Positions 1 through 50,479 of a stretch of DNA of 50,479 bases are shown here, piece after piece. The notes beneath the pieces are model-generated. The model was not told where the DNA came from. It searched no databases and saw nothing but the letters and a program-made list of their open reading frames with translations. Position numbers and translations under genes: made by a program. The DNA is from Acidobacteriota bacterium. Lineage in GTDB: Bacteria; Acidobacteriota; UBA4820; DSQY01. Where the stretch lies: NCBI GenBank assembly GCA_021787565.1, contig JAJYLT010000027.1, positions 1 to 50,479 on the forward strand, given 5' to 3'. Each line of letters begins with the position of its first letter. Position 1 is the first letter of the stretch.

Positions 1-2
1 CG

Positions 3-353
3 CGGCCGGCGTGCGCCTGTTCAGCGTGCGCCGAAGCTCCGGCCCCGCCGCTGGTGGAGCTTGCCGTAGTCCGGGCCATCGAACCCGAAAGCCTGACGCT
101 GGACCCGGCGGGGTACTTCGTCATTCTCCCCCTTCGAGGCCCCAGCCTCCTTCGCGCGGAACACTACGACTACCAAAACAGGCTGCTTCACGTCGCCGAG
201 GGTGAGACCGCTCGGAGCCTTTACTCGACGCTGATCCGGAGCGGCTGGGTCACGGATCTGCTGCACGCCGCCTATCTTGGCAAGGAACTCGCCAGAGCGG
301 AACAAGCCCTGAAGACGGGATCACCCTTCGTGCAGGACGGAGCGACCCGGTAG
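3..353 (+). CDS. DUF4346-like protein, C-terminal part (cut by window edge)
   Basis: The reading frame is open to the left edge, so the true start lies outside the window; a GTG at 54 is only an internal codon. The visible 116 residues begin with a Cys-rich stretch (CACSAC) followed by a proline-rich linker. They continue with LDPAGYFVI, an AEHYDYQNRLL strand and HAAYLGKELARAE near the end, finishing in FVQDGATR. This pattern matches what I remember of DUF4346, a small domain found at the C-terminus of pterin-related proteins in bacteria and archaea. Enzymatic role cannot be stated from this piece. The family call is by motif memory only and is moderately sure. Confidence 0.55.
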   Translation, partial: RPACACSACAEAPAPPLVELAVVRAIEPESLTLDPAGYFVILPLRGPSLLRAEHYDYQNRLLHVAEGETARSLYSTLIRSGWVTDLLHAAYLGKELARAEQALKTGSPFVQDGATR

Positions 354-487
354 GCCCGAGGAGGGCCCTTCAACGGCTCGCCCTCTGCCGGCCCCCGGCT
401 TTTCTCTGTCGTCTCGCGCGCACCGAGTCCCGGGCTTCCCCTCTCCCGGCGGCCCCTTTCGAACCGTTGTCCGTAGCGATCAGGCCC

Positions 488-607
488 TCAGGCCGGGGTG
501 ATGCCCCCCTTGCCCGCTTTCTTGGCCTTCTTGTCGGCCTTCTTCTGCTTCATGGTCTTGGAGGGTTTCTTCTTGGCTTCCTTCTTGACCTCTTTCGACT
601 TGCCCAT
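488..607 (-). CDS. 39-residue Lys-rich small protein
   Basis: A 40-codon frame reads leftward from an ATG at 607 to a TGA at 488. The start is preceded by GGGAGG seven to eight bases upstream, a strong ribosome binding site. Of 39 residues 16 are lysine, arranged as KK and KKK blocks (KEVKKEAKKK near the N-terminus, KKADKKAKK in the middle), and the end is GGITPA. There is no signal peptide or membrane segment. Such short, highly basic proteins are common as unnamed conserved proteins, and binding to nucleic acid is a reasonable but untested guess. The good start signal and clean basic composition, unlike the Arg/Pro/Gly-rich shadow frames around it, support a real gene. Confidence 0.7.
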   Translation of the reverse strand: MGKSKEVKKEAKKKPSKTMKQKKADKKAKKAGKGGITPA

Positions 608-880
608 GGGACCTCCCAAACTCTCCGAGCAGACTCAGGGGCCGCTCCAGGAAGTGTGCAGACGCTATGATACCACGCCTGCCCAAGAAGGGTCCGGACG
701 CGGAGCCACGGGAGGCCGGCCCGCTGCGCCAGGTCTGCGTCTCGGCGACGGTGAAGCCGCGGCGGACCGAGAGCGGCCCGTCCGTGCGCACGTAACGGTT
801 CGCGAAGAGGGTGGCGTGAGGCATCGCGCGCCATGGGCCGCAGGTGCGGCCGGCGCCGGGCGAGCGCGCGACCCCTCGGA

Positions 881-1996
881 TCAGAGGGAGGGAGAAGGCG
901 TGAAGGATCGCGCGCCAGCAGCGGAAAATGCCTGGGCGTAGCCATCGAGGAGCGAGCGGACCACCTCCTTCACGGTGGAGATCTTCTCGGCTCTGTAGGC
1001 GTTGGATCCGGCGAAGGCGAAGCCCAGCTTCATCCTGTCCCTCACCGCGTTCATCAGGGCGAGGGCGATGCAGTAGGGGCTCTTCTGGTAATCGCAGCTC
1101 ACGAGGCAGTGGTAGGGGCACTTGAAGGGGGTCCGCTTCCCGGCCGCGACTTCATCGAGGAACCCGTTGCGGATGGCGCGTCCGGGAAGACCCACGGGGC
1201 TCTTGATGATGACCATGTCCTCTGGGCCGGCGTCGATGTAGGCCTGCTTAAAGCCGGCCGCCGCGTCGCACTCCTCGGTGGTCACGAAGCGGGTGGCCAT
1301 CTGGACCCCCGAGGCCCCCGCCGCCATGGCACCGTACAGGTCCTCTCCGGTGTAGATGCCGCCCGCGGCGATGACCGGAATGGGCCGGCCGTCCTCCTTG
1401 CCCGCCGCCTCCGCCTCCTTTAGCACGGGTTCGAGCAGGGCTTCGAGGGCAAAGGCGGGGTCTTCCAGTTGTTCCTCCTTGAATCCCAGGTGCCCGCCGG
1501 CCTTCGGCCCTTCCACCACGAGGGCGTCCGGGCGGTAGCGGTACTTGTCGAGCCACTTCCGGACGACGATCCGCGCCGCCCTCGCCGAGGAGACGATGGG
1601 GACGAGCTTCGTGGTCGTCGAACCCTCCAGGAAGGAGGGCAGGTTCAGAGGCAGTGCCGCCCCCGAGAAGATGAACTCCACCTTCTCCTCGATGGCCGTC
1701 CTCGCCATGTCGGCATAGTTCGAAAGGGGCACGAGGATGTTCACCCCCAGAAGCCCCTTGGTGGCCTCGCGGGCCTTCCTGATCTCGGCCCGCAGGACGC
1801 GGCGATTGGCCTCCAGGAAATTCGCGAAGTAGTCCGGCTCTTCCATGCCGATGCCGGCGGTGGCGATGACCCCCACTCCGCCTTCGTTGGCGACGGCGGA
1901 GGCCAGACCGGAGAGGGAGATGCGCACGCCCATGCCTCCCTGCACGACGGGGAGCTGGGCGGTGTACGGGCCGATGCGAAGGGGCGCTGGTTTCAT
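881..1996 (-). CDS. Nitronate monooxygenase-like NAD(P)H/FMN flavoprotein
   Basis: This 371-residue protein belongs to the 2-nitropropane dioxygenase/FabK-like TIM-barrel flavoproteins. Typical elements in order are PVVQGGMGVRISL at the N-terminus (FMN-binding loop), GLLGVNILVP, a KAGGHLG loop, IPVIAAGGIY and GASGVQMATRF (phosphate-binding part of the barrel). The C-terminal third has a Cys cluster (CPYHCLVSC) seen in one subgroup of the family. I chose the ATG at 1996 because GGAG lies eight bases upstream; the frame continues further upstream but that part is low-complexity and lacks a start signal. Family members oxidise alkyl nitronates or act as NADPH-quinone or enoyl reductases, so the substrate is open. 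The gene stands alone, with a divergent neighbour. Confidence 0.88.
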   Translation of the reverse strand: MKPAPLRIGPYTAQLPVVQGGMGVRISLSGLASAVANEGGVGVIATAGIGMEEPDYFANFLEANRRVLRAEIRKAREATKGLLGVNILVPLSNYADMARTAIEEKVEFIFSGAALPLNLPSFLEGSTTTKLVPIVSSARAARIVVRKWLDKYRYRPDALVVEGPKAGGHLGFKEEQLEDPAFALEALLEPVLKEAEAAGKEDGRPIPVIAAGGIYTGEDLYGAMAAGASGVQMATRFVTTEECDAAAGFKQAYIDAGPEDMVIIKSPVGLPGRAIRNGFLDEVAAGKRTPFKCPYHCLVSCDYQKSPYCIALALMNAVRDRMKLGFAFAGSNAYRAEKISTVKEVVRSLLDGYAQAFSAAGARSFTPSPSL

Positions 1997-2388
1997 CTTG
2001 TTCACTCCAGCAGGGTCGAGCGGCGGGCGGTTCGGAACCCAAAGGGCCTTGAGATCCGATTGGATCGGGGCGCCGGTGGGGATCGGCCGGAAACCGATTG
2101 CCCCGGGAGACCCGATTCGAAAAGCTCTTCGCACCGCGGCGAAGCACCGGGCTTCCCGTAGCCGACGGCCGTAGTAGAGCACGAATCGGCCCGCAGGACA
2201 ACGCGGAGGATTTCCCCGTTGTCGGCTGGCGGCCGTGTTTGCAGGTCATCCTCCCGAGCGTGATCGCCCTTCCTCCGCGTGGCGTCGCCCGGCGCCCTCT
2301 CCCCCCTCCTGCCCTTGCGCACGGGTCCGCGGGTGGTTAGGATGGCGGCGCACCTCGCCCCCTCCGGCAGGCGGATGCACGGGAGACC
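1997..2388. other. Gene-free divergent intergenic region
   Basis: These 392 bases separate two divergent genes and should hold both promoters. I found no convincing sigma70 boxes, RNA gene or strong hairpin. Open frames here are GC-driven and lack ribosome binding sites. Confidence 0.6.
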
Positions 2389-2844
2389 ATGATGCCTGAA
2401 GTCTTTGTGGACGCGGACGGCTGCCCGGTGAAGAAGGAGATCTACCGCGTGGCGGGACGGCACGGCCTGGACGTGACCCTGGTGTCGAACTCGCGGATGC
2501 AGGTGCCGGACGAGAGGTGGATCCGTCTCGTGGTGGTCAGCGGCGGCTTCGATGCGGCGGACGACTGGATCGTGGAGCGCGCGGCGGCTGGCGACGTCGT
2601 GGTGACGGCCGACATCCCGCTGGCGGACCGCTGTCTCAAGAAGGGCGTTCGGGCGCTGACCCCAACGGGCAAGGTCTTCACGCAGGACTCCATCGGGGAG
2701 GCCATGGCCAGCCGCGAACTCCTCTCCTACCTCCGCGAAATGGGCACCATCACGGGCGGCCCCGCTCCCTTTTCTCCCAAGGACCGCTCTCGCTTTCTCC
2801 ACGAACTGGACCAGCTCATCAAAGACGCGCTCAAGAGGGCGTGA
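2389..2844 (+). CDS. UPF0178 (YaiI/YqxD, DUF188) family protein
   Basis: The 151-residue product is a full-length UPF0178 protein. It opens with VFVDADGCPVKKEI, the conserved DADxCPVK signature, and has RWIRLVVVSGGFDAADDWI, DVVVTADIPLADRCLKKG and a C-terminal PFSPKDRSRFLHELD. The fold is PIN-like and conserved aspartates (DAD near residue 9, AADDW, TADIPLAD) suggest a metal site. No reaction is firmly established for the family, though a nuclease role is often suspected. Two adjacent ATG codons start the gene (2389 and 2392); GGGAGA is better spaced from the second, so the real N-terminus may be one residue shorter. It is a single-gene unit by spacing. Confidence 0.9.
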   Translation: MMPEVFVDADGCPVKKEIYRVAGRHGLDVTLVSNSRMQVPDERWIRLVVVSGGFDAADDWIVERAAAGDVVVTADIPLADRCLKKGVRALTPTGKVFTQDSIGEAMASRELLSYLREMGTITGGPAPFSPKDRSRFLHELDQLIKDALKRA

Positions 2845-3020
2845 CCGTGGGAGAGCGTCCCGCAAGCGGCCCTTCTCCGTCAGCAGCCCTCCCTGTTTTG
2901 CTGGAAGGCCTTCGATACATCGAGGGAGACCCGCGAAGGCCGGGGGCTGGTGAAAAGGCTGCGGCACGGGGTATCTTGGCCCCCTGGTGAGGCGTCGTTC
3001 CAATACGAAGAGGAGGCACC

Positions 3021-5126
3021 ATGACCGAACCGAGGACTCTCCTGAGAACCCTTTTCACGCTGGCCCTTAGCGCGACCTGCGCCCTGGCGATTTCGACGGC
3101 GCCGCGCGCCGACGAGGGCATGTGGACCTACGAACATCCCCCCGTCCAGCTCATCCAGAAGCGGTTCGGCTTCACGCCGACCCAGGCGTGGCTGGATCAC
3201 CTCCGCCTCTCCTCCACCGGCATCGGCGGGGGCAGCGGCTCCTTCGTGTCGCCCGACGGGCTCATCCTCACCAACCACCACGTGGCCCGCATGTACCTCC
3301 AGGAGCTCTCCACGCCCCAGCACAACTACGTGGAGAGCGGCTTCTACGCCAAGACCCTGGCGGACGAGATGAAGGTCCCCGGGGCCATGATCGAGGTGCT
3401 GGTCTCCATGAAGGACGTCACGCCCGAGGTGACCGCTGCCGTCAAAACGGGCGCCACGCCCGCCCAGGCCCAGCAGGCACGGGAAGCCGAGATGGCGCGA
3501 ATCGAGAAGGAGTGCCTCGCGAAGACCGGCCTCCACGGCAAGGTGATCACCCTTTACGGCGGGGCGCGGTACATGCTTTACCGTTACAAGGAGTACACGG
3601 ACGTACGCGTGGTGATGGCCCCCGAGGAGAAGGCGGCCTACTTCGGCGGCGACGCGGACAACTTCTACTATCCGCGCTACGACCTCGACTTCAGCTTCCT
3701 GCGGGTCTACGAGGACAGCAAACCCGCGCACACGCCCGACTTCCTCCAGTTCGACCCCAACGGGGTGACCGACGGCATGCCCATCTTCGTCTCGGGACAC
3801 CCCGGCAGGACCGGCCGCCTGGACACCCTGGCCCAGCTTTCCTACTTCCGGGACGACAGCTATCCCGTCATGCTGTCCCAGCTCGCGGGCCTGGACGCGG
3901 CCCTCACGGCCTACGGCAAGAAGGGATCCGAGCAGGCGCAGGAAGCTCAGTCCATGCTCTTCTTCATTCACAACTCCATCAAAGCCCTGACGGGCGAGTA
4001 CGACGGGCTGAAGGACCCGGAGCTGATGGCCGAGAAGGCCGCCCAGGAGAAGGCCCTGCGCGCGGCCGTGGAGAAGGGCCCGGCCCTGCGGGACTACGCG
4101 GACGCCTGGAAGGAGATCGAGAAGGCCGTGGCGTGGGAGCGCGCCCACTTCAAGGAGATCACCTACGAGGGCCGGGGCTTCGACGGCCACGGCCTGACGG
4201 GTGTGGCGCTGAACATTCTGCGCTACGCCGAGGAGGTGAAGAAGCCCGACGGCGACCGGCTGAACGGCTACCACGACTCCCAGCTTCCGGGCCTCATGAG
4301 GCGCCTCAAGGCACCGCGGCCCTACTACAAGGGTATGAGCCAAGCCGTCATGGCCTACGAGCTGACCACCCTGCGGGCCCAGCTCGGCCCCGAGGACCCG
4401 TACGTGAAGTCTCTTCTTCAGGGCAAGACCCCCGACCAGCGTGCCGCCGAGGTCATGGGCGGCACCCGCCTGGATAACGCCGCCTACCGCGCCTCCCTGC
4501 TGAAGGACAACGGCGCGGCCGTGAAGTCCTGCAAGGACCCGCTCATCGCCTTCGTCCGCCTCATGGATCCGACGCTCCGGCGGGTCCACAAGGCCGTCAA
4601 GGACAACGTGGAGGCGGTGGTCGAGCCGGCCCTCACCGAGATCGCCAAGGCCCAGTTCGCGGTCTACGGCGACAAGGTCTACCCCGACGCCACGGGCACT
4701 CTCCGGCTGGCCTTCGGGACCGTCAAGGGCTACCCCTTCGACACGAGCGAGGTGCCCTACAAGACCACCTTCTACGGCCTCTATGACCGGGCCTACAGCT
4801 TCAACAACGAGGGCGACTTCCAGCTCAGCAAGATGGAGGAGGCCAAACTCGGCCAGCTCGACCTCAAGACCCCTATGGACTTCGTCTGCACCGCGGACAT
4901 CACGGGAGGCAACTCGGGCAGCCCCATCGTGGACAAGGAGGGCAAGCTCGTGGGCCTCGTGTTCGACGGGAACCCGCAGAGCAACCCCAACACCTTCGTC
5001 TACTCCGAAAAGGTCGCGCGCTGCGTGGCCGTGGACACGCCCGCCATTCTGGAGGCGCTCACCAAGCTCTACGGCGCGGACCGCGTGGTCCAGGAGCTGA
5101 CCGCGGCGGCCAAGGGCCAGGGCTGA
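3021..5126 (+). CDS. S46 family dipeptidyl peptidase, DPP7-like, secreted
   Basis: This 701-residue protein has a cleavable N-terminal signal peptide (roughly residues 1-30) and is the normal length for family S46. The chymotrypsin-like triad is visible: LILTNHHV with the catalytic histidine at residue 86 or 87, the aspartate in the DLDFSFLRVY segment near residue 223, and GGNSGSP with serine 632. A helical middle domain separates the two halves. S46 enzymes remove dipeptides from the N-terminus of oligopeptides in the periplasm. The specificity position in VFDGN (residue 650) is glycine, as in DPP7 types that accept hydrophobic P1 residues; DPP11 types carry arginine there. The ATG has GAGGAGG upstream. 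The gene is monocistronic and ends before a strong terminator. Confidence 0.95.
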   Translation: MTEPRTLLRTLFTLALSATCALAISTAPRADEGMWTYEHPPVQLIQKRFGFTPTQAWLDHLRLSSTGIGGGSGSFVSPDGLILTNHHVARMYLQELSTPQHNYVESGFYAKTLADEMKVPGAMIEVLVSMKDVTPEVTAAVKTGATPAQAQQAREAEMARIEKECLAKTGLHGKVITLYGGARYMLYRYKEYTDVRVVMAPEEKAAYFGGDADNFYYPRYDLDFSFLRVYEDSKPAHTPDFLQFDPNGVTDGMPIFVSGHPGRTGRLDTLAQLSYFRDDSYPVMLSQLAGLDAALTAYGKKGSEQAQEAQSMLFFIHNSIKALTGEYDGLKDPELMAEKAAQEKALRAAVEKGPALRDYADAWKEIEKAVAWERAHFKEITYEGRGFDGHGLTGVALNILRYAEEVKKPDGDRLNGYHDSQLPGLMRRLKAPRPYYKGMSQAVMAYELTTLRAQLGPEDPYVKSLLQGKTPDQRAAEVMGGTRLDNAAYRASLLKDNGAAVKSCKDPLIAFVRLMDPTLRRVHKAVKDNVEAVVEPALTEIAKAQFAVYGDKVYPDATGTLRLAFGTVKGYPFDTSEVPYKTTFYGLYDRAYSFNNEGDFQLSKMEEAKLGQLDLKTPMDFVCTADITGGNSGSPIVDKEGKLVGLVFDGNPQSNPNTFVYSEKVARCVAVDTPAILEALTKLYGADRVVQELTAAAKGQG

Positions 5127-5156
5127 GGGACCTCGAACCCGACACCACGCTCCAAC

Positions 5157-5190
5157 GAGAAGGGGGAGGCCGGCCGGCCTCCCCCTTCCT
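5157..5190. terminator. Bidirectional hairpin terminator
   Basis: A nearly perfect palindrome, with stem AGGGGGAGGCCGG paired to its complement, sits between the convergent S46 peptidase and pntB genes. It is flanked by A-rich bases on one side and CTTCCTC on the other, so it can serve both strands. Confidence 0.75.
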
Positions 5191-5272
5191 CAGTTCCCGC
5201 TTTCAGGTTGACCCTTTCGAAGGTCCCGGCTTTCTGGACCTCACCCTGCGCGCCTTGAGGCCGCCGCCGCGT

Positions 5273-6673
5273 TCAGGCCGCGTGCTGCCCGCCTTGCGCC
5301 TGGACCTCCTTGACCAGCTCGCCGACGAAGGACTTGGCGTCGCCGAAGAGCATGAGCGTGCGGTCGAGGTAGTAGAGCTCGTTGTCCACGCCCGCGAAGC
5401 CCGGGTTCATGCTGCGCTTGATCACCATCACCGTCCGCGCCTTGTCGGTGTCGATGATGGGCATGCCGTAGATGGGGCTCCCCGTGTCGTGCCGGGCCGC
5501 TGGGTTGGTCACGTCGTTGGCTCCGATGACCAGGGCCACGTCCGCCTGGGGGAGCTCCGAATTGGCCTCGTCCAGATCCACGAGCGCGTCGTAGGGGATG
5601 TTCGCTTCGGCCAGGAGCACGTTCATGTGGCCGGGCATGCGGCCCGCCACGGGGTGGATGGCGAACCTCACGTTCACGCCGTTCCTGCTGAGCGCGTCGT
5701 ACAGCTCGCGCACCTTGTGCTGGGCCTGGGCGGCGGCCATCCCGTAGCCGGGGACCACCACGACGGAAGAAGCGTTCAGCAGGATGCCCGCGGCCTCCTC
5801 CGCGCTCGCGCTCCGGTAGGTCTTCTTCTCGCCCGTCTCGGCAACCGCTCCGCTGACCTGCCCGAAGGCCCCGAAGAGGACGTTGGCGAAGGAGCGGTTC
5901 ATGGCCTTGCACATGATGATGGAGAGGATGAGGCCCGAGCTGCCGTCCAGCGAGCCGGCGATGATGAGCAGCTTGTTGTTGAGCACGAAGCCCATGGCCG
6001 CGGCGGAGAGCCCCGCGTAGGAGTTCAGGAGGGAGATGACGGTGGGCATGTCGGCCCCGCCGATGGGGACGATGAGCAGAACTCCGAAGGTCAGCGCCAG
6101 CGCTGCCATGAGCAGGAACAGGGAGTGGCTCCCGGGATGGATCACGAGGACGACGGCGATGGCCGCCGCGGCCCCCAGGATGCCCAGGTTGACGACATTC
6201 TGGCCCCTGTAGGTGATGGGCCTTTGCGGGAGGATCTCCTGCAGCTTGCCCGTGGCCATGAGGCTCGCAGTGAAGGTCAGGAAGCCGAGGATGACCTCCA
6301 GGGTGAGCGCCCCCATCGTGAAGCGGTCCATCCCCTGGTGGCCCGCCCGCAGGAAGTACTCCGCCGTCCCCACGAGGGCCGCCGCCAGGGCGCCGAAGGC
6401 GTGGGAGAGCGCCGTCCGCTGGGGCACGGCCGTCATGGGCATCATGGCCATGGGGATGCCGATGACGGTGCCGATGACGAAGGCCACGGCGATCCACTGG
6501 TAGTGGGCCACCTCCGGACGAAGCAGGGTTCCACCCACGGCGAGCACCATGCCGACGACGCCCGTGATGACGCCCCGGCGGGCGGTTGGCACCGAGCTCA
6601 GCCAGTGCAGGGCCAGAATGAAGCAGACGGCCGAGAGGACGTAGACGAGCTGGATCCAGTGGTCGATGCCCAT
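5273..6673 (-). CDS. pntB: NAD(P) transhydrogenase subunit beta
   Basis: The 466-residue protein matches PntB in full. The first 270 residues or so are hydrophobic and contain the membrane helices of domain II. The C-terminal domain III binds NADP(H) and shows VVVVPGYGMAAAQAQHKVREL, HPVAGRMPGHMNVLLAEA, VIGANDVTNPAA and KRSMNPGFAGVDNELYY. PntB couples proton return across the inner membrane to hydride transfer from NADH to NADP+, supplying NADPH. Its ATG (6673) overlaps the TGA of pntAB in a TGATG arrangement, indicating translational coupling. It is the last gene of the pnt operon and ends before the hairpin at 5157-5190. Confidence 0.97.
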   Translation of the reverse strand: MGIDHWIQLVYVLSAVCFILALHWLSSVPTARRGVITGVVGMVLAVGGTLLRPEVAHYQWIAVAFVIGTVIGIPMAMMPMTAVPQRTALSHAFGALAAALVGTAEYFLRAGHQGMDRFTMGALTLEVILGFLTFTASLMATGKLQEILPQRPITYRGQNVVNLGILGAAAAIAVVLVIHPGSHSLFLLMAALALTFGVLLIVPIGGADMPTVISLLNSYAGLSAAAMGFVLNNKLLIIAGSLDGSSGLILSIIMCKAMNRSFANVLFGAFGQVSGAVAETGEKKTYRSASAEEAAGILLNASSVVVVPGYGMAAAQAQHKVRELYDALSRNGVNVRFAIHPVAGRMPGHMNVLLAEANIPYDALVDLDEANSELPQADVALVIGANDVTNPAARHDTGSPIYGMPIIDTDKARTVMVIKRSMNPGFAGVDNELYYLDRTLMLFGDAKSFVGELVKEVQAQGGQHAA

Positions 6674-6969
6674 CACTTCACCTGCTTGTGCTTCTTGAAC
6701 ATGACGAGCATGCGGTAGGTGATGAGATAGCCGCCTACGATGTTGATCATGGAGGCCGCCACGGCGGCCGTTCCGAGCACCGTGCTCAGCGTGGACTCCT
6801 CCTTGCCGGCCACGACGATGGAACCCACCACGGCGATGGCCGAAATGGCATTCGTGAGGGACATGAGGGGCGTGTGGAGCAGCGGCGAAACCCGCCGGAT
6901 GACGAGCAGGCCTACGAAGGTGGCCAGCACGAAGATGTAGAGATGGGATACGAGAACGTCGAGGCTCAT
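6673..6969 (-). CDS. pntAB: NAD(P) transhydrogenase alpha subunit, membrane part
   Basis: A 98-residue membrane protein with about three hydrophobic helices: YIFVLATFVGLLVI, ISAIAVVGSIVV and AAVAASMINIVGGYLI. The segment HTPLMSLTNAISAI is the conserved signature of the alpha-subunit membrane domain. In E. coli this domain is the C-terminal end of PntA; here, as in many bacteria with three-subunit enzymes, it is a separate gene between pntAA and pntB. Its ATG overlaps the pntAA stop by four bases (ATGA) and its own stop overlaps the pntB start, so the three subunits are probably made in step. Confidence 0.95.
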   Translation of the reverse strand: MSLDVLVSHLYIFVLATFVGLLVIRRVSPLLHTPLMSLTNAISAIAVVGSIVVAGKEESTLSTVLGTAAVAASMINIVGGYLITYRMLVMFKKHKQVK

Positions 6970-8111
6970 GGGGCGGCACCCTCCTTGGACAGCGCCTGCG
7001 CGGTCGCTCCGTGGATCACCTTTCCGTCGTGGGTGACGGTGGCCTCCCTCAGGATGTCGTCCTCGAGATCGAGCCTGAAGGCCCCGTCTTTCCAGAAGGC
7101 CGTGATGAAGGCCGTGAGGTTCCGCGAGTAGAGCAGGCTGCCGTGGAAGGCCAGCTCGGAGGGCAGGTTCAGAGGAGCGAAGATCTTCACGCCGCCGCGC
7201 TCCACCATCTCGCCCGGCCGGGTCAGCTCGCAGTTCCCTCCGCCGGGTGCGGCGAGGTCCACGATGACCGAGCCCGGCCTCATCCTGTCCACCGTCTCGG
7301 CCGTGATCAGCTTCGGGGCCACGACGCCTCCGATGAGGGCGGTGGTGATGACCACGTCGGAAGCGGCGCAGCGTTGGGCGATGAGCTCGCCCTGCCTGCG
7401 GTAGAACTCCTGGGACAGCTCCTTGGCGTACCCTCCCGCGTCCTGCGCCTCCTCGCCCGTCTCGACTCCCACGAATTTGGCTCCCAGGCTCTCGATCTCC
7501 GCCTTGACGGCGGGACGCGTATCGGTAGCCTCCACCACGGCGCCGAGCCTTCGCGCCGTGGCGATGGCCTGGAGCCCGGCTACTCCGGCGCCGATCACGA
7601 AGACCTTGGCTGGAAGCACCGTTCCCGCGGCGGTCATGAGCATGGGGAAGTACCGGGGCAGCGCATCGGCCGCCATGATGATGGCCTTGTACCCTGCGAT
7701 CGAGGCCATGGACGACAGGACGTCCATGGCCTGGGCCCTGGAGATGCGCGGGATCGCGTCGGTGGAGAAGGCGGTCACCCGTCTCTCCAGCAGCTTGCGG
7801 ACCAGGTCCAGGTTGCGCGTGGAGGCGAGGGGCGCGAGCAGCATGACGCCCGGATGCAGGCGGTCCAATTCATCCGAAGTGGGGGCGTGGACCCTCAGCA
7901 CGAGGTCGGCCTCGGAGAGCGCCGCCGAGGGATCGGCCGCCACACTGGCTCCGGCCTCGACGTAGGCGGAGTCCGCGATGAAGGACCCCGCACCGGCCCC
8001 GGCCTCCACCGCCACCGTCACACCCGCCTTCACCAGCTTCTTGACCGACTCCGGAACGAGCGCCACGCGGCGCTCCCCCTCCCGGCATTCCCGTGGGACG
8101 AATACCTTCAT
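6966..8111 (-). CDS. pntAA: NAD(P) transhydrogenase alpha subunit, NAD-binding part
   Basis: The 381-residue soluble subunit carries domain I of the transhydrogenase, related to alanine dehydrogenase. Visible marks are MKVFVPRECREGERRVALVP at the N-terminus, KVFVIGAGVAGLQAIATARR (Rossmann NAD-binding turn, near residue 170), VEATDTRPAVKAEIESLGAKF and DVVITTALIGG. It oxidises NADH and passes hydride to PntB. I chose the ATG at 8111 because GGAGGAG ends three bases before it; the frame extends eight codons upstream without a better start. It leads the pnt operon, and a perfect 13-base palindrome lies about 60 bases upstream. Confidence 0.95.
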   Translation of the reverse strand: MKVFVPRECREGERRVALVPESVKKLVKAGVTVAVEAGAGAGSFIADSAYVEAGASVAADPSAALSEADLVLRVHAPTSDELDRLHPGVMLLAPLASTRNLDLVRKLLERRVTAFSTDAIPRISRAQAMDVLSSMASIAGYKAIIMAADALPRYFPMLMTAAGTVLPAKVFVIGAGVAGLQAIATARRLGAVVEATDTRPAVKAEIESLGAKFVGVETGEEAQDAGGYAKELSQEFYRRQGELIAQRCAASDVVITTALIGGVVAPKLITAETVDRMRPGSVIVDLAAPGGGNCELTRPGEMVERGGVKIFAPLNLPSELAFHGSLLYSRNLTAFITAFWKDGAFRLDLEDDILREATVTHDGKVIHGATAQALSKEGAAP

Positions 8112-8170
8112 GGCTCCTCCGACGATGGCGGCCACACGCTCCTTCCCGTTCTGGCCCCAGGGTTCCTCGC

Positions 8171-8183
8171 GGGTAACTTACCC
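8171..8183. promoter_or_regulatory. Palindrome upstream of pntAA (possible operator)
   Basis: GGGTAACTTACCC is a perfect 6+1+6 palindrome located about 60 bases upstream of the pntAA start codon. It is AT-richer than its surroundings. A transcription factor site is a guess; no matching second copy was seen in the window. Confidence 0.35.
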
Positions 8184-8271
8184 CGATATTTCCACGGCTG
8201 ACTTCTCGTCCCCATGACTGCCCTCCAATCAAAGAGTTCCAACAGGAAGGCACCTCGGTTTATTCGTCGCC

Positions 8272-8434
8272 GGGCCCGCCCCGATTCCGCGATAGCGGCT
8301 CAACGCCTGCGTAGGAGCAGCGCCTCGCCGCGAACCGGGTAACCCTGCGACCAGGATGCGGTGCCCGCGTACGGTCCGACGCGCCGGGGGCGGCGCTCCT
8401 ACGAGTGCGATTCCATCGCGGAATGTGAGGGCCC
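8272..8434 (-). repeat. Dispersed 147-bp palindromic repeat, copy 1
   Basis: The core 8278-8424 is the reverse complement of 19982-20128, with 143 of 147 bases the same by my alignment. The ends are inverted repeats: ATTCCGCGAT at one end and its complement at the other. The border is extended by GGGCCC on both sides in this copy. Inside is a second, imperfect inverted pair built on GTAGGAGCG. There is no coding capacity. It resembles a MITE or a REP/BIME-type element; no clear target duplication is visible. It lies between pntAA and a decayed gene start. Confidence 0.9.
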
Positions 8435-8488
8435 GTGCGGGGATCCGTGGAAGGCGATTGTCGTAGAATAATACTAAGAGGAGAAACC

Positions 8489-8725
8489 ATGACGACAAAG
8501 CGAAGTCTGTTCTTCCTGGCGGCCCTTGCGCTCCGATGGCACGTTCGTTGCTCTTTCCACAGAGAGAGGCCTCATAGGACGCCTGGGCGCCCTAAAGAGG
8601 CTCCTTTTGGCCATGGGCCTGCCAGAATGGCCGCGACTTTTTGGCGCGGGGGGCATTGTGCAGGGTTCACGGGTCACCCGAAGAGTGAGGATTTCACGGC
8701 CCTGGCGCGCCTTCGCCAGGGGTGA
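8489..8725 (+). pseudogene. Decayed or truncated gene start with signal-peptide-like N-terminus
   Basis: AGAGGAG followed by ATG at 8489 makes a very good start, and the first 15 codons (MTTKRSLFFLAALAL) look like the beginning of a signal peptide. After that the frame turns into Arg/His/Pro-rich sequence with no family resemblance and stops at 8725. The start region is AT-richer (GTAGAATAATACTAAG) than the following DNA. The simplest reading is that the start of a secreted-protein gene survives and its body has been lost or frameshifted. No other coding sequence is convincing between here and 8958. Confidence 0.35.
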
Positions 8726-8957
8726 GAGGCCCGTCCCTTCTTCGCCGCCCATAGGCGTCCCCCCCTTCTTGCTTCGCGTCGCCACCAACGAGAGTCCCAT
8801 CGGCTGGCTCCCAGTCCCGGCGCCCTTCTGGCCGGTGAACGCGGGAACCCGGCGGATCCGCCGCGCTTCTGGCGGGCAGCGGCCGGAGGCCGGGCGAAAG
8901 GAGGCACGACTCGTGGTTCGCCGATAGGACCGATCCTTACTTAGAGCAGGGGGGACA

Positions 8958-9791
8958 ATGCCAACACTCGGAATGCCTGAAATGCTGGGGCTCTCCATCG
9001 CCGCCGGATTCGTGGGCGCCATGTCCGGCATGGGCGGTGGGGTGGTCCTCGTGCCGGCCCTCACCCTGATGGGGCTGGACATCAAACACGCCATCGCCAT
9101 CAGCATCGTCTCGGTCATCGCCACATCGAGCGGTTCGGCCTCGGCCTATGTCCGGGACCGCATCACCAACCTGAAGGTCGGCATGTTTCTGGAGGTCTTC
9201 ACCATCCTCGGCGCGGTCGTGGGCGCCGCCGTCACCCTCGCGTGCAGCGAGCGGCCGCTCTTCATCGCGTTCGGGGGGATTCTTCTGGCCATCTGGCTCA
9301 CGATGGTCTTTCAGGTGGGCAAACAGTGGCACCCCATGGCCTACCAGGACCGGTTCTCGAAGTGGCTCGAACTCAGGGGCAGCTATCACGACGAGGCCCA
9401 GAAGGAAACGATCCACTACCACGGAGTACGCGCCTACTTCGGCGGCCCCTTCATGTTCTGCGCCGGATTCATCGCGGGCCTCCTCGGCATCGGCGCCGGA
9501 GCGCTGAAGGTCCTGGTCTTGGACCTGGGCATGCACCTTCCCCCCAAGGTCTCCACGACCACGAGCAACCTGATCATCGGCGTGACCGCCCTCGCGGGCA
9601 CCAGCGTCTACCTGGCCAACGGTTTCATCGACCCGGGCCTCGCCGCGCCGGTCATCCTGGGCGTCGTAGTGGGGGCCTTCATAGGAACGCGCGTGCTGGT
9701 GAAGCTGAGCAATTCCGCCGTGCGCAACTTCTTCCTGGTGGTTCTGTTGATCCTGGGCGCCGAGATGATCATTCGCGGGATCAGGGGGTGA
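8958..9791 (+). CDS. Sulfite exporter TauE/SafE (TSUP) family membrane protein
   Basis: The 277-residue protein has the duplicated TSUP architecture. The N-terminal half starts with GLSIAAGFVGAMSGMGGGVVLVPAL and the second half repeats the pattern at GFIAGLLGIGAGALKVLVL. Around eight hydrophobic helices flank a polar loop (residues about 120-155) with HPMAYQDRFSKW and HYHG. TSUP proteins move small anions, often sulfite, sulfoacetate or other sulfur-containing acids, across the inner membrane. A GGGGGG tract ends three bases before the ATG. The next gene starts two bases after the stop and encodes a DUF1634 protein, a usual partner. The exact substrate is not shown by sequence. Confidence 0.9.
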   Translation: MPTLGMPEMLGLSIAAGFVGAMSGMGGGVVLVPALTLMGLDIKHAIAISIVSVIATSSGSASAYVRDRITNLKVGMFLEVFTILGAVVGAAVTLACSERPLFIAFGGILLAIWLTMVFQVGKQWHPMAYQDRFSKWLELRGSYHDEAQKETIHYHGVRAYFGGPFMFCAGFIAGLLGIGAGALKVLVLDLGMHLPPKVSTTTSNLIIGVTALAGTSVYLANGFIDPGLAAPVILGVVVGAFIGTRVLVKLSNSAVRNFFLVVLLILGAEMIIRGIRG

Positions 9792-9793
9792 CC

Positions 9794-10204
9794 ATGAGCA
9801 AACACGCGATTGCCGACGAACTCTCTCCCGAGCTCGAGGCCTTTCAGCGCAAGATCGAAGGGCTCGTGGGAACCATCCTCCTGGTGGGGGTACTGGCGAG
9901 CTGCGCCCTCCTCCTGAGCGGCATGGTGTGGCGTTTCGCCGAATCGGGAAGCTTCGTCTTCGACTACGAACTGAACAAGATGAATCTGTTTCAGTTCATG
10001 ATCAAAGAGCTGACGCTCACGATCGAAGGAAAGTTCCGTGCGCGGCTCCTGATCAGCCTGGGAATCGTCACGCTCCTGCTCACTCCCTACATTCGCGTCC
10101 TGGCCTCCATGGTCTACTTCGCCTTCGTGGAAAAGAACCTCAAGTACACCCTCTTCACGGCCTTCGTGCTGACGGTTCTCAGCTACACCCTGTTCCTGCG
10201 GTGA
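9794..10204 (+). CDS. DUF1634 family membrane protein
   Basis: This 136-residue protein has three hydrophobic segments: GTILLVGVLASCALLLSGMVW (residues about 25-45), LLISLGIVTLLLTPYIRVL and YTLFTAFVLTVLSYTLF. The segment LLTPYIRVLASMVYFAFVEKNLKY is typical of DUF1634, a family commonly encoded directly after TauE/SafE exporters. It starts two bases after the exporter gene stops (stop TGA, then ATG at 9794), so the two are almost certainly co-transcribed and may form a complex. Biochemical function is unknown. The N-terminal 25 residues are charged and probably cytoplasmic. Confidence 0.85.
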   Translation: MSKHAIADELSPELEAFQRKIEGLVGTILLVGVLASCALLLSGMVWRFAESGSFVFDYELNKMNLFQFMIKELTLTIEGKFRARLLISLGIVTLLLTPYIRVLASMVYFAFVEKNLKYTLFTAFVLTVLSYTLFLR

Positions 10205-10215
10205 TCTGTCACGAG

Positions 10216-10248
10216 GGTTGAAAGGTTGGTGTTCAACCACGCTATAAT
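10216..10248 (+). promoter_or_regulatory. Sigma70-type promoter with overlapping inverted repeat
   Basis: A perfect TATAAT at 10243-10248 is preceded by TTGAAA at 10218-10223, with a 19-base spacer. The inverted repeat GGTTGAA (10216-10222) and TTCAACC (10232-10238) covers the -35 box and half the spacer. The long spacer together with the overlapping palindrome is a layout often used by regulated promoters. It would drive the kinase-like gene at 10323. The same hairpin could also help end the DUF1634 transcript. Confidence 0.55.
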
Positions 10249-10322
10249 GATGGTCTGGTCTTTCGTTTGCGAAACCGTCGCGGAGGGGTCTCCCCAGCGA
10301 GGCCCTCGCAGAAGGGGACGAA

Positions 10323-11132
10323 ATGGCTATCATCACGATTTCCAGGGGAACTTTCTCGGGAGGCAAGGATCTCGCCCAGTGCTTGGCTCAGCGGCTGGGA
10401 TACCGGTCCATTGACCGGGAAAGCATCATAGCGAACGCCTCCTCGTGCGGGGCCTCCGAAGAAAAACTCCGCGAAGCCATGGATCGACCGCCAAGTTTCC
10501 TCGATCATTTCAGCGAGGAGCGCCGGCGCTACATCACGCTGTTCCAGGCGTGCCTGTCGGAAGAAGCGCGCCGCGATGGCTTGATCTATCTGGGTAATGC
10601 CGGCCACCTCATGCTCCATGGCGTGAGCCACGTCCTGAGAGTGCGGATCATAGCGCCGCTTGAGCAGAGGGCGCACGTCGTTCAGGAGAGCCTGCACCTG
10701 AGCCACGACGAAGCCCTCTCGTACGTCGAGAAGCGGGATCACGACCGTGCCAAGTGGACCCGTTTTCTGTACGGCGTCGATTGGAGCGACCCCGTGCTCT
10801 ATGATCTGGTCATCAACCTGGAGAGGACGACAATTGAGGAAGCCTGCCACGTAGTGAGCGGTCTCACCGCAGAGGAATCGTTTCGCCTGACGCCAGAATC
10901 CCAAGCCGCCATCGAGAACCTCGCCCTCTCGAGCCGCGTGCGCGGCGCTCTGTTGACTCACGCCGAGTCCTCCGCCCTCGTTCTGGAGGTGGAGGCGAAG
11001 GGAGGAGCGGTGACCCTCAGGGGCAAAGTTCGGAACCACCGGCAATGGCAGGCGGTCGAGGAAATCGTGAAGGGCACCCCGGGAGTGGAGCGCCTGGTCA
11101 CGGACGACCTGGTGCAGGTCTTGGATAGCTGA
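10323..11132 (+). CDS. Cytidylate kinase-like protein with C-terminal BON domain
   Basis: Residues 1 to about 190 match the cytidylate-kinase-like P-loop family. ITISRGTFSGGKDLAQCLAQRLGYRSIDRE carries the nucleotide-binding loop, with IYLGNAGHLML and RVRIIAPLEQRAHVV further on. The last 75 residues form a BON domain (LALSSRVRGALL, GGAVTLRGKVRN, TPGVERLVTDDL). BON domains bind phospholipids or membranes, so the protein may act at the envelope or sense a ligand. A paralogue without BON lies at 22347-23021. The ATG has AAGGGGA upstream and a TATAAT promoter about 75 bases upstream. CMP phosphorylation is not assured, since this family is distinct from Cmk. Confidence 0.85.
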   Translation: MAIITISRGTFSGGKDLAQCLAQRLGYRSIDRESIIANASSCGASEEKLREAMDRPPSFLDHFSEERRRYITLFQACLSEEARRDGLIYLGNAGHLMLHGVSHVLRVRIIAPLEQRAHVVQESLHLSHDEALSYVEKRDHDRAKWTRFLYGVDWSDPVLYDLVINLERTTIEEACHVVSGLTAEESFRLTPESQAAIENLALSSRVRGALLTHAESSALVLEVEAKGGAVTLRGKVRNHRQWQAVEEIVKGTPGVERLVTDDLVQVLDS

Positions 11133-11442
11133 AGCGGACGGGCGAGGCCATCGCCCGCTCGGATGGGGCAAGAGGCGACCGCCGGCTTCGGGAGGACCGG
11201 AGCGGCGCGACGCAGGGGGACGGAGCGAGGGCAGGTTCGGCGCCGGGGGGGCCGCTTGATGGACCATACACCCTAGCACTACTTCGGAACGCTAGGCGCA
11301 CCGCGGCGAGAACGCGGTGGTGGCCAAGGCGTTCGCGGCTCCCGCTGGGCACCTCGCCTCGGCGAGGCGAAACGGCATGTCCTGCCTCTCCCGCACGGGA
11401 AAAGAGGCGGAGAAGTCTGTTGCAGGAGCGACGGGGGGAGCC
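11133..11442. other. Gene-free spacer with several short hairpins
   Basis: No gene is supported here. CGGGCGA (11139-11145) pairs with TCGCCCG (11151-11157) just after the kinase-like gene and may aid termination, though there is no T tract. Other short stems include CCTAGC with GCTAGG (near 11271-11295) and CACCGCG with CGCGGTG. Part of this DNA is likely the leader of the MFS gene. Confidence 0.4.
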
Positions 11443-12924
11443 ATGCAGACACCGTTGAGTCTGTTTTCGGAGAGCAAGGGGTACCGGTGGTACGTATTGG
11501 GGACGGTGCTTATAGGCGCCTTCATGTCGGCGCTGGACGCCAGCATCGTGAACATCGCGCTGCCCACCATGAACATCCACTACCACACCCGCCTGGAGAT
11601 CGTCGAATGGGTCTCCCTCGCCTACCTGTTGACCCTCACGCTGCTCCTCCCGGTCATGGGCCGCCTCGCCGACATGCTGGGCCGAGGCCCCTTGTACAAC
11701 GCGGGCTTCATCGTGTTCGGGATCGGCTCCTACCTCTGCGGGGCGGCCAGCGGGATCTTCGCTCTGATTTTATGGCGCGTCATCCAGGCCCTGGGCGCCT
11801 CTATGCTCCAGGCCAACAGCTTGGCCCTCATCACGCAGGTCTTCCCAGAAAGGGAGAGGGGGCGGGCCATAGGCATCCAGGGCGCCATCCAGGCGGCGGC
11901 CATGTCCTTCGGTCCCTTCCTGGGAGGTCTACTGGTCGAAAAGTTCTCCACTCAGTCCATCTTCTATATCAACGTCCCCATCGCCCTGCTGGGTACCGTC
12001 GTGGGATGGCTGATCCTCCCCAAACCCTCCGCCAACAGGCCGAAGTTCTCCTTCGATTATCCGGGCGCGTTCGCCTTTTCGGCGGGATTGCTGGCCCTCA
12101 TGCTGGGCCTCACCCAGGTGACCAACCACAACTGGTTCTCGGCCCACGAGCACGTCCTGTTCCTCACGGCGCTTTTCTGCCTCGGGGCCTTCCTGGCCAT
12201 GGAGATCGTGGTTCCGAAGCCCTTCATCAAGCTGGGATTATTCCTGGAACGCAACTTCACCATCGGCAACATCTCGGGGATGCTCTCCTACATGGCCCTG
12301 TTTTCGCCCATGTTCCTGCTCCCGTTCTACCTCGAGCGCGTGCTCAAGCTCGGCCCCAGTCATGCGGGTACGGTCCTCACGGTGGTGCCCCTGACCCTCT
12401 CCGCCGTGGCCATCCTGGCGGGGTATCTCTCCGACAAGTACGGCGTGCGGCCCTTCACCGTGGGGGGCATGGTGGTGATGGCCGTGGGGCTCTTCGCCAT
12501 GGCCACCCTGCACAGCAACTCCAGCGCATTCGACGTGGCCTGGCGGCTGGTGATCCTCGGCCTGGGCATGGGCACCTTCACCCCCCCCAACAACCGTTCC
12601 GTCATGAGCGCGGCGCCCGAGGCCGACCTCAGCGTGGCCGGCGGGCTCCTGAACATGATGCGCAGCCTTGGGATGATGGGAGGCGTGGCCTTCGCCCAGC
12701 TCATCTACGCCCACGAACTTCGGCTCATCACGGCCAAGCTCGCCGTGGAGGGGCTGACGCCGGCCAAGATGGCGCGGGCCCACCGGCACGCCATGATGGT
12801 GGGCTACGACAAGGTCTACATCGTCATGATCGCCGTGGCCCTGATCGCCGCCTTCCTGTCCCTCGTCAAAGAGCGCGAGGAGCGTGCGGGACGCATCGCC
12901 ATGCATATCTCTCTCGGCGAATAG
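11443..12924 (+). CDS. MFS exporter, DHA2 (EmrB/QacA-like, 14-helix) family
   Basis: The 493-residue protein is a major facilitator with about 14 membrane helices. It begins with YVLGTVLIGAFMSALDASIVNIALPTM, the DHA2 motif D1 (LDxTxVNxALP) with Ser in place of Thr. MGRLADMLGRGPLY is motif A, and LILWRVIQALGASML matches motif B. DHA2 members use the proton gradient to expel drugs, dyes or metabolites. I chose the ATG at 11443, preceded by GGGGGGAG, over an upstream start at 11317 that would add a 42-residue polar extension of shadow-like composition. No adaptor (EmrA-like) or regulator gene is adjacent, so substrate remains open. Confidence 0.93.
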   Translation: MQTPLSLFSESKGYRWYVLGTVLIGAFMSALDASIVNIALPTMNIHYHTRLEIVEWVSLAYLLTLTLLLPVMGRLADMLGRGPLYNAGFIVFGIGSYLCGAASGIFALILWRVIQALGASMLQANSLALITQVFPERERGRAIGIQGAIQAAAMSFGPFLGGLLVEKFSTQSIFYINVPIALLGTVVGWLILPKPSANRPKFSFDYPGAFAFSAGLLALMLGLTQVTNHNWFSAHEHVLFLTALFCLGAFLAMEIVVPKPFIKLGLFLERNFTIGNISGMLSYMALFSPMFLLPFYLERVLKLGPSHAGTVLTVVPLTLSAVAILAGYLSDKYGVRPFTVGGMVVMAVGLFAMATLHSNSSAFDVAWRLVILGLGMGTFTPPNNRSVMSAAPEADLSVAGGLLNMMRSLGMMGGVAFAQLIYAHELRLITAKLAVEGLTPAKMARAHRHAMMVGYDKVYIVMIAVALIAAFLSLVKEREERAGRIAMHISLGE

Positions 12925-13120
12925 AAGGGCGCCCTGGGAGACGGTCACTCCTTTGCTGCCTCTGGGGCCGGCTGAACCTTCCAGGTGCGACCCGGCGGCG
13001 GCTCTGCCTCCGGCCCTCCGACCGCCCTCTGGACGCGGCCGCCTTCCGGCACCAGAATGGCTGCTGGTCACGCCGGCCAGCAGGATCGACCGGACTGGCG
13101 CCCGGCTTTAGGAGGCGAAG

Positions 13121-14563
13121 ATGGCGGGAGGACGCGCGAAGGGTCTTGGGTGCGGAGTGCTGATAACGATTTGGCTTGCTCTGCTGCTTCCGATGGGCCT
13201 ACCGGCGGCGACATCAGCACCGCCCCTCACCCCGCCCCAACGCACCTGGCTCGCCAAGGCCGAACGCCACGAGAAGGGTGGCTGGATCTACCTCCACATC
13301 GAGGGAGGGCCGCGTGAGCGCGGGTTTCAGTACGGCTACCTCCTGGCGCCCGAGATCGCCCAGGGGCTGAAGGGCGACCGCGTCACCTGGGAGTACCGGA
13401 CCGCCATGCCCTGGGGTTGGGTCGTCAAGAAGGCTTCCGCCATGTATGCGGCTAAAGTGCCGCTGGAGTATCTGGCCGAGCTCGGCGGCATCGCCGAAGG
13501 GATGCGCGCCGCGGGCGTGGACGTTTCACGCGACGAGATTCTCGCCTACAACGCCATGTACGAGCTGATCTGGTACTGGTGGCCCGAACAGCAGAAGAGG
13601 CTCAAGAAGGCCCCCACGACTCCGCCGTTACAGGAGGGATGCAGCGCCTTCATCGCCACGGGCAGCATGACGGCCGATCACGGCATCGTCATGGGCCACA
13701 ACAGCATGCAGGACTACAGCTATCCCCTCCCCGACGTGATTCTGGACGTCGCACCGGACAAGGGCCACCGCATCCTCATGCAGACCTACCCCGGGTGGAT
13801 CCACAGCGGGACGGACTTCTTCGTCACCGACGCGGGCCTCGTGGGAACGGAGACGACCCTCGGCGATTACGAGGGCTACGAGGAGGGCGGCGTTCCCGAA
13901 TTCGTCCGCATGAGGCGTGCCACCCAGTACGCCGACTCGATCGACCAGTGGTGCGCCATGATGAAGGACGGCAACAACGGCGGCTACGCCAACGCGTGGC
14001 TCCTGGGCGACGTGAACACGGGCGAGATCGCGCGGCTGGAACTCGGCCTCAGGTACGTGGGGTTCCAGAAGAAGAGCGACGGCTACTTCACGGGTTCCAA
14101 CGTCGCCGTGGACCCCAAGATCCTCCGCTTCGAGACCGACGAGAGGGAGACCGACATCCGCGTCTCCGGCGTGGCGCGGCGCGTCCGCTGGCACCAGCTC
14201 ATGGCGCAGTACGAAGGAAAGATCGACGCGAAATTGGCCGAGCGGTTCGAGGCGGACCACCTGGACACCTACCTGGGCAAGGAGCAGCCCGACGGCAGGA
14301 CCCTGTGCGCCCACTACGACCTGGACGCCGACCCCAAGTTCGGAACCCCCTTCAGCCCCTCGGGCAGCGTGGACGCCAAGGTTCTGGACAGCGCCATGGC
14401 CAAGAGGATGAGCTTCGAGGCGCGCTGGGGCGCCCCCTGCGGCCGCGCCTTTGACGCCGGGCAGTTCCTCAAGCAGCACCCGCAGTACGACTGGATGAGG
14501 GACATCCTTCCCAGCCGCCCCTCCCAACCGTGGGCCCTCTTCACCGCCGGTGAAACGAAATGA
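13121..14563 (+). CDS. Secreted C45/phospholipase B-like Ntn hydrolase
   Basis: The 480-residue protein starts with a signal peptide (VLITIWLALLLPMGLPAATS). A sequence of the acyl-coenzyme A:6-APA acyltransferase (C45)/phospholipase B-like superfamily follows. The segment LQEGCSAFIATGSMTADHGIVMGHNSMQDY contains Cys174, the expected nucleophile freed by self-cleavage before it. Downstream are GTDFFVTDAGLVGTETT and NGGYANAWLLGDVNTGEIARLELG, conserved in this fold. Such enzymes hydrolyse amide or ester bonds in peptides, lipids or acyl-amino acids; the substrate here is unknown. AGGAGG precedes the ATG. It stands alone between the MFS gene and a convergent flavoprotein gene. Confidence 0.85.
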   Translation: MAGGRAKGLGCGVLITIWLALLLPMGLPAATSAPPLTPPQRTWLAKAERHEKGGWIYLHIEGGPRERGFQYGYLLAPEIAQGLKGDRVTWEYRTAMPWGWVVKKASAMYAAKVPLEYLAELGGIAEGMRAAGVDVSRDEILAYNAMYELIWYWWPEQQKRLKKAPTTPPLQEGCSAFIATGSMTADHGIVMGHNSMQDYSYPLPDVILDVAPDKGHRILMQTYPGWIHSGTDFFVTDAGLVGTETTLGDYEGYEEGGVPEFVRMRRATQYADSIDQWCAMMKDGNNGGYANAWLLGDVNTGEIARLELGLRYVGFQKKSDGYFTGSNVAVDPKILRFETDERETDIRVSGVARRVRWHQLMAQYEGKIDAKLAERFEADHLDTYLGKEQPDGRTLCAHYDLDADPKFGTPFSPSGSVDAKVLDSAMAKRMSFEARWGAPCGRAFDAGQFLKQHPQYDWMRDILPSRPSQPWALFTAGETK

Positions 14564-14689
14564 CTTCCTCTCCGTGAAGTCTTCACCGCAAAGGTTCCAA
14601 GGCACGAAGGGACGAGGCTCCACGCAGCTTAGGCGATCTCGGCAGTGCAACCTGAGGCTGAAGAGGTCGGGAGGCGCGCAGCCGGCCTC

Positions 14690-15922
14690 TCAGGCCGATT
14701 CGCCCATCCCCGCGGCCAGCCCGGCGGACCGCCCCGTGGCCCAGGCCCACTGGAAGTTGTGGCCGCCGATGGGGCCGAAGGCGTCCAGCACCTCCCCGCA
14801 GAAATGGAGCCCCGGGTGAATCCGGCTCTCCAGCGTGCGCGGATTCACTTCCGCCAAGTCCACTCCTCCGCCCGTCACCTCGGCCTTGGCGTATCCCTCG
14901 TCGCCCGTCCACGGGAGGGGGTAGCGCGTGAGGAGACCGATCAGGCGGAGCCGCAGGTCGCGCCGGAGTCGCGACCCCATCACCTGAGGCGCCACTCCCG
15001 CCTCGCGGCACAGAGTCTCGCCCAGGCGCGCGGGAAGGTGCCTGGCGATCAACCCCTCAATGGGTCCGCCGTGCCGCAGGACCAGTCCCTCCCAGGAAGG
15101 TCCATCCAGATCGGTCCAGCGCACGTAGATCTCCTGCCTCGGGCCGCCGCGCGCGAGGCTGCGCACCGCGGCGTGGGAGATGTCCAGGACGGCCGGACCG
15201 CTGTAGCCCCTGTGGGTAAAGAGGAAACCTCCCCGCGCCGCGGCTTTTCTCTTGCCCGCAGGGGCCTCGATGGTCACCGGAAGGGAGACGCCCGCGAGGT
15301 GGGCGTGCACGGCGGGCTCGGCCGTGAGGGGCGTGAGCGCGGGATAGGTGGGATGGATGGTGTGTCCCAGGCGCCGCGCGATCTCGAAGCCCCACCCGTC
15401 GCTCCCCGTGGTCGGCGCCGAGAGCCCCCCCGACGCCAATACGACCCGTGCGGCGGACATTTCGGAGCCGTCGGCCAGGGCCAGCCTCCACTCCCTCCCG
15501 CAGGGGGCGAGTTCCGCCACCCGGATGCCGAACCGCAGTTCGGCCCCACGACGCCGGGCGAGGTCCACGAGGAGGTCGCGGACCTCCCTCGCCTTGTTGC
15601 CTTCCGGGAAGAGCTTGCCCGTCTCCGACTCCAGGGCCAACCTCAGGCCGAGTTCGCCTTCGAAGAACCGCTGCTGTTCCTCCAGGGGCCAGGCGCGCAG
15701 CATGTTGCGGAGGGTGTTGGGCGAGGAGTCGGTGACGAATCGTTCGGGCGACGAAACGGCCGGTAAGACGTTGCAGCGGCCCCCTCCGCTGATCAGGATC
15801 TTCCGCCCGCCGTCTCTCGTGCCCTCCAGCAGGACCACCCGGCGACCCGCGCCGGAGGCCCAGATGGCCGCCATGAGACCCGATGCGCCTGCGCCGATCA
15901 CAACGATGGACGGATCGCTCAC
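14690..15922 (-). CDS. HI0933/YhiN-type FAD-binding oxidoreductase
   Basis: The 410-residue flavoprotein begins with IVVIGAGASGLMAAIWASGAG, the FAD-binding GxGxxG turn. GGRKILISGGGRCNV follows, the signature of the HI0933 family. Other blocks are SSPNTLRNML, KLFPEGNKAREVRDLL, RVVLASGGLSAPTTGSDGWGFEIARRLGH and a C-terminal GLHFCGEVLDAFGPIGGHNFQWAWATGR that closes the FAD site. Some members have been described as aminoacetone oxidases, but for most the substrate is unknown. The start is a GTG at 15922 with GGAGGGG upstream. The gene is monocistronic, convergent with the C45 gene. Confidence 0.92.
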   Translation of the reverse strand: MSDPSIVVIGAGASGLMAAIWASGAGRRVVLLEGTRDGGRKILISGGGRCNVLPAVSSPERFVTDSSPNTLRNMLRAWPLEEQQRFFEGELGLRLALESETGKLFPEGNKAREVRDLLVDLARRRGAELRFGIRVAELAPCGREWRLALADGSEMSAARVVLASGGLSAPTTGSDGWGFEIARRLGHTIHPTYPALTPLTAEPAVHAHLAGVSLPVTIEAPAGKRKAAARGGFLFTHRGYSGPAVLDISHAAVRSLARGGPRQEIYVRWTDLDGPSWEGLVLRHGGPIEGLIARHLPARLGETLCREAGVAPQVMGSRLRRDLRLRLIGLLTRYPLPWTGDEGYAKAEVTGGGVDLAEVNPRTLESRIHPGLHFCGEVLDAFGPIGGHNFQWAWATGRSAGLAAGMGESA

Positions 15923-16177
15923 GGCATCCCCTCCCTAGGCCGCCTCCGTGGTCGGAGCACATTCATCATACCAGCCCGTTGGAGGCGTCGCGCTCCCCGT
16001 CGATATCCACTCCCATGAACTCCAGTTCCGAGCACGAGCGTTGCCTCACGGATGCGAGACAGGACCGACCTCCTCCAGCCCTCTAGACAGAGTTCGGCCC
16101 CATCCGTCTAACCGGATAGAGGGCGGCAGCCACACCGCTCCTCAGCCTCCTCCTTTCCATACCTCCCTCCCTCAGCA

Positions 16178-16197
16178 CGGTCCGCCTTCGGGCGGAC
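16178..16197. terminator. UUCG-loop hairpin downstream of the sedolisin gene
   Basis: GGTCCGCC pairs with GGCGGACC around a TTCG tetraloop, an unusually stable C(UUCG)G hairpin. It lies on the leftward transcript after the sedolisin gene and before the HI0933-type gene. There is no T tract, so it may be a backup terminator or a transcript-end stabiliser. Confidence 0.45.
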
Positions 16198-16217
16198 CTC
16201 TGTCTGTGGGGGAGGAT

Positions 16218-16294
16218 GATGATGGATGATAGATGATAGATGATAGATGATGGATGATAGATGATGGATGATAGGTGATAGATGAGGGATGAGA
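16218..16294. repeat. Tandem array of 7-bp unit GATGATR, 11 copies
   Basis: Eleven consecutive heptamers run GATGATG, GATGATA, GATGATA, GATGATA, GATGATG, GATGATA, GATGATG, GATGATA and then three degenerate units (GGTGATA, GATGAGG, GATGAGA). The array is AT-rich within very GC-rich DNA and sits between two hairpins. A 7-bp period does not preserve a reading frame, in line with its non-coding location. Confidence 0.92.
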
Positions 16295-16302
16295 GATGGC
16301 GC

Positions 16303-16346
16303 GCAAAGAAAGGGCGGGCAGGAAGTCCGGTCGGCTTCCTGCCCGC
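16303..16346 (-). terminator. Rho-independent terminator of the sedolisin gene
   Basis: Reading leftward, GCGGGCAGGAAG (16346-16335) pairs perfectly over 12 bases with CTTCCTGCCCGC (16325-16314) around a nine-base loop. The stem is followed by CCTTTCTTT. It begins 32 bases after the stop codon of the S53 gene. Confidence 0.85.
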
Positions 16347-16377
16347 TCAAGTGTGCCCGCTTCAGAGGAGCATTCTC

Positions 16378-18753
16378 CTACCAGCTCCAGGAGTAGGTGA
16401 CCGTTCCCTGGTCCGGGTTGACGAAGGTGAAGGTCGTCGAGGCGCCCTTAGGAACCAAGCTCTTGAGGCTCTTGCCGCCCTTCATGATGAGCTTGCCCGT
16501 GTTCTTCCACTTCACGTCGCCGTATGGGCTTCCGTTGATCGAAACCTGGATGCCATCCTGCAGGTTGCTCCCCGTCACCACGAGCCGGAAGGGATTCGGG
16601 GCCTTCTTGATGGCGGCGATGACGGGCGGGTTCACGATGGTGATGGTGTACGCGCCCAGCCCCGAGCAGCCCTGCGCGTCGGTAGCCTTCACGTCGAAAC
16701 CGTAGCTCCCCGCCGTTGACGGAGTCCCCGACAACACGCCTCCCGAACTCAGCGAAAGTCCCGAGGGAAGCGAGCCCGAACCTACGGCAAAGGTATATGG
16801 GCTGGTTCCGCCGCCTGCCGTCAAGGCCTGGCTGTAGGCCGTGCCGGGGGCGCCGTTGGAAAGCGAAGGAGGAGACAGGTTGATGGTGGGACAATTGCTG
16901 GAGGACCAGGCGTTCACGAGCGCGGCCCCGTCCACCGAGCCCAATCCGGTGGCTTGGTCGTAACCCGTGCCGCACGAGAAGCCCGTGACGCCCGGCACGG
17001 AGTTGTCCCCCGTGGTGACGTCGTTGAAGACGACGGGGCCGGCCCCCGTGTACTGGGCGTTGCCGAGCTGGTAGAGGCGAACGTTGGCGTTGCCCTGGCG
17101 CTCAGCGGCCTTCTGCACCACCAGCGCCATGACGCCCGCGAAGGAGGGCGAGGAGGCCGACGTTCCCCCTGCGATGTACAGTTGTCCCCCCGAGGCCACG
17201 ATGTAGCCGTCGTAAGTGGCGGCATTCAGGGCCACATCGGGGATGTCCCGCATGCCGTCCGCGGGCACCCCGGGAGAGACCTGCCAGGTCGGCTTGGGGT
17301 AGAGAGTGGAGGCGCCTCCACCCGTGGCGTAGAGGTTGGAACAGGTGTCCCCCGTGGGGCAGGTGGAGGAGGCGCCGCTCTCGTTCCACGCCGCCTCGGG
17401 GATGTAGGAGAGGGCTGACCCGTAGGTGGTCGGATTGTTCGTCGTGCTCCAGTACTGCCCCGGGTTCGAGGAGTCCAGGAAGAGCGTGCCGCCCACGCAG
17501 ACATCGTACGGGGTCGAAGCCAGACCGTTGACCGCCACGGACGTGCCACTATTTACGCTCGGGCTGTCACAGCCCGCGGCGCCGTTGTCGCCGGAGGCCA
17601 CGAGGGAGGTAATCCCCTGGGCCGCGGCCTGCATCCAGAGGTTGTTGTAGAAGTCGTTGCCGGCGCTACCGAGATCGGCCTCGCAGAGGCCGAAGCTCGT
17701 GCTCATGACGGGGGCGAGGTTGTTATCCACGATGTACTGGGCCGATAGATCCACGCCGTCCGCCGTGCTCGTGGAAGCCGAGATGACAAAATCGATGCTG
17801 GCCTGGGGGGCCACGGCCCCGGACCACTCCACGTCCAGATCCGCCTCAAAGTCCTCGTTCTGGCCCAAGTCTCCCGGGTCCGGTCCGTTGACGATCACGT
17901 TCAGGGTGCCGGCGGAGAGACCGAAGAAGCTCCGGAAGCTGCTCCAGTCCGTAAGCAGGGCGGAAGGATGCGTCCGCCCTACGATGGCGATGGCGGCGCC
18001 GCTCCCGTTGATCCCCGTGCTGTAAAGCGGCGTCAGGTCGTAGATAGTGGCGAAGTCGGCGGGGCCGAGGTAGTGGTTTCCCGTGGAGGAGGTGTACTCG
18101 GGCGTCACCTGCCACGGCTGTACGGGCCGGAAGGGGGTGTGCATGGCCTTTCGGGGAAAATTGTTGAGCGAGACAACGCCAGCCACGTACGGCCCCAGGG
18201 GCGCCGGGATGGAGGGATCGCGGTCGTTCGCCTGATACCGCCTGCCGTTCACGAGGTAGTTGTGAATCCTCGTATGGAACGCGCTCTCAACGGACTGAAC
18301 GTCGCCGCTGAAATTGATCCAGAGACCGCCCTTGCCTACCGAGTCGATGCGGAAACCACGGGAGCGCAGCCAGCTCTTCGTCGCGGCGAGGACCGACGGA
18401 TCGGCCCCAAAACGCGCCCCGAATTCCTGGGGCGTGAGCCACTGGTGGTAGAGGGGCGAGGAGGGATCCTGCTGTTCGGCCAGCCGCTTCTTCAGCGCCG
18501 CCCGTTTCTCCCCGCTCATCTTCAGGGCCAGGATCATGCGGTCCATGGGCAGCGACGGCGAGGCCAGCCCCACGTCATACTCCGGCCGGGCCAGCGGATA
18601 GACGTTGCCCGGCAACACGACGGTCTGGCTGTTGTCGATGGCGAGGGGGGATCCGCCGCGAGCCCCCGCCGCCTGGGCGCCGGGCGCCACGACGGCGACC
18701 AGGGCGAGCACGATCACGAGCGCGAACAGCGACCTTCTAGCTTGTGCATTCAT
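16378..18753 (-). CDS. Secreted S53 sedolisin (pro-kumamolisin) with Ig-like tail
   Basis: The 791-residue precursor has a signal peptide (SLFALVIVLALVAVVAPGAQA) and a pro-kumamolisin activation domain of about 180 residues (SSPLYHQWLTPQEFGARFG, GRRYQANDRDPSIP). The S53 catalytic domain follows. Glu303 and Asp307 lie in FEADLDVEW and the nucleophile Ser532 in GGTSASSPSF. Calcium-binding residues are likely in NDVTTGDN and GYDQATGLGSVDG. A C-terminal putative-Ig (He_PIG) domain (GTAYSQALTAGGGTSPYTF, LPSGLSLSSGGVLSGTP) and a further beta-rich end probably bind substrate or surface. These are acid-acting endopeptidases. I chose the ATG at 18753 because AGGAGGT lies nine bases upstream. Confidence 0.95.
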   Translation of the reverse strand: MNAQARRSLFALVIVLALVAVVAPGAQAAGARGGSPLAIDNSQTVVLPGNVYPLARPEYDVGLASPSLPMDRMILALKMSGEKRAALKKRLAEQQDPSSPLYHQWLTPQEFGARFGADPSVLAATKSWLRSRGFRIDSVGKGGLWINFSGDVQSVESAFHTRIHNYLVNGRRYQANDRDPSIPAPLGPYVAGVVSLNNFPRKAMHTPFRPVQPWQVTPEYTSSTGNHYLGPADFATIYDLTPLYSTGINGSGAAIAIVGRTHPSALLTDWSSFRSFFGLSAGTLNVIVNGPDPGDLGQNEDFEADLDVEWSGAVAPQASIDFVISASTSTADGVDLSAQYIVDNNLAPVMSTSFGLCEADLGSAGNDFYNNLWMQAAAQGITSLVASGDNGAAGCDSPSVNSGTSVAVNGLASTPYDVCVGGTLFLDSSNPGQYWSTTNNPTTYGSALSYIPEAAWNESGASSTCPTGDTCSNLYATGGGASTLYPKPTWQVSPGVPADGMRDIPDVALNAATYDGYIVASGGQLYIAGGTSASSPSFAGVMALVVQKAAERQGNANVRLYQLGNAQYTGAGPVVFNDVTTGDNSVPGVTGFSCGTGYDQATGLGSVDGAALVNAWSSSNCPTINLSPPSLSNGAPGTAYSQALTAGGGTSPYTFAVGSGSLPSGLSLSSGGVLSGTPSTAGSYGFDVKATDAQGCSGLGAYTITIVNPPVIAAIKKAPNPFRLVVTGSNLQDGIQVSINGSPYGDVKWKNTGKLIMKGGKSLKSLVPKGASTTFTFVNPDQGTVTYSWSW

Positions 18754-18846
18754 CCAATAGACCTCCTGCCCTTTCAAGGCCAGATCCAACCGAGCCGAGC
18801 GTGAAGTTCACGAACCTCGCTTGCAGTGGACGAAACGCGGCGTCTT

Positions 18847-18873
18847 CGGCGGAGGGCGATAATCGCCCGCCGA
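18847..18873 (-). terminator. Hairpin after the LOG-family gene
   Basis: GGGCGAT and ATCGCCC pair around a single A and are extended by GGCGG and GCC arms. The hairpin starts 16 bases after the stop of the leftward LOG-family gene. No clear T tract follows, so its role as a terminator is uncertain. Confidence 0.45.
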
Positions 18874-18888
18874 TCTCGAAGCAACCCA

Positions 18889-19875
18889 TCACCGGCCATC
18901 GGCCGACAGGAGCGGCGTCCCGTTGGCCTCGTGCCATCGCAGGATTCCCTCCCAGATGTCGGTCGCGCCTTCCGCGTACCAGAAAAGTTCCGGGTCCTCC
19001 GGGTCGATCACCCCTTCTCCCACGAGAAAATCGACGTCGAAGGCGTGCCGCCAGTACTCCTCACCCACCAGAACCACCGGAAGGGGCCGGATCTTCCGGG
19101 TCTGAATGAGCGTCAGGGTCTCGAAGAGCTCGTCGAAGGTGCCGTACCCGCCAGGGAAGGCGACCAGGGCCCTGGCCCTCAACAGAAAATGGAGCTTCCG
19201 GAGCGCGAAATAATGAAACCGGAAACAGAGCTCCGGCGCGATGTACGGATTGGGATACTGCTCGTGAGGCAGGGTGATGTTCAAGCCGATGGAGCGGGCG
19301 CCCGCGTCGAAGGCGCCGCGGTTGGCCGCCTCCATCATGCCCGGCCCCCCACCCGTCATGATCATGAGCTGGCCGTCCCGCGTCCTCTTGCCGGCCTCCC
19401 CCACGATCCTGCCGAACTCCCGCGCCACCTCGTAGTAGCGGCTTTTCGCCAGCAGACGCTGGGCCACCTCCAGGCGGCTCTTGAGCGCCTCCTCCCCAGG
19501 ATTGCCCCGCAGGGCCTCGGTCAGTTGGGCGACGCATCGGCGGGCCGCTTCGGGCTCGCGGATGCGGGTGCTTCCGAAGACCACGATGGTGTGCTCGATA
19601 TTCTGCCGCTCCAGCTCCTGCTCGGTCTTGAGGTAATCGATCTGGAGTCGCACGCCCCGGGTCGCATCCAACCCGAGGAAATCCACATCCTGATCGGCTT
19701 GGCGGTAGGTGGAGCTTCGGGCGATGGTCTCGAGCCTCTGCCGGGCCGCGGGGTCCTCCTCGTCGGGCTTGGGCCTCTGCCAAGGGAGCGGTTCCTTCCT
19801 CTCGGCGGGGTGCGCGGGGACCGGGATTCGGCCTTGTGATTTCGTGCGGGGGGAAGATTTCTTCGGGTCGCTCAC
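18889..19875 (-). CDS. LOG family protein (TIGR00730, Rossmann fold)
   Basis: The 328-residue protein has the two LOG signatures: MIMTGGGPGMMEAANRGAFDAG and VAFPGGYGTFDELFETLTLIQT (the PGGxGTxxE motif). The N-terminal 90 residues are charged and extended compared with the minimal 180-200-residue family. They include a basic linker (SDPKKSSPRTKSQGR) and a helical part before HTIVVFGSTRI. LOG enzymes release cytokinin-type bases from nucleoside monophosphates, and bacterial members are nucleotide N-glycosidases such as PpnN-like enzymes. The physiological substrate is uncertain. The start is a GTG at 19875 with AGGAG six to seven bases upstream. The gene is monocistronic. Confidence 0.88.
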   Translation of the reverse strand: MSDPKKSSPRTKSQGRIPVPAHPAERKEPLPWQRPKPDEEDPAARQRLETIARSSTYRQADQDVDFLGLDATRGVRLQIDYLKTEQELERQNIEHTIVVFGSTRIREPEAARRCVAQLTEALRGNPGEEALKSRLEVAQRLLAKSRYYEVAREFGRIVGEAGKRTRDGQLMIMTGGGPGMMEAANRGAFDAGARSIGLNITLPHEQYPNPYIAPELCFRFHYFALRKLHFLLRARALVAFPGGYGTFDELFETLTLIQTRKIRPLPVVLVGEEYWRHAFDVDFLVGEGVIDPEDPELFWYAEGATDIWEGILRWHEANGTPLLSADGR

Positions 19876-19981
19876 GGGAGACTCCTTCCGAGGGATGAGA
19901 CCGGCCCGTCGGACTTGCAGGATAACGCCGGCAGGCGAACCAGGCAAGAGGGCGCCCGCCCCAGAGGGCGCCCGGGCCCAA

Positions 19982-20128
19982 ATTCCGCGATGGAATCGCA
20001 CTCGTAGGAGCGCCGCCCCCGGCGCGACGGACCGTACGCGGGCACCGCATCCTGGTCGCAGGGTCACCCGGTTCGCGGCGAGGCGCCGCTCCTACGCAGG
20101 CGTTGAGCCGCTATCGCGGAATTGGGGC
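19982..20128 (+). repeat. Dispersed 147-bp palindromic repeat, copy 2
   Basis: This copy is inverted relative to 8278-8424 and differs from it at four positions by my alignment. Its ends form a longer inverted repeat here: left border GGCCCAAATTCCGCGAT against the complement of ATCGCGGAATTGGGGCC, one mismatch in 17. It lies in the spacer between the LOG-family gene and the broken SDR remnant, 70 bases from the remnant. Confidence 0.9.
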
Positions 20129-20197
20129 CGGGGAGCGATCAGGCGGCATTGTGCCAGGGCTCGGGCGCCGGTACACTGAGCCTGCGCTGGGGGGGAA

Positions 20198-20362
20198 ATG
20201 GTGGTGCTCAATCCCGGTTGGGTGCGCACGGACATGGGCGGTGCGCAGGCCCCGACCGGCGTGCAGGAAAGCGTCTCCGGCCTGCGCCGCGTCCTGGACG
20301 GGCTCACGATGAAGGAGAGCGGCGGCTTCTTCCACTTCGACGGAGAGCGTTTACCCTGGTAG
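20198..20362 (+). pseudogene. C-terminal remnant of a short-chain dehydrogenase gene
   Basis: The frame from 20198 to the TAG at 20360-20362 encodes 54 residues that read as the end of an SDR enzyme. It starts MVVLNPGWVRTDMGG, the PGWVxTDM motif that follows the catalytic Tyr/Lys region in SDR proteins. It ends GGFFHFDGERLPW, a typical SDR C-terminus. An in-frame TGA at 20177-20179 closes the frame upstream, so about 170-190 residues with the cofactor site and active site are missing. The break lies close to the 147-bp repeat. The NRDE gene begins 13 bases after it. It may still be transcribed but cannot be an active SDR. Confidence 0.75.
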
Positions 20363-20375
20363 ACTGGCAATCGCC

Positions 20376-21170
20376 ATGTGCCTGCTGCTCCTCGCCATCC
20401 GACCCGACCCGAGATACTCCTTGGTGGTGGCCGCCAACCGCGACGAGATGTACGCCCGGCCGGCCGCTCCCCTCGGCTTCTGGGAGCAGTCGCCCGGGCT
20501 GCTCGCCGGGCGCGACCTGGAGGCCGGCGGGACCTGGTTGGGACTCACCCGCGGCGGCCGCTTCGCCGCCCTCACCAACTTTCGGGAGAAGGCCCGAGAC
20601 GGCCGGGATGCCCCTTCGCGAGGGACTCTGGTGGCCGAGTTTCTGTCGGGCCGGCAGGACGCCCCCTCGTTTCTGGACCGGCTGCGCGCCGAAGGCAATC
20701 GGTTCAGGGGGTTTTCGATGGTCTTCGGTACCGTCGAGCGGCTCTTCTACTTCTCGAACCGCGAGGCGCGCTCCGGGCCGCTGGAGCCTGGCCTATATGG
20801 ACTGAGCAACGGCCCGCTGGACGCGCCGTGGCCGAAAGTGTCCGCGAGCAAGGAGCGGCTGCGCGCCGCCATGGCCGGCCCGAACGGCCAATTGCGCGCC
20901 GGGCTCTTCACCCTCCTTTCGGATCGGTCCGCCGCCCCCGACTCGGAGCTGCCCGACACGGGGGTAGGCCTGGAGTGGGAGCGGCTCCTCTCCCCCTGCT
21001 TCGTGGTGACCCCGGTCCACGGCACTCGCTGTTCCACCGTGGTGATGATCACTTCCCAGGGGGGGGCCTACGTTGAAGAGCGCTCCTTTGACTCCGGCGG
21101 CGCGCCGGGGACGGTGAGACGGTTTGAGTTCGAACTGACCTTATCGGAGGGCGTCCAGGGGCCCGCCTGA
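20376..21170 (+). CDS. NRDE (TANGO2-like) family protein
   Basis: The 264-residue product shows the hallmarks of the NRDE/TANGO2 family. It starts MCLLLLAIRPDPRYSLVVAANRDEMYARP, with Cys2 at the N-terminus and the NRDE motif near residue 22. Next come GGRDLEAGGTWLG-like sequence (LLAGRDLEAGGTWLGLT), GRFAALTNFRE and YGLSNGPLDAPWPKV. The fold is related to Ntn hydrolases, and Cys2 would be the free N-terminal residue after Met removal. Bacterial function is unknown; the human homologue is linked to lipid and haem handling. No good ribosome binding site precedes the ATG. The gene follows the SDR remnant by 13 bases, suggesting the two were once an operon. Confidence 0.9.
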   Translation: MCLLLLAIRPDPRYSLVVAANRDEMYARPAAPLGFWEQSPGLLAGRDLEAGGTWLGLTRGGRFAALTNFREKARDGRDAPSRGTLVAEFLSGRQDAPSFLDRLRAEGNRFRGFSMVFGTVERLFYFSNREARSGPLEPGLYGLSNGPLDAPWPKVSASKERLRAAMAGPNGQLRAGLFTLLSDRSAAPDSELPDTGVGLEWERLLSPCFVVTPVHGTRCSTVVMITSQGGAYVEERSFDSGGAPGTVRRFEFELTLSEGVQGPA

Positions 21171-21508
21171 TCCACCTGCCAATGACCTCCGCACACCCTT
21201 TCCGAGCGAAGGTCTCCCTCAGCGCCTGATCCCCATCAACAGCCCGTCGCCGGTCCCTATGCAGACCGTCTCGAAGAATTCCCGGGCCTCCTCGTGCAAC
21301 CGCCGCACCGCTCGCGCCTCCGCCAAGTCCTCATATGAGCTGGCCGAAGAGGAAGGCCTTGTCGGCCATGGGGGTTTTCCCAATCTTCGGTTCGGATGGC
21401 TCAGCAGCATCCATGGCACTCTTCCGCGGGGGTTGCGGCAGATGCCCTCGGCCGGGCCATCGTACAGCCACTCACTCAGGAAGCACGAGAATGGTCAGAT
21501 GTACGTCC
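21171..21508. other. Spacer with possible decayed coding remnant
   Basis: This interval lies between two convergent genes. Apart from a protein-like segment on the minus strand (21219-21335, listed separately) I see no gene, hairpin terminator or repeat in it. Confidence 0.45.
21219..21335 (-). pseudogene. Possible C-terminal fragment of an unidentified protein
   Basis: The leftward frame ending at 21219 includes YEDLAEARAVRRLHEEAREFFETVCIGTGDGLLMGIRR, which has the balanced helical composition of real protein. The codons before it look like ordinary shadow sequence (Pro/Ser/Arg-rich). The frame has no start with a ribosome binding site. I do not recognise the family. It may be the surviving tail of a lost gene downstream of the leftward SDR gene. 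Confidence 0.25.
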
Positions 21509-22300
21509 CTACCAATGCTCGGGCGGGGTGATCTTCCTCAGGGTCCGCCCGCTCATGTGCGCCACGAAGCCCCTGGGGAAGATACGATCCACCAGGGCGA
21601 CGAGCTTGTTGGTCGCTCCGGGCACGTAGACCACCTTGCGCCCCAGCGCCCGAATGGCTCCGCCCACCACCTTCTCGGGGCGCATGCTGAAGCCCCCTCC
21701 CGTGGAGCCCGCCACCTTTCCGAATTCGGTGGAGGTGGACCCCGGGTTCAGCACCAGCACATCGATACCGCTGCCGCGCAGCTCCTGCGCGAGGCCCTCT
21801 CCGAAGAGGAGGTCGAAGCCCTTGGTGGCCCCGTACACCGACATCCAGGGGGTCGCCTGGAACCCGGCGAGGGAGGCGACGATGATGATGCCGCCGCGCC
21901 CTCTCCTCTTGAAGCGCCCGACAAATCGATGGGCCACGAGCATCACGCCGGTGCAGTTCAACCGGATCATGGCCGCCAGCCGCTCGGGGTCCTGCCCGTC
22001 GAACCTCCCGAAGTAGCCGGCCCCGGCGTTATCCACGAGCAGTCCCACGTCCAGATCGGCCGTCGCTTGATCGAGGGCCAGATCCGATCCCTCCTGCGCG
22101 AGGTCCAAGACCGCATACCGAGCCTGTACGCCGTGGGCCCGCTTGAGCTGGTCGCAGAGCACCTCCAGCCTCTCCTGCCGGCGCGCCACCAGAAACAGGT
22201 TGAGGCCCGACGCGGCCAACTGCCGCGCGAAATGTTCTCCCAGCCCCGCCGACGCGCCGGTCACCACGGCCCAGGGGCCGTGCTTGGATGGATTCACCAT
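21509..22300 (-). CDS. SDR family oxidoreductase
   Basis: The 263-residue enzyme is a classical short-chain dehydrogenase. It has WAVVTGASAGLGEHFARQLA (TGxxxGxG cofactor site, about residues 11-30), LLVDNAGAGYFG (the NNAG motif, here DNAG) and IIIVASLAGFQATPWMSVYGATKGF (Ser, Tyr and Lys of the active site). LVLNPGSTSTEFG follows. The C-terminal end (VVYVPGATNKLVALVDRIFPRGF) resembles membrane-associated SDRs acting on lipid-like ketones or alcohols. The ATG at 22300 has AAGGA five bases upstream; an upstream in-frame extension lacks a signal. It lies 46 bases downstream of the kinase-like gene on the same strand and is probably co-transcribed. Confidence 0.9.
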   Translation of the reverse strand: MVNPSKHGPWAVVTGASAGLGEHFARQLAASGLNLFLVARRQERLEVLCDQLKRAHGVQARYAVLDLAQEGSDLALDQATADLDVGLLVDNAGAGYFGRFDGQDPERLAAMIRLNCTGVMLVAHRFVGRFKRRGRGGIIIVASLAGFQATPWMSVYGATKGFDLLFGEGLAQELRGSGIDVLVLNPGSTSTEFGKVAGSTGGGFSMRPEKVVGGAIRALGRKVVYVPGATNKLVALVDRIFPRGFVAHMSGRTLRKITPPEHW

Positions 22301-22346
22301 GGGATTCCTTTCCGTCGAATGGTCGCTCGTGGTCTCGCCAAGGTCG

Positions 22347-23021
22347 CTAAAGGAGTTCAGGCTCCTCACTATTCCGCAGGCTCCTGGCCACTTCCAAGGC
22401 TGCTTGATAGAGCAGCTCCGTCGCCGCTCCCGTGCCCAGTCTTCCCGTATCCAGGCAGATGTGGTACTGGCTCGGATCCAGCCAGTTGGCGCCTACGACG
22501 GCCTTGACGAAATGGCCCCGCTCCCGATCCGACTGGTCGGCCATGTCCCTGGCCTCTTCAAGAGACCCCAGGCTGTACAACCGCCGGATGCGGCGGACGC
22601 GCAGGTCGAGAGGCGCGTGGAGAAAGACCGAGAGGTGGCCCGGGAGGTCCCGCAACAGGGCGAAGCCGCCGCGGCCGACGATGACCGCGGGACCCCGCTC
22701 GGCCGCCTCCTGGATGATCGTCCTCTCGACGTCGAAGAGATCCTTGTCGTCCACGGTGACGGGCGGGGGCGCGTAGGGGGAGTCGGGGGCGCCGAAGGCA
22801 TAGGCCATGCGGGTGCGCTCCCAGAAGGTCAGGTGTCGCTCGTCGAAGGCCTCCAATGCCTCGGGGTCCCGCCTGAGGCGCCTTGCGGCTTCGACCAGAA
22901 TCTCCCGGTCCAGGTAGCGGCAGCCGAGGCGCTGAGCCAGACGCTTGCCGATAAAGCTCCCCCCGCTGCCCATCACGCGCGCGATCGTCACGATCACGTG
23001 TGCTCCGTGCTTTTCCTCCAT
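22347..23021 (-). CDS. Cytidylate kinase-like family protein
   Basis: The 224-residue protein belongs to the same cytidylate-kinase-like family as the gene at 10323 but lacks the BON domain. IVTIARVMGSGGSFIGKRLAQRLGCRYLDREIL carries the P-loop (GSGGSFIGK) and the first helix. PAVIVGRGGFALLRDLPGHLSVFLHAPLDLRVRRI corresponds to the central strand and nucleotide-binding region. DRERGHFVKAVVGANWLDPSQYHICLDTGRL matches the lid and C-terminal part. Members presumably phosphorylate a nucleotide or related small molecule; the substrate is not established. The ATG at 23021 is preceded by AAAGGGGG. It leads a two-gene unit with the SDR gene. Confidence 0.85.
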   Translation of the reverse strand: MEEKHGAHVIVTIARVMGSGGSFIGKRLAQRLGCRYLDREILVEAARRLRRDPEALEAFDERHLTFWERTRMAYAFGAPDSPYAPPPVTVDDKDLFDVERTIIQEAAERGPAVIVGRGGFALLRDLPGHLSVFLHAPLDLRVRRIRRLYSLGSLEEARDMADQSDRERGHFVKAVVGANWLDPSQYHICLDTGRLGTGAATELLYQAALEVARSLRNSEEPELL

Positions 23022-23166
23022 GGCAGGCCCCCTTTCGTCCGGCGCCCCTGGCTCGCGGAGTCCGGCCGAGGGAGCTGGTGGTCTTTGATCTTCAATATAG
23101 AGCCTGCCGGGACCCTTGGAAAGGTCCCGCGCTCTCCGTCCTCCCCTCGTTCTCCGATTGGGATCT

Positions 23167-23244
23167 TGCCTGTCCAAGATAGACCGTCTTGCCGGCTCCG
23201 AACCACGGCTGGGGCTCGGCCGCGCCTTTGGCGCGGCGCTGGGG
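23167..23244 (+). repeat. Dispersed 78-bp repeat, copy 1
   Basis: This stretch begins TGCCTGTCCAAGATAGACC and ends in GGCGCGGCGCTGGGG. It matches 27856-27933 in the same orientation at 72 of 78 positions by my alignment. It contains a perfect 7-bp hairpin with a TTT loop, CCGCGCCTTTGGCGCGG. Both copies lie between genes and neither encodes protein. Confidence 0.88.
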
Positions 23245-23542
23245 GCCTGGTCCGGGCGCGTCCACGCCAGCGTGGCCGCGCTCCGGCCGCAGTCCCTCAG
23301 CCGCCCTTCGGGCACCAGACCCAGCCTCGTCTGGGGTGGCCCCCCCCACCCTCCACGGGTGCGCCGGCGGCGACGGACCTCCTGCTTCGTCAGCCTTCGG
23401 CGTCCGCATCCTCAGCGTACAGGGAGTACGCTTGCGGTGCGGCCGCCTTGTCTTTCTCGCATGAGGCCCATCGGCGCCGGGACGCGCGCTTCCTCCGCTT
23501 CGCTCCGGAAGGCAAACCGCACGAATGCGAGCTGAATTTGTT

Positions 23543-23569
23543 TTGGACAGCCATGGATTGGGCTATACT
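23543..23569 (+). promoter_or_regulatory. Possible promoter of the SDR gene at 23656
   Basis: TATACT (23564-23569) is a good -10 box in an AT-richer patch about 85 bases before the start codon. The best -35 candidate, TTGGAC at 23543-23548, is only 15 bases away, so the pairing is weak. Confidence 0.3.
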
Positions 23570-23655
23570 TCGCTTCCGGCGCGGGTGCGGGCCTGCGGCC
23601 CAATGTGGCCTCCCGCCCCATTTCAACCTTGTAGGGACAAGCAGGAGATCAGAGA

Positions 23656-24429
23656 ATGACGAATCTAGCGGGTCGAACCGTCGTAGTCACGGGAGCTAGC
23701 GCCGGCATAGGCCGCGCGGTGGCCCTGGCCTTTGGCGCCGCGGGCTGCCGCCTCGTCCTGGCCGCGCGGCGGCGGGAGAAGCTGGCCGAGCTGGAGAGGG
23801 CGCTGAGGGAGCGCCACGGTGCCGAGAGCCTGGCCATCGAGCTGGACGTCAGGGACCGCGGAGCGGTCGAATCCACCCTGGGAGCCCTCCCACCGGCCTG
23901 GAGCGAGGTGGACCTCCTCATCAACAACGCCGGCCTCGGGCGAGGCCTGGACAAGCTCCAGGAGGGGAACCCCGACGAGTGGGACGAAATGATCGACACC
24001 AACGTGAAGGGGCTCCTCTACGTCACCCGCGCGCTCCTCCCCGGCATGGTGGCGAGGAAGCGGGGCCACGTCATCAACATCGGGTCGGTCGCCGGGCGCG
24101 AGGTCTATCCCGGCGGCAACGTCTACTGCGCCTCGAAATTCGCGGTGAAGGCCCTGACCCGCGCCCTCAAGGTGGACCTCCTGGGCACGCCCATTCGGGT
24201 CAGCACCATAGATCCTGGGATGGTGGAGACCGACTTCTCGGTGGTGCGCTTCCGCGGAGACGAGGAGAGAGCGGCGAAGGTGTATCAGGGGCTCAAGGCC
24301 CTCTCGGCCGAGGATATCGCCGACATCGCCCTCTGGATCGCCGCTCGCCCCCCGCACGTGGACATCACGGAGCTGGTGGTCATGCCCACGGCCCAGGCCA
24401 CAGCCATGCTCAACCACCGGGAACCGTGA
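23656..24429 (+). CDS. SDR family oxidoreductase, YdfG-like
   Basis: The 257-residue protein is a classical NADP-type SDR. TVVVTGASAGIGRAVALAFGAAG binds the cofactor, with LAARRREKL just after (Arg residues favour NADP). LLINNAGLGRG is the NNAG motif. HVINIGSVAGREVYPGGNVYCASKFAVKALTRAL supplies Ser, Tyr and Lys, and IDPGMVETDFSVVRF follows. The end (DITELVVMPTAQ) matches the YdfG group, NADP-dependent dehydrogenases of serine, allo-threonine and related 3-hydroxy acids. Substrate choice is inferred from that similarity only. It is followed after 105 bases by ddl on the same strand. Confidence 0.92.
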   Translation: MTNLAGRTVVVTGASAGIGRAVALAFGAAGCRLVLAARRREKLAELERALRERHGAESLAIELDVRDRGAVESTLGALPPAWSEVDLLINNAGLGRGLDKLQEGNPDEWDEMIDTNVKGLLYVTRALLPGMVARKRGHVINIGSVAGREVYPGGNVYCASKFAVKALTRALKVDLLGTPIRVSTIDPGMVETDFSVVRFRGDEERAAKVYQGLKALSAEDIADIALWIAARPPHVDITELVVMPTAQATAMLNHREP

Positions 24430-24534
24430 CCTCTCTCCCGCGCCGGAGACCTTCCCGTTTTGCTACTATGGGTGCCCGGAGGCCGTCACGGGCGTGATTG
24501 CGGCCGGGTTGCCAGGAGCGACTGGGGAGAAATC

Positions 24535-25647
24535 ATGAAAATGCGCGTGGGCATTATCTTCGGTGGGCGGAGCGCGGAGCACGAGGTCTCCATCCAATCC
24601 GCGAAAAACATTTGCGAGGCGCTCGATCGCGAACGCTATGAGCCCGTTCTCCTGGGGGTCGACAAGGGGGGCGTGTGGCACATGGGGGCCGACTCCTCCA
24701 TGATCCTGAATGCCACCAACCCCAAGCTCATCGCCCTCAACAGGAGCGCCCCGGAGGTGGTCCCCCTGGAGAGGGAGGGCCAGGGGCTCGCCCTGGTCTC
24801 GCCCACCTCGGGAGCGCAGCTCGGAACCATCGACGTCTTCTTCCCTATCATGCACGGGACCTACGGCGAGGACGGGTCGCTGCAGGGGCTCCTCAGGCTG
24901 CTGAACGTCCCCTACGTAGGAGCCGACGTCCTGGGCTCCGCCGTCGGCATGGACAAGGACGTCATGAAGCGGCTCCTGCGCGAGGCGGCCCTGCCGGTCC
25001 CCCGGTTCATGGTGGTCCGCGCCCGCGAGTTGTCTCACTGCAATCTCGAGGCGCTGGCCGAGGACCTGGGAGGCTTCCCGCTCTTCGTCAAACCATGCAA
25101 CCTGGGCTCCTCCGTGGGCATCACCAAAGCCAAGGGGCCCGATCAGCTCCGCCCGGCCCTGGAAGAGGCATTGCGTTTCGACCGAAAGGCGCTGGTGGAG
25201 GAGGCCATCGAGGGCCGCGAGATCGAGTGCGCCGTCCTGGGCAACGACCAGCCGGAGGCCTCCTTGTGCGGCGAGGTGATCCCCACCCACGAGTTCTACT
25301 CTTACGAGGCCAAGTACATCGACGAGAACGGGGCGCGCCTGAAGTACCCCGCCGAACTGGACGGGGCCACGTCGGACAGGATCCGGGCACTTGCCGTGAA
25401 GGCCTTCACCGTCTTGGAGTGCGCCGGCATGGCCCGGGTGGACTTCTTCCTCGGCTCCGACGGCGTGGCCCTCATCAACGAGATCAACACCCTGCCCGGC
25501 TTCACGCGCATCAGCATGTACCCCAAGCTCTGGGAGGTGAGCGGGCTGCCCTATCCGCGGCTCCTGGACCGTCTCATCGAACTGGCCCTGGAGCGCCATC
25601 GAAAGGAGTCCACCCTCATGAGGCAGGCCTTCCCTGAACCCCGATGA
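24535..25647 (+). CDS. ddl: D-alanine--D-alanine ligase
   Basis: The 370-residue enzyme is a complete ATP-grasp D-Ala-D-Ala ligase. It opens with [22 protein letters not shown]. The lid and ATP site follow: [56 protein letters not shown] and [28 protein letters not shown] holds the tyrosine typical of true D-Ala-D-Ala ligases rather than D-lactate forms. The metal-binding end is [35 protein letters not shown]. It joins two D-alanines for peptidoglycan precursor synthesis in the cytoplasm. The sequence has the inserts of the longer DdlA type. GGGGAGA precedes the ATG at 24535. Confidence 0.96.
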
Positions 25648-25795
25648 ACGGCGCCGGAATGGGGTGGAAGGTCTTCCGCCTCCCCCGTGCCCCGTGGGCT
25701 TAATGGGACCTTTCGCCTACCCCCCAGAAGTAAGAGGGACCAGCCGGGTGTTAAGATGTCGATGCGGTGATCACCGCACCAGGAAGCGAGGTCCC

Positions 25796-27037
25796 ATGTC
25801 TGCTGGCGCCCGCAAGCGGTCGGTTCAGGTCAAGGTCGGCGATGTCCTGGTGGGAGGTGGCGCCCCGGTGGTGGTCCAGTCCATGACCAACACCGACACC
25901 GCCGACGTGGAATCCACCGCCCGCCAGTGTCTGGAACTGGCCCGCGCGGGTTCGGAGATGGTGCGCGTGACGGTGAACGTCCCCGAGGCCGCGGCGGCCG
26001 TTCCCGACATCAAGCGGCGGATGCTCGACGCCGGCGTCGGCGCGCCGCTGATCGGCGACTTCCACTACAACGGCCACCTGCTCCTCACCCAATTCCCGGA
26101 GTGCGCCAGGGTCCTCGACAAGTACCGGATCAATCCCGGCAACGTGGGTCACGGCAAAAAGCGGGACGAGCAGTTCGGCACCATCTGCAAGATCGCGGTG
26201 GACAACGGAAAGCCCGTCCGCATCGGGGTCAACGCCGGCTCCCTCAATCAGGAGCTGGTGACGGCCAAGATGCAGGAAAACACGGAGAGGACCCTCGGAA
26301 GAAGCTCGGAAGAGGTTCTGGGCGAGTGCATGGTCCTCTCCGCCCTCCAGTCCACCGAGCTCGCCCTGTCCTGCGGCCTGCGGAAGGATCAGATCATCAT
26401 CTCCTGCAAGAGCTCCAGGCCTGCCGAGCTGATCAGGATCTACAGGAACCTGGCGGCCAGGACCGATCAGCCGCTCCACCTGGGTCTCACGGAGGCGGGC
26501 ATGGGGACCAAGGGGCTCGTTTGGTCCGCCGCGGCGCTGGCCATTCTGCTCGAAGAGGGCATCGGAGACACCATACGGGTTTCGCTGACGCCCCATCCGG
26601 GCGGGGACCGGCGGGAGGAGGTCTACGCCTGTCTGGAGCTTCTTCAGTCCCTGGGGCTGCGCTCATTCGCGCCGAGCGTCACGGCCTGTCCGGGCTGCGG
26701 CCGCACCACCAGCTCCACCTTCCAGGAGCTGGCCCAGAGGATACAGGGCTACGTTCGTGACCGCATGCCCGATTGGAAGGTCCGCTACGAAGGGGTAGAG
26801 ACGCTGACCTTGGCGGTGATGGGCTGCATCGTGAACGGACCCGGCGAATCCAAGGCGTCCAACATCGGCATCAGCCTGCCCGGCACGGGGGAGACGCCCA
26901 AGTGCCCCGTCTTCATCGACGGCAAGCAGTTCACCACCCTTCACGGAACCTACGAGGAGCTGGCGCAGTCCTTCCAGAAGCTGGTGGACGACTACGTGGA
27001 GCAGAAGTTCCCCCTGAGAACGCCCGCCGCCACCTGA
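25796..27037 (+). CDS. ispG: 4-hydroxy-3-methylbut-2-en-1-yl diphosphate synthase
   Basis: The 413-residue protein is IspG (GcpE), the 4Fe-4S enzyme that converts MEcPP to HMBPP in the MEP isoprenoid pathway. Visible features are [17 protein letters not shown] at the N-terminus of the TIM barrel, [66 protein letters not shown] and [14 protein letters not shown]. The cluster cysteines sit in ACPGCGR and [13 protein letters not shown] chose the ATG at 25796 with GAGG upstream; the frame is open to 25664 but that extension reads as non-coding. It follows ddl by about 150 bases, so two envelope-precursor genes are neighbours. Confidence 0.96.
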
Positions 27038-27073
27038 GCCGGCCGCCGGGCTAGGAGCCCCCCATTCTCCGCG

Positions 27074-27778
27074 CTACATCCCGTCCATCGGCCCGGAGTC
27101 CGGAGGGGACGCGCCACCTCGACCACCCAGCCAGCCCTTCCGCCAAAAAAATAGGAGCATGCCCCCCGCCATCAGGGCCATAACCCCGATGGCAAAGGGG
27201 TATCCGTAGCGCCACCGGAGCTCGGGCATGTTCCACCGCGAAGCCTCCGTGCTGAAGTTCATGCCGTAGATGCTCGCGATGAAACTGAGCGGGATGAAGA
27301 TCGTGGCGATGATGGTGAGGACCTTCATCACCTCGTTCATGCGGTTGCTCACGCTGGAGAGGTAGACGTCCATCATGCCCGATGCCATCTCCCGGTAGGT
27401 CTCGATGAGATCGACGATCTGCACGGTGATGAAATCGTAGGCCCCGTAGTGCTCGACCTTGGAGCGCTGGTGGACGTTCACCACGTCCTCCAGGGCCAGC
27501 ATGTGCAGCCCGAAGGATTCGCCGATCTGCTGGACCGTCTTGAGGTCGCCGAGGCCGGTGACGTTGACCCAGGTCACCGGCCAATTCTCCAGACTGGCCG
27601 GAAGGGAGGAGGGCGCATCCCCCTCCTTCTCCCGCAGCTCGTCCGGGCCGTACGACATCACGCGGAGGTGAGAGGGGGCAGCCTCCGGGTCCGCTATGAG
27701 GGTTCCCGGAGGGGCCCCCGGCGGTGCCCTTCGCTTGAGGTGGTGACGCCGCGATTTGCGCCCGTGCGATTTGCTCAT
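27074..27778 (-). CDS. corA: CorA-type Mg2+/Co2+ transporter with internal deletion
   Basis: The product has 234 residues against about 320-370 for normal CorA. The N-terminal part is ordinary: GTLIADPEAAPSHLRVMSYGPDEL, NWPVTWVNVTGLGDLKTVQQIGESFGLHMLALEDVVNVHQRSKVEHYGAYDF (to about residue 116). It then jumps directly to IVDLIETYREMASGMMDVYLSSVSNRMNEVMKVLTIIATIFIPLSF, the end of the long helix and first membrane segment. YGMNF (residues 171-175) and the second membrane helix are intact. About 140 residues of the cytosolic domain and stalk are therefore absent, yet the frame is open. GGAGG precedes the ATG at 27778. Channel activity is doubtful; a sequence error or a true deletion are both possible. 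Confidence 0.8.
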   Translation of the reverse strand: MSKSHGRKSRRHHLKRRAPPGAPPGTLIADPEAAPSHLRVMSYGPDELREKEGDAPSSLPASLENWPVTWVNVTGLGDLKTVQQIGESFGLHMLALEDVVNVHQRSKVEHYGAYDFITVQIVDLIETYREMASGMMDVYLSSVSNRMNEVMKVLTIIATIFIPLSFIASIYGMNFSTEASRWNMPELRWRYGYPFAIGVMALMAGGMLLFFWRKGWLGGRGGASPPDSGPMDGM

Positions 27779-27855
27779 CTTCAGGCCTCCGCTTCGAGCC
27801 GTCCTCCGCATTCTTGACCCCGGCCGCCTTGTGGATCTGTCTTTATTCTACCGCA

Positions 27856-27933
27856 TGCCTGTCCAAGATAGACCACCTTGGCGGCTCCGAACCGCGGCTG
27901 GGGCTGGGCCGCGCCTTTGGCGCGGCGCCGGGG
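27856..27933 (+). repeat. Dispersed 78-bp repeat, copy 2
   Basis: This copy matches 23167-23244 in the same orientation with six differences (two at GACCAC/GACCGT, the rest single). It keeps the hairpin CCGCGCCTTTGGCGCGG. It lies in the spacer between corA and the arn operon. Confidence 0.88.
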
Positions 27934-28107
27934 CCAGAATGGCGGGATCCCCTGCCAGCGGCCCCCTGCGGGCTTGCCACGGGATGACGCGGGTACGGGG
28001 CGGCGGGAGGCAAGGCGAGCTCCTCGAACGCCCGCGATACCTTGCCTCTGGCCTACCCGCATCTTCATGGTTCACCTAGTGCGGCCACGAGGGAGGACGG
28101 CGGGCGA

Positions 28108-28137
28108 TTGTCAGGGCACCCTCCGAACAGGTAAAGT
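28108..28137 (+). promoter_or_regulatory. Possible promoter of the arn operon
   Basis: TTGTCA at 28108-28113 differs from the -35 consensus at one position. TAAAGT at 28132-28137, 18 bases on, is a moderate -10 box. The predicted transcript would have a leader of about 85 bases before the first operon gene. No direct-repeat PhoP- or PmrA-like box was recognised. Confidence 0.4.
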
Positions 28138-28229
28138 GAAGCGAGCGGTACCTTCCGCCCAGGAGTGCTCCCCGTCCATCCGTCGGGGGTGTTGGGGGGA
28201 CCGCCCTCTGGCTAGGGAGCGAGGACGGC

Positions 28230-29954
28230 ATGCCGGACGACAGGAAATCGCTGGAGGGGGGTGGATGGGCGCGCCCCGTCAGGCTCATCGTCGGGGCTCT
28301 CCTGCTCATGCTGTACTTCGCGGCCCTGGGACGCCCGCCCCTCCTCGAACCCGACGAGGGGCGTTACACGGAGATTCCCAGGGAGATGCTGGCGAGGCAC
28401 GACTTCGTTACGCCCCACCTCGACGGCGTGCTCTACTTCGAAAAGCCGCCCCTCTATTACTGGCTGAATGCCCTCTCCATCCGTCTGTTCGGGATCAACG
28501 AATTCTCGAGCCGGTTCTGGAGCGCCGCCTTCGGCCTCCTCGGCCTGGGCCTAGCTTACCTCCTGGGGCGCAGATGCGGAGGACGGGCCGTCGGCGCGTG
28601 GTCCGCCCTGATTTTGGCCACTTCCCTCCTCTATCTGGCCCTGGCCCACCTCGCCATCATCGACATGACCCTCACCTTCTTCTTTAGCCTGACCATGACC
28701 TGCTTCTGGCTGGCCTGGGAGGCCGCGGGGGGCTGGAAAGAGCGGCTTCTCTGGTACGGCATGTTCCTGGGAGCGGCTCTCACCGTCCTGAGCAAGGGGC
28801 TCATGGGGATCGCGCTGCCGGGGGCCATCGCCTTTCTGACGATCCTGTTCACCTCGGGCTGGGCCGTCCTGAAGCGGGTGCCGTGGGTCAGCGGAACCCT
28901 TCTCTTCCTCGCCGTGGCCCTTCCCTGGCACGTGCTGGCCCAGATCAGGAACCCCGACTTCTTCAGCATCTACATCGTACGCGAGCACTTCCTCCGCTAC
29001 CTGACTCCCGTTTCCGACCGGCAGGAGCCCTTCTGGTTCTTCCTGCCCGTCATCGTCCTGGGGCTCCTGCCCTGGTCCGGTCTGCTGCTGGGGGTTCCAT
29101 CTCTCCTCGGCGGCCTGCCCCTCCGCCGTGCGCTCCGGGAGCGCCGGGCAGTCGTTTTCCTCCTCTGCTGGGCGGGATTCCTGATCCTCTTCTTTTCGGC
29201 CTCCCAGTCCAAGCTCATCCCGTATGTCCTGCCGGCCTTTTCTCCATTGGCCGTGCTGGCGGCCATGGTCCTCCTCCATCCGGACGGAATTTCCAGTCTC
29301 TGGGCCAGACTGGAGACCGCCGGAATCCTGCTGGGGTGCCTGCTCGTCGTAGTCCTGGGTGGAGCCTTGGCGGTGGCGGGGGCAGGCCGCGTTCCCGCCC
29401 TTGATCCCGACGGGCGCCTCCATCCCCTCCTCCTGGCCTTCGGGGGTCTGACCGTGCTGGCCTCGATTCTGGCGGCGATCACCTGGATTCGGACATCCCA
29501 CGCCAGTGCCCGGGCTTGGAGCCTGCTCGCGGCGGGCGCCCTTCTCTTCGCCGCGATCTGGGCCGCGGCGCCCCAGGTGGCACTGGGGAGGAGCTCCAAG
29601 GCCTTCGTTCCCTACCTGGAGGCCCACTTGCGGCCGGGAGACCGCCTGTTCTCCTTCAACTATTATCCCCAGACATTGCCGGCTTATCTTCATCGGTTGA
29701 TGGACGTGGCCGATTTTCAGGGCGAGTTGGCCTTCGGCATCTCGCAGCTCCCGCCGGCGGTGCGGAGAGAGCGCTTCCCGGACGCCGCGCAGTTCAAGAA
29801 GATCTGGAATTCGGGAGGGAGAGTCTACCTCGTGACGGACCACGAATCGCTCCCCAAAATGAGAACGGACGGCCTTGGCCATGCGACGGTGCTGGAAGTG
29901 CAGCGGACGCTCCTCCTGCTGACTAACCATCCGGAAGGTCAGGGGAATGGCTGA
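28230..29954 (+). CDS. ArnT-like glycosyltransferase family 39 membrane protein
   Basis: The 574-residue protein has a dozen or so hydrophobic helices. The GT39/ArnT signature is in the first periplasmic loop: PPLLEPDEGRYTEIPREMLARHDFVTPHLDGVLYFEKPPLYYWL, with the acidic Asp-Glu pair of the catalytic site and EKPPLYYW. A conserved KGL motif follows (VLSKGLMGIALPG). A C-terminal soluble domain (from about residue 480) ends the chain. ArnT moves L-Ara4N from undecaprenyl phosphate to lipid A on the outer face of the inner membrane. It is the first gene of the operon, and its stop overlaps the next gene by eight bases. Which of the two GT39 proteins acts on lipid A is not clear. Confidence 0.88.
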   Translation: MPDDRKSLEGGGWARPVRLIVGALLLMLYFAALGRPPLLEPDEGRYTEIPREMLARHDFVTPHLDGVLYFEKPPLYYWLNALSIRLFGINEFSSRFWSAAFGLLGLGLAYLLGRRCGGRAVGAWSALILATSLLYLALAHLAIIDMTLTFFFSLTMTCFWLAWEAAGGWKERLLWYGMFLGAALTVLSKGLMGIALPGAIAFLTILFTSGWAVLKRVPWVSGTLLFLAVALPWHVLAQIRNPDFFSIYIVREHFLRYLTPVSDRQEPFWFFLPVIVLGLLPWSGLLLGVPSLLGGLPLRRALRERRAVVFLLCWAGFLILFFSASQSKLIPYVLPAFSPLAVLAAMVLLHPDGISSLWARLETAGILLGCLLVVVLGGALAVAGAGRVPALDPDGRLHPLLLAFGGLTVLASILAAITWIRTSHASARAWSLLAAGALLFAAIWAAAPQVALGRSSKAFVPYLEAHLRPGDRLFSFNYYPQTLPAYLHRLMDVADFQGELAFGISQLPPAVRRERFPDAAQFKKIWNSGGRVYLVTDHESLPKMRTDGLGHATVLEVQRTLLLLTNHPEGQGNG

Positions 29955-31656
29955 GTCCGCCGACTGTATCAGGACGGCCCCCTCTCGCCGGACGCTGATC
30001 CTGGCCGGACTCCTGCTGGCCGCCCTAGCATGCCTGGGACTGAACCGGGACCTCTGGACGCCGGACGAGCCTCGCGAAGCCGAGATGATCAGGGAGATGT
30101 ACCTCTCCCCCTCCCTGATTCCCACGCTGGACTTGTCTCCCTTCTATGAGAAGCCGCCCGTCTACTATTGGTTAGGTGCGACCCTGTTCGCCGCGACGGG
30201 CGGAGCCTCTATCTGGGCCGCCCGCCTTCTCAGCGCGCTTGCGGGCCTGCTCACCCTGTGGGTCCTCTACCGCTGGGGCCTGCGCGCCGGCTCTTCTGCC
30301 CTGGGGCTGACTTCGGCGGTCCTGTTCGCCACCAGTTCCGTTTTTCTTTACGCCACCCACTGGATCATCCTGGACCCGCTGCTCATGCTGTGGATGACCC
30401 TGGCCGCGTGGGCAGGCTACGAGGTGGTCGCCGGCGGGCGGACCCGGTACCTGGTGCTCTTTTACGGCGCCTTGTTGCTGGCCCTCTGGACGAAGGGGCT
30501 CGTGGGGCCGGTCCTCCTGGGCGTCGGGCTCGTGCTGTACTTCGTTCTCGATCGGCGCAGGAAACCCTGGCGAGCTTTCCGGCCCTTATGGGGGGGCCTG
30601 GTCTCCCTGGCCGGCCTCGCCGCCCTGGCGAGCGCCATCACGCTGGCCGGGGGAACGAAGGCGCTCTACCAGTGGGCATGGGTCAACCACGTGGACCGCT
30701 TTCTCCACCCCGTGGGCACGGGCCACGCCCAACCCCTGCTGTACTACACCTGGACCCTGGCCCTGGCGGTTCTGCCCTGGCTGGTACCCCTATTCATGGT
30801 GTTCCGGCCCGCCTTCTGGCGGGGGCGCTTCGAGGGGGCATCTGACGCTTCACCCTCCACTCTCAACCCCCCGCCCTTCCCATCCGGACTATCCGGAGGG
30901 GAACCCGACGGCACCCGCCCGCTTCCGGACCCCGCCGTCTACGCCGCGGCCCTCGTCGTGGGCGGGTTGTTCATCCTGAGCCTTGCCTCCACGAAGCGCG
31001 AGATCTATCTCCTTCCGGTGCTCCCTCCACTCTTTCTTCTCATGGGCTGGCAGGCGGAAGAGCTCGTGGCGAAGGCCGCGCCTCCCCATGCCAGGGGCGG
31101 CGCATTGCTCTGGCTCCAGGCGGCCGTGATGATCATCTGGGCTGTGGCCCTGCCGGCCGCGCTGCTCCTTTACGGCCACGGTGGGCGCGCAGTTCCCCTG
31201 CTCCTGTTGGCCGCGGGACTGGTCTGCTCGATCGGGCTCCTGCTGTCGGCGCGCCGAGGGAGGAGACACATTCGAGGCTGGGCCTCGGCCTGCGCGGGGG
31301 CATTCTGCCTGGCGCTCTTTTTCGGCGCGGTCCCCGTCATCGCCGTGCAGAAGAATATGACCTTCTTTGTGCAACGGCTGGATGGCCATTTCCCGGCGGG
31401 AGCCCCCGTCTACGCGCTTGGTGCGGATGAAACGCTTCGTGGTATCATCCCGTTCGTGACGGGGAGGCGGGTGATCGCCCTGCCGGACGACTATTTGAGC
31501 GAGATCGAGCCCGGTCTCCACAGGCCCGCCGACCTCCTGGTCCAAGGCCAGGACCCGCATCAGGAGCAAACGCTCGGCCGGGAAGGGTACAGCCTCGTGG
31601 AGTCGCACACCTTCGGCCGGAACCGCACCATCGCCCTCTGGAGCCGGCCGCACTGA
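29947..31656 (+). CDS. Second ArnT-like glycosyltransferase family 39 protein
   Basis: The 569-residue membrane protein shares the plan of its upstream neighbour. The catalytic loop reads RDLWTPDEPREAEMIREMYLSP with EKPPVYYWLGATL. About 12 hydrophobic helices follow, LALWTKGLVGPVLLG corresponds to the KGL motif, and a soluble C-terminal region begins near residue 475. A Pro/Ser-rich insert (SPSTLNPPPFPSGLSGGEPDG, roughly residues 300-320) sits in a loop and looks lineage-specific. The gene overlaps the upstream GT39 gene by eight bases. Having two dissimilar GT39 genes may mean two acceptor sites or two sugars. It could also be a glycosyltransferase unrelated to lipid A. Confidence 0.85.
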   Translation: MAESADCIRTAPSRRTLILAGLLLAALACLGLNRDLWTPDEPREAEMIREMYLSPSLIPTLDLSPFYEKPPVYYWLGATLFAATGGASIWAARLLSALAGLLTLWVLYRWGLRAGSSALGLTSAVLFATSSVFLYATHWIILDPLLMLWMTLAAWAGYEVVAGGRTRYLVLFYGALLLALWTKGLVGPVLLGVGLVLYFVLDRRRKPWRAFRPLWGGLVSLAGLAALASAITLAGGTKALYQWAWVNHVDRFLHPVGTGHAQPLLYYTWTLALAVLPWLVPLFMVFRPAFWRGRFEGASDASPSTLNPPPFPSGLSGGEPDGTRPLPDPAVYAAALVVGGLFILSLASTKREIYLLPVLPPLFLLMGWQAEELVAKAAPPHARGGALLWLQAAVMIIWAVALPAALLLYGHGGRAVPLLLLAAGLVCSIGLLLSARRGRRHIRGWASACAGAFCLALFFGAVPVIAVQKNMTFFVQRLDGHFPAGAPVYALGADETLRGIIPFVTGRRVIALPDDYLSEIEPGLHRPADLLVQGQDPHQEQTLGREGYSLVESHTFGRNRTIALWSRPH

Positions 31657-31676
31657 GAGTCAAGGAGAATCGGCTT

Positions 31677-32852
31677 ATGAGCACCTCCTTCCAGAAACGA
31701 CCCGATTTCCTCCCCTTTTCGCGCCCAACCATCCGCCAGGCCGAGATCGACGAGGTCGTGGACACCCTCCGCTCCGGCTGGATCACCACGGGACCGAAGG
31801 CCCAGCGTTTCGAAGAGGAGTTCGCCCGCTTCACGGGTTTCCCCATCGCCCTGGCCCTCTCCTCGGCCACCGCGGGCCTGCACATCGGACTCATGGCCCT
31901 GGGGCTCAAACCCGGCGACGAGGTCATCACCACGCCCATGACCTGGGTCGCCACCGTGAACATGATCGAAGCCTTGGGAGGCCGGCCCGTCTTCGTGGAC
32001 ATCCACCGCGACACGCTTCAGATCGATGAGGAGCAAGTGGCCGCCGCGGTGACGCCCCGCACCGTGGGCATCCTGCCGGTCCACTTCGGCGGCGCCCCCT
32101 GCCACATGGACCCGCTTCTCGAAACCGCTCGAAAGCACGGCCTCTGGATCTTCGAGGACGCCGCCCACGGCGTGGGGACCCACTACAAGGGCCAGCACGT
32201 CGGCTGCTTCGACCGGCTGGGCGTCTTCTCCTTCCATCCGATCAAGAACATGACCACGGGCGAAGGGGGCGTGCTCGTGCTCAAGGACGAGGAGCTGGCG
32301 AGGACCCTGCGCGCCCTCCGCTTCCACGGGCTGGAGAAGCAGGCCTGGAACCGCTACGCGGAAGGCGGCTCGCCCCAGGTCGAGGTGACACGGGTGGGAT
32401 TCAAGTACAACTTCATGGACCTCCAGGCGGCCCTCGGCCTTCCCCAACTCGCCTCGGTGGAGGAGTTCAACGCCCGCCGCATCGAGCTCGCTGCGCTCTA
32501 CCAGGAGCTCTTCGCCGAGGTGGAGGAGATCCAGAGGCCGGCGCTTCCCGCCTATCCGCACCGGGCCACCTGGCACCTGTACGCCGTCCGGGTCACGGAA
32601 AAGGCGGGGATGAGCCGGGACGCCTTCATCGCCGAGCTGAAAGCGCGCAACGTCGGCACGGGCATCCACTTCAAGGCCGTCCACGAGCAGCCCTACTACC
32701 AGCAGAAATACCCCGGGCTGGCGTCCACACTGCCGCACGCCTCCTGGTCCTCGGAGCGCATCTGCTCGTTGCCTCTCTTTCCGGCCATGAGCGAGGAGGA
32801 CGCGCGCTACGTCGTGGCCGCGGTGAAGGACGTCTTGGCCCGGCGTTCCTAG
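31677..32852 (+). CDS. arnB: UDP-4-amino-4-deoxy-L-arabinose aminotransferase
   Basis: The 391-residue protein is a DegT/DnrJ/EryC1/StrS-type PLP enzyme close to ArnB. It begins FLPFSRPTIRQAEIDEVVDTLRSGWITTGPK, typical of ArnB. Further blocks are ALSSATAGLHIGLMALG, GDEVITTPMTWVATVN, WIFEDAAHGVGTHYKG and FSFHPIKNMTTGEGG, in which Lys190 is the expected PLP anchor. GIHFKAVHEQPYYQQKY lies near the C-terminus. ArnB transfers an amino group from glutamate to UDP-4-keto-pentose, giving UDP-L-Ara4N in the cytoplasm. It starts 20 bases after the second GT39 gene, and arnC follows 10 bases later. The operon context makes the assignment firm. Confidence 0.95.
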   Translation: MSTSFQKRPDFLPFSRPTIRQAEIDEVVDTLRSGWITTGPKAQRFEEEFARFTGFPIALALSSATAGLHIGLMALGLKPGDEVITTPMTWVATVNMIEALGGRPVFVDIHRDTLQIDEEQVAAAVTPRTVGILPVHFGGAPCHMDPLLETARKHGLWIFEDAAHGVGTHYKGQHVGCFDRLGVFSFHPIKNMTTGEGGVLVLKDEELARTLRALRFHGLEKQAWNRYAEGGSPQVEVTRVGFKYNFMDLQAALGLPQLASVEEFNARRIELAALYQELFAEVEEIQRPALPAYPHRATWHLYAVRVTEKAGMSRDAFIAELKARNVGTGIHFKAVHEQPYYQQKYPGLASTLPHASWSSERICSLPLFPAMSEEDARYVVAAVKDVLARRS

Positions 32853-32862
32853 GGGCGAGAGC

Positions 32863-33816
32863 ATGCCGGAACCCTATATCTCGGTCGTCATACCGGTCTA
32901 CAACGAGGAGGAGAACCTCCCGGAGCTCCTCGGGCGCCTGAAGGCCTCCCTGCAGGCCATCGGAAAGCCCTTCGAGGTGATCCTCGTCAACGACGGCAGC
33001 CGAGATCGCTCGCTGGAAATCCTGCGGGAGGCGGCCGGCCGGGATCCCCACCTCGTGGTGGTGGACTTCAACCGCAACTACGGCCAGCACGCCGCCGTCT
33101 TCGCCGGCTTCGAGGCGAGCCGGGGCGAGATCATCGTCACCCTGGACGCGGATCTCCAGAACCCGCCCGAGGAGATCGCCAAGCTCGTGGCCAAGATGGA
33201 GGAGGGCTACGACGTCGTGGGCTCGATCCGGGTGCAGCGCCAGGACTCGCTTTTTCGCAGAATGGCCTCCAGGCTCATCAACCGCGTCACCTCCATGGCC
33301 ACGGGGGTCCAGCTCCACGATTACGGCTGCATGCTGAGGGCCTACCGGCGCGGCGTCGTCAAGACCCTGTGCGCCTCCAAGGAGATCTCGACCTTCATCC
33401 CCGTGTTGGCGGACATGTTCGCAGGGCGGGTGACGGAGATCCCGGTAGCCCACGCCGAGAGGCTCCGGGGAGAGAGCAAGTACAGCTTCTTCAAGCTGAT
33501 CCGGCTTCAGTTCGACCTCATGACCTCCTTCAGCCTCCTCCCCCTGCGCGCTACCATGACCGTGGGGGTGCTCACGGCCATCCTCTCCATGGCGGTGGCT
33601 GTAGTCCTGATCGCCGGCCGCCTCATCATGGGCCGGGATTGGGCGGTGAGCGGCGTCTTTACCCTCTTCGCCGCCCTCTTCTTCTTCATGGGCGTCCTCC
33701 TCTTTGGGATCGGCCTTCTCGGAGAATACGTGGGCCGCATCTACATGGAGGTCCGCAAGCGCCCGCGGTACGTCGTCCGGCAGGTCATCGGCCGGGAGCC
33801 GGAGGCGAAGCCATGA
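32863..33816 (+). CDS. arnC: Undecaprenyl-phosphate 4-deoxy-4-formamido-L-arabinose transferase
   Basis: The 317-residue protein has a GT2 domain followed by two membrane helices, the ArnC/DPM1-like plan. SVVIPVYNEEENLPELLGRL starts the nucleotide-sugar fold; EVILVNDGSRDRSLEIL and IIVTLDADLQNPPEEI carry the acidic metal-binding residues. HDYGCMLRAYRRGVV and RLRGESKYSFFKLIRL are typical of ArnC. Membrane helices lie at about residues 225-255 and 260-290 (GVLTAILSMAVAVVLIAG, FTLFAALFFFMGVLLFGIG). It loads formyl-L-Ara4N onto undecaprenyl phosphate at the inner membrane. Its TGA overlaps the ATG of the formyltransferase gene by four bases. Confidence 0.94.
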   Translation: MPEPYISVVIPVYNEEENLPELLGRLKASLQAIGKPFEVILVNDGSRDRSLEILREAAGRDPHLVVVDFNRNYGQHAAVFAGFEASRGEIIVTLDADLQNPPEEIAKLVAKMEEGYDVVGSIRVQRQDSLFRRMASRLINRVTSMATGVQLHDYGCMLRAYRRGVVKTLCASKEISTFIPVLADMFAGRVTEIPVAHAERLRGESKYSFFKLIRLQFDLMTSFSLLPLRATMTVGVLTAILSMAVAVVLIAGRLIMGRDWAVSGVFTLFAALFFFMGVLLFGIGLLGEYVGRIYMEVRKRPRYVVRQVIGREPEAKP

Positions 33817-34751
33817 GGGCTCTCGTGATGGGGTATCACACCATGGGCTGCCTCGGGTTCGACGCGCTCCTCCGCCACGGCTTCACCATCCCGGCGGTCT
33901 TCACCCACGAGGACGACCCCAAGGAGGAGATCTGGTGGGAGTCGCTGGCCGAGAGGGCTGCCGCCCGCGGCATCCCCGTCCACACCCCCACGAACCCCAA
34001 GGATCCGGTCTTCGCCGAGTTGGTGAGAAGCTACCGGCCGGACTTCCTCTTCTCCTTCTACTATCGCTACATGATTCCCCAGGCGGTCCTCGACCTGGCC
34101 CCCCGCGGCGCGCTCAACCTCCACGGCTCCCTCCTGCCCCGCTACCGGGGACGCGCCCCCGTCAACTGGGTCCTGGTGAACGGGGAGAGGGAAACCGGCG
34201 TGAGCCTCCACACCATGGTGGCCAAGCCCGACGCGGGAGGGCTCGTGGATCAGGAACCGGTGCCCGTCGCCTTCGAAGACACCGCCTTCACCCTCTTCCG
34301 CAAACTTGAAGCCGCCGCGACGAAGCTGCTGGACCGGAGCCTGCCGCTGCTCCTGGAGAACCGGGCCCCGTCCCGTCCCCTCGATCTGACCGCGGGCACC
34401 TACTTCGGCGGGCGAAAGCCGCAAGACGGCCGCATCGATTGGACTTGGGACGCCGCGAGAATCTACGACCTGATTCGCGCGGTGACCCACCCCTACCCGG
34501 GAGCCTTCACCGAATGGGGAGGAGGTCCGCTCTACATCTGGTGGGCCTTGCCGGTAGAGGGGCCGTGCGCCGAACCCGGCTCCGTCACGGCTGTGACTCG
34601 GGACGGAATCGTCGTCGCCTGCGGCAGGGGGGCCTTGCGTCTCATCACGATCCAGAAGGGGCGCGATCCCGAGCTGCCCGCGTGCGCCCTGGCCCGGCTG
34701 GAAGGAATAGAAGAGGGGACCCGGTTGGGCCCGACAGGAGATCAGAGATGA
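33813..34751 (+). CDS. arnA: UDP-L-Ara4N formyltransferase (ArnA N-terminal half, separate)
   Basis: The 312-residue protein corresponds to the N-terminal domain of E. coli Arn[22 protein letters not shown] contains Asn102 and His104, and [13 protein letters not shown] contains Asp140. These are the catalytic residues, and they fall at the same numbers as in E. coli ArnA. A C-terminal OB-like domain follows ([27 protein letters not shown]). It N-formylates UDP-L-Ara4N with 10-formyl-tetrahydrofolate. In enterobacteria this domain is fused to the decarboxylase; here the chain stops after about 312 residues. The decarboxylase is the next gene, sharing a four-base ATGA overlap. Confidence 0.94.
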
Positions 34752-35779
34752 AGATCCTCATCCTCGGCGTCAACGGTTTCATCGGCAACGCGCTCACCCG
34801 GAGAATCCTGACCACCACCGACTGGGAGGTCTACGGCATGGACCTCTCGGCCAACAAGCTCGAACACTCGCTCGGCCATCCCCGGTTCCACTTCCTGGAA
34901 GGGGACATCACCATCAACAAGGAGTGGATCGAGTACCACGTGAAGAAGTGCGACGTCGTCCTGCCGCTCGTGGCCATCGCCACGCCGGCGACCTACGTGA
35001 AGTCGCCGCTGCGGGTCTTCGAGCTGGATTTCGAGGAGAACCTGCGCGTCATCCGCCAGTGCGTGAAGTACGGCAAGCGCGTCGTTTTTCCCTCCACTTC
35101 CGAGGTCTACGGCATGTGCCCCGACGCCGAATTCATCGAGGACGAAAGCCCTCTGGTGCTGGGCCCCATCAACAAACCCCGGTGGATCTACTCCTGCTGC
35201 AAACAGCTCATGGACCGCGTCATCGCCGCCTACGGCCAGCAGGAGGGCCTCCAGTACACCTGCTTCCGCCCCTTCAACTGGATCGGCCCCAAGCTGGACG
35301 ACATCGACGCCGCCAAGGAGGGCTCCTCGCGCGTGCTCACGCAGTTCATCGTGAACCTCTGCCAGGGCGAGCCCATCCGCCTCGTGGACGGGGGCGGGCA
35401 GAAGCGGTGTTTCACCTGGGTGGAGGACGGCATCGACGGCCTCATGAAGGTCATCGAGAACCGGGACGGCGTCTGCGACGGAGAGATCTTCAACCTGGGC
35501 AACCCCGCCAACGAGTGCTCGGTGAAGGAGCTTGCGGAGAAGCTCGCCGTCCTCTTCGCCGCCCGAAAGGGGCGCGTGCCGCGCTACTCCCCGCCCCGCA
35601 TCGAAGGGGTGGATGCAAGCAGTTACTACGGCAAGGGCTACCAGGACATCCTCACGCGCAAGCCCTCCATCGCCAAGGCCTGGGGCATTCTGGGCTGGAA
35701 CCCCGCGACGACTCTCGATCAGGCCCTGGAATGGACCCTCGACGCCTTCCTCGAAGAATGGGTCAAGGCGGAGGGATGA
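34748..35779 (+). CDS. arnA: UDP-glucuronate decarboxylase (ArnA C-terminal half, separate)
   Basis: The 343-residue protein matches the dehydrogenase/decarboxylase half of Arn[21 protein letters not shown] binds [39 protein letters not shown] is characteristic of Arn[13 protein letters not shown] and [20 protein letters not shown] give the Ser/Thr-Tyr-Lys catalytic set. [17 protein letters not shown] and [18 protein letters not shown] follow. It oxidises UDP-glucuronate and removes CO2 to form UDP-4-keto-pentose, the ArnB substrate. It overlaps the formyltransferase gene by four bases. The two halves of ArnA are thus separate proteins here, which may or may not assemble. Confidence 0.94.
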
Positions 35780-35810
35780 GAAGGGGCCTTCCCGGCGGCG
35801 GGAGCCTCTC

Positions 35811-36725
35811 GTGAGCGCCGCCCTCCAGCCCCTGGGCATCCGGGTGGACGTGGACACCCACGAGGGAATGCGCGACGGCGTGCCCCGCCTGCTGGAGATC
35901 TTCGACCGGGCCGGTGTGCGGGCGACCTTCTACTTTGCCATGGGGCCCGACCGCTCCGGGCGCGCCATCTTCCAGGCCCTGCGCCCCGGCTTTCTCGCCA
36001 AGATGCGCAGGACCGGCGCGGCCCGCGTCTACGGCTGGCGCACCGTCCTCTCCGGGACCCTGCTCCCCTCTCGGCCCGTAGCCACGGCCTTCCCCGAGAT
36101 CGCCCGGCGGGCGAAGGCTGAGGGCCATGAGACGGGGGTCCACGCCTGGGATCACCGCTCCTGGCAGGACCGCCTGCTCCGCTTCTCCGACCGGCGCGTC
36201 GAGGATGAGCTGTTGCGCGGGCGCGCGGCCTACCGTGAGATCTTCGGCGAACAGCCGTCCACTTTTGCCGCCCCCGCATGGTTCACGGATGAGAGGGCCC
36301 TCCTCGTGCAGGAGACCTTCGGGCTCTCCTTCGCCAGCGACTGCCGGGGCACCGAACCCTTCCTGCCGGTTGTCCGAGGCAAGAGCCTCGCGACGCCCCA
36401 GGTCCCATCCACCCTGCCCACGCTCGACGAGGCGCTGGGGGCGACCCATGAGAACGCCGGAGCCTTCTTTCGATCCATGGCGGAGGAAGCGGCCCGGGGC
36501 GGTTGGCCGGTCCTCACGGTGCACGCGGAACTGGAGGGGGGGCCCTACGCGCCCCAGTTCGAGGAATTCCTGGGCGGCTGCAGGACGCGCGGGCTGGCCC
36601 CGGTCGCCTTGGGAGAGCTCCTCGCCCTGAGAAGGGCCCGGGGCACTTCCCTGCCCGCCGGGCGCCTGGAACTGCGCCCCGTGACCGGCCGCCACGGCCG
36701 CCTGGCCACGCAGGCGCCGACCTGA
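35811..36725 (+). CDS. arnD: 4-deoxy-4-formamido-L-arabinose-phosphoundecaprenol deformylase
   Basis: The 304-residue protein is an ArnD-type polysaccharide-deacetylase-fold (NodB) enzyme. GIRVDVDTHEGMRDGVPRLLEIFDRAGVRATFYFAMGPDRSGRAIF is the N-terminal signature with the first metal-binding Asp residues. GHETGVHAWDHRSWQDRL supplies the histidines (HxxxH type). TFAAPAWFTDERALLVQETFGLSFASDCRG and WPVLTVHAELEGG follow. It removes the formyl group from undecaprenyl-phosphate-formyl-L-Ara4N before transfer to lipid A. The start is a GTG at 35811 with GGGAG upstream, 31 bases after the preceding stop. It ends the operon. No arnE/arnF flippase gene follows. Confidence 0.92.
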   Translation: MSAALQPLGIRVDVDTHEGMRDGVPRLLEIFDRAGVRATFYFAMGPDRSGRAIFQALRPGFLAKMRRTGAARVYGWRTVLSGTLLPSRPVATAFPEIARRAKAEGHETGVHAWDHRSWQDRLLRFSDRRVEDELLRGRAAYREIFGEQPSTFAAPAWFTDERALLVQETFGLSFASDCRGTEPFLPVVRGKSLATPQVPSTLPTLDEALGATHENAGAFFRSMAEEAARGGWPVLTVHAELEGGPYAPQFEEFLGGCRTRGLAPVALGELLALRRARGTSLPAGRLELRPVTGRHGRLATQAPT

Positions 36726-36865
36726 TCCCTCCCGCCCGCCGTCCTCCGCGTCACCCGTCTGATTCGCGCGCCGATGACAGGGATGAGGCGGTCGGGCCAA
36801 TGATGACGGTCGCCCCCGATCCCGGCCCGTCCCTGCGTGGCCCCGGCTCGGCGAAACCAGCGCTT

Positions 36866-36901
36866 GGTGCGCGGTGGCGGCCGGCGCCGCAGCGACGCAC
36901 C
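36866..36901. terminator. GC-rich hairpin between convergent arn and Omp85 genes
   Basis: GGTGCG at 36866 pairs with CGCACC ending at 36901 around an inner GC-rich stem (GGCG/CGCC). It lies between convergent genes and could end both transcripts, but it has no T tract. Confidence 0.35.
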
Positions 36902-36909
36902 CGAAGGCG

Positions 36910-38568
36910 CTAGAAGCGGATCACCGTGCCCGCCACGATCTCATAACCCTTCGTCAGCGGTGTCTTGACGAGGGGCACGGCGACGGTGAGTTCGAGGACC
37001 TGGGCGGTGCGGGCCTTGAGGTTCCCGAAGCGGAGCCCCGCGCCCACGTCCGAATAGGTCTTACCCCAGCCCGAGGCCCCGAAGGCGCGGATGGCCCCCG
37101 CGTCTACGTACCCCACGAAACCGACGCGTGCGAGTCCCCAGAGGCTCCACGGGGTGATGACCCGGTCCTCGAAGGAGAGGATCCACCTCCGGTCCCCGGC
37201 GAGGAAGTGGTTGGGGTAGCCCCGCATGCCGTCGATACCACCGAGGTAGAGCCAGCTTTCTGGGTCGGGCCTCTGCCCCCAGTCGACACGCAGATCCCCG
37301 GCCAGGGTTTGATAGGGAAAGCCCTGGTTGTACCAAGTGGTCTCCTGGGTCAGGAAGAGGTTCCGCCAGAGCCCGGACTCGCGCCGTCCGGCGAGCGAGG
37401 CCTGCTCCAGCAGGAGGTTCTCCTCGTCGGGGGTCCAGCCCTTGGTGGCCGCGAGGCTGAAGAAGGGGCCGGTGCCCTCGCTGCCGAAGGATCGGCTGTA
37501 GTAGCCGAGCGCCGCCTGCACGTCCCAGCCCAGGTTGTAGTTCTCTCCCCGGCCGATGGTGGCCATGTCGCTGAAATCCCGGTATCGGTCCTGGAACCAC
37601 TCCCAGGTGACCTCCGGTCCCCGCAGCCTCCGATCGGCGACGTCGAGGGGAGGGAGATAGCCGGGCCGGTAGGTGGCGAAGTCGTAGTAGCGGTTCTGCT
37701 GCGAGACGAGGCCCAGTCCGATGCGGTAGGCGGTGAAGCCCTCCACGCGGTAGGCCCAGGCCGCCGTGGCGGTGACGCTCCGGTCCAGGTTCCGCATGGC
37801 GTAGACCGAGTGGGTGAGGTTGTAGAGGGTCAGCGTCTCCAGGGCGTCCGTGGCCCTCACCTGGAACGAGAAGGGCGTGTCCACGGTATAGAAGGGGTAG
37901 GCTACCTCGAAGAGGCGGGCGCGTCCGTCCGAGAGCTGCTGGTAGTTGGCGCTCAGCGTCCAGAGGCTGCCGAAGAGCTGGGGGTCGTAGTAGGCGAACT
38001 CGTTGATGCTGCGCTCGAAGGTGCGCTGGTGGCTGATGAGGAGACCCTTCCCGAGGCCCAGGAAGTTCCGTTCGTGGATCCGGAAGGTATATTTGTTCTG
38101 TCCTCCCACGTGGCCGTAGTTCACATCGAGGCCCAGGGTCCAGGCGTCCTTGAAGACCACCAGGACCCAGACCTTCCCCCCCTCCACGCGCTCCGGGAGG
38201 ATCGTGGCGTCCCGCGCGATGTCCAGGGAATTTCTCAGGGCCCGCTCGGAATCGATGATCTTGGATGCGTCCACGCGGTCGCCCACCTTGAACTGGAGTT
38301 CGCGGCGAACCACGTGCTCCCGCGTGGTGATGTGGATGAAGTCGGCGGCGCGAGCAAACCAGTAGCGCGATTCCGGCTCGGTCGGATCGAAGACGTTGAT
38401 GATCCGGATGTCGATGCCCGCGATCACCGCTCCCTTGGCCTGCAACTCCTCCCAGACGGCCTTTCCTGGATCCGGCGCCTCAGCCGCCCACGGGGAGGCG
38501 AAGGGCCACAGGCACGCGAGCGCGGCCGCCACCGCCAGGACGCGGAGGGGAACCTCCTTACGGTCCAT
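36910..38568 (-). CDS. Omp85 (BamA/TamA-like) outer membrane protein with one POTRA domain
   Basis: The 552-residue protein has a signal peptide (VLAVAAALACLWPFASPWAAEA) and one POTRA-like domain. That domain runs from about residue 45 to 150 (AGIDIRIINVFDPTEP, VVRRELQFKVGDRVDASKIIDSERALRNS, VWVLVVFKDAWTL). A 16-strand-type barrel follows. GIDGMRGYPNHFLAGDRRW is the conserved VRGY/RGF element of the Omp85 barrel, and the chain ends in the outer-membrane signal IRF. Omp85 proteins insert or secrete other proteins across the outer membrane. With one POTRA it is not the main BamA. Its ATG overlaps the end of the upstream epimerase gene by 11 bases, so it is translated as part of that operon. Confidence 0.85.
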   Translation of the reverse strand: MDRKEVPLRVLAVAAALACLWPFASPWAAEAPDPGKAVWEELQAKGAVIAGIDIRIINVFDPTEPESRYWFARAADFIHITTREHVVRRELQFKVGDRVDASKIIDSERALRNSLDIARDATILPERVEGGKVWVLVVFKDAWTLGLDVNYGHVGGQNKYTFRIHERNFLGLGKGLLISHQRTFERSINEFAYYDPQLFGSLWTLSANYQQLSDGRARLFEVAYPFYTVDTPFSFQVRATDALETLTLYNLTHSVYAMRNLDRSVTATAAWAYRVEGFTAYRIGLGLVSQQNRYYDFATYRPGYLPPLDVADRRLRGPEVTWEWFQDRYRDFSDMATIGRGENYNLGWDVQAALGYYSRSFGSEGTGPFFSLAATKGWTPDEENLLLEQASLAGRRESGLWRNLFLTQETTWYNQGFPYQTLAGDLRVDWGQRPDPESWLYLGGIDGMRGYPNHFLAGDRRWILSFEDRVITPWSLWGLARVGFVGYVDAGAIRAFGASGWGKTYSDVGAGLRFGNLKARTAQVLELTVAVPLVKTPLTKGYEIVAGTVIRF

Positions 38569-39718
38569 GCTGCATACCCCTTCCCAGCGGACATCGCCCC
38601 AGCTCCGCGCGCAACGCCCCCTCCAGGGTCGGATGGAGATGAGAGAACCCGCTCTCCGCCAACCGGCGCGGCAGGACCCGGGCGCTCTCCAGGAGCAGCG
38701 CCCGGCCCATCTCTCCGAAGAGCAGGCGGACCCCCGCCGCGGGCAGCGGGAGGAGGGCCGGCCTGTGCAGCAGCCGGGCCAAGGTGTGCGTGAACTCCCG
38801 GTTGGTCACGGGCGCGGGCGCCACGACGTTCACGGGCCCTGACAGACTCTCCGTGAAGAGCGCGTACTGGATCGCCCCGAGCAGATCCTCGAGGGCGATC
38901 CAGCTCATGCCCTGGCTCCCGCTGCCCACTACGCCCCCCAATCCCAGCCGGAAGGGGGTCAGCATGCGGGCGAGGGCCCCTCCCCTCGCGGAGAGGACCA
39001 CGCCGATACGGAGGTGCACGACCCGGATGCCAGCCGATCGCGCGGGATCGGCGGCCGCCTCCCAGGCCTCGCAGACTTCGGGGAGAAATCCGTTGCCCCT
39101 CTGGGCGCTCTCGTCCACCTCGCGGTCGCCCGTGTCTCCGTAAAAGCCGATGGCGGAGGCGCAGACCAGCACGCGCGGCGGCCGCTTCAAGGAGGCCAGG
39201 GACGTGGCCATCAGGCGGGTTCCTTCAACCCGGCTCTCGCGGATGAGGGTCTTGGCCGCGGGGCTCCAGCGTCCCTCGGCGATGCTGCGCCCGGCCAGAT
39301 GCACCACCGCATCCACGCCCTCCAGGGCCGCAAGGTCCACGCACCCGGAGGCGGGATCCCACGCGATCTCCTGATGGGACACGGCTGCCCGGCGCACCAG
39401 ACGCTGAACGCGGTGGCCGCCGGCGGAGAGGAAGGCCGCCAGGGCCGAGCCGACGAGGCCCGTAGCGCCCGTGACGGCCACCCGCTGCGGCCCAAACCGG
39501 GCGAAGGCGGCGTGCCGGGCGAGGTCGTCCCGCGTCCTTTGGTGCCGGACGGCGAAGCGGAGCCGACTCCCCTCGGCCAGCCCCGCCCGATCCTCCTCCA
39601 CGCGCACCGACTCCCATGGGGGAACGAGCCGCTCGAACGCACCCGGGCGCAGATGCCAGGCGAACAGGGCCTCCGGGGAGATTCCCGCGATGTGGCTGCG
39701 GTAGGTGAATTCGGCCAT
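38558..39718 (-). CDS. TIGR01777 epimerase-like protein with shortened SRPBCC domain
   Basis: The 386-residue protein has a C-terminal TIGR01777 (SDR39U1) Rossmann domain. It shows RVAVTGATGLVGSALAAFLSAGGHRVQRLVRR, DAVVHLAGRSIAEGRW, RVLVCASAIGFYGDTGDREVDE and GSGSQGMSWIALEDLLGAIQ. Fused forms of this family carry a complete SRPBCC lipid-binding domain of about 140 residues in front. Here only its start is present (FTYRSHIAGISPEALFAWHLRPGAFERLVPPWESVRV, to about residue 53), followed at once by its end (RHQRTRDDLARHAAF). About 80-90 residues seem to be missing in frame. It lies 25 bases after the helicase-nuclease gene. Function is unknown; a nucleotide-sugar or lipid-linked substrate is possible. 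Confidence 0.88.
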   Translation of the reverse strand: MAEFTYRSHIAGISPEALFAWHLRPGAFERLVPPWESVRVEEDRAGLAEGSRLRFAVRHQRTRDDLARHAAFARFGPQRVAVTGATGLVGSALAAFLSAGGHRVQRLVRRAAVSHQEIAWDPASGCVDLAALEGVDAVVHLAGRSIAEGRWSPAAKTLIRESRVEGTRLMATSLASLKRPPRVLVCASAIGFYGDTGDREVDESAQRGNGFLPEVCEAWEAAADPARSAGIRVVHLRIGVVLSARGGALARMLTPFRLGLGGVVGSGSQGMSWIALEDLLGAIQYALFTESLSGPVNVVAPAPVTNREFTHTLARLLHRPALLPLPAAGVRLLFGEMGRALLLESARVLPRRLAESGFSHLHPTLEGALRAELGRCPLGRGMQHGP

Positions 39719-39743
39719 GCTCAGCCCTTTCCCGGAGCCGCCT

Positions 39744-42629
39744 TCAGGACTGCCCCCATCCCCCGATGCTCACCCTCAACAGCTCCCCCATCTTGCCCCG
39801 GAAAAGGAGATAGCCGTCCTCCAGCCCTTTGCGGTACAGCATGCCGGTCAGTTCCACGTCCCGCTTGCAGTACTGCTCGATGAGGTCGAAGCGCCCCTCC
39901 CTGTACCACTGGACCGACTGGACGCCGTCGGACGACTTGGACTCGCCGAAATTGGACTCGGCCAGGCTCGCCAGGGAGAGCCGGAAACCCAACCTGCCCT
40001 TCAGCACCTCCAGGAGGTCCAGCGTCCGGACCTGGCGCAGGTCCCGCGAGGTGTAAGGCCGGACCACCTCGAGGTCAAACCGGTTGATGTTGAACCCGAT
40101 CACCAGCGGCGACGCCAACAGATCCTCGACCAGCTCTCCGGCTTCCTCCTCAAAATAGGTCCGCCAGGCGTCCCGGTCCAGGTCCCAGGTCACCGCCAGG
40201 GCCAGCCCCAGGGCCCGGATGTTGCCCCAACCGCCCACCTCGGCGGCCAGCCTCTGGGTCTCCACGTCCCAGACGAGCCGGCCAGGGGCGATCCGGCGTT
40301 TCTGGGACCGATGGCTAGGGTGCTCCGCGGGCGCCTCCGCGGGAGGCTGGACCGGGGAGGGCGCGTCCAAGGGAAGCCTCCCCTCGAGAACGTCCGCGAT
40401 GACGAGGGCCGCCGCCTTGTCGAGGGGCTTGTTGCCGTTGCCGCACTTGGGGGACTGGATGCACGCCGGACAGCCCAGCTCGCAGGGGCAGTCCCGCACC
40501 ACACGCGCCGTGGCCTCCAGCAGGGACTCGAAGAGATCGTACCCCTTGCGGCAGAGCCCGGCCCCGCCGGGATAGCCGTCGTAGATGAAGACGGCCGGCC
40601 CTCCCACCTGCGGGTGGAGCGGGTAGCTGATCCCGCCCAGGTCCCAGCGGTCAGCCAGGGCCAGCAGGGGGAAGATGCCGATGAGGGCGTGTTCGAGGGC
40701 GTGAATGCCCCCCATGAGGTGCAGGCCCCGCCCGCTGAGGAGCCCGGCGATCCCCGGAGGGATCGAGATCCAGAGCCCCTCCGTCTCCAGGATCAGGGGA
40801 GGCGCCTCGAGGGGGGTCTCGGCGAAGGCCTCCCCCCCGGCCATCTTTCGTTTCACGAAGGAGTGCAGGATCTCGGTGACCTTCAGCCGGCCCAGGCTCA
40901 GCTGGTAGGGGCCGACGGACCGGGTTGCGGTCACTTCGATGATCTCCGTCTCCTTGTCGCTGTGCACCTCCGTGTAGTAATCGGTGTGCACGGCCTCCAC
41001 CACGACCTTCCTGTCCTTGGGGATCAGCGAGACGGCCCGGTAGGTCTGGCCCTGGTGGAGGTAGATGGCCCCCTCGTGGCACTCGCGGTAGACCCTGTGA
41101 CCGTCCACGTTGCCCACCGCCTTGCCGGAGGCGAGCTGGATGGTAAACCCTTCGCCGATGGTCCGCAGGTTCACCTCGCGGTGAGGATTACGGCGCAGGG
41201 AGTGCCAGTGGGTCCCGGCGGCGTCCAGCAGCAGTTCTCCGCTCTCATCCAGCGCCTCCAGGGCCTCCCGCTCCGCTCCGCCCGAGGGAATGGCCGCATC
41301 CTCCAGGGGAAGCTCCCGGGCCGCACAGAGCAGGTGCGAGGCCACGATGTGGGGATTCGCCGGGTCCAAGACCAGCTCCTCCATCCGCCGGTCCAGCAAC
41401 TGGTCGGGATGGGCCACGAAGTACTGGTCCAGGGCATCGGGCATGGCGATCAGGAAGATGTCCGCCTCCCTCTCGCCGCGCCCCACCCGGCCCATGCGCT
41501 GATGGAGGGAGATGAGCGAGCCCGGATACCCGACCAGGATGCACGCGTCGAGGCCTCCCACGTCGATGCCCGTTTCCATCGCGGACGTGCTCACCACGCC
41601 GAGCAGGGATCCGTCGAAGAAGGCCTGCTCTATCTTCCGCCTCTCGGAGGGAAGAAAGCCGGCCCTGTAAGAGGAAACGCTCTTGCGGTAGGCGGGATTC
41701 CTCTGGCAGAGCCACGAGTAGACCAGCTCCGTCACCCGGCGCGCCTTGGTGAAGGCAAGGGTTCGCGCCCCTTCGGCCAGCAGACGGTCCATCACCTCGC
41801 AGGCGAGCGTGTAGGGGCTGCCGCTGGCGTTCATCAGGAAAAGCCGCCGGCCCGGCCTGGGGGCCCCGCTCACCTCCGTCAGGGCCGCCTCCCGCCCCGT
41901 CAACCGGCGGTAGAAGTCCAGCGGAGAGGCCATGGTGGCCGAGGTGGCCACCCAGAGCGGACGAGCCCCTTCGTGGTCGAGGATCCTCTGGGTCCGCTTC
42001 AGGACGTGGTGGACGTGTGCGCCGAACACGCCGCGGTAGACGTGCGCCTCATCCAGCACCAGCGCGCTCAACCGGCGAAAGAAGGGCGTCCAGTTTTCGC
42101 AGTAGGCGAGAAAGGCGAGGTGCAGCATGTCGGGGTTGGTGAAGAGCACCGGTGGCGGGTCCTTCTGGAGCTTTCGGCGCTGGCCGGAGGGGGTGTCCCC
42201 GTCATAGATGGCCGCCGAGAAGCCCTCAAAGCCCAGGCGCCCGGCCAGCTCGTTCAATTTGATGCACTGGTCCTGGGCAAGCGCCTTATAGGGGTAGAGG
42301 AAGAGGGCCCTCGCAGAAGGGTCCTTCAGCCACGCATCCAGGGCCGCCACTTGGTAGATGAGGCTCTTGCCGCTGGCCGTGGGGGTGCACACCAGCAGGT
42401 CCCGGCCGGAGAGGAGGTGCTCAATGCCCTCCACCTGGTGAGAATAGAGACGGGCGAGGCCAACTCCCTCAAGGGCTCTTGCCAGGTCGGGATGGAGGCC
42501 CTCCGGCAGGGCCGCCCTTCGCCCCCCGGTAGCCGGCAGGTCGTAGCGGGCGCGGATGTTGGTGCCCAGATCTGGATCGTTCTGAGGGTCTGCAAGAAAA
42601 GCGTCTCTGGGGGCCCTCGCGCGTCGCAC
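39744..42629 (-). CDS. MrfA-type DEAH helicase fused to MrfB-type exonuclease
   Basis: The 961-residue protein joins two enzymes. Residues about 40-770 are an Hrq1/MrfA-type superfamily 2 helicase: LYSHQVEGIEHLL, Walker A TPTASGKS (Lys88), DEAH at 193, VATSATMASP, QRMGRVGRGER, then the C-terminal zinc cluster CPCELGCPACIQSPKCGNG (from Cys714). Residues about 780-940 are a DEDDy RNase H-like exonuclease: VWDVETQ (Asp788, Glu790), VIGFNINRFDLEVV and YCKRDVELT (Tyr920, Asp924). In Bacillus, MrfA and MrfB are separate proteins repairing mitomycin-type DNA lesions. I chose the GTG at 42629 with AAAGGA seven bases upstream; a GTG at 42656 is the alternative. It is the fourth gene of a leftward operon. 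Confidence 0.92.
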   Translation of the reverse strand: MRRARAPRDAFLADPQNDPDLGTNIRARYDLPATGGRRAALPEGLHPDLARALEGVGLARLYSHQVEGIEHLLSGRDLLVCTPTASGKSLIYQVAALDAWLKDPSARALFLYPYKALAQDQCIKLNELAGRLGFEGFSAAIYDGDTPSGQRRKLQKDPPPVLFTNPDMLHLAFLAYCENWTPFFRRLSALVLDEAHVYRGVFGAHVHHVLKRTQRILDHEGARPLWVATSATMASPLDFYRRLTGREAALTEVSGAPRPGRRLFLMNASGSPYTLACEVMDRLLAEGARTLAFTKARRVTELVYSWLCQRNPAYRKSVSSYRAGFLPSERRKIEQAFFDGSLLGVVSTSAMETGIDVGGLDACILVGYPGSLISLHQRMGRVGRGEREADIFLIAMPDALDQYFVAHPDQLLDRRMEELVLDPANPHIVASHLLCAARELPLEDAAIPSGGAEREALEALDESGELLLDAAGTHWHSLRRNPHREVNLRTIGEGFTIQLASGKAVGNVDGHRVYRECHEGAIYLHQGQTYRAVSLIPKDRKVVVEAVHTDYYTEVHSDKETEIIEVTATRSVGPYQLSLGRLKVTEILHSFVKRKMAGGEAFAETPLEAPPLILETEGLWISIPPGIAGLLSGRGLHLMGGIHALEHALIGIFPLLALADRWDLGGISYPLHPQVGGPAVFIYDGYPGGAGLCRKGYDLFESLLEATARVVRDCPCELGCPACIQSPKCGNGNKPLDKAAALVIADVLEGRLPLDAPSPVQPPAEAPAEHPSHRSQKRRIAPGRLVWDVETQRLAAEVGGWGNIRALGLALAVTWDLDRDAWRTYFEEEAGELVEDLLASPLVIGFNINRFDLEVVRPYTSRDLRQVRTLDLLEVLKGRLGFRLSLASLAESNFGESKSSDGVQSVQWYREGRFDLIEQYCKRDVELTGMLYRKGLEDGYLLFRGKMGELLRVSIGGWGQS

Positions 42630-42673
42630 GGTGGGATCCTTTGCCTGGAGACTCACGCCGCCCGCGGCGGGGG

Positions 42674-43111
42674 CTACTCCTCGGGTTGCAGCATTTTGCG
42701 GAAGTAGAGGATGTCCCCGCGCTTCTCGTAGCCCTCCGCCTCGAAGAGCTCCATGCTGGCTTCGTTCCAATCTTCAATGAGGCAACAGCAGAGGAGCCTC
42801 TGCCGCTTGCGGAAGACCTGCTCGCAGTAGTCCACCAGCGCCTTGGCGACACCCTTGCGGCGGTAGGCGGGACGGACGGCCATCCGGTTGATCCAGCCCT
42901 TGCGGCCATCGTCGGTGCCCAGGGCCACGCCTATCATGGCCTCGCCCACGAATGCGCCCACGAGGAAGGTCGAGCCGCCCGCCAGCTCCTGGGTCATGAG
43001 GCCGATGGAATCTCTTCCCTTCGGCTTGAAGGGAAGACCCGATTCCTTCCAAAGCGAGAACACGTCGATGAGATCGTTGGCGCCCAGGGGGCGCAGCTTC
43101 ATTCGTTCCAT
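42674..43111 (-). CDS. GNAT family N-acetyltransferase
   Basis: The 145-residue protein shows the GNAT fold: MKLRPLGANDLIDVFSLWKESGL at the start, FLVGAFVGEAMIGVALGTDDGRKGWINRMAVRPAYRRKGVAKALVDYCEQVFRKR in the middle. RxxGxA (RRKGVAKAL) is the acetyl-CoA pyrophosphate loop. LIEDWNEASMELFEAEGYEKRGDILYFRKML completes motif B. It transfers an acetyl group from acetyl-CoA to an unknown amine, protein or small molecule. A Cys-rich strand (LLCCCLI) is unusual. The ATG at 43111 follows a GAGAGG stretch. It lies between the TusA-like gene and the helicase gene with 53 and 44 bases of spacing. Confidence 0.88.
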   Translation of the reverse strand: MERMKLRPLGANDLIDVFSLWKESGLPFKPKGRDSIGLMTQELAGGSTFLVGAFVGEAMIGVALGTDDGRKGWINRMAVRPAYRRKGVAKALVDYCEQVFRKRQRLLCCCLIEDWNEASMELFEAEGYEKRGDILYFRKMLQPEE

Positions 43112-43164
43112 GCCCTGACCTCTCCTGGCCGAGGCCGGCCGCATCCGCCTGGCGCGACGGGACC

Positions 43165-43434
43165 TCAGCCCTGCTTCCGACGCAGGAAACTGCGCACCAC
43201 GCGGCCCTCCTGCCGGTATCCGAGCCACTCGTGGCCGGTGCTCTCGCAGAGGGCCGGGAAATCCGCCTTCACGCCCTGGTCGTCGGCCAGCACCTCCAGA
43301 AGCTGGCCGGGGCCCATTCCCGTCAACCGCGCCGAGGTTTTCACGACGGGCAGCGGACAGAGAAGTCCGCGCAGGTCCAGGAGGAGGTCACCAGAGCCTG
43401 GGCTGGGGGGTTCGCTCCTCTTCGTCTCCACCAC
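43165..43434 (-). CDS. TusA-like sulfur carrier protein
   Basis: The 89-residue protein carries the TusA/SirA signature LLLDLRGLLCPLPVVKTSARLTGMGPGQLLEVLADDQGVKADFPALCESTGHEW. The CPLP motif contains the cysteine that carries persulfide. TusA-like proteins pass sulfur for tRNA thiolation, molybdenum cofactor or sulfur metabolism. The C-terminus (YRQEGRVVRSFLRRKQG) is basic. I chose the first of two tandem GTG codons (43434), which has GAGG six bases upstream. It overlaps the end of the YhaM-like gene by 47 bases. A longer start at 43491 would add an Arg-rich extension and is less likely. Confidence 0.85.
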   Translation of the reverse strand: MVETKRSEPPSPGSGDLLLDLRGLLCPLPVVKTSARLTGMGPGQLLEVLADDQGVKADFPALCESTGHEWLGYRQEGRVVRSFLRRKQG

Positions 43435-44491
43435 GCTCCACCTCTTCAGCCTGGGGCGGCGGCCCCTCCGGTTCGGCGTTTCGCCGTTCACTTCCGCCGC
43501 CTCCGCCGGGGCGGACCCGATAATAACCCTTGCGGATGGGCCCGTTCCAGGGCGACGTGAACTCGCCGGCGGTCCCCGCCTCGTCCGCCCCCTCCAGCGC
43601 CGTCAAGCAGTGCTGGAGCTTGGCGTCCAGGTTATCCAGGTGATGAAAGAAGATGGCCTCCGGGGTCGAGGGATCGGCGGCGCTCCCGAAGCCCAGGTTG
43701 CGATCCCCCTGGTGGCTGAGCACCAGGTGAACGAGATGGCGCCGCTTCTCCTCCGGAAAGCCGGGACAGCCGTCACACAGCCGCTCAGTCAGCCTCGCCC
43801 CCATGTAGATGTGGCCCAGCAGCTTGCCGTCGGTGGTGTACTCGAAGCCGGGATTGGAGGAGATCTCGTAGATCTTGCCGATGTCGTGCAGGAAGCAGCC
43901 GCAGAGGAGAAGATCCACGTTCAGCCCGGGGTAGTTGGGAGCGAGGGCGCGAACGCCCCTGGACAGGGAGAGGGAGTGCTCCAGCAATCCCCCGATCCAG
44001 GGATGGTGGATGGCCTTGGCCGCGGGACCGGCGCAGAGGAGAGGGAAGGCCTCCCCATCGGCCAGGAGGCTCTCCAGCACGGCGCGGTAGTCCGCGTCCC
44101 GGGTGGTTCGGATGATGCCCTCAAACTCCGCGGTCATCTCGGCGGTGGTTCGACGGCTGCGCCGCGCGAACAGGGAGGGGTCCACCGAGCCGGGCTCGAC
44201 GGGCCAGACGGCCTGGAGGTTGAGCTGCGTCGAACCCTGGAAGGCGTCCGCTCTCGCCCTCAGGCGGATGGGTCCCCCTGGCTTGAGCGCCGGCTCCGCC
44301 GCCGCCACCCGCCCGCTCTTGCCGCCGGCGCTGTCCCAGAGCTTTCCGGACATGGACCCGGTGGCGTCCTGGAAGGTGCCCTCCCAGTAGGGATCCCCGT
44401 TCTTCGTCTTGCGCACCGCCCCCGAGACCAGCCATAGAACTCCCTCGAAGCTCTCACCCTCCCGCAGGTCGCGAAGGCCCTCCTGATTCAT
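43388..44491 (-). CDS. YhaM-like OB-fold/HD-domain 3'-5' exoribonuclease
   Basis: The 367-residue protein has an N-terminal OB-fold nucleic-acid-binding domain (FEGVLWLVSGAVRKTKNGDPYWEGTFQDATGSMSGKLW) and an HD domain. In the latter, IHHPWIGGLLEHSLSLSRG, DLLLCGCFLHDIGKIYE and RRHLVHLVLSHQG give the His and His-Asp metal ligands. This order matches YhaM/CBF1 exonucleases, which shorten RNA and some DNA from the 3' end. The last 60 residues are Gly/Glu/Arg/Pro-rich and probably disordered. The ATG at 44491 is preceded by AGGAGGAG. It is the first gene of a six-gene leftward operon, which places RNA or DNA processing beside the MrfAB-type enzyme. Confidence 0.88.
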   Translation of the reverse strand: MNQEGLRDLREGESFEGVLWLVSGAVRKTKNGDPYWEGTFQDATGSMSGKLWDSAGGKSGRVAAAEPALKPGGPIRLRARADAFQGSTQLNLQAVWPVEPGSVDPSLFARRSRRTTAEMTAEFEGIIRTTRDADYRAVLESLLADGEAFPLLCAGPAAKAIHHPWIGGLLEHSLSLSRGVRALAPNYPGLNVDLLLCGCFLHDIGKIYEISSNPGFEYTTDGKLLGHIYMGARLTERLCDGCPGFPEEKRRHLVHLVLSHQGDRNLGFGSAADPSTPEAIFFHHLDNLDAKLQHCLTALEGADEAGTAGEFTSPWNGPIRKGYYRVRPGGGGGSERRNAEPEGPPPQAEEVERGGDEEERTPQPRLW

Positions 44492-44626
44492 CTTCTCCTC
44501 CTGCCGCCGAGTCTAGCACACGAGACGGGTCAAGAAGAGGCGCTCCTCGTGCCACCTGGCCCCCCGTTGCCGGAATGACCGGCCATCACGAACGAGTTGG
44601 CAAGGTGGCCATCCGACCAACGGCTA

Positions 44627-44675
44627 TTGTTATCAAGCTCTTATTGAAATTCATACTGTTGGCATGACATTTTCA
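44627..44675 (+). promoter_or_regulatory. AT-rich probable promoter of the small secreted protein gene
   Basis: This is the most AT-rich intergenic patch in this part of the window. TTGTTA (44627-44632) with CATACT (44652-44657) gives a weak sigma70 pair with a 19-base spacer. TTGGCATGACATTTTCA (44659-44675) resembles a sigma54 -24/-12 element but has TC where GC is needed at -12. Which one is used cannot be decided. Confidence 0.35.
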
Positions 44676-44704
44676 TGTTGGGCAGCGAAAGGAGGTCCTT
44701 CACC

Positions 44705-45070
44705 ATGAAGACCAAACTTGCCAAGCTGCTCGGAGGCGCGACCCTGGCGGCGATGGTGGGCCTCTCCCCCGCCTTGCTCGCCGCACAAGTCTCCAGGGCC
44801 TTTCCCAAGGCTCTCACCATCGATGGCCAAATCGAAACCATGAAGGTCGGGCCCGAACAACAGAAAGCCAAGAACGACCTTCACCGAACCCTCGGACTCG
44901 TCACCGACAACGGCATGTACTACGAACTCGCCGTCGATCCGTCGGTCCCCAAGGCCTTCCAGGAGGCGGAGAAGATGGCCAACCGTGACGACTGGTTCCG
45001 CGTTCGGGGCTTTCTCGAGTCCAAATCCGGCGTTCCGCGCGTGCGCGTGGAGAGCGTTCACCGAAGCTAG
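44705..45070 (+). CDS. Small secreted protein of unknown function
   Basis: The 121-residue product starts with a clear signal peptide (MKTKLAKLLGGATLAAMVGLSPALLA), leaving a mature part of about 95 residues. The mature sequence (SRAFPKALTIDGQIETMKVGP, DLHRTLGLVTDNGMYYELAVD, WFRVRGFLESKSGVPRVRVESVHR) has alternating beta strands like small OB-fold periplasmic proteins. I do not recognise a named family. The start has GGAGGT eight bases upstream, and an AT-rich promoter region and a strong terminator flank it. It is therefore a well-insulated single-gene unit, probably well expressed. Confidence 0.85.
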   Translation: MKTKLAKLLGGATLAAMVGLSPALLAAQVSRAFPKALTIDGQIETMKVGPEQQKAKNDLHRTLGLVTDNGMYYELAVDPSVPKAFQEAEKMANRDDWFRVRGFLESKSGVPRVRVESVHRS

Positions 45071-45112
45071 TGCGCCCAAGGCGCGAATCTGATTGGCGCT
45101 TCCTGTGACCGG

Positions 45113-45139
45113 GCGGGGGAACTCGTGGAGTTCCCCCGC
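45113..45139 (+). terminator. Strong hairpin terminator after the secreted protein gene
   Basis: GCGGGGGAACTC pairs perfectly over 12 bases with GAGTTCCCCCGC around a GTG loop. The stem is followed by TCTTGCCGTTCTT. It lies 43 bases after the stop codon at 45070. Confidence 0.8.
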
Positions 45140-45185
45140 TCTTGCCGTTCTTCCCCTCCGAGCCGTTGGGTGTATGATTTCTTGC

Positions 45186-45812
45186 ATGGCGGGCGGACTG
45201 GACCGTGGCGGCTTTCTCCGGAAACTATTCCTTCTCGACGCGGGGGCCGAGGCGGCACAGACGCTGCGCGAGAGCTGGAAAGCGGACCGCTCCGGCACGG
45301 CACCCAAGACCATACCGTTCACGTTCTTCCGGCCTCCGGGCGCCCCGCTCGAACCCACCTTCCTCGCCCGCTGCACACGGTGCGACTTGTGCATGGAAGC
45401 CTGTCCCGAACACATCATCGTGAAAGCCACCGAGCCCCTCATGGGCGTGGGGACTCCCATCGTGGACCCGGCGCTGGGGCCCTGCACCGAGTGCGGGCGC
45501 TGCATCGAAGCGTGTCCAGATCGGGCCCTCCTGCCCCGAGAGGACCGCCGGATGGGCCGGGCCGTGTGGCACGCGGAGACCTGCCTGTCCGCGGAGAAGA
45601 TCACCTGCACGCTCTGCGTGGAAGCGTGCCCCGAAGGCGCCCTCGCCATCGAGGCGATCCCCAGCGGGGGCATCCAGATCCACCCCGACCGATGCACGGG
45701 TTGCGCCTTCTGCCACCACGCCTGCCCCACGGAGCCCAAAAGCCTTCACCTGGAAGGCCGGCCGCCCGTACCGCTCCGCGGCCATCCCCCCATTCCCAAG
45801 CGCACGCCATGA
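45186..45812 (+). CDS. NapF/NapG-like polyferredoxin (four 4Fe-4S motifs)
   Basis: The 208-residue protein contains four 4Fe-4S binding motifs: CTRCDLCMEACP, CTECGRCIEACP, a split set ending CTLCVEACP, and CTGCAFCHHACP. The arrangement and the N-terminal DRGGFLRKLF resemble NapF/NapG/MauM-type ferredoxins, which pass electrons to periplasmic or membrane reductases. No nitrate reductase genes are present, so the partner is unknown. The start is unclear: the ATG at 45186 lacks a ribosome binding site, and 45174 would add four residues. TATGAT at 45172-45177 could be a -10 box giving an almost leaderless mRNA. Its stop overlaps the ABC ATPase start by four bases. Confidence 0.85.
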   Translation: MAGGLDRGGFLRKLFLLDAGAEAAQTLRESWKADRSGTAPKTIPFTFFRPPGAPLEPTFLARCTRCDLCMEACPEHIIVKATEPLMGVGTPIVDPALGPCTECGRCIEACPDRALLPREDRRMGRAVWHAETCLSAEKITCTLCVEACPEGALAIEAIPSGGIQIHPDRCTGCAFCHHACPTEPKSLHLEGRPPVPLRGHPPIPKRTP

Positions 45813-46582
45813 ACGAAGGACCGGCGCTCTCCATTCTGGGCCTCAGCAAGCGATACGGACGGCTGGAGGCCGTGCGGGACCTGTCGCTCTTTGTAGCCCG
45901 AGGGGAAATCTACGCCTTTCTGGGCCCGAACGGAGCCGGGAAGACGACCACCCTCAAGACGGTAGCCGGACTTCTCCACCCCGAGGCCGGTGAGATTCGG
46001 GTAGGCGGCCACCCAGTGCTTCCCGATGCCCTGGAGTTCAGGCGGTGCCTGGGGTACGTTCCCGACAGGCCCTTTCTCTACGAGAAGCTCACCGGGTGGG
46101 AACACCTCGAGTTCCTCGCGCGGGTTCATGGCTTGTCGGGCTGGCAATCCAGGGCCGAAGATCTGCTGGCTCTGTTCCGCCTGACTGACTGGCGGCACCA
46201 GCTCATCGAGGGCTACTCCCACGGCATGCGCCAGAAGCTCGTCATCACGGGAGCACTGCTCCACCGACCGGAGCTTCTGCTGGTGGACGAACCCATGGTG
46301 GGGCTCGATCCCCGCAGCGCCAGGGACATGAGGGCGCTCTTTCTCCGCCTGGCGGGCGAGGGGGTGGGACTCTTTCTTTCCACCCATTCCCTCGATCTGG
46401 CCGCCGAGCTGGCCCACCGCATCGGCATCCTTCACCACGGCAAGCTCATCGCCGAGGGTGGCTTCCCCCACCTCCAGGAATTGGCCCAGCAGCCCGAAAG
46501 CAGCCTCGAGCAGGTCTTCCTCCGCCTCACGGATGAAGCCGGACCGGACCTCTTTGAAGGGGACTCCGAGGGAAATCCATGA
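45809..46582 (+). CDS. ABC-2 type ATP-binding protein without adjacent permease
   Basis: The 257-residue protein is a complete ABC ATPase. FLGPNGAGKTTTLKTVAGLL is Walker A, CLGYVPDRPFLYEKLTGWEHLEFLARVHG is the Q-loop region typical of ABC-2 exporters, YSHGMRQKLVITGALLHRPELLLVDEPMVGLDP gives signature and Walker B, and LSTHSLDLAAELAHRIGIL the H-loop. These proteins power exporters of the DrrA/CcmA kind. There is no permease gene next to it; the neighbours are a polyferredoxin and a patatin, both overlapping it by four bases. The only ABC-2 permease nearby (47978-49267) is on the other strand and has its own ATPase. Confidence 0.93.
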   Translation: MNEGPALSILGLSKRYGRLEAVRDLSLFVARGEIYAFLGPNGAGKTTTLKTVAGLLHPEAGEIRVGGHPVLPDALEFRRCLGYVPDRPFLYEKLTGWEHLEFLARVHGLSGWQSRAEDLLALFRLTDWRHQLIEGYSHGMRQKLVITGALLHRPELLLVDEPMVGLDPRSARDMRALFLRLAGEGVGLFLSTHSLDLAAELAHRIGILHHGKLIAEGGFPHLQELAQQPESSLEQVFLRLTDEAGPDLFEGDSEGNP

Positions 46583-47535
46583 GGGGCCCGCTGAGCCCGA
46601 AGGTGGGGCTCGTCCTCGGGGGGGGTGCGGCGCGCGGGCTGGCACACATAGGCGTGCTGAAGGTGCTCGATGCGGAGCGGGTGCCGGTGGATCTCATCGT
46701 GGGCTGCAGCATGGGCGCCATGGTGGGGACTCTCTTTGCACTCTACGGAAACGCGAGGGACGCCGAACTCCGCATGGCGGAGTTCACGAGCTCGCCCCAC
46801 TTCAAGCAGGATCCCTTCCTGGACCTCCAGACGATGACCCCCCTCGAATCGGATGACAGGGGCCTGGTGAGCAGCATGAAGCGGTTCTACAAGATGGGGG
46901 TCTTCTTTGCCACCACGCTCTTCAGGGAGAGCTACATCGACCCCGCCCAGTTCGAGCACGACGTGGGAGCCATCATTCCGGACTGCCTCCTGGAGGAATC
47001 CCCCACTCCCATCGCCCTGATCGCCACGGACCTGGCCAGCGGCCAGGAGGTGGTTCTCACCTCCGGCCGGGCCCGAAAGGCGGTGCAGGCGAGCAGCGCC
47101 ATCGCCGGAATCTTTCCTCCGGTCCTGATGGACGGCAAGGAACTGGTGGACGGCGGCTTCGTGGATAAGGTGCCCGTCGAGGTCGCTTTCCGGTTGGGAG
47201 CCGACGTGGTGATCGCCGTGGACGTCTCCTCCGACGTGCAGGATTCGCAGGAGTTCAGCCGGCGCGGCGCGGCCATCAGCACGCGGGCCGGCGCCATCAC
47301 GGCTGAGACGCTGAAGCGGCTCCAGATGCGCTTTGCGGACGTGGTGATCCGGCCAGGGGTGCAAGATTTCCACTGGGCGGACTTCGCCGCCCTGTCCGCG
47401 ATCGTGCCGAAGGGCGAGGAGGCCGCCAGGGCTTCATTGCCGGCGATCCGCCGGTCCATCTCCAGGGGGCGATGGAAGAGAGCCGGCCGCCTCGTCGGAC
47501 TGCCCCGCCGCTGGCGGGTGGACCTCCGGGCTTGA
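46579..47535 (+). CDS. Patatin-like phospholipase (RssA-like)
   Basis: The 318-residue protein has the patatin fold. VGLVLGGGAARGLAHIGVLKVL is the oxyanion-hole loop, VGCSMGAMVG the nucleophile elbow with Ser44, and KELVDGGFVDKVPV contains Asp191 of the Ser-Asp dyad. Bacterial patatins of this size (RssA/YlbK group) hydrolyse phospholipid or other acyl esters, in the cytoplasm or at the inner membrane; no signal peptide is seen. The ATG overlaps the ABC ATPase stop by four bases, so the two share an operon with the polyferredoxin. The last 102 bases overlap a convergent gene on the minus strand. Confidence 0.92.
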   Translation: MRGPLSPKVGLVLGGGAARGLAHIGVLKVLDAERVPVDLIVGCSMGAMVGTLFALYGNARDAELRMAEFTSSPHFKQDPFLDLQTMTPLESDDRGLVSSMKRFYKMGVFFATTLFRESYIDPAQFEHDVGAIIPDCLLEESPTPIALIATDLASGQEVVLTSGRARKAVQASSAIAGIFPPVLMDGKELVDGGFVDKVPVEVAFRLGADVVIAVDVSSDVQDSQEFSRRGAAISTRAGAITAETLKRLQMRFADVVIRPGVQDFHWADFAALSAIVPKGEEAARASLPAIRRSISRGRWKRAGRLVGLPRRWRVDLRA

Positions 47536-47892
47536 CCACTCCGCCGCCGACTCTGGGCGGGCCTTCGCCCCTGCAGCGCCGGTCGGAAGGCTCATAACCA
47601 GGGCCGTCCAGGTAGGAAACAGGTCGAAGCCCGGCATGAGCTCCGCCACAAAGCCCAGCGCCAGCCGGGCCCGGAAACCGAGGATTCCCCAGAGCGCCGC
47701 GGACGTGACGAGATCGAGAATCAGGTCCCAGGGAGAAGCGGCGCCCTCGAAGAACAGGGGGAAGAGCACGATCTGCGTCAGGTCGCAGCAGACCGCCACG
47801 GCCAACGCCGCCGCCTTCCGCCCTGGGCGCACCTCGATGCCCGCGATCGCCGACGGGAACAGCCTCTGCAGGAGCGCTACGAATCTCCTCAT
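47434..47892 (-). CDS. Small membrane protein of unknown function
   Basis: The 152-residue product has a basic N-terminus (MRRFVALLQRLFP) and two or three hydrophobic segments: AAALAVAVCCDLTQIVLFPLFF, LILDLVTSAALWGILGF and ALGFVAELMPGFDLFPTWTALVMSL. The first 105 residues look like real protein. The last 45 are Pro/Ala/Ser-rich, lie opposite the patatin gene end, and may be a read-through tail after loss of an earlier stop. I do not recognise the family. A GTG at 47895 precedes the ATG at 47892. It is downstream of the ABC-2 pair on the same strand, with about 85 bases between. Confidence 0.55.
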   Translation of the reverse strand: MRRFVALLQRLFPSAIAGIEVRPGRKAAALAVAVCCDLTQIVLFPLFFEGAASPWDLILDLVTSAALWGILGFRARLALGFVAELMPGFDLFPTWTALVMSLPTGAAGAKARPESAAEWSSPEVHPPAAGQSDEAAGSLPSPPGDGPADRRQ

Positions 47893-47977
47893 CACCCTCG
47901 GGCCGCTCCCTTCGCAGCCAAGCGTACCGCTCTTTTCCTCAGCTCCTCACTCCTCACTTCTCGACTCCTCACTTCCT

Positions 47978-49267
47978 TCACCCCGCCCTCACCCAGCGGA
48001 TCACCTCTGGGATGGAGGGCCTCTTCCCCGTCATGAGGATGCCCACCCGGTAGACCCTCGCCGCCGCCCAGGCCACCACCACCGTCCCACCCACCAAGCT
48101 CACGACGCTGGCGGCGATCTGCCAGAGCGGCACGTCCACCACGGAGACCCTGAGCAGCATGGTGATGGGGGTGCAGAGCGGGATCAGGCTCATGACGACG
48201 ACCCACGGAGCATTGGGGTTCTGGATGGTGGGCACCATGAGCATGATGGGCACGATGAGGAACATGGTCACCGGCATCTGCCACTGCTGGGCCTCCTGCT
48301 GGGTCGTGCAGGTGGCCCCCACGGCCGCGTAAATGCTCGAGTAGAATACGAAGCCGAACAGGAAATAGAACACCAGCAGCACCATCTCCATGGGGCGAAG
48401 CCAGGGACCCGTGGATTGCGCCTGCAAGTTCATGGGATTGGCCAGATAGAGACCCGCGCCGAGGAGGAACCAGATTCCATACTGGAGCAGACCCACGGCG
48501 GCGATGCCGACGATCTTCCCCATCATCAGCTCGAAGGGGCGCACGGCGGAGAGGATCACCTCCACCACCTTGCTGTTCTTCTCCTCGAGAACGCCGTTCA
48601 TGATGGCCACCCCGTACATGATGATCATCATGTAGATGAGCATGGCCAGCAGGAAGGGCTTGATGAAGTCGCTGAAGACGGAGCCCTCGCGGGTCTTACC
48701 GCCCTTTTCCACCTTGACCGTTGCCAGCTCGACTCTTCCCTTCAGCTTCTGCGCGATGGCCGGATCGAGCCCCATACCCTCCAGGCGGTGTTGAAGCAGG
48801 GCTTCGTTCGCCCTGCTCTGCAAGAGGCTCTGGATCTGTGCGTTGGTCAGATTCTGGGCTAGGTAAGTCGCCTTCAAGTCGTCTTTGCCCTTGGGCTCCA
48901 CGAGGAGGACGCCGTCCAGCTTCTGATCGCTGATGGCCTCCTTGAGGGCCTGCATGCTCGCGTCCGGCTTGGCCAGATCGAGGGTCAGCGAATCGCGCAC
49001 GCTCTTCTCGGCCTCAGCGTCCAGGCCGCCGCCCGACTTCGACTGCTTCCTGGCCTCGATGATCATGGGCCCCGCCCAGCCGGTCTTGTCCACCACGACG
49101 ACGTGGCTCTTCTTGGTCTGGACCACCTGGAGCAGGACCGAGCCCACCATGAGTCCACCGAAGAGGAGCGGCGTCAGGATGGTCATGATCAGGAAGGACT
49201 TTTTTCGCACGCGCTCCAGAAACTCGCGCCGTACGACGGCGTAGATGTTGATCCAGTTAGTTCGCAT
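47978..49267 (-). CDS. ABC-2 type exporter permease (NatB-like)
   Basis: The 429-residue protein starts with a cytoplasmic coupling segment (VVRREFLERVRKKSFLIMTILTPLLFGGLMVGSVLL) and its first helix. A large extracytoplasmic domain of about 170 residues follows (HVVVVDKTGWAG, LDGVLLVEPKGKDDLKATYLAQNLT). Five further helices complete it, with ILSAVRPFELMMGKIVG and CTTQQEAQQWQMPVTMFLIVPIMLM characteristic of NatB/YhaP-type ABC-2 permeases. These export Na+ or other cations, drugs or peptides in an ATP-driven manner; the substrate here is unknown. Its start overlaps the end of the ATPase gene by 11 bases. Together they form a complete exporter. Confidence 0.92.
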   Translation of the reverse strand: MRTNWINIYAVVRREFLERVRKKSFLIMTILTPLLFGGLMVGSVLLQVVQTKKSHVVVVDKTGWAGPMIIEARKQSKSGGGLDAEAEKSVRDSLTLDLAKPDASMQALKEAISDQKLDGVLLVEPKGKDDLKATYLAQNLTNAQIQSLLQSRANEALLQHRLEGMGLDPAIAQKLKGRVELATVKVEKGGKTREGSVFSDFIKPFLLAMLIYMMIIMYGVAIMNGVLEEKNSKVVEVILSAVRPFELMMGKIVGIAAVGLLQYGIWFLLGAGLYLANPMNLQAQSTGPWLRPMEMVLLVFYFLFGFVFYSSIYAAVGATCTTQQEAQQWQMPVTMFLIVPIMLMVPTIQNPNAPWVVVMSLIPLCTPITMLLRVSVVDVPLWQIAASVVSLVGGTVVVAWAAARVYRVGILMTGKRPSIPEVIRWVRAG

Positions 49268-50177
49268 GGCGCTCCTCCCCCGTCACCACCTTGACGAAGA
49301 TGTCGTGCATGGAGGCCTGCGCCTCCTCGAACTTCGAAATTTTCACTCCCAATTCCAGGAGCCGCTTCAGGATCTTGCCGGCGTGCGCGTCGGCCTTGAG
49401 AAAGAACCGGGCCTCGTTGGGCATGAGGAGGGTCTGCTCGGCCAAGTCGGCGAACTGGGACTCCTGTAGGGCGGCACCGTCCGAGAACTGCACCTGCACG
49501 CCCCTCGACCCGTACTCGCGCCGGATCTGCGCCACGTCGCCGTGGAGGACCACCTGGCCCTTGTTGATGAGCGCGATGGAGTGGCAGAGCTTCTCGACCT
49601 GCTCCATCTGGTGCGTCGAGAGAATCACGGTGGTCCCCTGGCCGATGGCCTCTTCGAGGACCTCCATGAAGAGCTCCACGTTGACGGGGTCCAGCCCCGA
49701 GAAAGGCTCGTCGAGAATCGCCACCTTGGGCCGGTGCTGCAGCGCCACGAGAAGCTGGACCTTCTGCTGCATGCCCTTGGACAGCTCGTCTACCCTATGC
49801 CCCTCCCACTGGGAAAGCCCGAGTCGCTTCAACCCATCGGTGGCGCACCGGCCGGCTTCCGCCGTGGAGAGTCCCCGCAGGCATCCGAAGAACCGAAGCA
49901 GCTCTCCCACCTTCATTTTCATGTAGAGGCCCCGCTCCTCGGGAAGGTAGCCCAAAGTGGCGCTTGCCACCGAACCGCGCGGCTGGCCCAGAATGCCTAT
50001 CTGTCCGGCGTCGGGAAGATAGATCCCCATGGTCATGCGCATCAGCGTGCTCTTGCCGGCGCCGTTGGGCCCCAACAGCCCGAAGATGCCTCCGGACGGT
50101 ATGCTCAGGGACAGGGGCCGCACGGCCTGCACATCGCCGAAAGTCTTGGCCACGTTCTCGTATTCGATGGCGTTCAT
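49257..50177 (-). CDS. ABC-2 type exporter ATP-binding protein (NatA-like)
   Basis: The 306-residue ATPase has FGLLGPNGAGKSTLMRMTMGIYLPDAG (Walker A), LGYLPEERGLYMKMKVGELLRFFG (Q-loop), DELSKGMQQKVQLLVALQHRPKVAILDEPFSGLDP (signature and Walker B) and ILSTHQMEQVEKLC (H-loop). A C-terminal extension of about 80 residues ends in MHDIFVKVV, usual for NatA-type proteins. It energises the permease encoded directly downstream, overlapping by 11 bases. I chose the ATG at 50177 because GGAGGT lies five to six bases upstream; the frame reaches 50285 but that part is not protein-like. It is the first gene of the exporter operon. Confidence 0.94.
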   Translation of the reverse strand: MNAIEYENVAKTFGDVQAVRPLSLSIPSGGIFGLLGPNGAGKSTLMRMTMGIYLPDAGQIGILGQPRGSVASATLGYLPEERGLYMKMKVGELLRFFGCLRGLSTAEAGRCATDGLKRLGLSQWEGHRVDELSKGMQQKVQLLVALQHRPKVAILDEPFSGLDPVNVELFMEVLEEAIGQGTTVILSTHQMEQVEKLCHSIALINKGQVVLHGDVAQIRREYGSRGVQVQFSDGAALQESQFADLAEQTLLMPNEARFFLKADAHAGKILKRLLELGVKISKFEEAQASMHDIFVKVVTGEERHAN

Positions 50178-50367
50178 CTCACCTCCATCCACAGACCCTT
50201 GATGCTCTCCATACGGTGCCACGGCGGCTGAGGTTTCGCCTGCCTGCTCCGAAGTGAGAACAGGATAACGCAAGATTCGTGGCAAGGACCTCCTAGGCCG
50301 AGCCGCCCATCGCCCGCCCTTGTCTCAAGGGATGTATGGCCCTTGGTTCCAAGGTGTCAACACTTTT

Positions 50368-50411
50368 TAGAAATGTCCCCTTTCTTTGCTCCCTAGAAAT
50401 GTCCCCTTTCT
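50368..50411 (+). repeat. 18-bp direct repeat, possible insertion-sequence end
   Basis: TAGAAATGTCCCCTTTCT occurs at 50368-50385 and again at 50394-50411, a 26-base period. Closely spaced repeated motifs of this kind are typical of the ends of IS21-type elements, where the transposase binds several copies. No transposase lies inside the window, so any element would extend to the right. The assignment is by pattern memory only. Confidence 0.6.
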
Positions 50412-50441
50412 CGTCTAGTAGTAGGGGCTGTGGGAGGTGTG

Positions 50442-50475
50442 GGAAACCTGAGGGGCGAAGCCCCGAAGGTTTTCC
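50442..50475. other. Imperfect hairpin at window edge
   Basis: GGAAACCT at 50442 pairs with AGGTTTTCC near 50475, and GGGGC pairs with GCCCC inside around a GAA loop. It follows the 18-bp repeats and could be part of the same mobile-element border. Confidence 0.4.
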
Positions 50476-50479
50476 AAGC

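Follow-up and report, generated by a model that had tools for sequence, protein, structure and literature searches.

A single-chain helicase-exonuclease of Acidobacteriota joins a YprA/MrfA-family helicase to a DEDDy exonuclease that is not MrfB

The analysed window, a stretch of 50,479 nucleotides of contig JAJYLT010000027.1 from an Acidobacteriota bacterium, carries on its minus strand a gene (39744..42629) for a helicase-exonuclease of 961 residues. The gene has a GTG start and a stop codon at 39744-39746, and a Shine-Dalgarno-like AAAGGA (42637..42642, minus strand) can be read from the sequence 7 bases 5′ of the GTG. Upon translation, the frame was open across all 961 residues with zero internal stops and with both enzymes intact, in agreement with the preliminary description of one uninterrupted protein. 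Full-length, stop-free orthologues support this gene model, and a chance ORF was ruled out by homology. The ORF on the plus strand (39705-42707) is an antisense shadow of the gene and was dropped.

Directly 5′ of the helicase gene and on the same strand, genes for a GNAT acetyltransferase, a TusA sulfurtransferase and an HD-domain protein are arranged head to tail (42674-44491, minus strand), and the helicase-exonuclease gene may be part of an operon with them. One flank, read on both strands, encodes a polysaccharide deacetylase, a large minus-strand protein without Pfam match and a NAD-dependent epimerase. No repair genes were found adjoining the helicase-exonuclease gene in the window, and no defence genes among its neighbours on either strand.

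The helicase half contains a RecA1/DEAD domain (residues 63-236, 41922..42443, minus strand; PF00270, 1.5e-29) with a PTASGKS Walker A motif at residues 83-89 and a DEAH box at 193-196, followed by a RecA2/Helicase_C domain (residues 279-384, 41478..41795, minus strand; PF00271, 8.5e-16). Next come a winged-helix domain of the HRQ1 type (WHD_HRQ1, residues 421-491, 41157..41369, minus strand; PF22982, 4.5e-8) and an MZB (DUF1998) zinc-binding domain (residues 645-724, 40458..40697, minus strand; PF09369, 1.4e-22), the latter scoring 80.6 bits against a cut-off of 24.2. In Pfam terms, this domain order is that of YprA/MrfA helicases. The cysteine cluster formed by C714, C716, C720, C723 and C729 (40443..40490, minus strand) is invariant in 31 fused homologues, as are K88, D193, E194 and H196. 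The Hrq1/MrfA-like helicase with a cysteine cluster from Cys714 that had been read from the letters was thus found again by profile and by conservation. The closest sequence in the PDB is B. subtilis MrfA (6znp, E 4.9e-125), and Foldseek with the helicase part gave 6znp, 6znq and 6zns as top matches (E 3.1e-68, 747 columns). By its motifs, MZB cysteines and fold, the helicase half is a member of the YprA/MrfA family.

The two halves are connected by a proline/alanine-rich linker (residues 756-779, 40293..40364, minus strand), which is predicted to be disordered (pLDDT <50) and varies among homologues. The spacing between C729 and D788 ranges from 52 to 135 residues in homologues with a median of 61, and such variation would be expected of a tether. 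In the AlphaFold model of the full chain, both parts were predicted with confidence (mean pLDDT 86), and values below 50 were seen only at residues 1-8, 350-356, 730-732 and 756-779. The exonuclease alone reached a mean pLDDT of 94.6.

The exonuclease occupies residues 784-955 (39765..40280, minus strand), with D788, E790, D852 (in FNINRFD), Y920 and D924 as catalytic residues, at the positions previously assigned. D788, E790, Y920 and D924 are invariant in the 31 fused homologues and D852 is conserved in at least 90% of them. Among 97 exonuclease domains of this family all catalytic positions are kept with the exception of one D852, and the YCxxD motif that marks the DEDDy type is present in 97/97. 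With the full chain, RNase_H_2 (residues 833-928) scored just under its cut-off (21.8 bits vs 22), and with the exonuclease domain alone it passed (25.8 bits, 1.1e-5). Profile searches therefore recovered the DEAD, Helicase_C, winged-helix and MZB domains as well as the exonuclease. Foldseek with the exonuclease gave, as nearest solved structures, the proofreading domains of T7 polymerase and of archaeal, phage and Pol II B-family polymerases. Searches of the PDB by sequence, with the exonuclease alone and with a profile of its family, gave no credible match, and NCBIfam has no model matching the exonuclease. By D-x-E, D, Y-x3-D and an RNase H-like fold, the exonuclease half is of the DEDDy type and belongs to the DnaQ superfamily.

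Among the genomes of the bacterium's own family, all six with a completeness above 90% carried the full fusion. Five relatives are 65-96% identical and stop-free, and no complete orthologue in the family has a stop codon in the 760-780 region. Three further genomes of the family do not have the full fusion; their completeness is only 86, 64 and 67%, and in one of them the helicase is cut by a contig end. In addition, the exonuclease profile matched 74 of 396 sampled Acidobacteriota genomes, which were classed from helicase content, co-location with MZB and re-fetched loci as 46 fused and 24 alone, with four left unclassed. Among 77 named loci, which were reached via two peptide motifs and are not a census, 49 are fused and 28 stand alone. 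The proposed count of fused against split forms could thus be made for Acidobacteriota and for the named loci, and the apparent split forms, in genomes G254 and G087, turned out to be contig breaks. Fused loci occur in Acidobacteriota, Thermodesulfobacteriota, Myxococcota, Latescibacterota, Zixibacteria, Glassbacteria and Firestonebacteria/FCPU426, so that the fusion is found in at least six phyla or candidate phyla besides Acidobacteriota. These data confirm that the helicase-exonuclease fusion is real and conserved, and no artefact. An exonuclease-only tree, read for one fusion versus a fusion plus a fission, gave two changes with a base support of 41/80 and favoured neither. In the chromosome CP070706.1 (loci L028 and L193, genome G334), the open frame of 758 residues covers only the last part of the helicase and the exonuclease; what precedes it in the helicase is either missing or in another frame, through mutation or sequencing error.

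Standalone loci are found mainly in Verrucomicrobiota, Nitrospirota, Nitrospinota, SAR324 and Ignavibacteriota. As a solitary gene, the exonuclease measures about 180-290 residues from stop to stop (L027, L033, L045, L053, L080, L082 and others, from Verrucomicrobiota, Nitrospinota, SAR324 and other groups). In 26 of 27 cases the standalone exonuclease occurs in a genome without any MZB helicase, and in six sampled genomes it is found together with MrfB. Its native role therefore need not be that of MrfB.

Next we compared the helicase half with other YprA-type helicases. In trees of 59 and 38 sequences, all fused helicases formed one 100/100 clade, although selection of the fused rows via their exonuclease biases towards monophyly of the fused label. 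This clade lies apart from B. subtilis MrfA together with the acidobacterial helicases adjacent to mrfB, from the actinobacterial SftH types and from the haloarchaeal helicases. The picture is backed by an MZB search of 297 genomes made without use of the exonuclease, in which the ORFs with strong matches either had the length of the fusion or were truncated at a contig end, and helicases of 750-920 residues accompany mrfB. As judged from these sequences, the helicase half does not belong to the MrfA orthologue clade that includes B. subtilis MrfA.

The preliminary description had gone further and called the protein MrfA joined to MrfB. A YprA/MrfA-type helicase and a DEDD exonuclease are indeed present in one chain, but the exonuclease is not MrfB and the helicase is placed outside the B. 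subtilis MrfA clade. B. subtilis MrfB is a DEDDh enzyme with His258 (PMC11194089), and in 26 acidobacterial MrfB domains H160-N161-D164 (HNxxD) is invariant. A C-terminal TPR region is a feature of MrfB in B. subtilis and Acidobacteriota (PMC11194089 and the sequences analysed here); the helicase-exonuclease chain is without it and ends at residue 961, 37 residues past D924. One classical acidobacterial MrfB matched B. subtilis MrfB (8un9) at 6.6e-36, and the fused exonuclease gave no match to MrfB when searched by sequence against the PDB. Moreover, an MrfB profile run on the source genome gave zero matches at 1e-20.

One could still argue for a literal fusion of MrfA and MrfB, in which the exonuclease would be an MrfB deprived of the TPR region and with tyrosine in place of histidine. 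PF13482 matches 62/63 domains of the fused family and 26/26 MrfB domains, both belong to the DnaQ/RNase_H_2 superfamily, and hhalign aligned MrfB with the fused exonuclease family at 95.7%. This alignment is, however, partial (114 columns, the first two thirds) and ends before the Y/H-D motif. H-N-x-x-D is invariant in MrfB and Y-C-x-x-D in the fused family. The best PF13482 score in the fused family is 2e-10, compared with 4e-44 in MrfB, and a third family of the superfamily gives MrfB a better alignment (E 9e-20) than the fused exonuclease does (3e-8). In Foldseek, the proofreading domains of T7 and B-family polymerases ranked first and 8un9 was absent among the best 50. Since MrfB, although DEDDh, is itself structurally near DEDDy enzymes, with B-family proofreading domains as its own nearest structures, and 8un9 represents an inactive state (PMC11194089), this fold test is supportive and not conclusive. 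The standalone exonuclease, finally, is already DEDDy in genomes without any MrfA. We therefore regard a literal fusion as improbable; by catalytic type, profile distance, fold and distribution, the fused exonuclease is of another family than MrfB.

A further DEDDy RNase_H_2 family of about 290 residues, with an AYNIQDVVNL motif, was observed at L119:1231-2094 and L126:1210-2097 and among PF13482 proteins of about 260-340 residues. By profile it is nearer to MrfB than the fused exonuclease is, and proteins of such sizes occur in several fused genomes.

PF13482 counts cannot separate MrfB from this family or from large multidomain proteins, and a PF13482 search of the source genome overlooked even the helicase-exonuclease protein at E<=1. 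A dedicated MrfB profile was therefore built. With it, mrfB was detected in 116 out of 396 Acidobacteriota genomes as a gene of its own, usually adjoining that of its MrfA; within the 297-genome subset, an MZB helicase accompanies mrfB in 86/88 genomes. All 46 fused genomes lack mrfB, although 13.5 with the gene would be expected if the two were independent (hypergeometric p 3.6e-8, a value inflated by shared ancestry within families). At the level of families, counted as such and not as independent events, 17 vs 35 families share none (p 4e-5). A 527-residue PF13482 protein of the fused genome G038 was considered as a candidate MrfB and rejected, as it had no match to the MrfB profile. The MrfB-specific profile covered Acidobacteriota; for fused genomes outside the phylum, a PF13482 check of 22 genomes, a few of them Acidobacteriota, gave only the proteins of about 290 residues, other PF13482 proteins and the fusion itself. 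The sampled Acidobacteriota genomes have either MrfA with MrfB or the fusion, and never the fusion with MrfB. Such a zero overlap is expected of functional alternatives, though common descent accounts for part of it.

The B. subtilis pair consists of a 3′→5′ helicase, MrfA, and a 3′-5′ exonuclease, MrfB, which act jointly on MMC adducts independently of UvrABC (PMC11194089, PMC12458937), and the two are thought to interact on the basis of two-hybrid data and AlphaFold-Multimer (PMC11194089). The fusion resembles this pair in having a YprA-type helicase with a winged helix, an OB-like region and an MZB domain, a DEDD 3′-5′ exonuclease as partner and no other MrfB in the genome. It differs in being one chain instead of two, in its DEDDy exonuclease of a non-MrfB family without TPR, and in the separate 100/100 clade of its helicase. 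Taken together, we consider it likely that the protein is a DNA-repair helicase-nuclease in one chain, fulfilling the task of MrfA and MrfB with a non-orthologous exonuclease. That a proofreading-like DEDDy exonuclease from outside the MrfB family was acquired, in replacement of MrfB, by a whole clade of YprA helicases present in Acidobacteriota, Thermodesulfobacteriota, Myxococcota and several candidate phyla seems slightly less certain, but still probable.

In such a mechanism, the YprA-type motor would bind a 3′ single strand close to a lesion and move along it 3′→5′, while the OB/MZB canopy would grip the DNA as in MrfA. Using two-metal chemistry, the DEDDy domain, held by its short flexible linker, could degrade the exposed strand from its 3′ end and thereby take out the damage. 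Motor and nuclease would have the same polarity in one chain, the one tracking 3′→5′ while the other trims from the 3′ end. The 3′→5′ polarity is suggested by analogy with MrfA and SftH, and the substrate is presumably DNA and not RNA. Physical coupling of unwinding and strand removal, as proposed in the preliminary description, can fairly be inferred from the fusion, and within this protein unwinding would be coupled to digestion. MMC-type or other bulky lesions are the presumed target; MMC is the only agent to which B. subtilis MrfAB responds, and the fusion may act on a different lesion. The source genome also encodes UvrA, so the fusion would be a parallel repair route.

WRN likewise combines a DEDDy exonuclease and a 3′→5′ helicase in one protein. 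A helicase with a DEDD 3′-5′ exonuclease in one chain is also known from the exonuclease-bearing DinG of S. aureus (Gao et al. 2025, PMC12345164). Unlike the fusion, these proteins have a RecQ or XPD-like helicase and an N-terminal exonuclease, and DinG in addition unwinds 5′→3′ and is DEDDh. By comparison with them, the fusion might serve general replication-fork or recombination intermediates instead of being a specialist for MMC-type lesions, in line with the proofreading-like character of its exonuclease in Foldseek and with UvrA in the host. We consider this rather unlikely, as the helicase is YprA-type and not RecQ or DinG, and the way in which fusion and MrfB exclude each other within the phylum suggests the niche of MrfAB.

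In TALON, too, a YprA helicase is followed by an RNase H fold at the C terminus, and among YprA helicases that bear a C-terminal nuclease many serve in defence (PMC12458937). An anti-phage or conflict role of this kind appears highly improbable for the fusion. The RNase H domain of TALON is inactivated, whereas all five catalytic residues are present here. TALON lies in a defence operon and has extra inserted domains; the fusion has no TOTE-like neighbours, and the genes that surround it (GNAT, TusA, HD-domain protein and NAD-dependent epimerase) are unrelated to defence. The 961 residues showed neither a BrxA-like insert nor extra zinc domains like those of defence-branch proteins, and the gene is stable, single-copy and family-wide, in contrast to patchy defence genes. 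The actinobacterial SftH proteins (YprA only, TIGR03817-type) are 37-39% identical to the helicase over residues 31-748, and TIGR03817 matches the helicase half at 6.7e-202, yet under its cut-off. In the one annotated SftH record that was examined, unlike in the fusion, no exonuclease is attached or adjoining.

When describing a tree, a preprint by Bell et al. 2025 (PMC12458937) refers in a single clause to YprA helicases 'fused to MrfB/YprB homologs', and these are very probably the same kind of protein. The main text of the preprint gives no sequences, distribution, domain identity or function for the fused form, and our data indicate that its nuclease is not MrfB. The literature examined contained no statement that the fused nuclease is of a different DEDDy family, nor that the fusion excludes mrfB.

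How B. subtilis MrfA and MrfB act jointly is still open (PMC11194089). As stoichiometry and tether are fixed in a single chain, both activities can be measured on one purified protein and separated through point mutations. If MrfB was indeed replaced by this exonuclease, the activity of MrfAB would have arisen at least twice, from different nuclease families, and a helicase with a 3′-5′ DEDD exonuclease would be a solution reached more than once in evolution. The MrfB-specific TPR region, histidine active site and N-terminal tail would then be dispensable for it. Annotations that name such proteins MrfAB fusions are misleading.

Other gene orders were also observed. At L198:1136-4830 (G067), an MrfB-like ORF of 400 aa lies 5′ of a 1124-residue helicase ORF and overlaps it from stop to stop, the reverse of the usual mrfA-mrfB order. 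On haloarchaeal plasmids (L185:882-4909 and L186:939-4918), a YprA-type helicase is encoded directly 3′ of an RNase H-like gene with IDIETDG and YCxxDV motifs. The product of this gene is apparently another DEDDy exonuclease, again in an order reverse to that of mrfAB.
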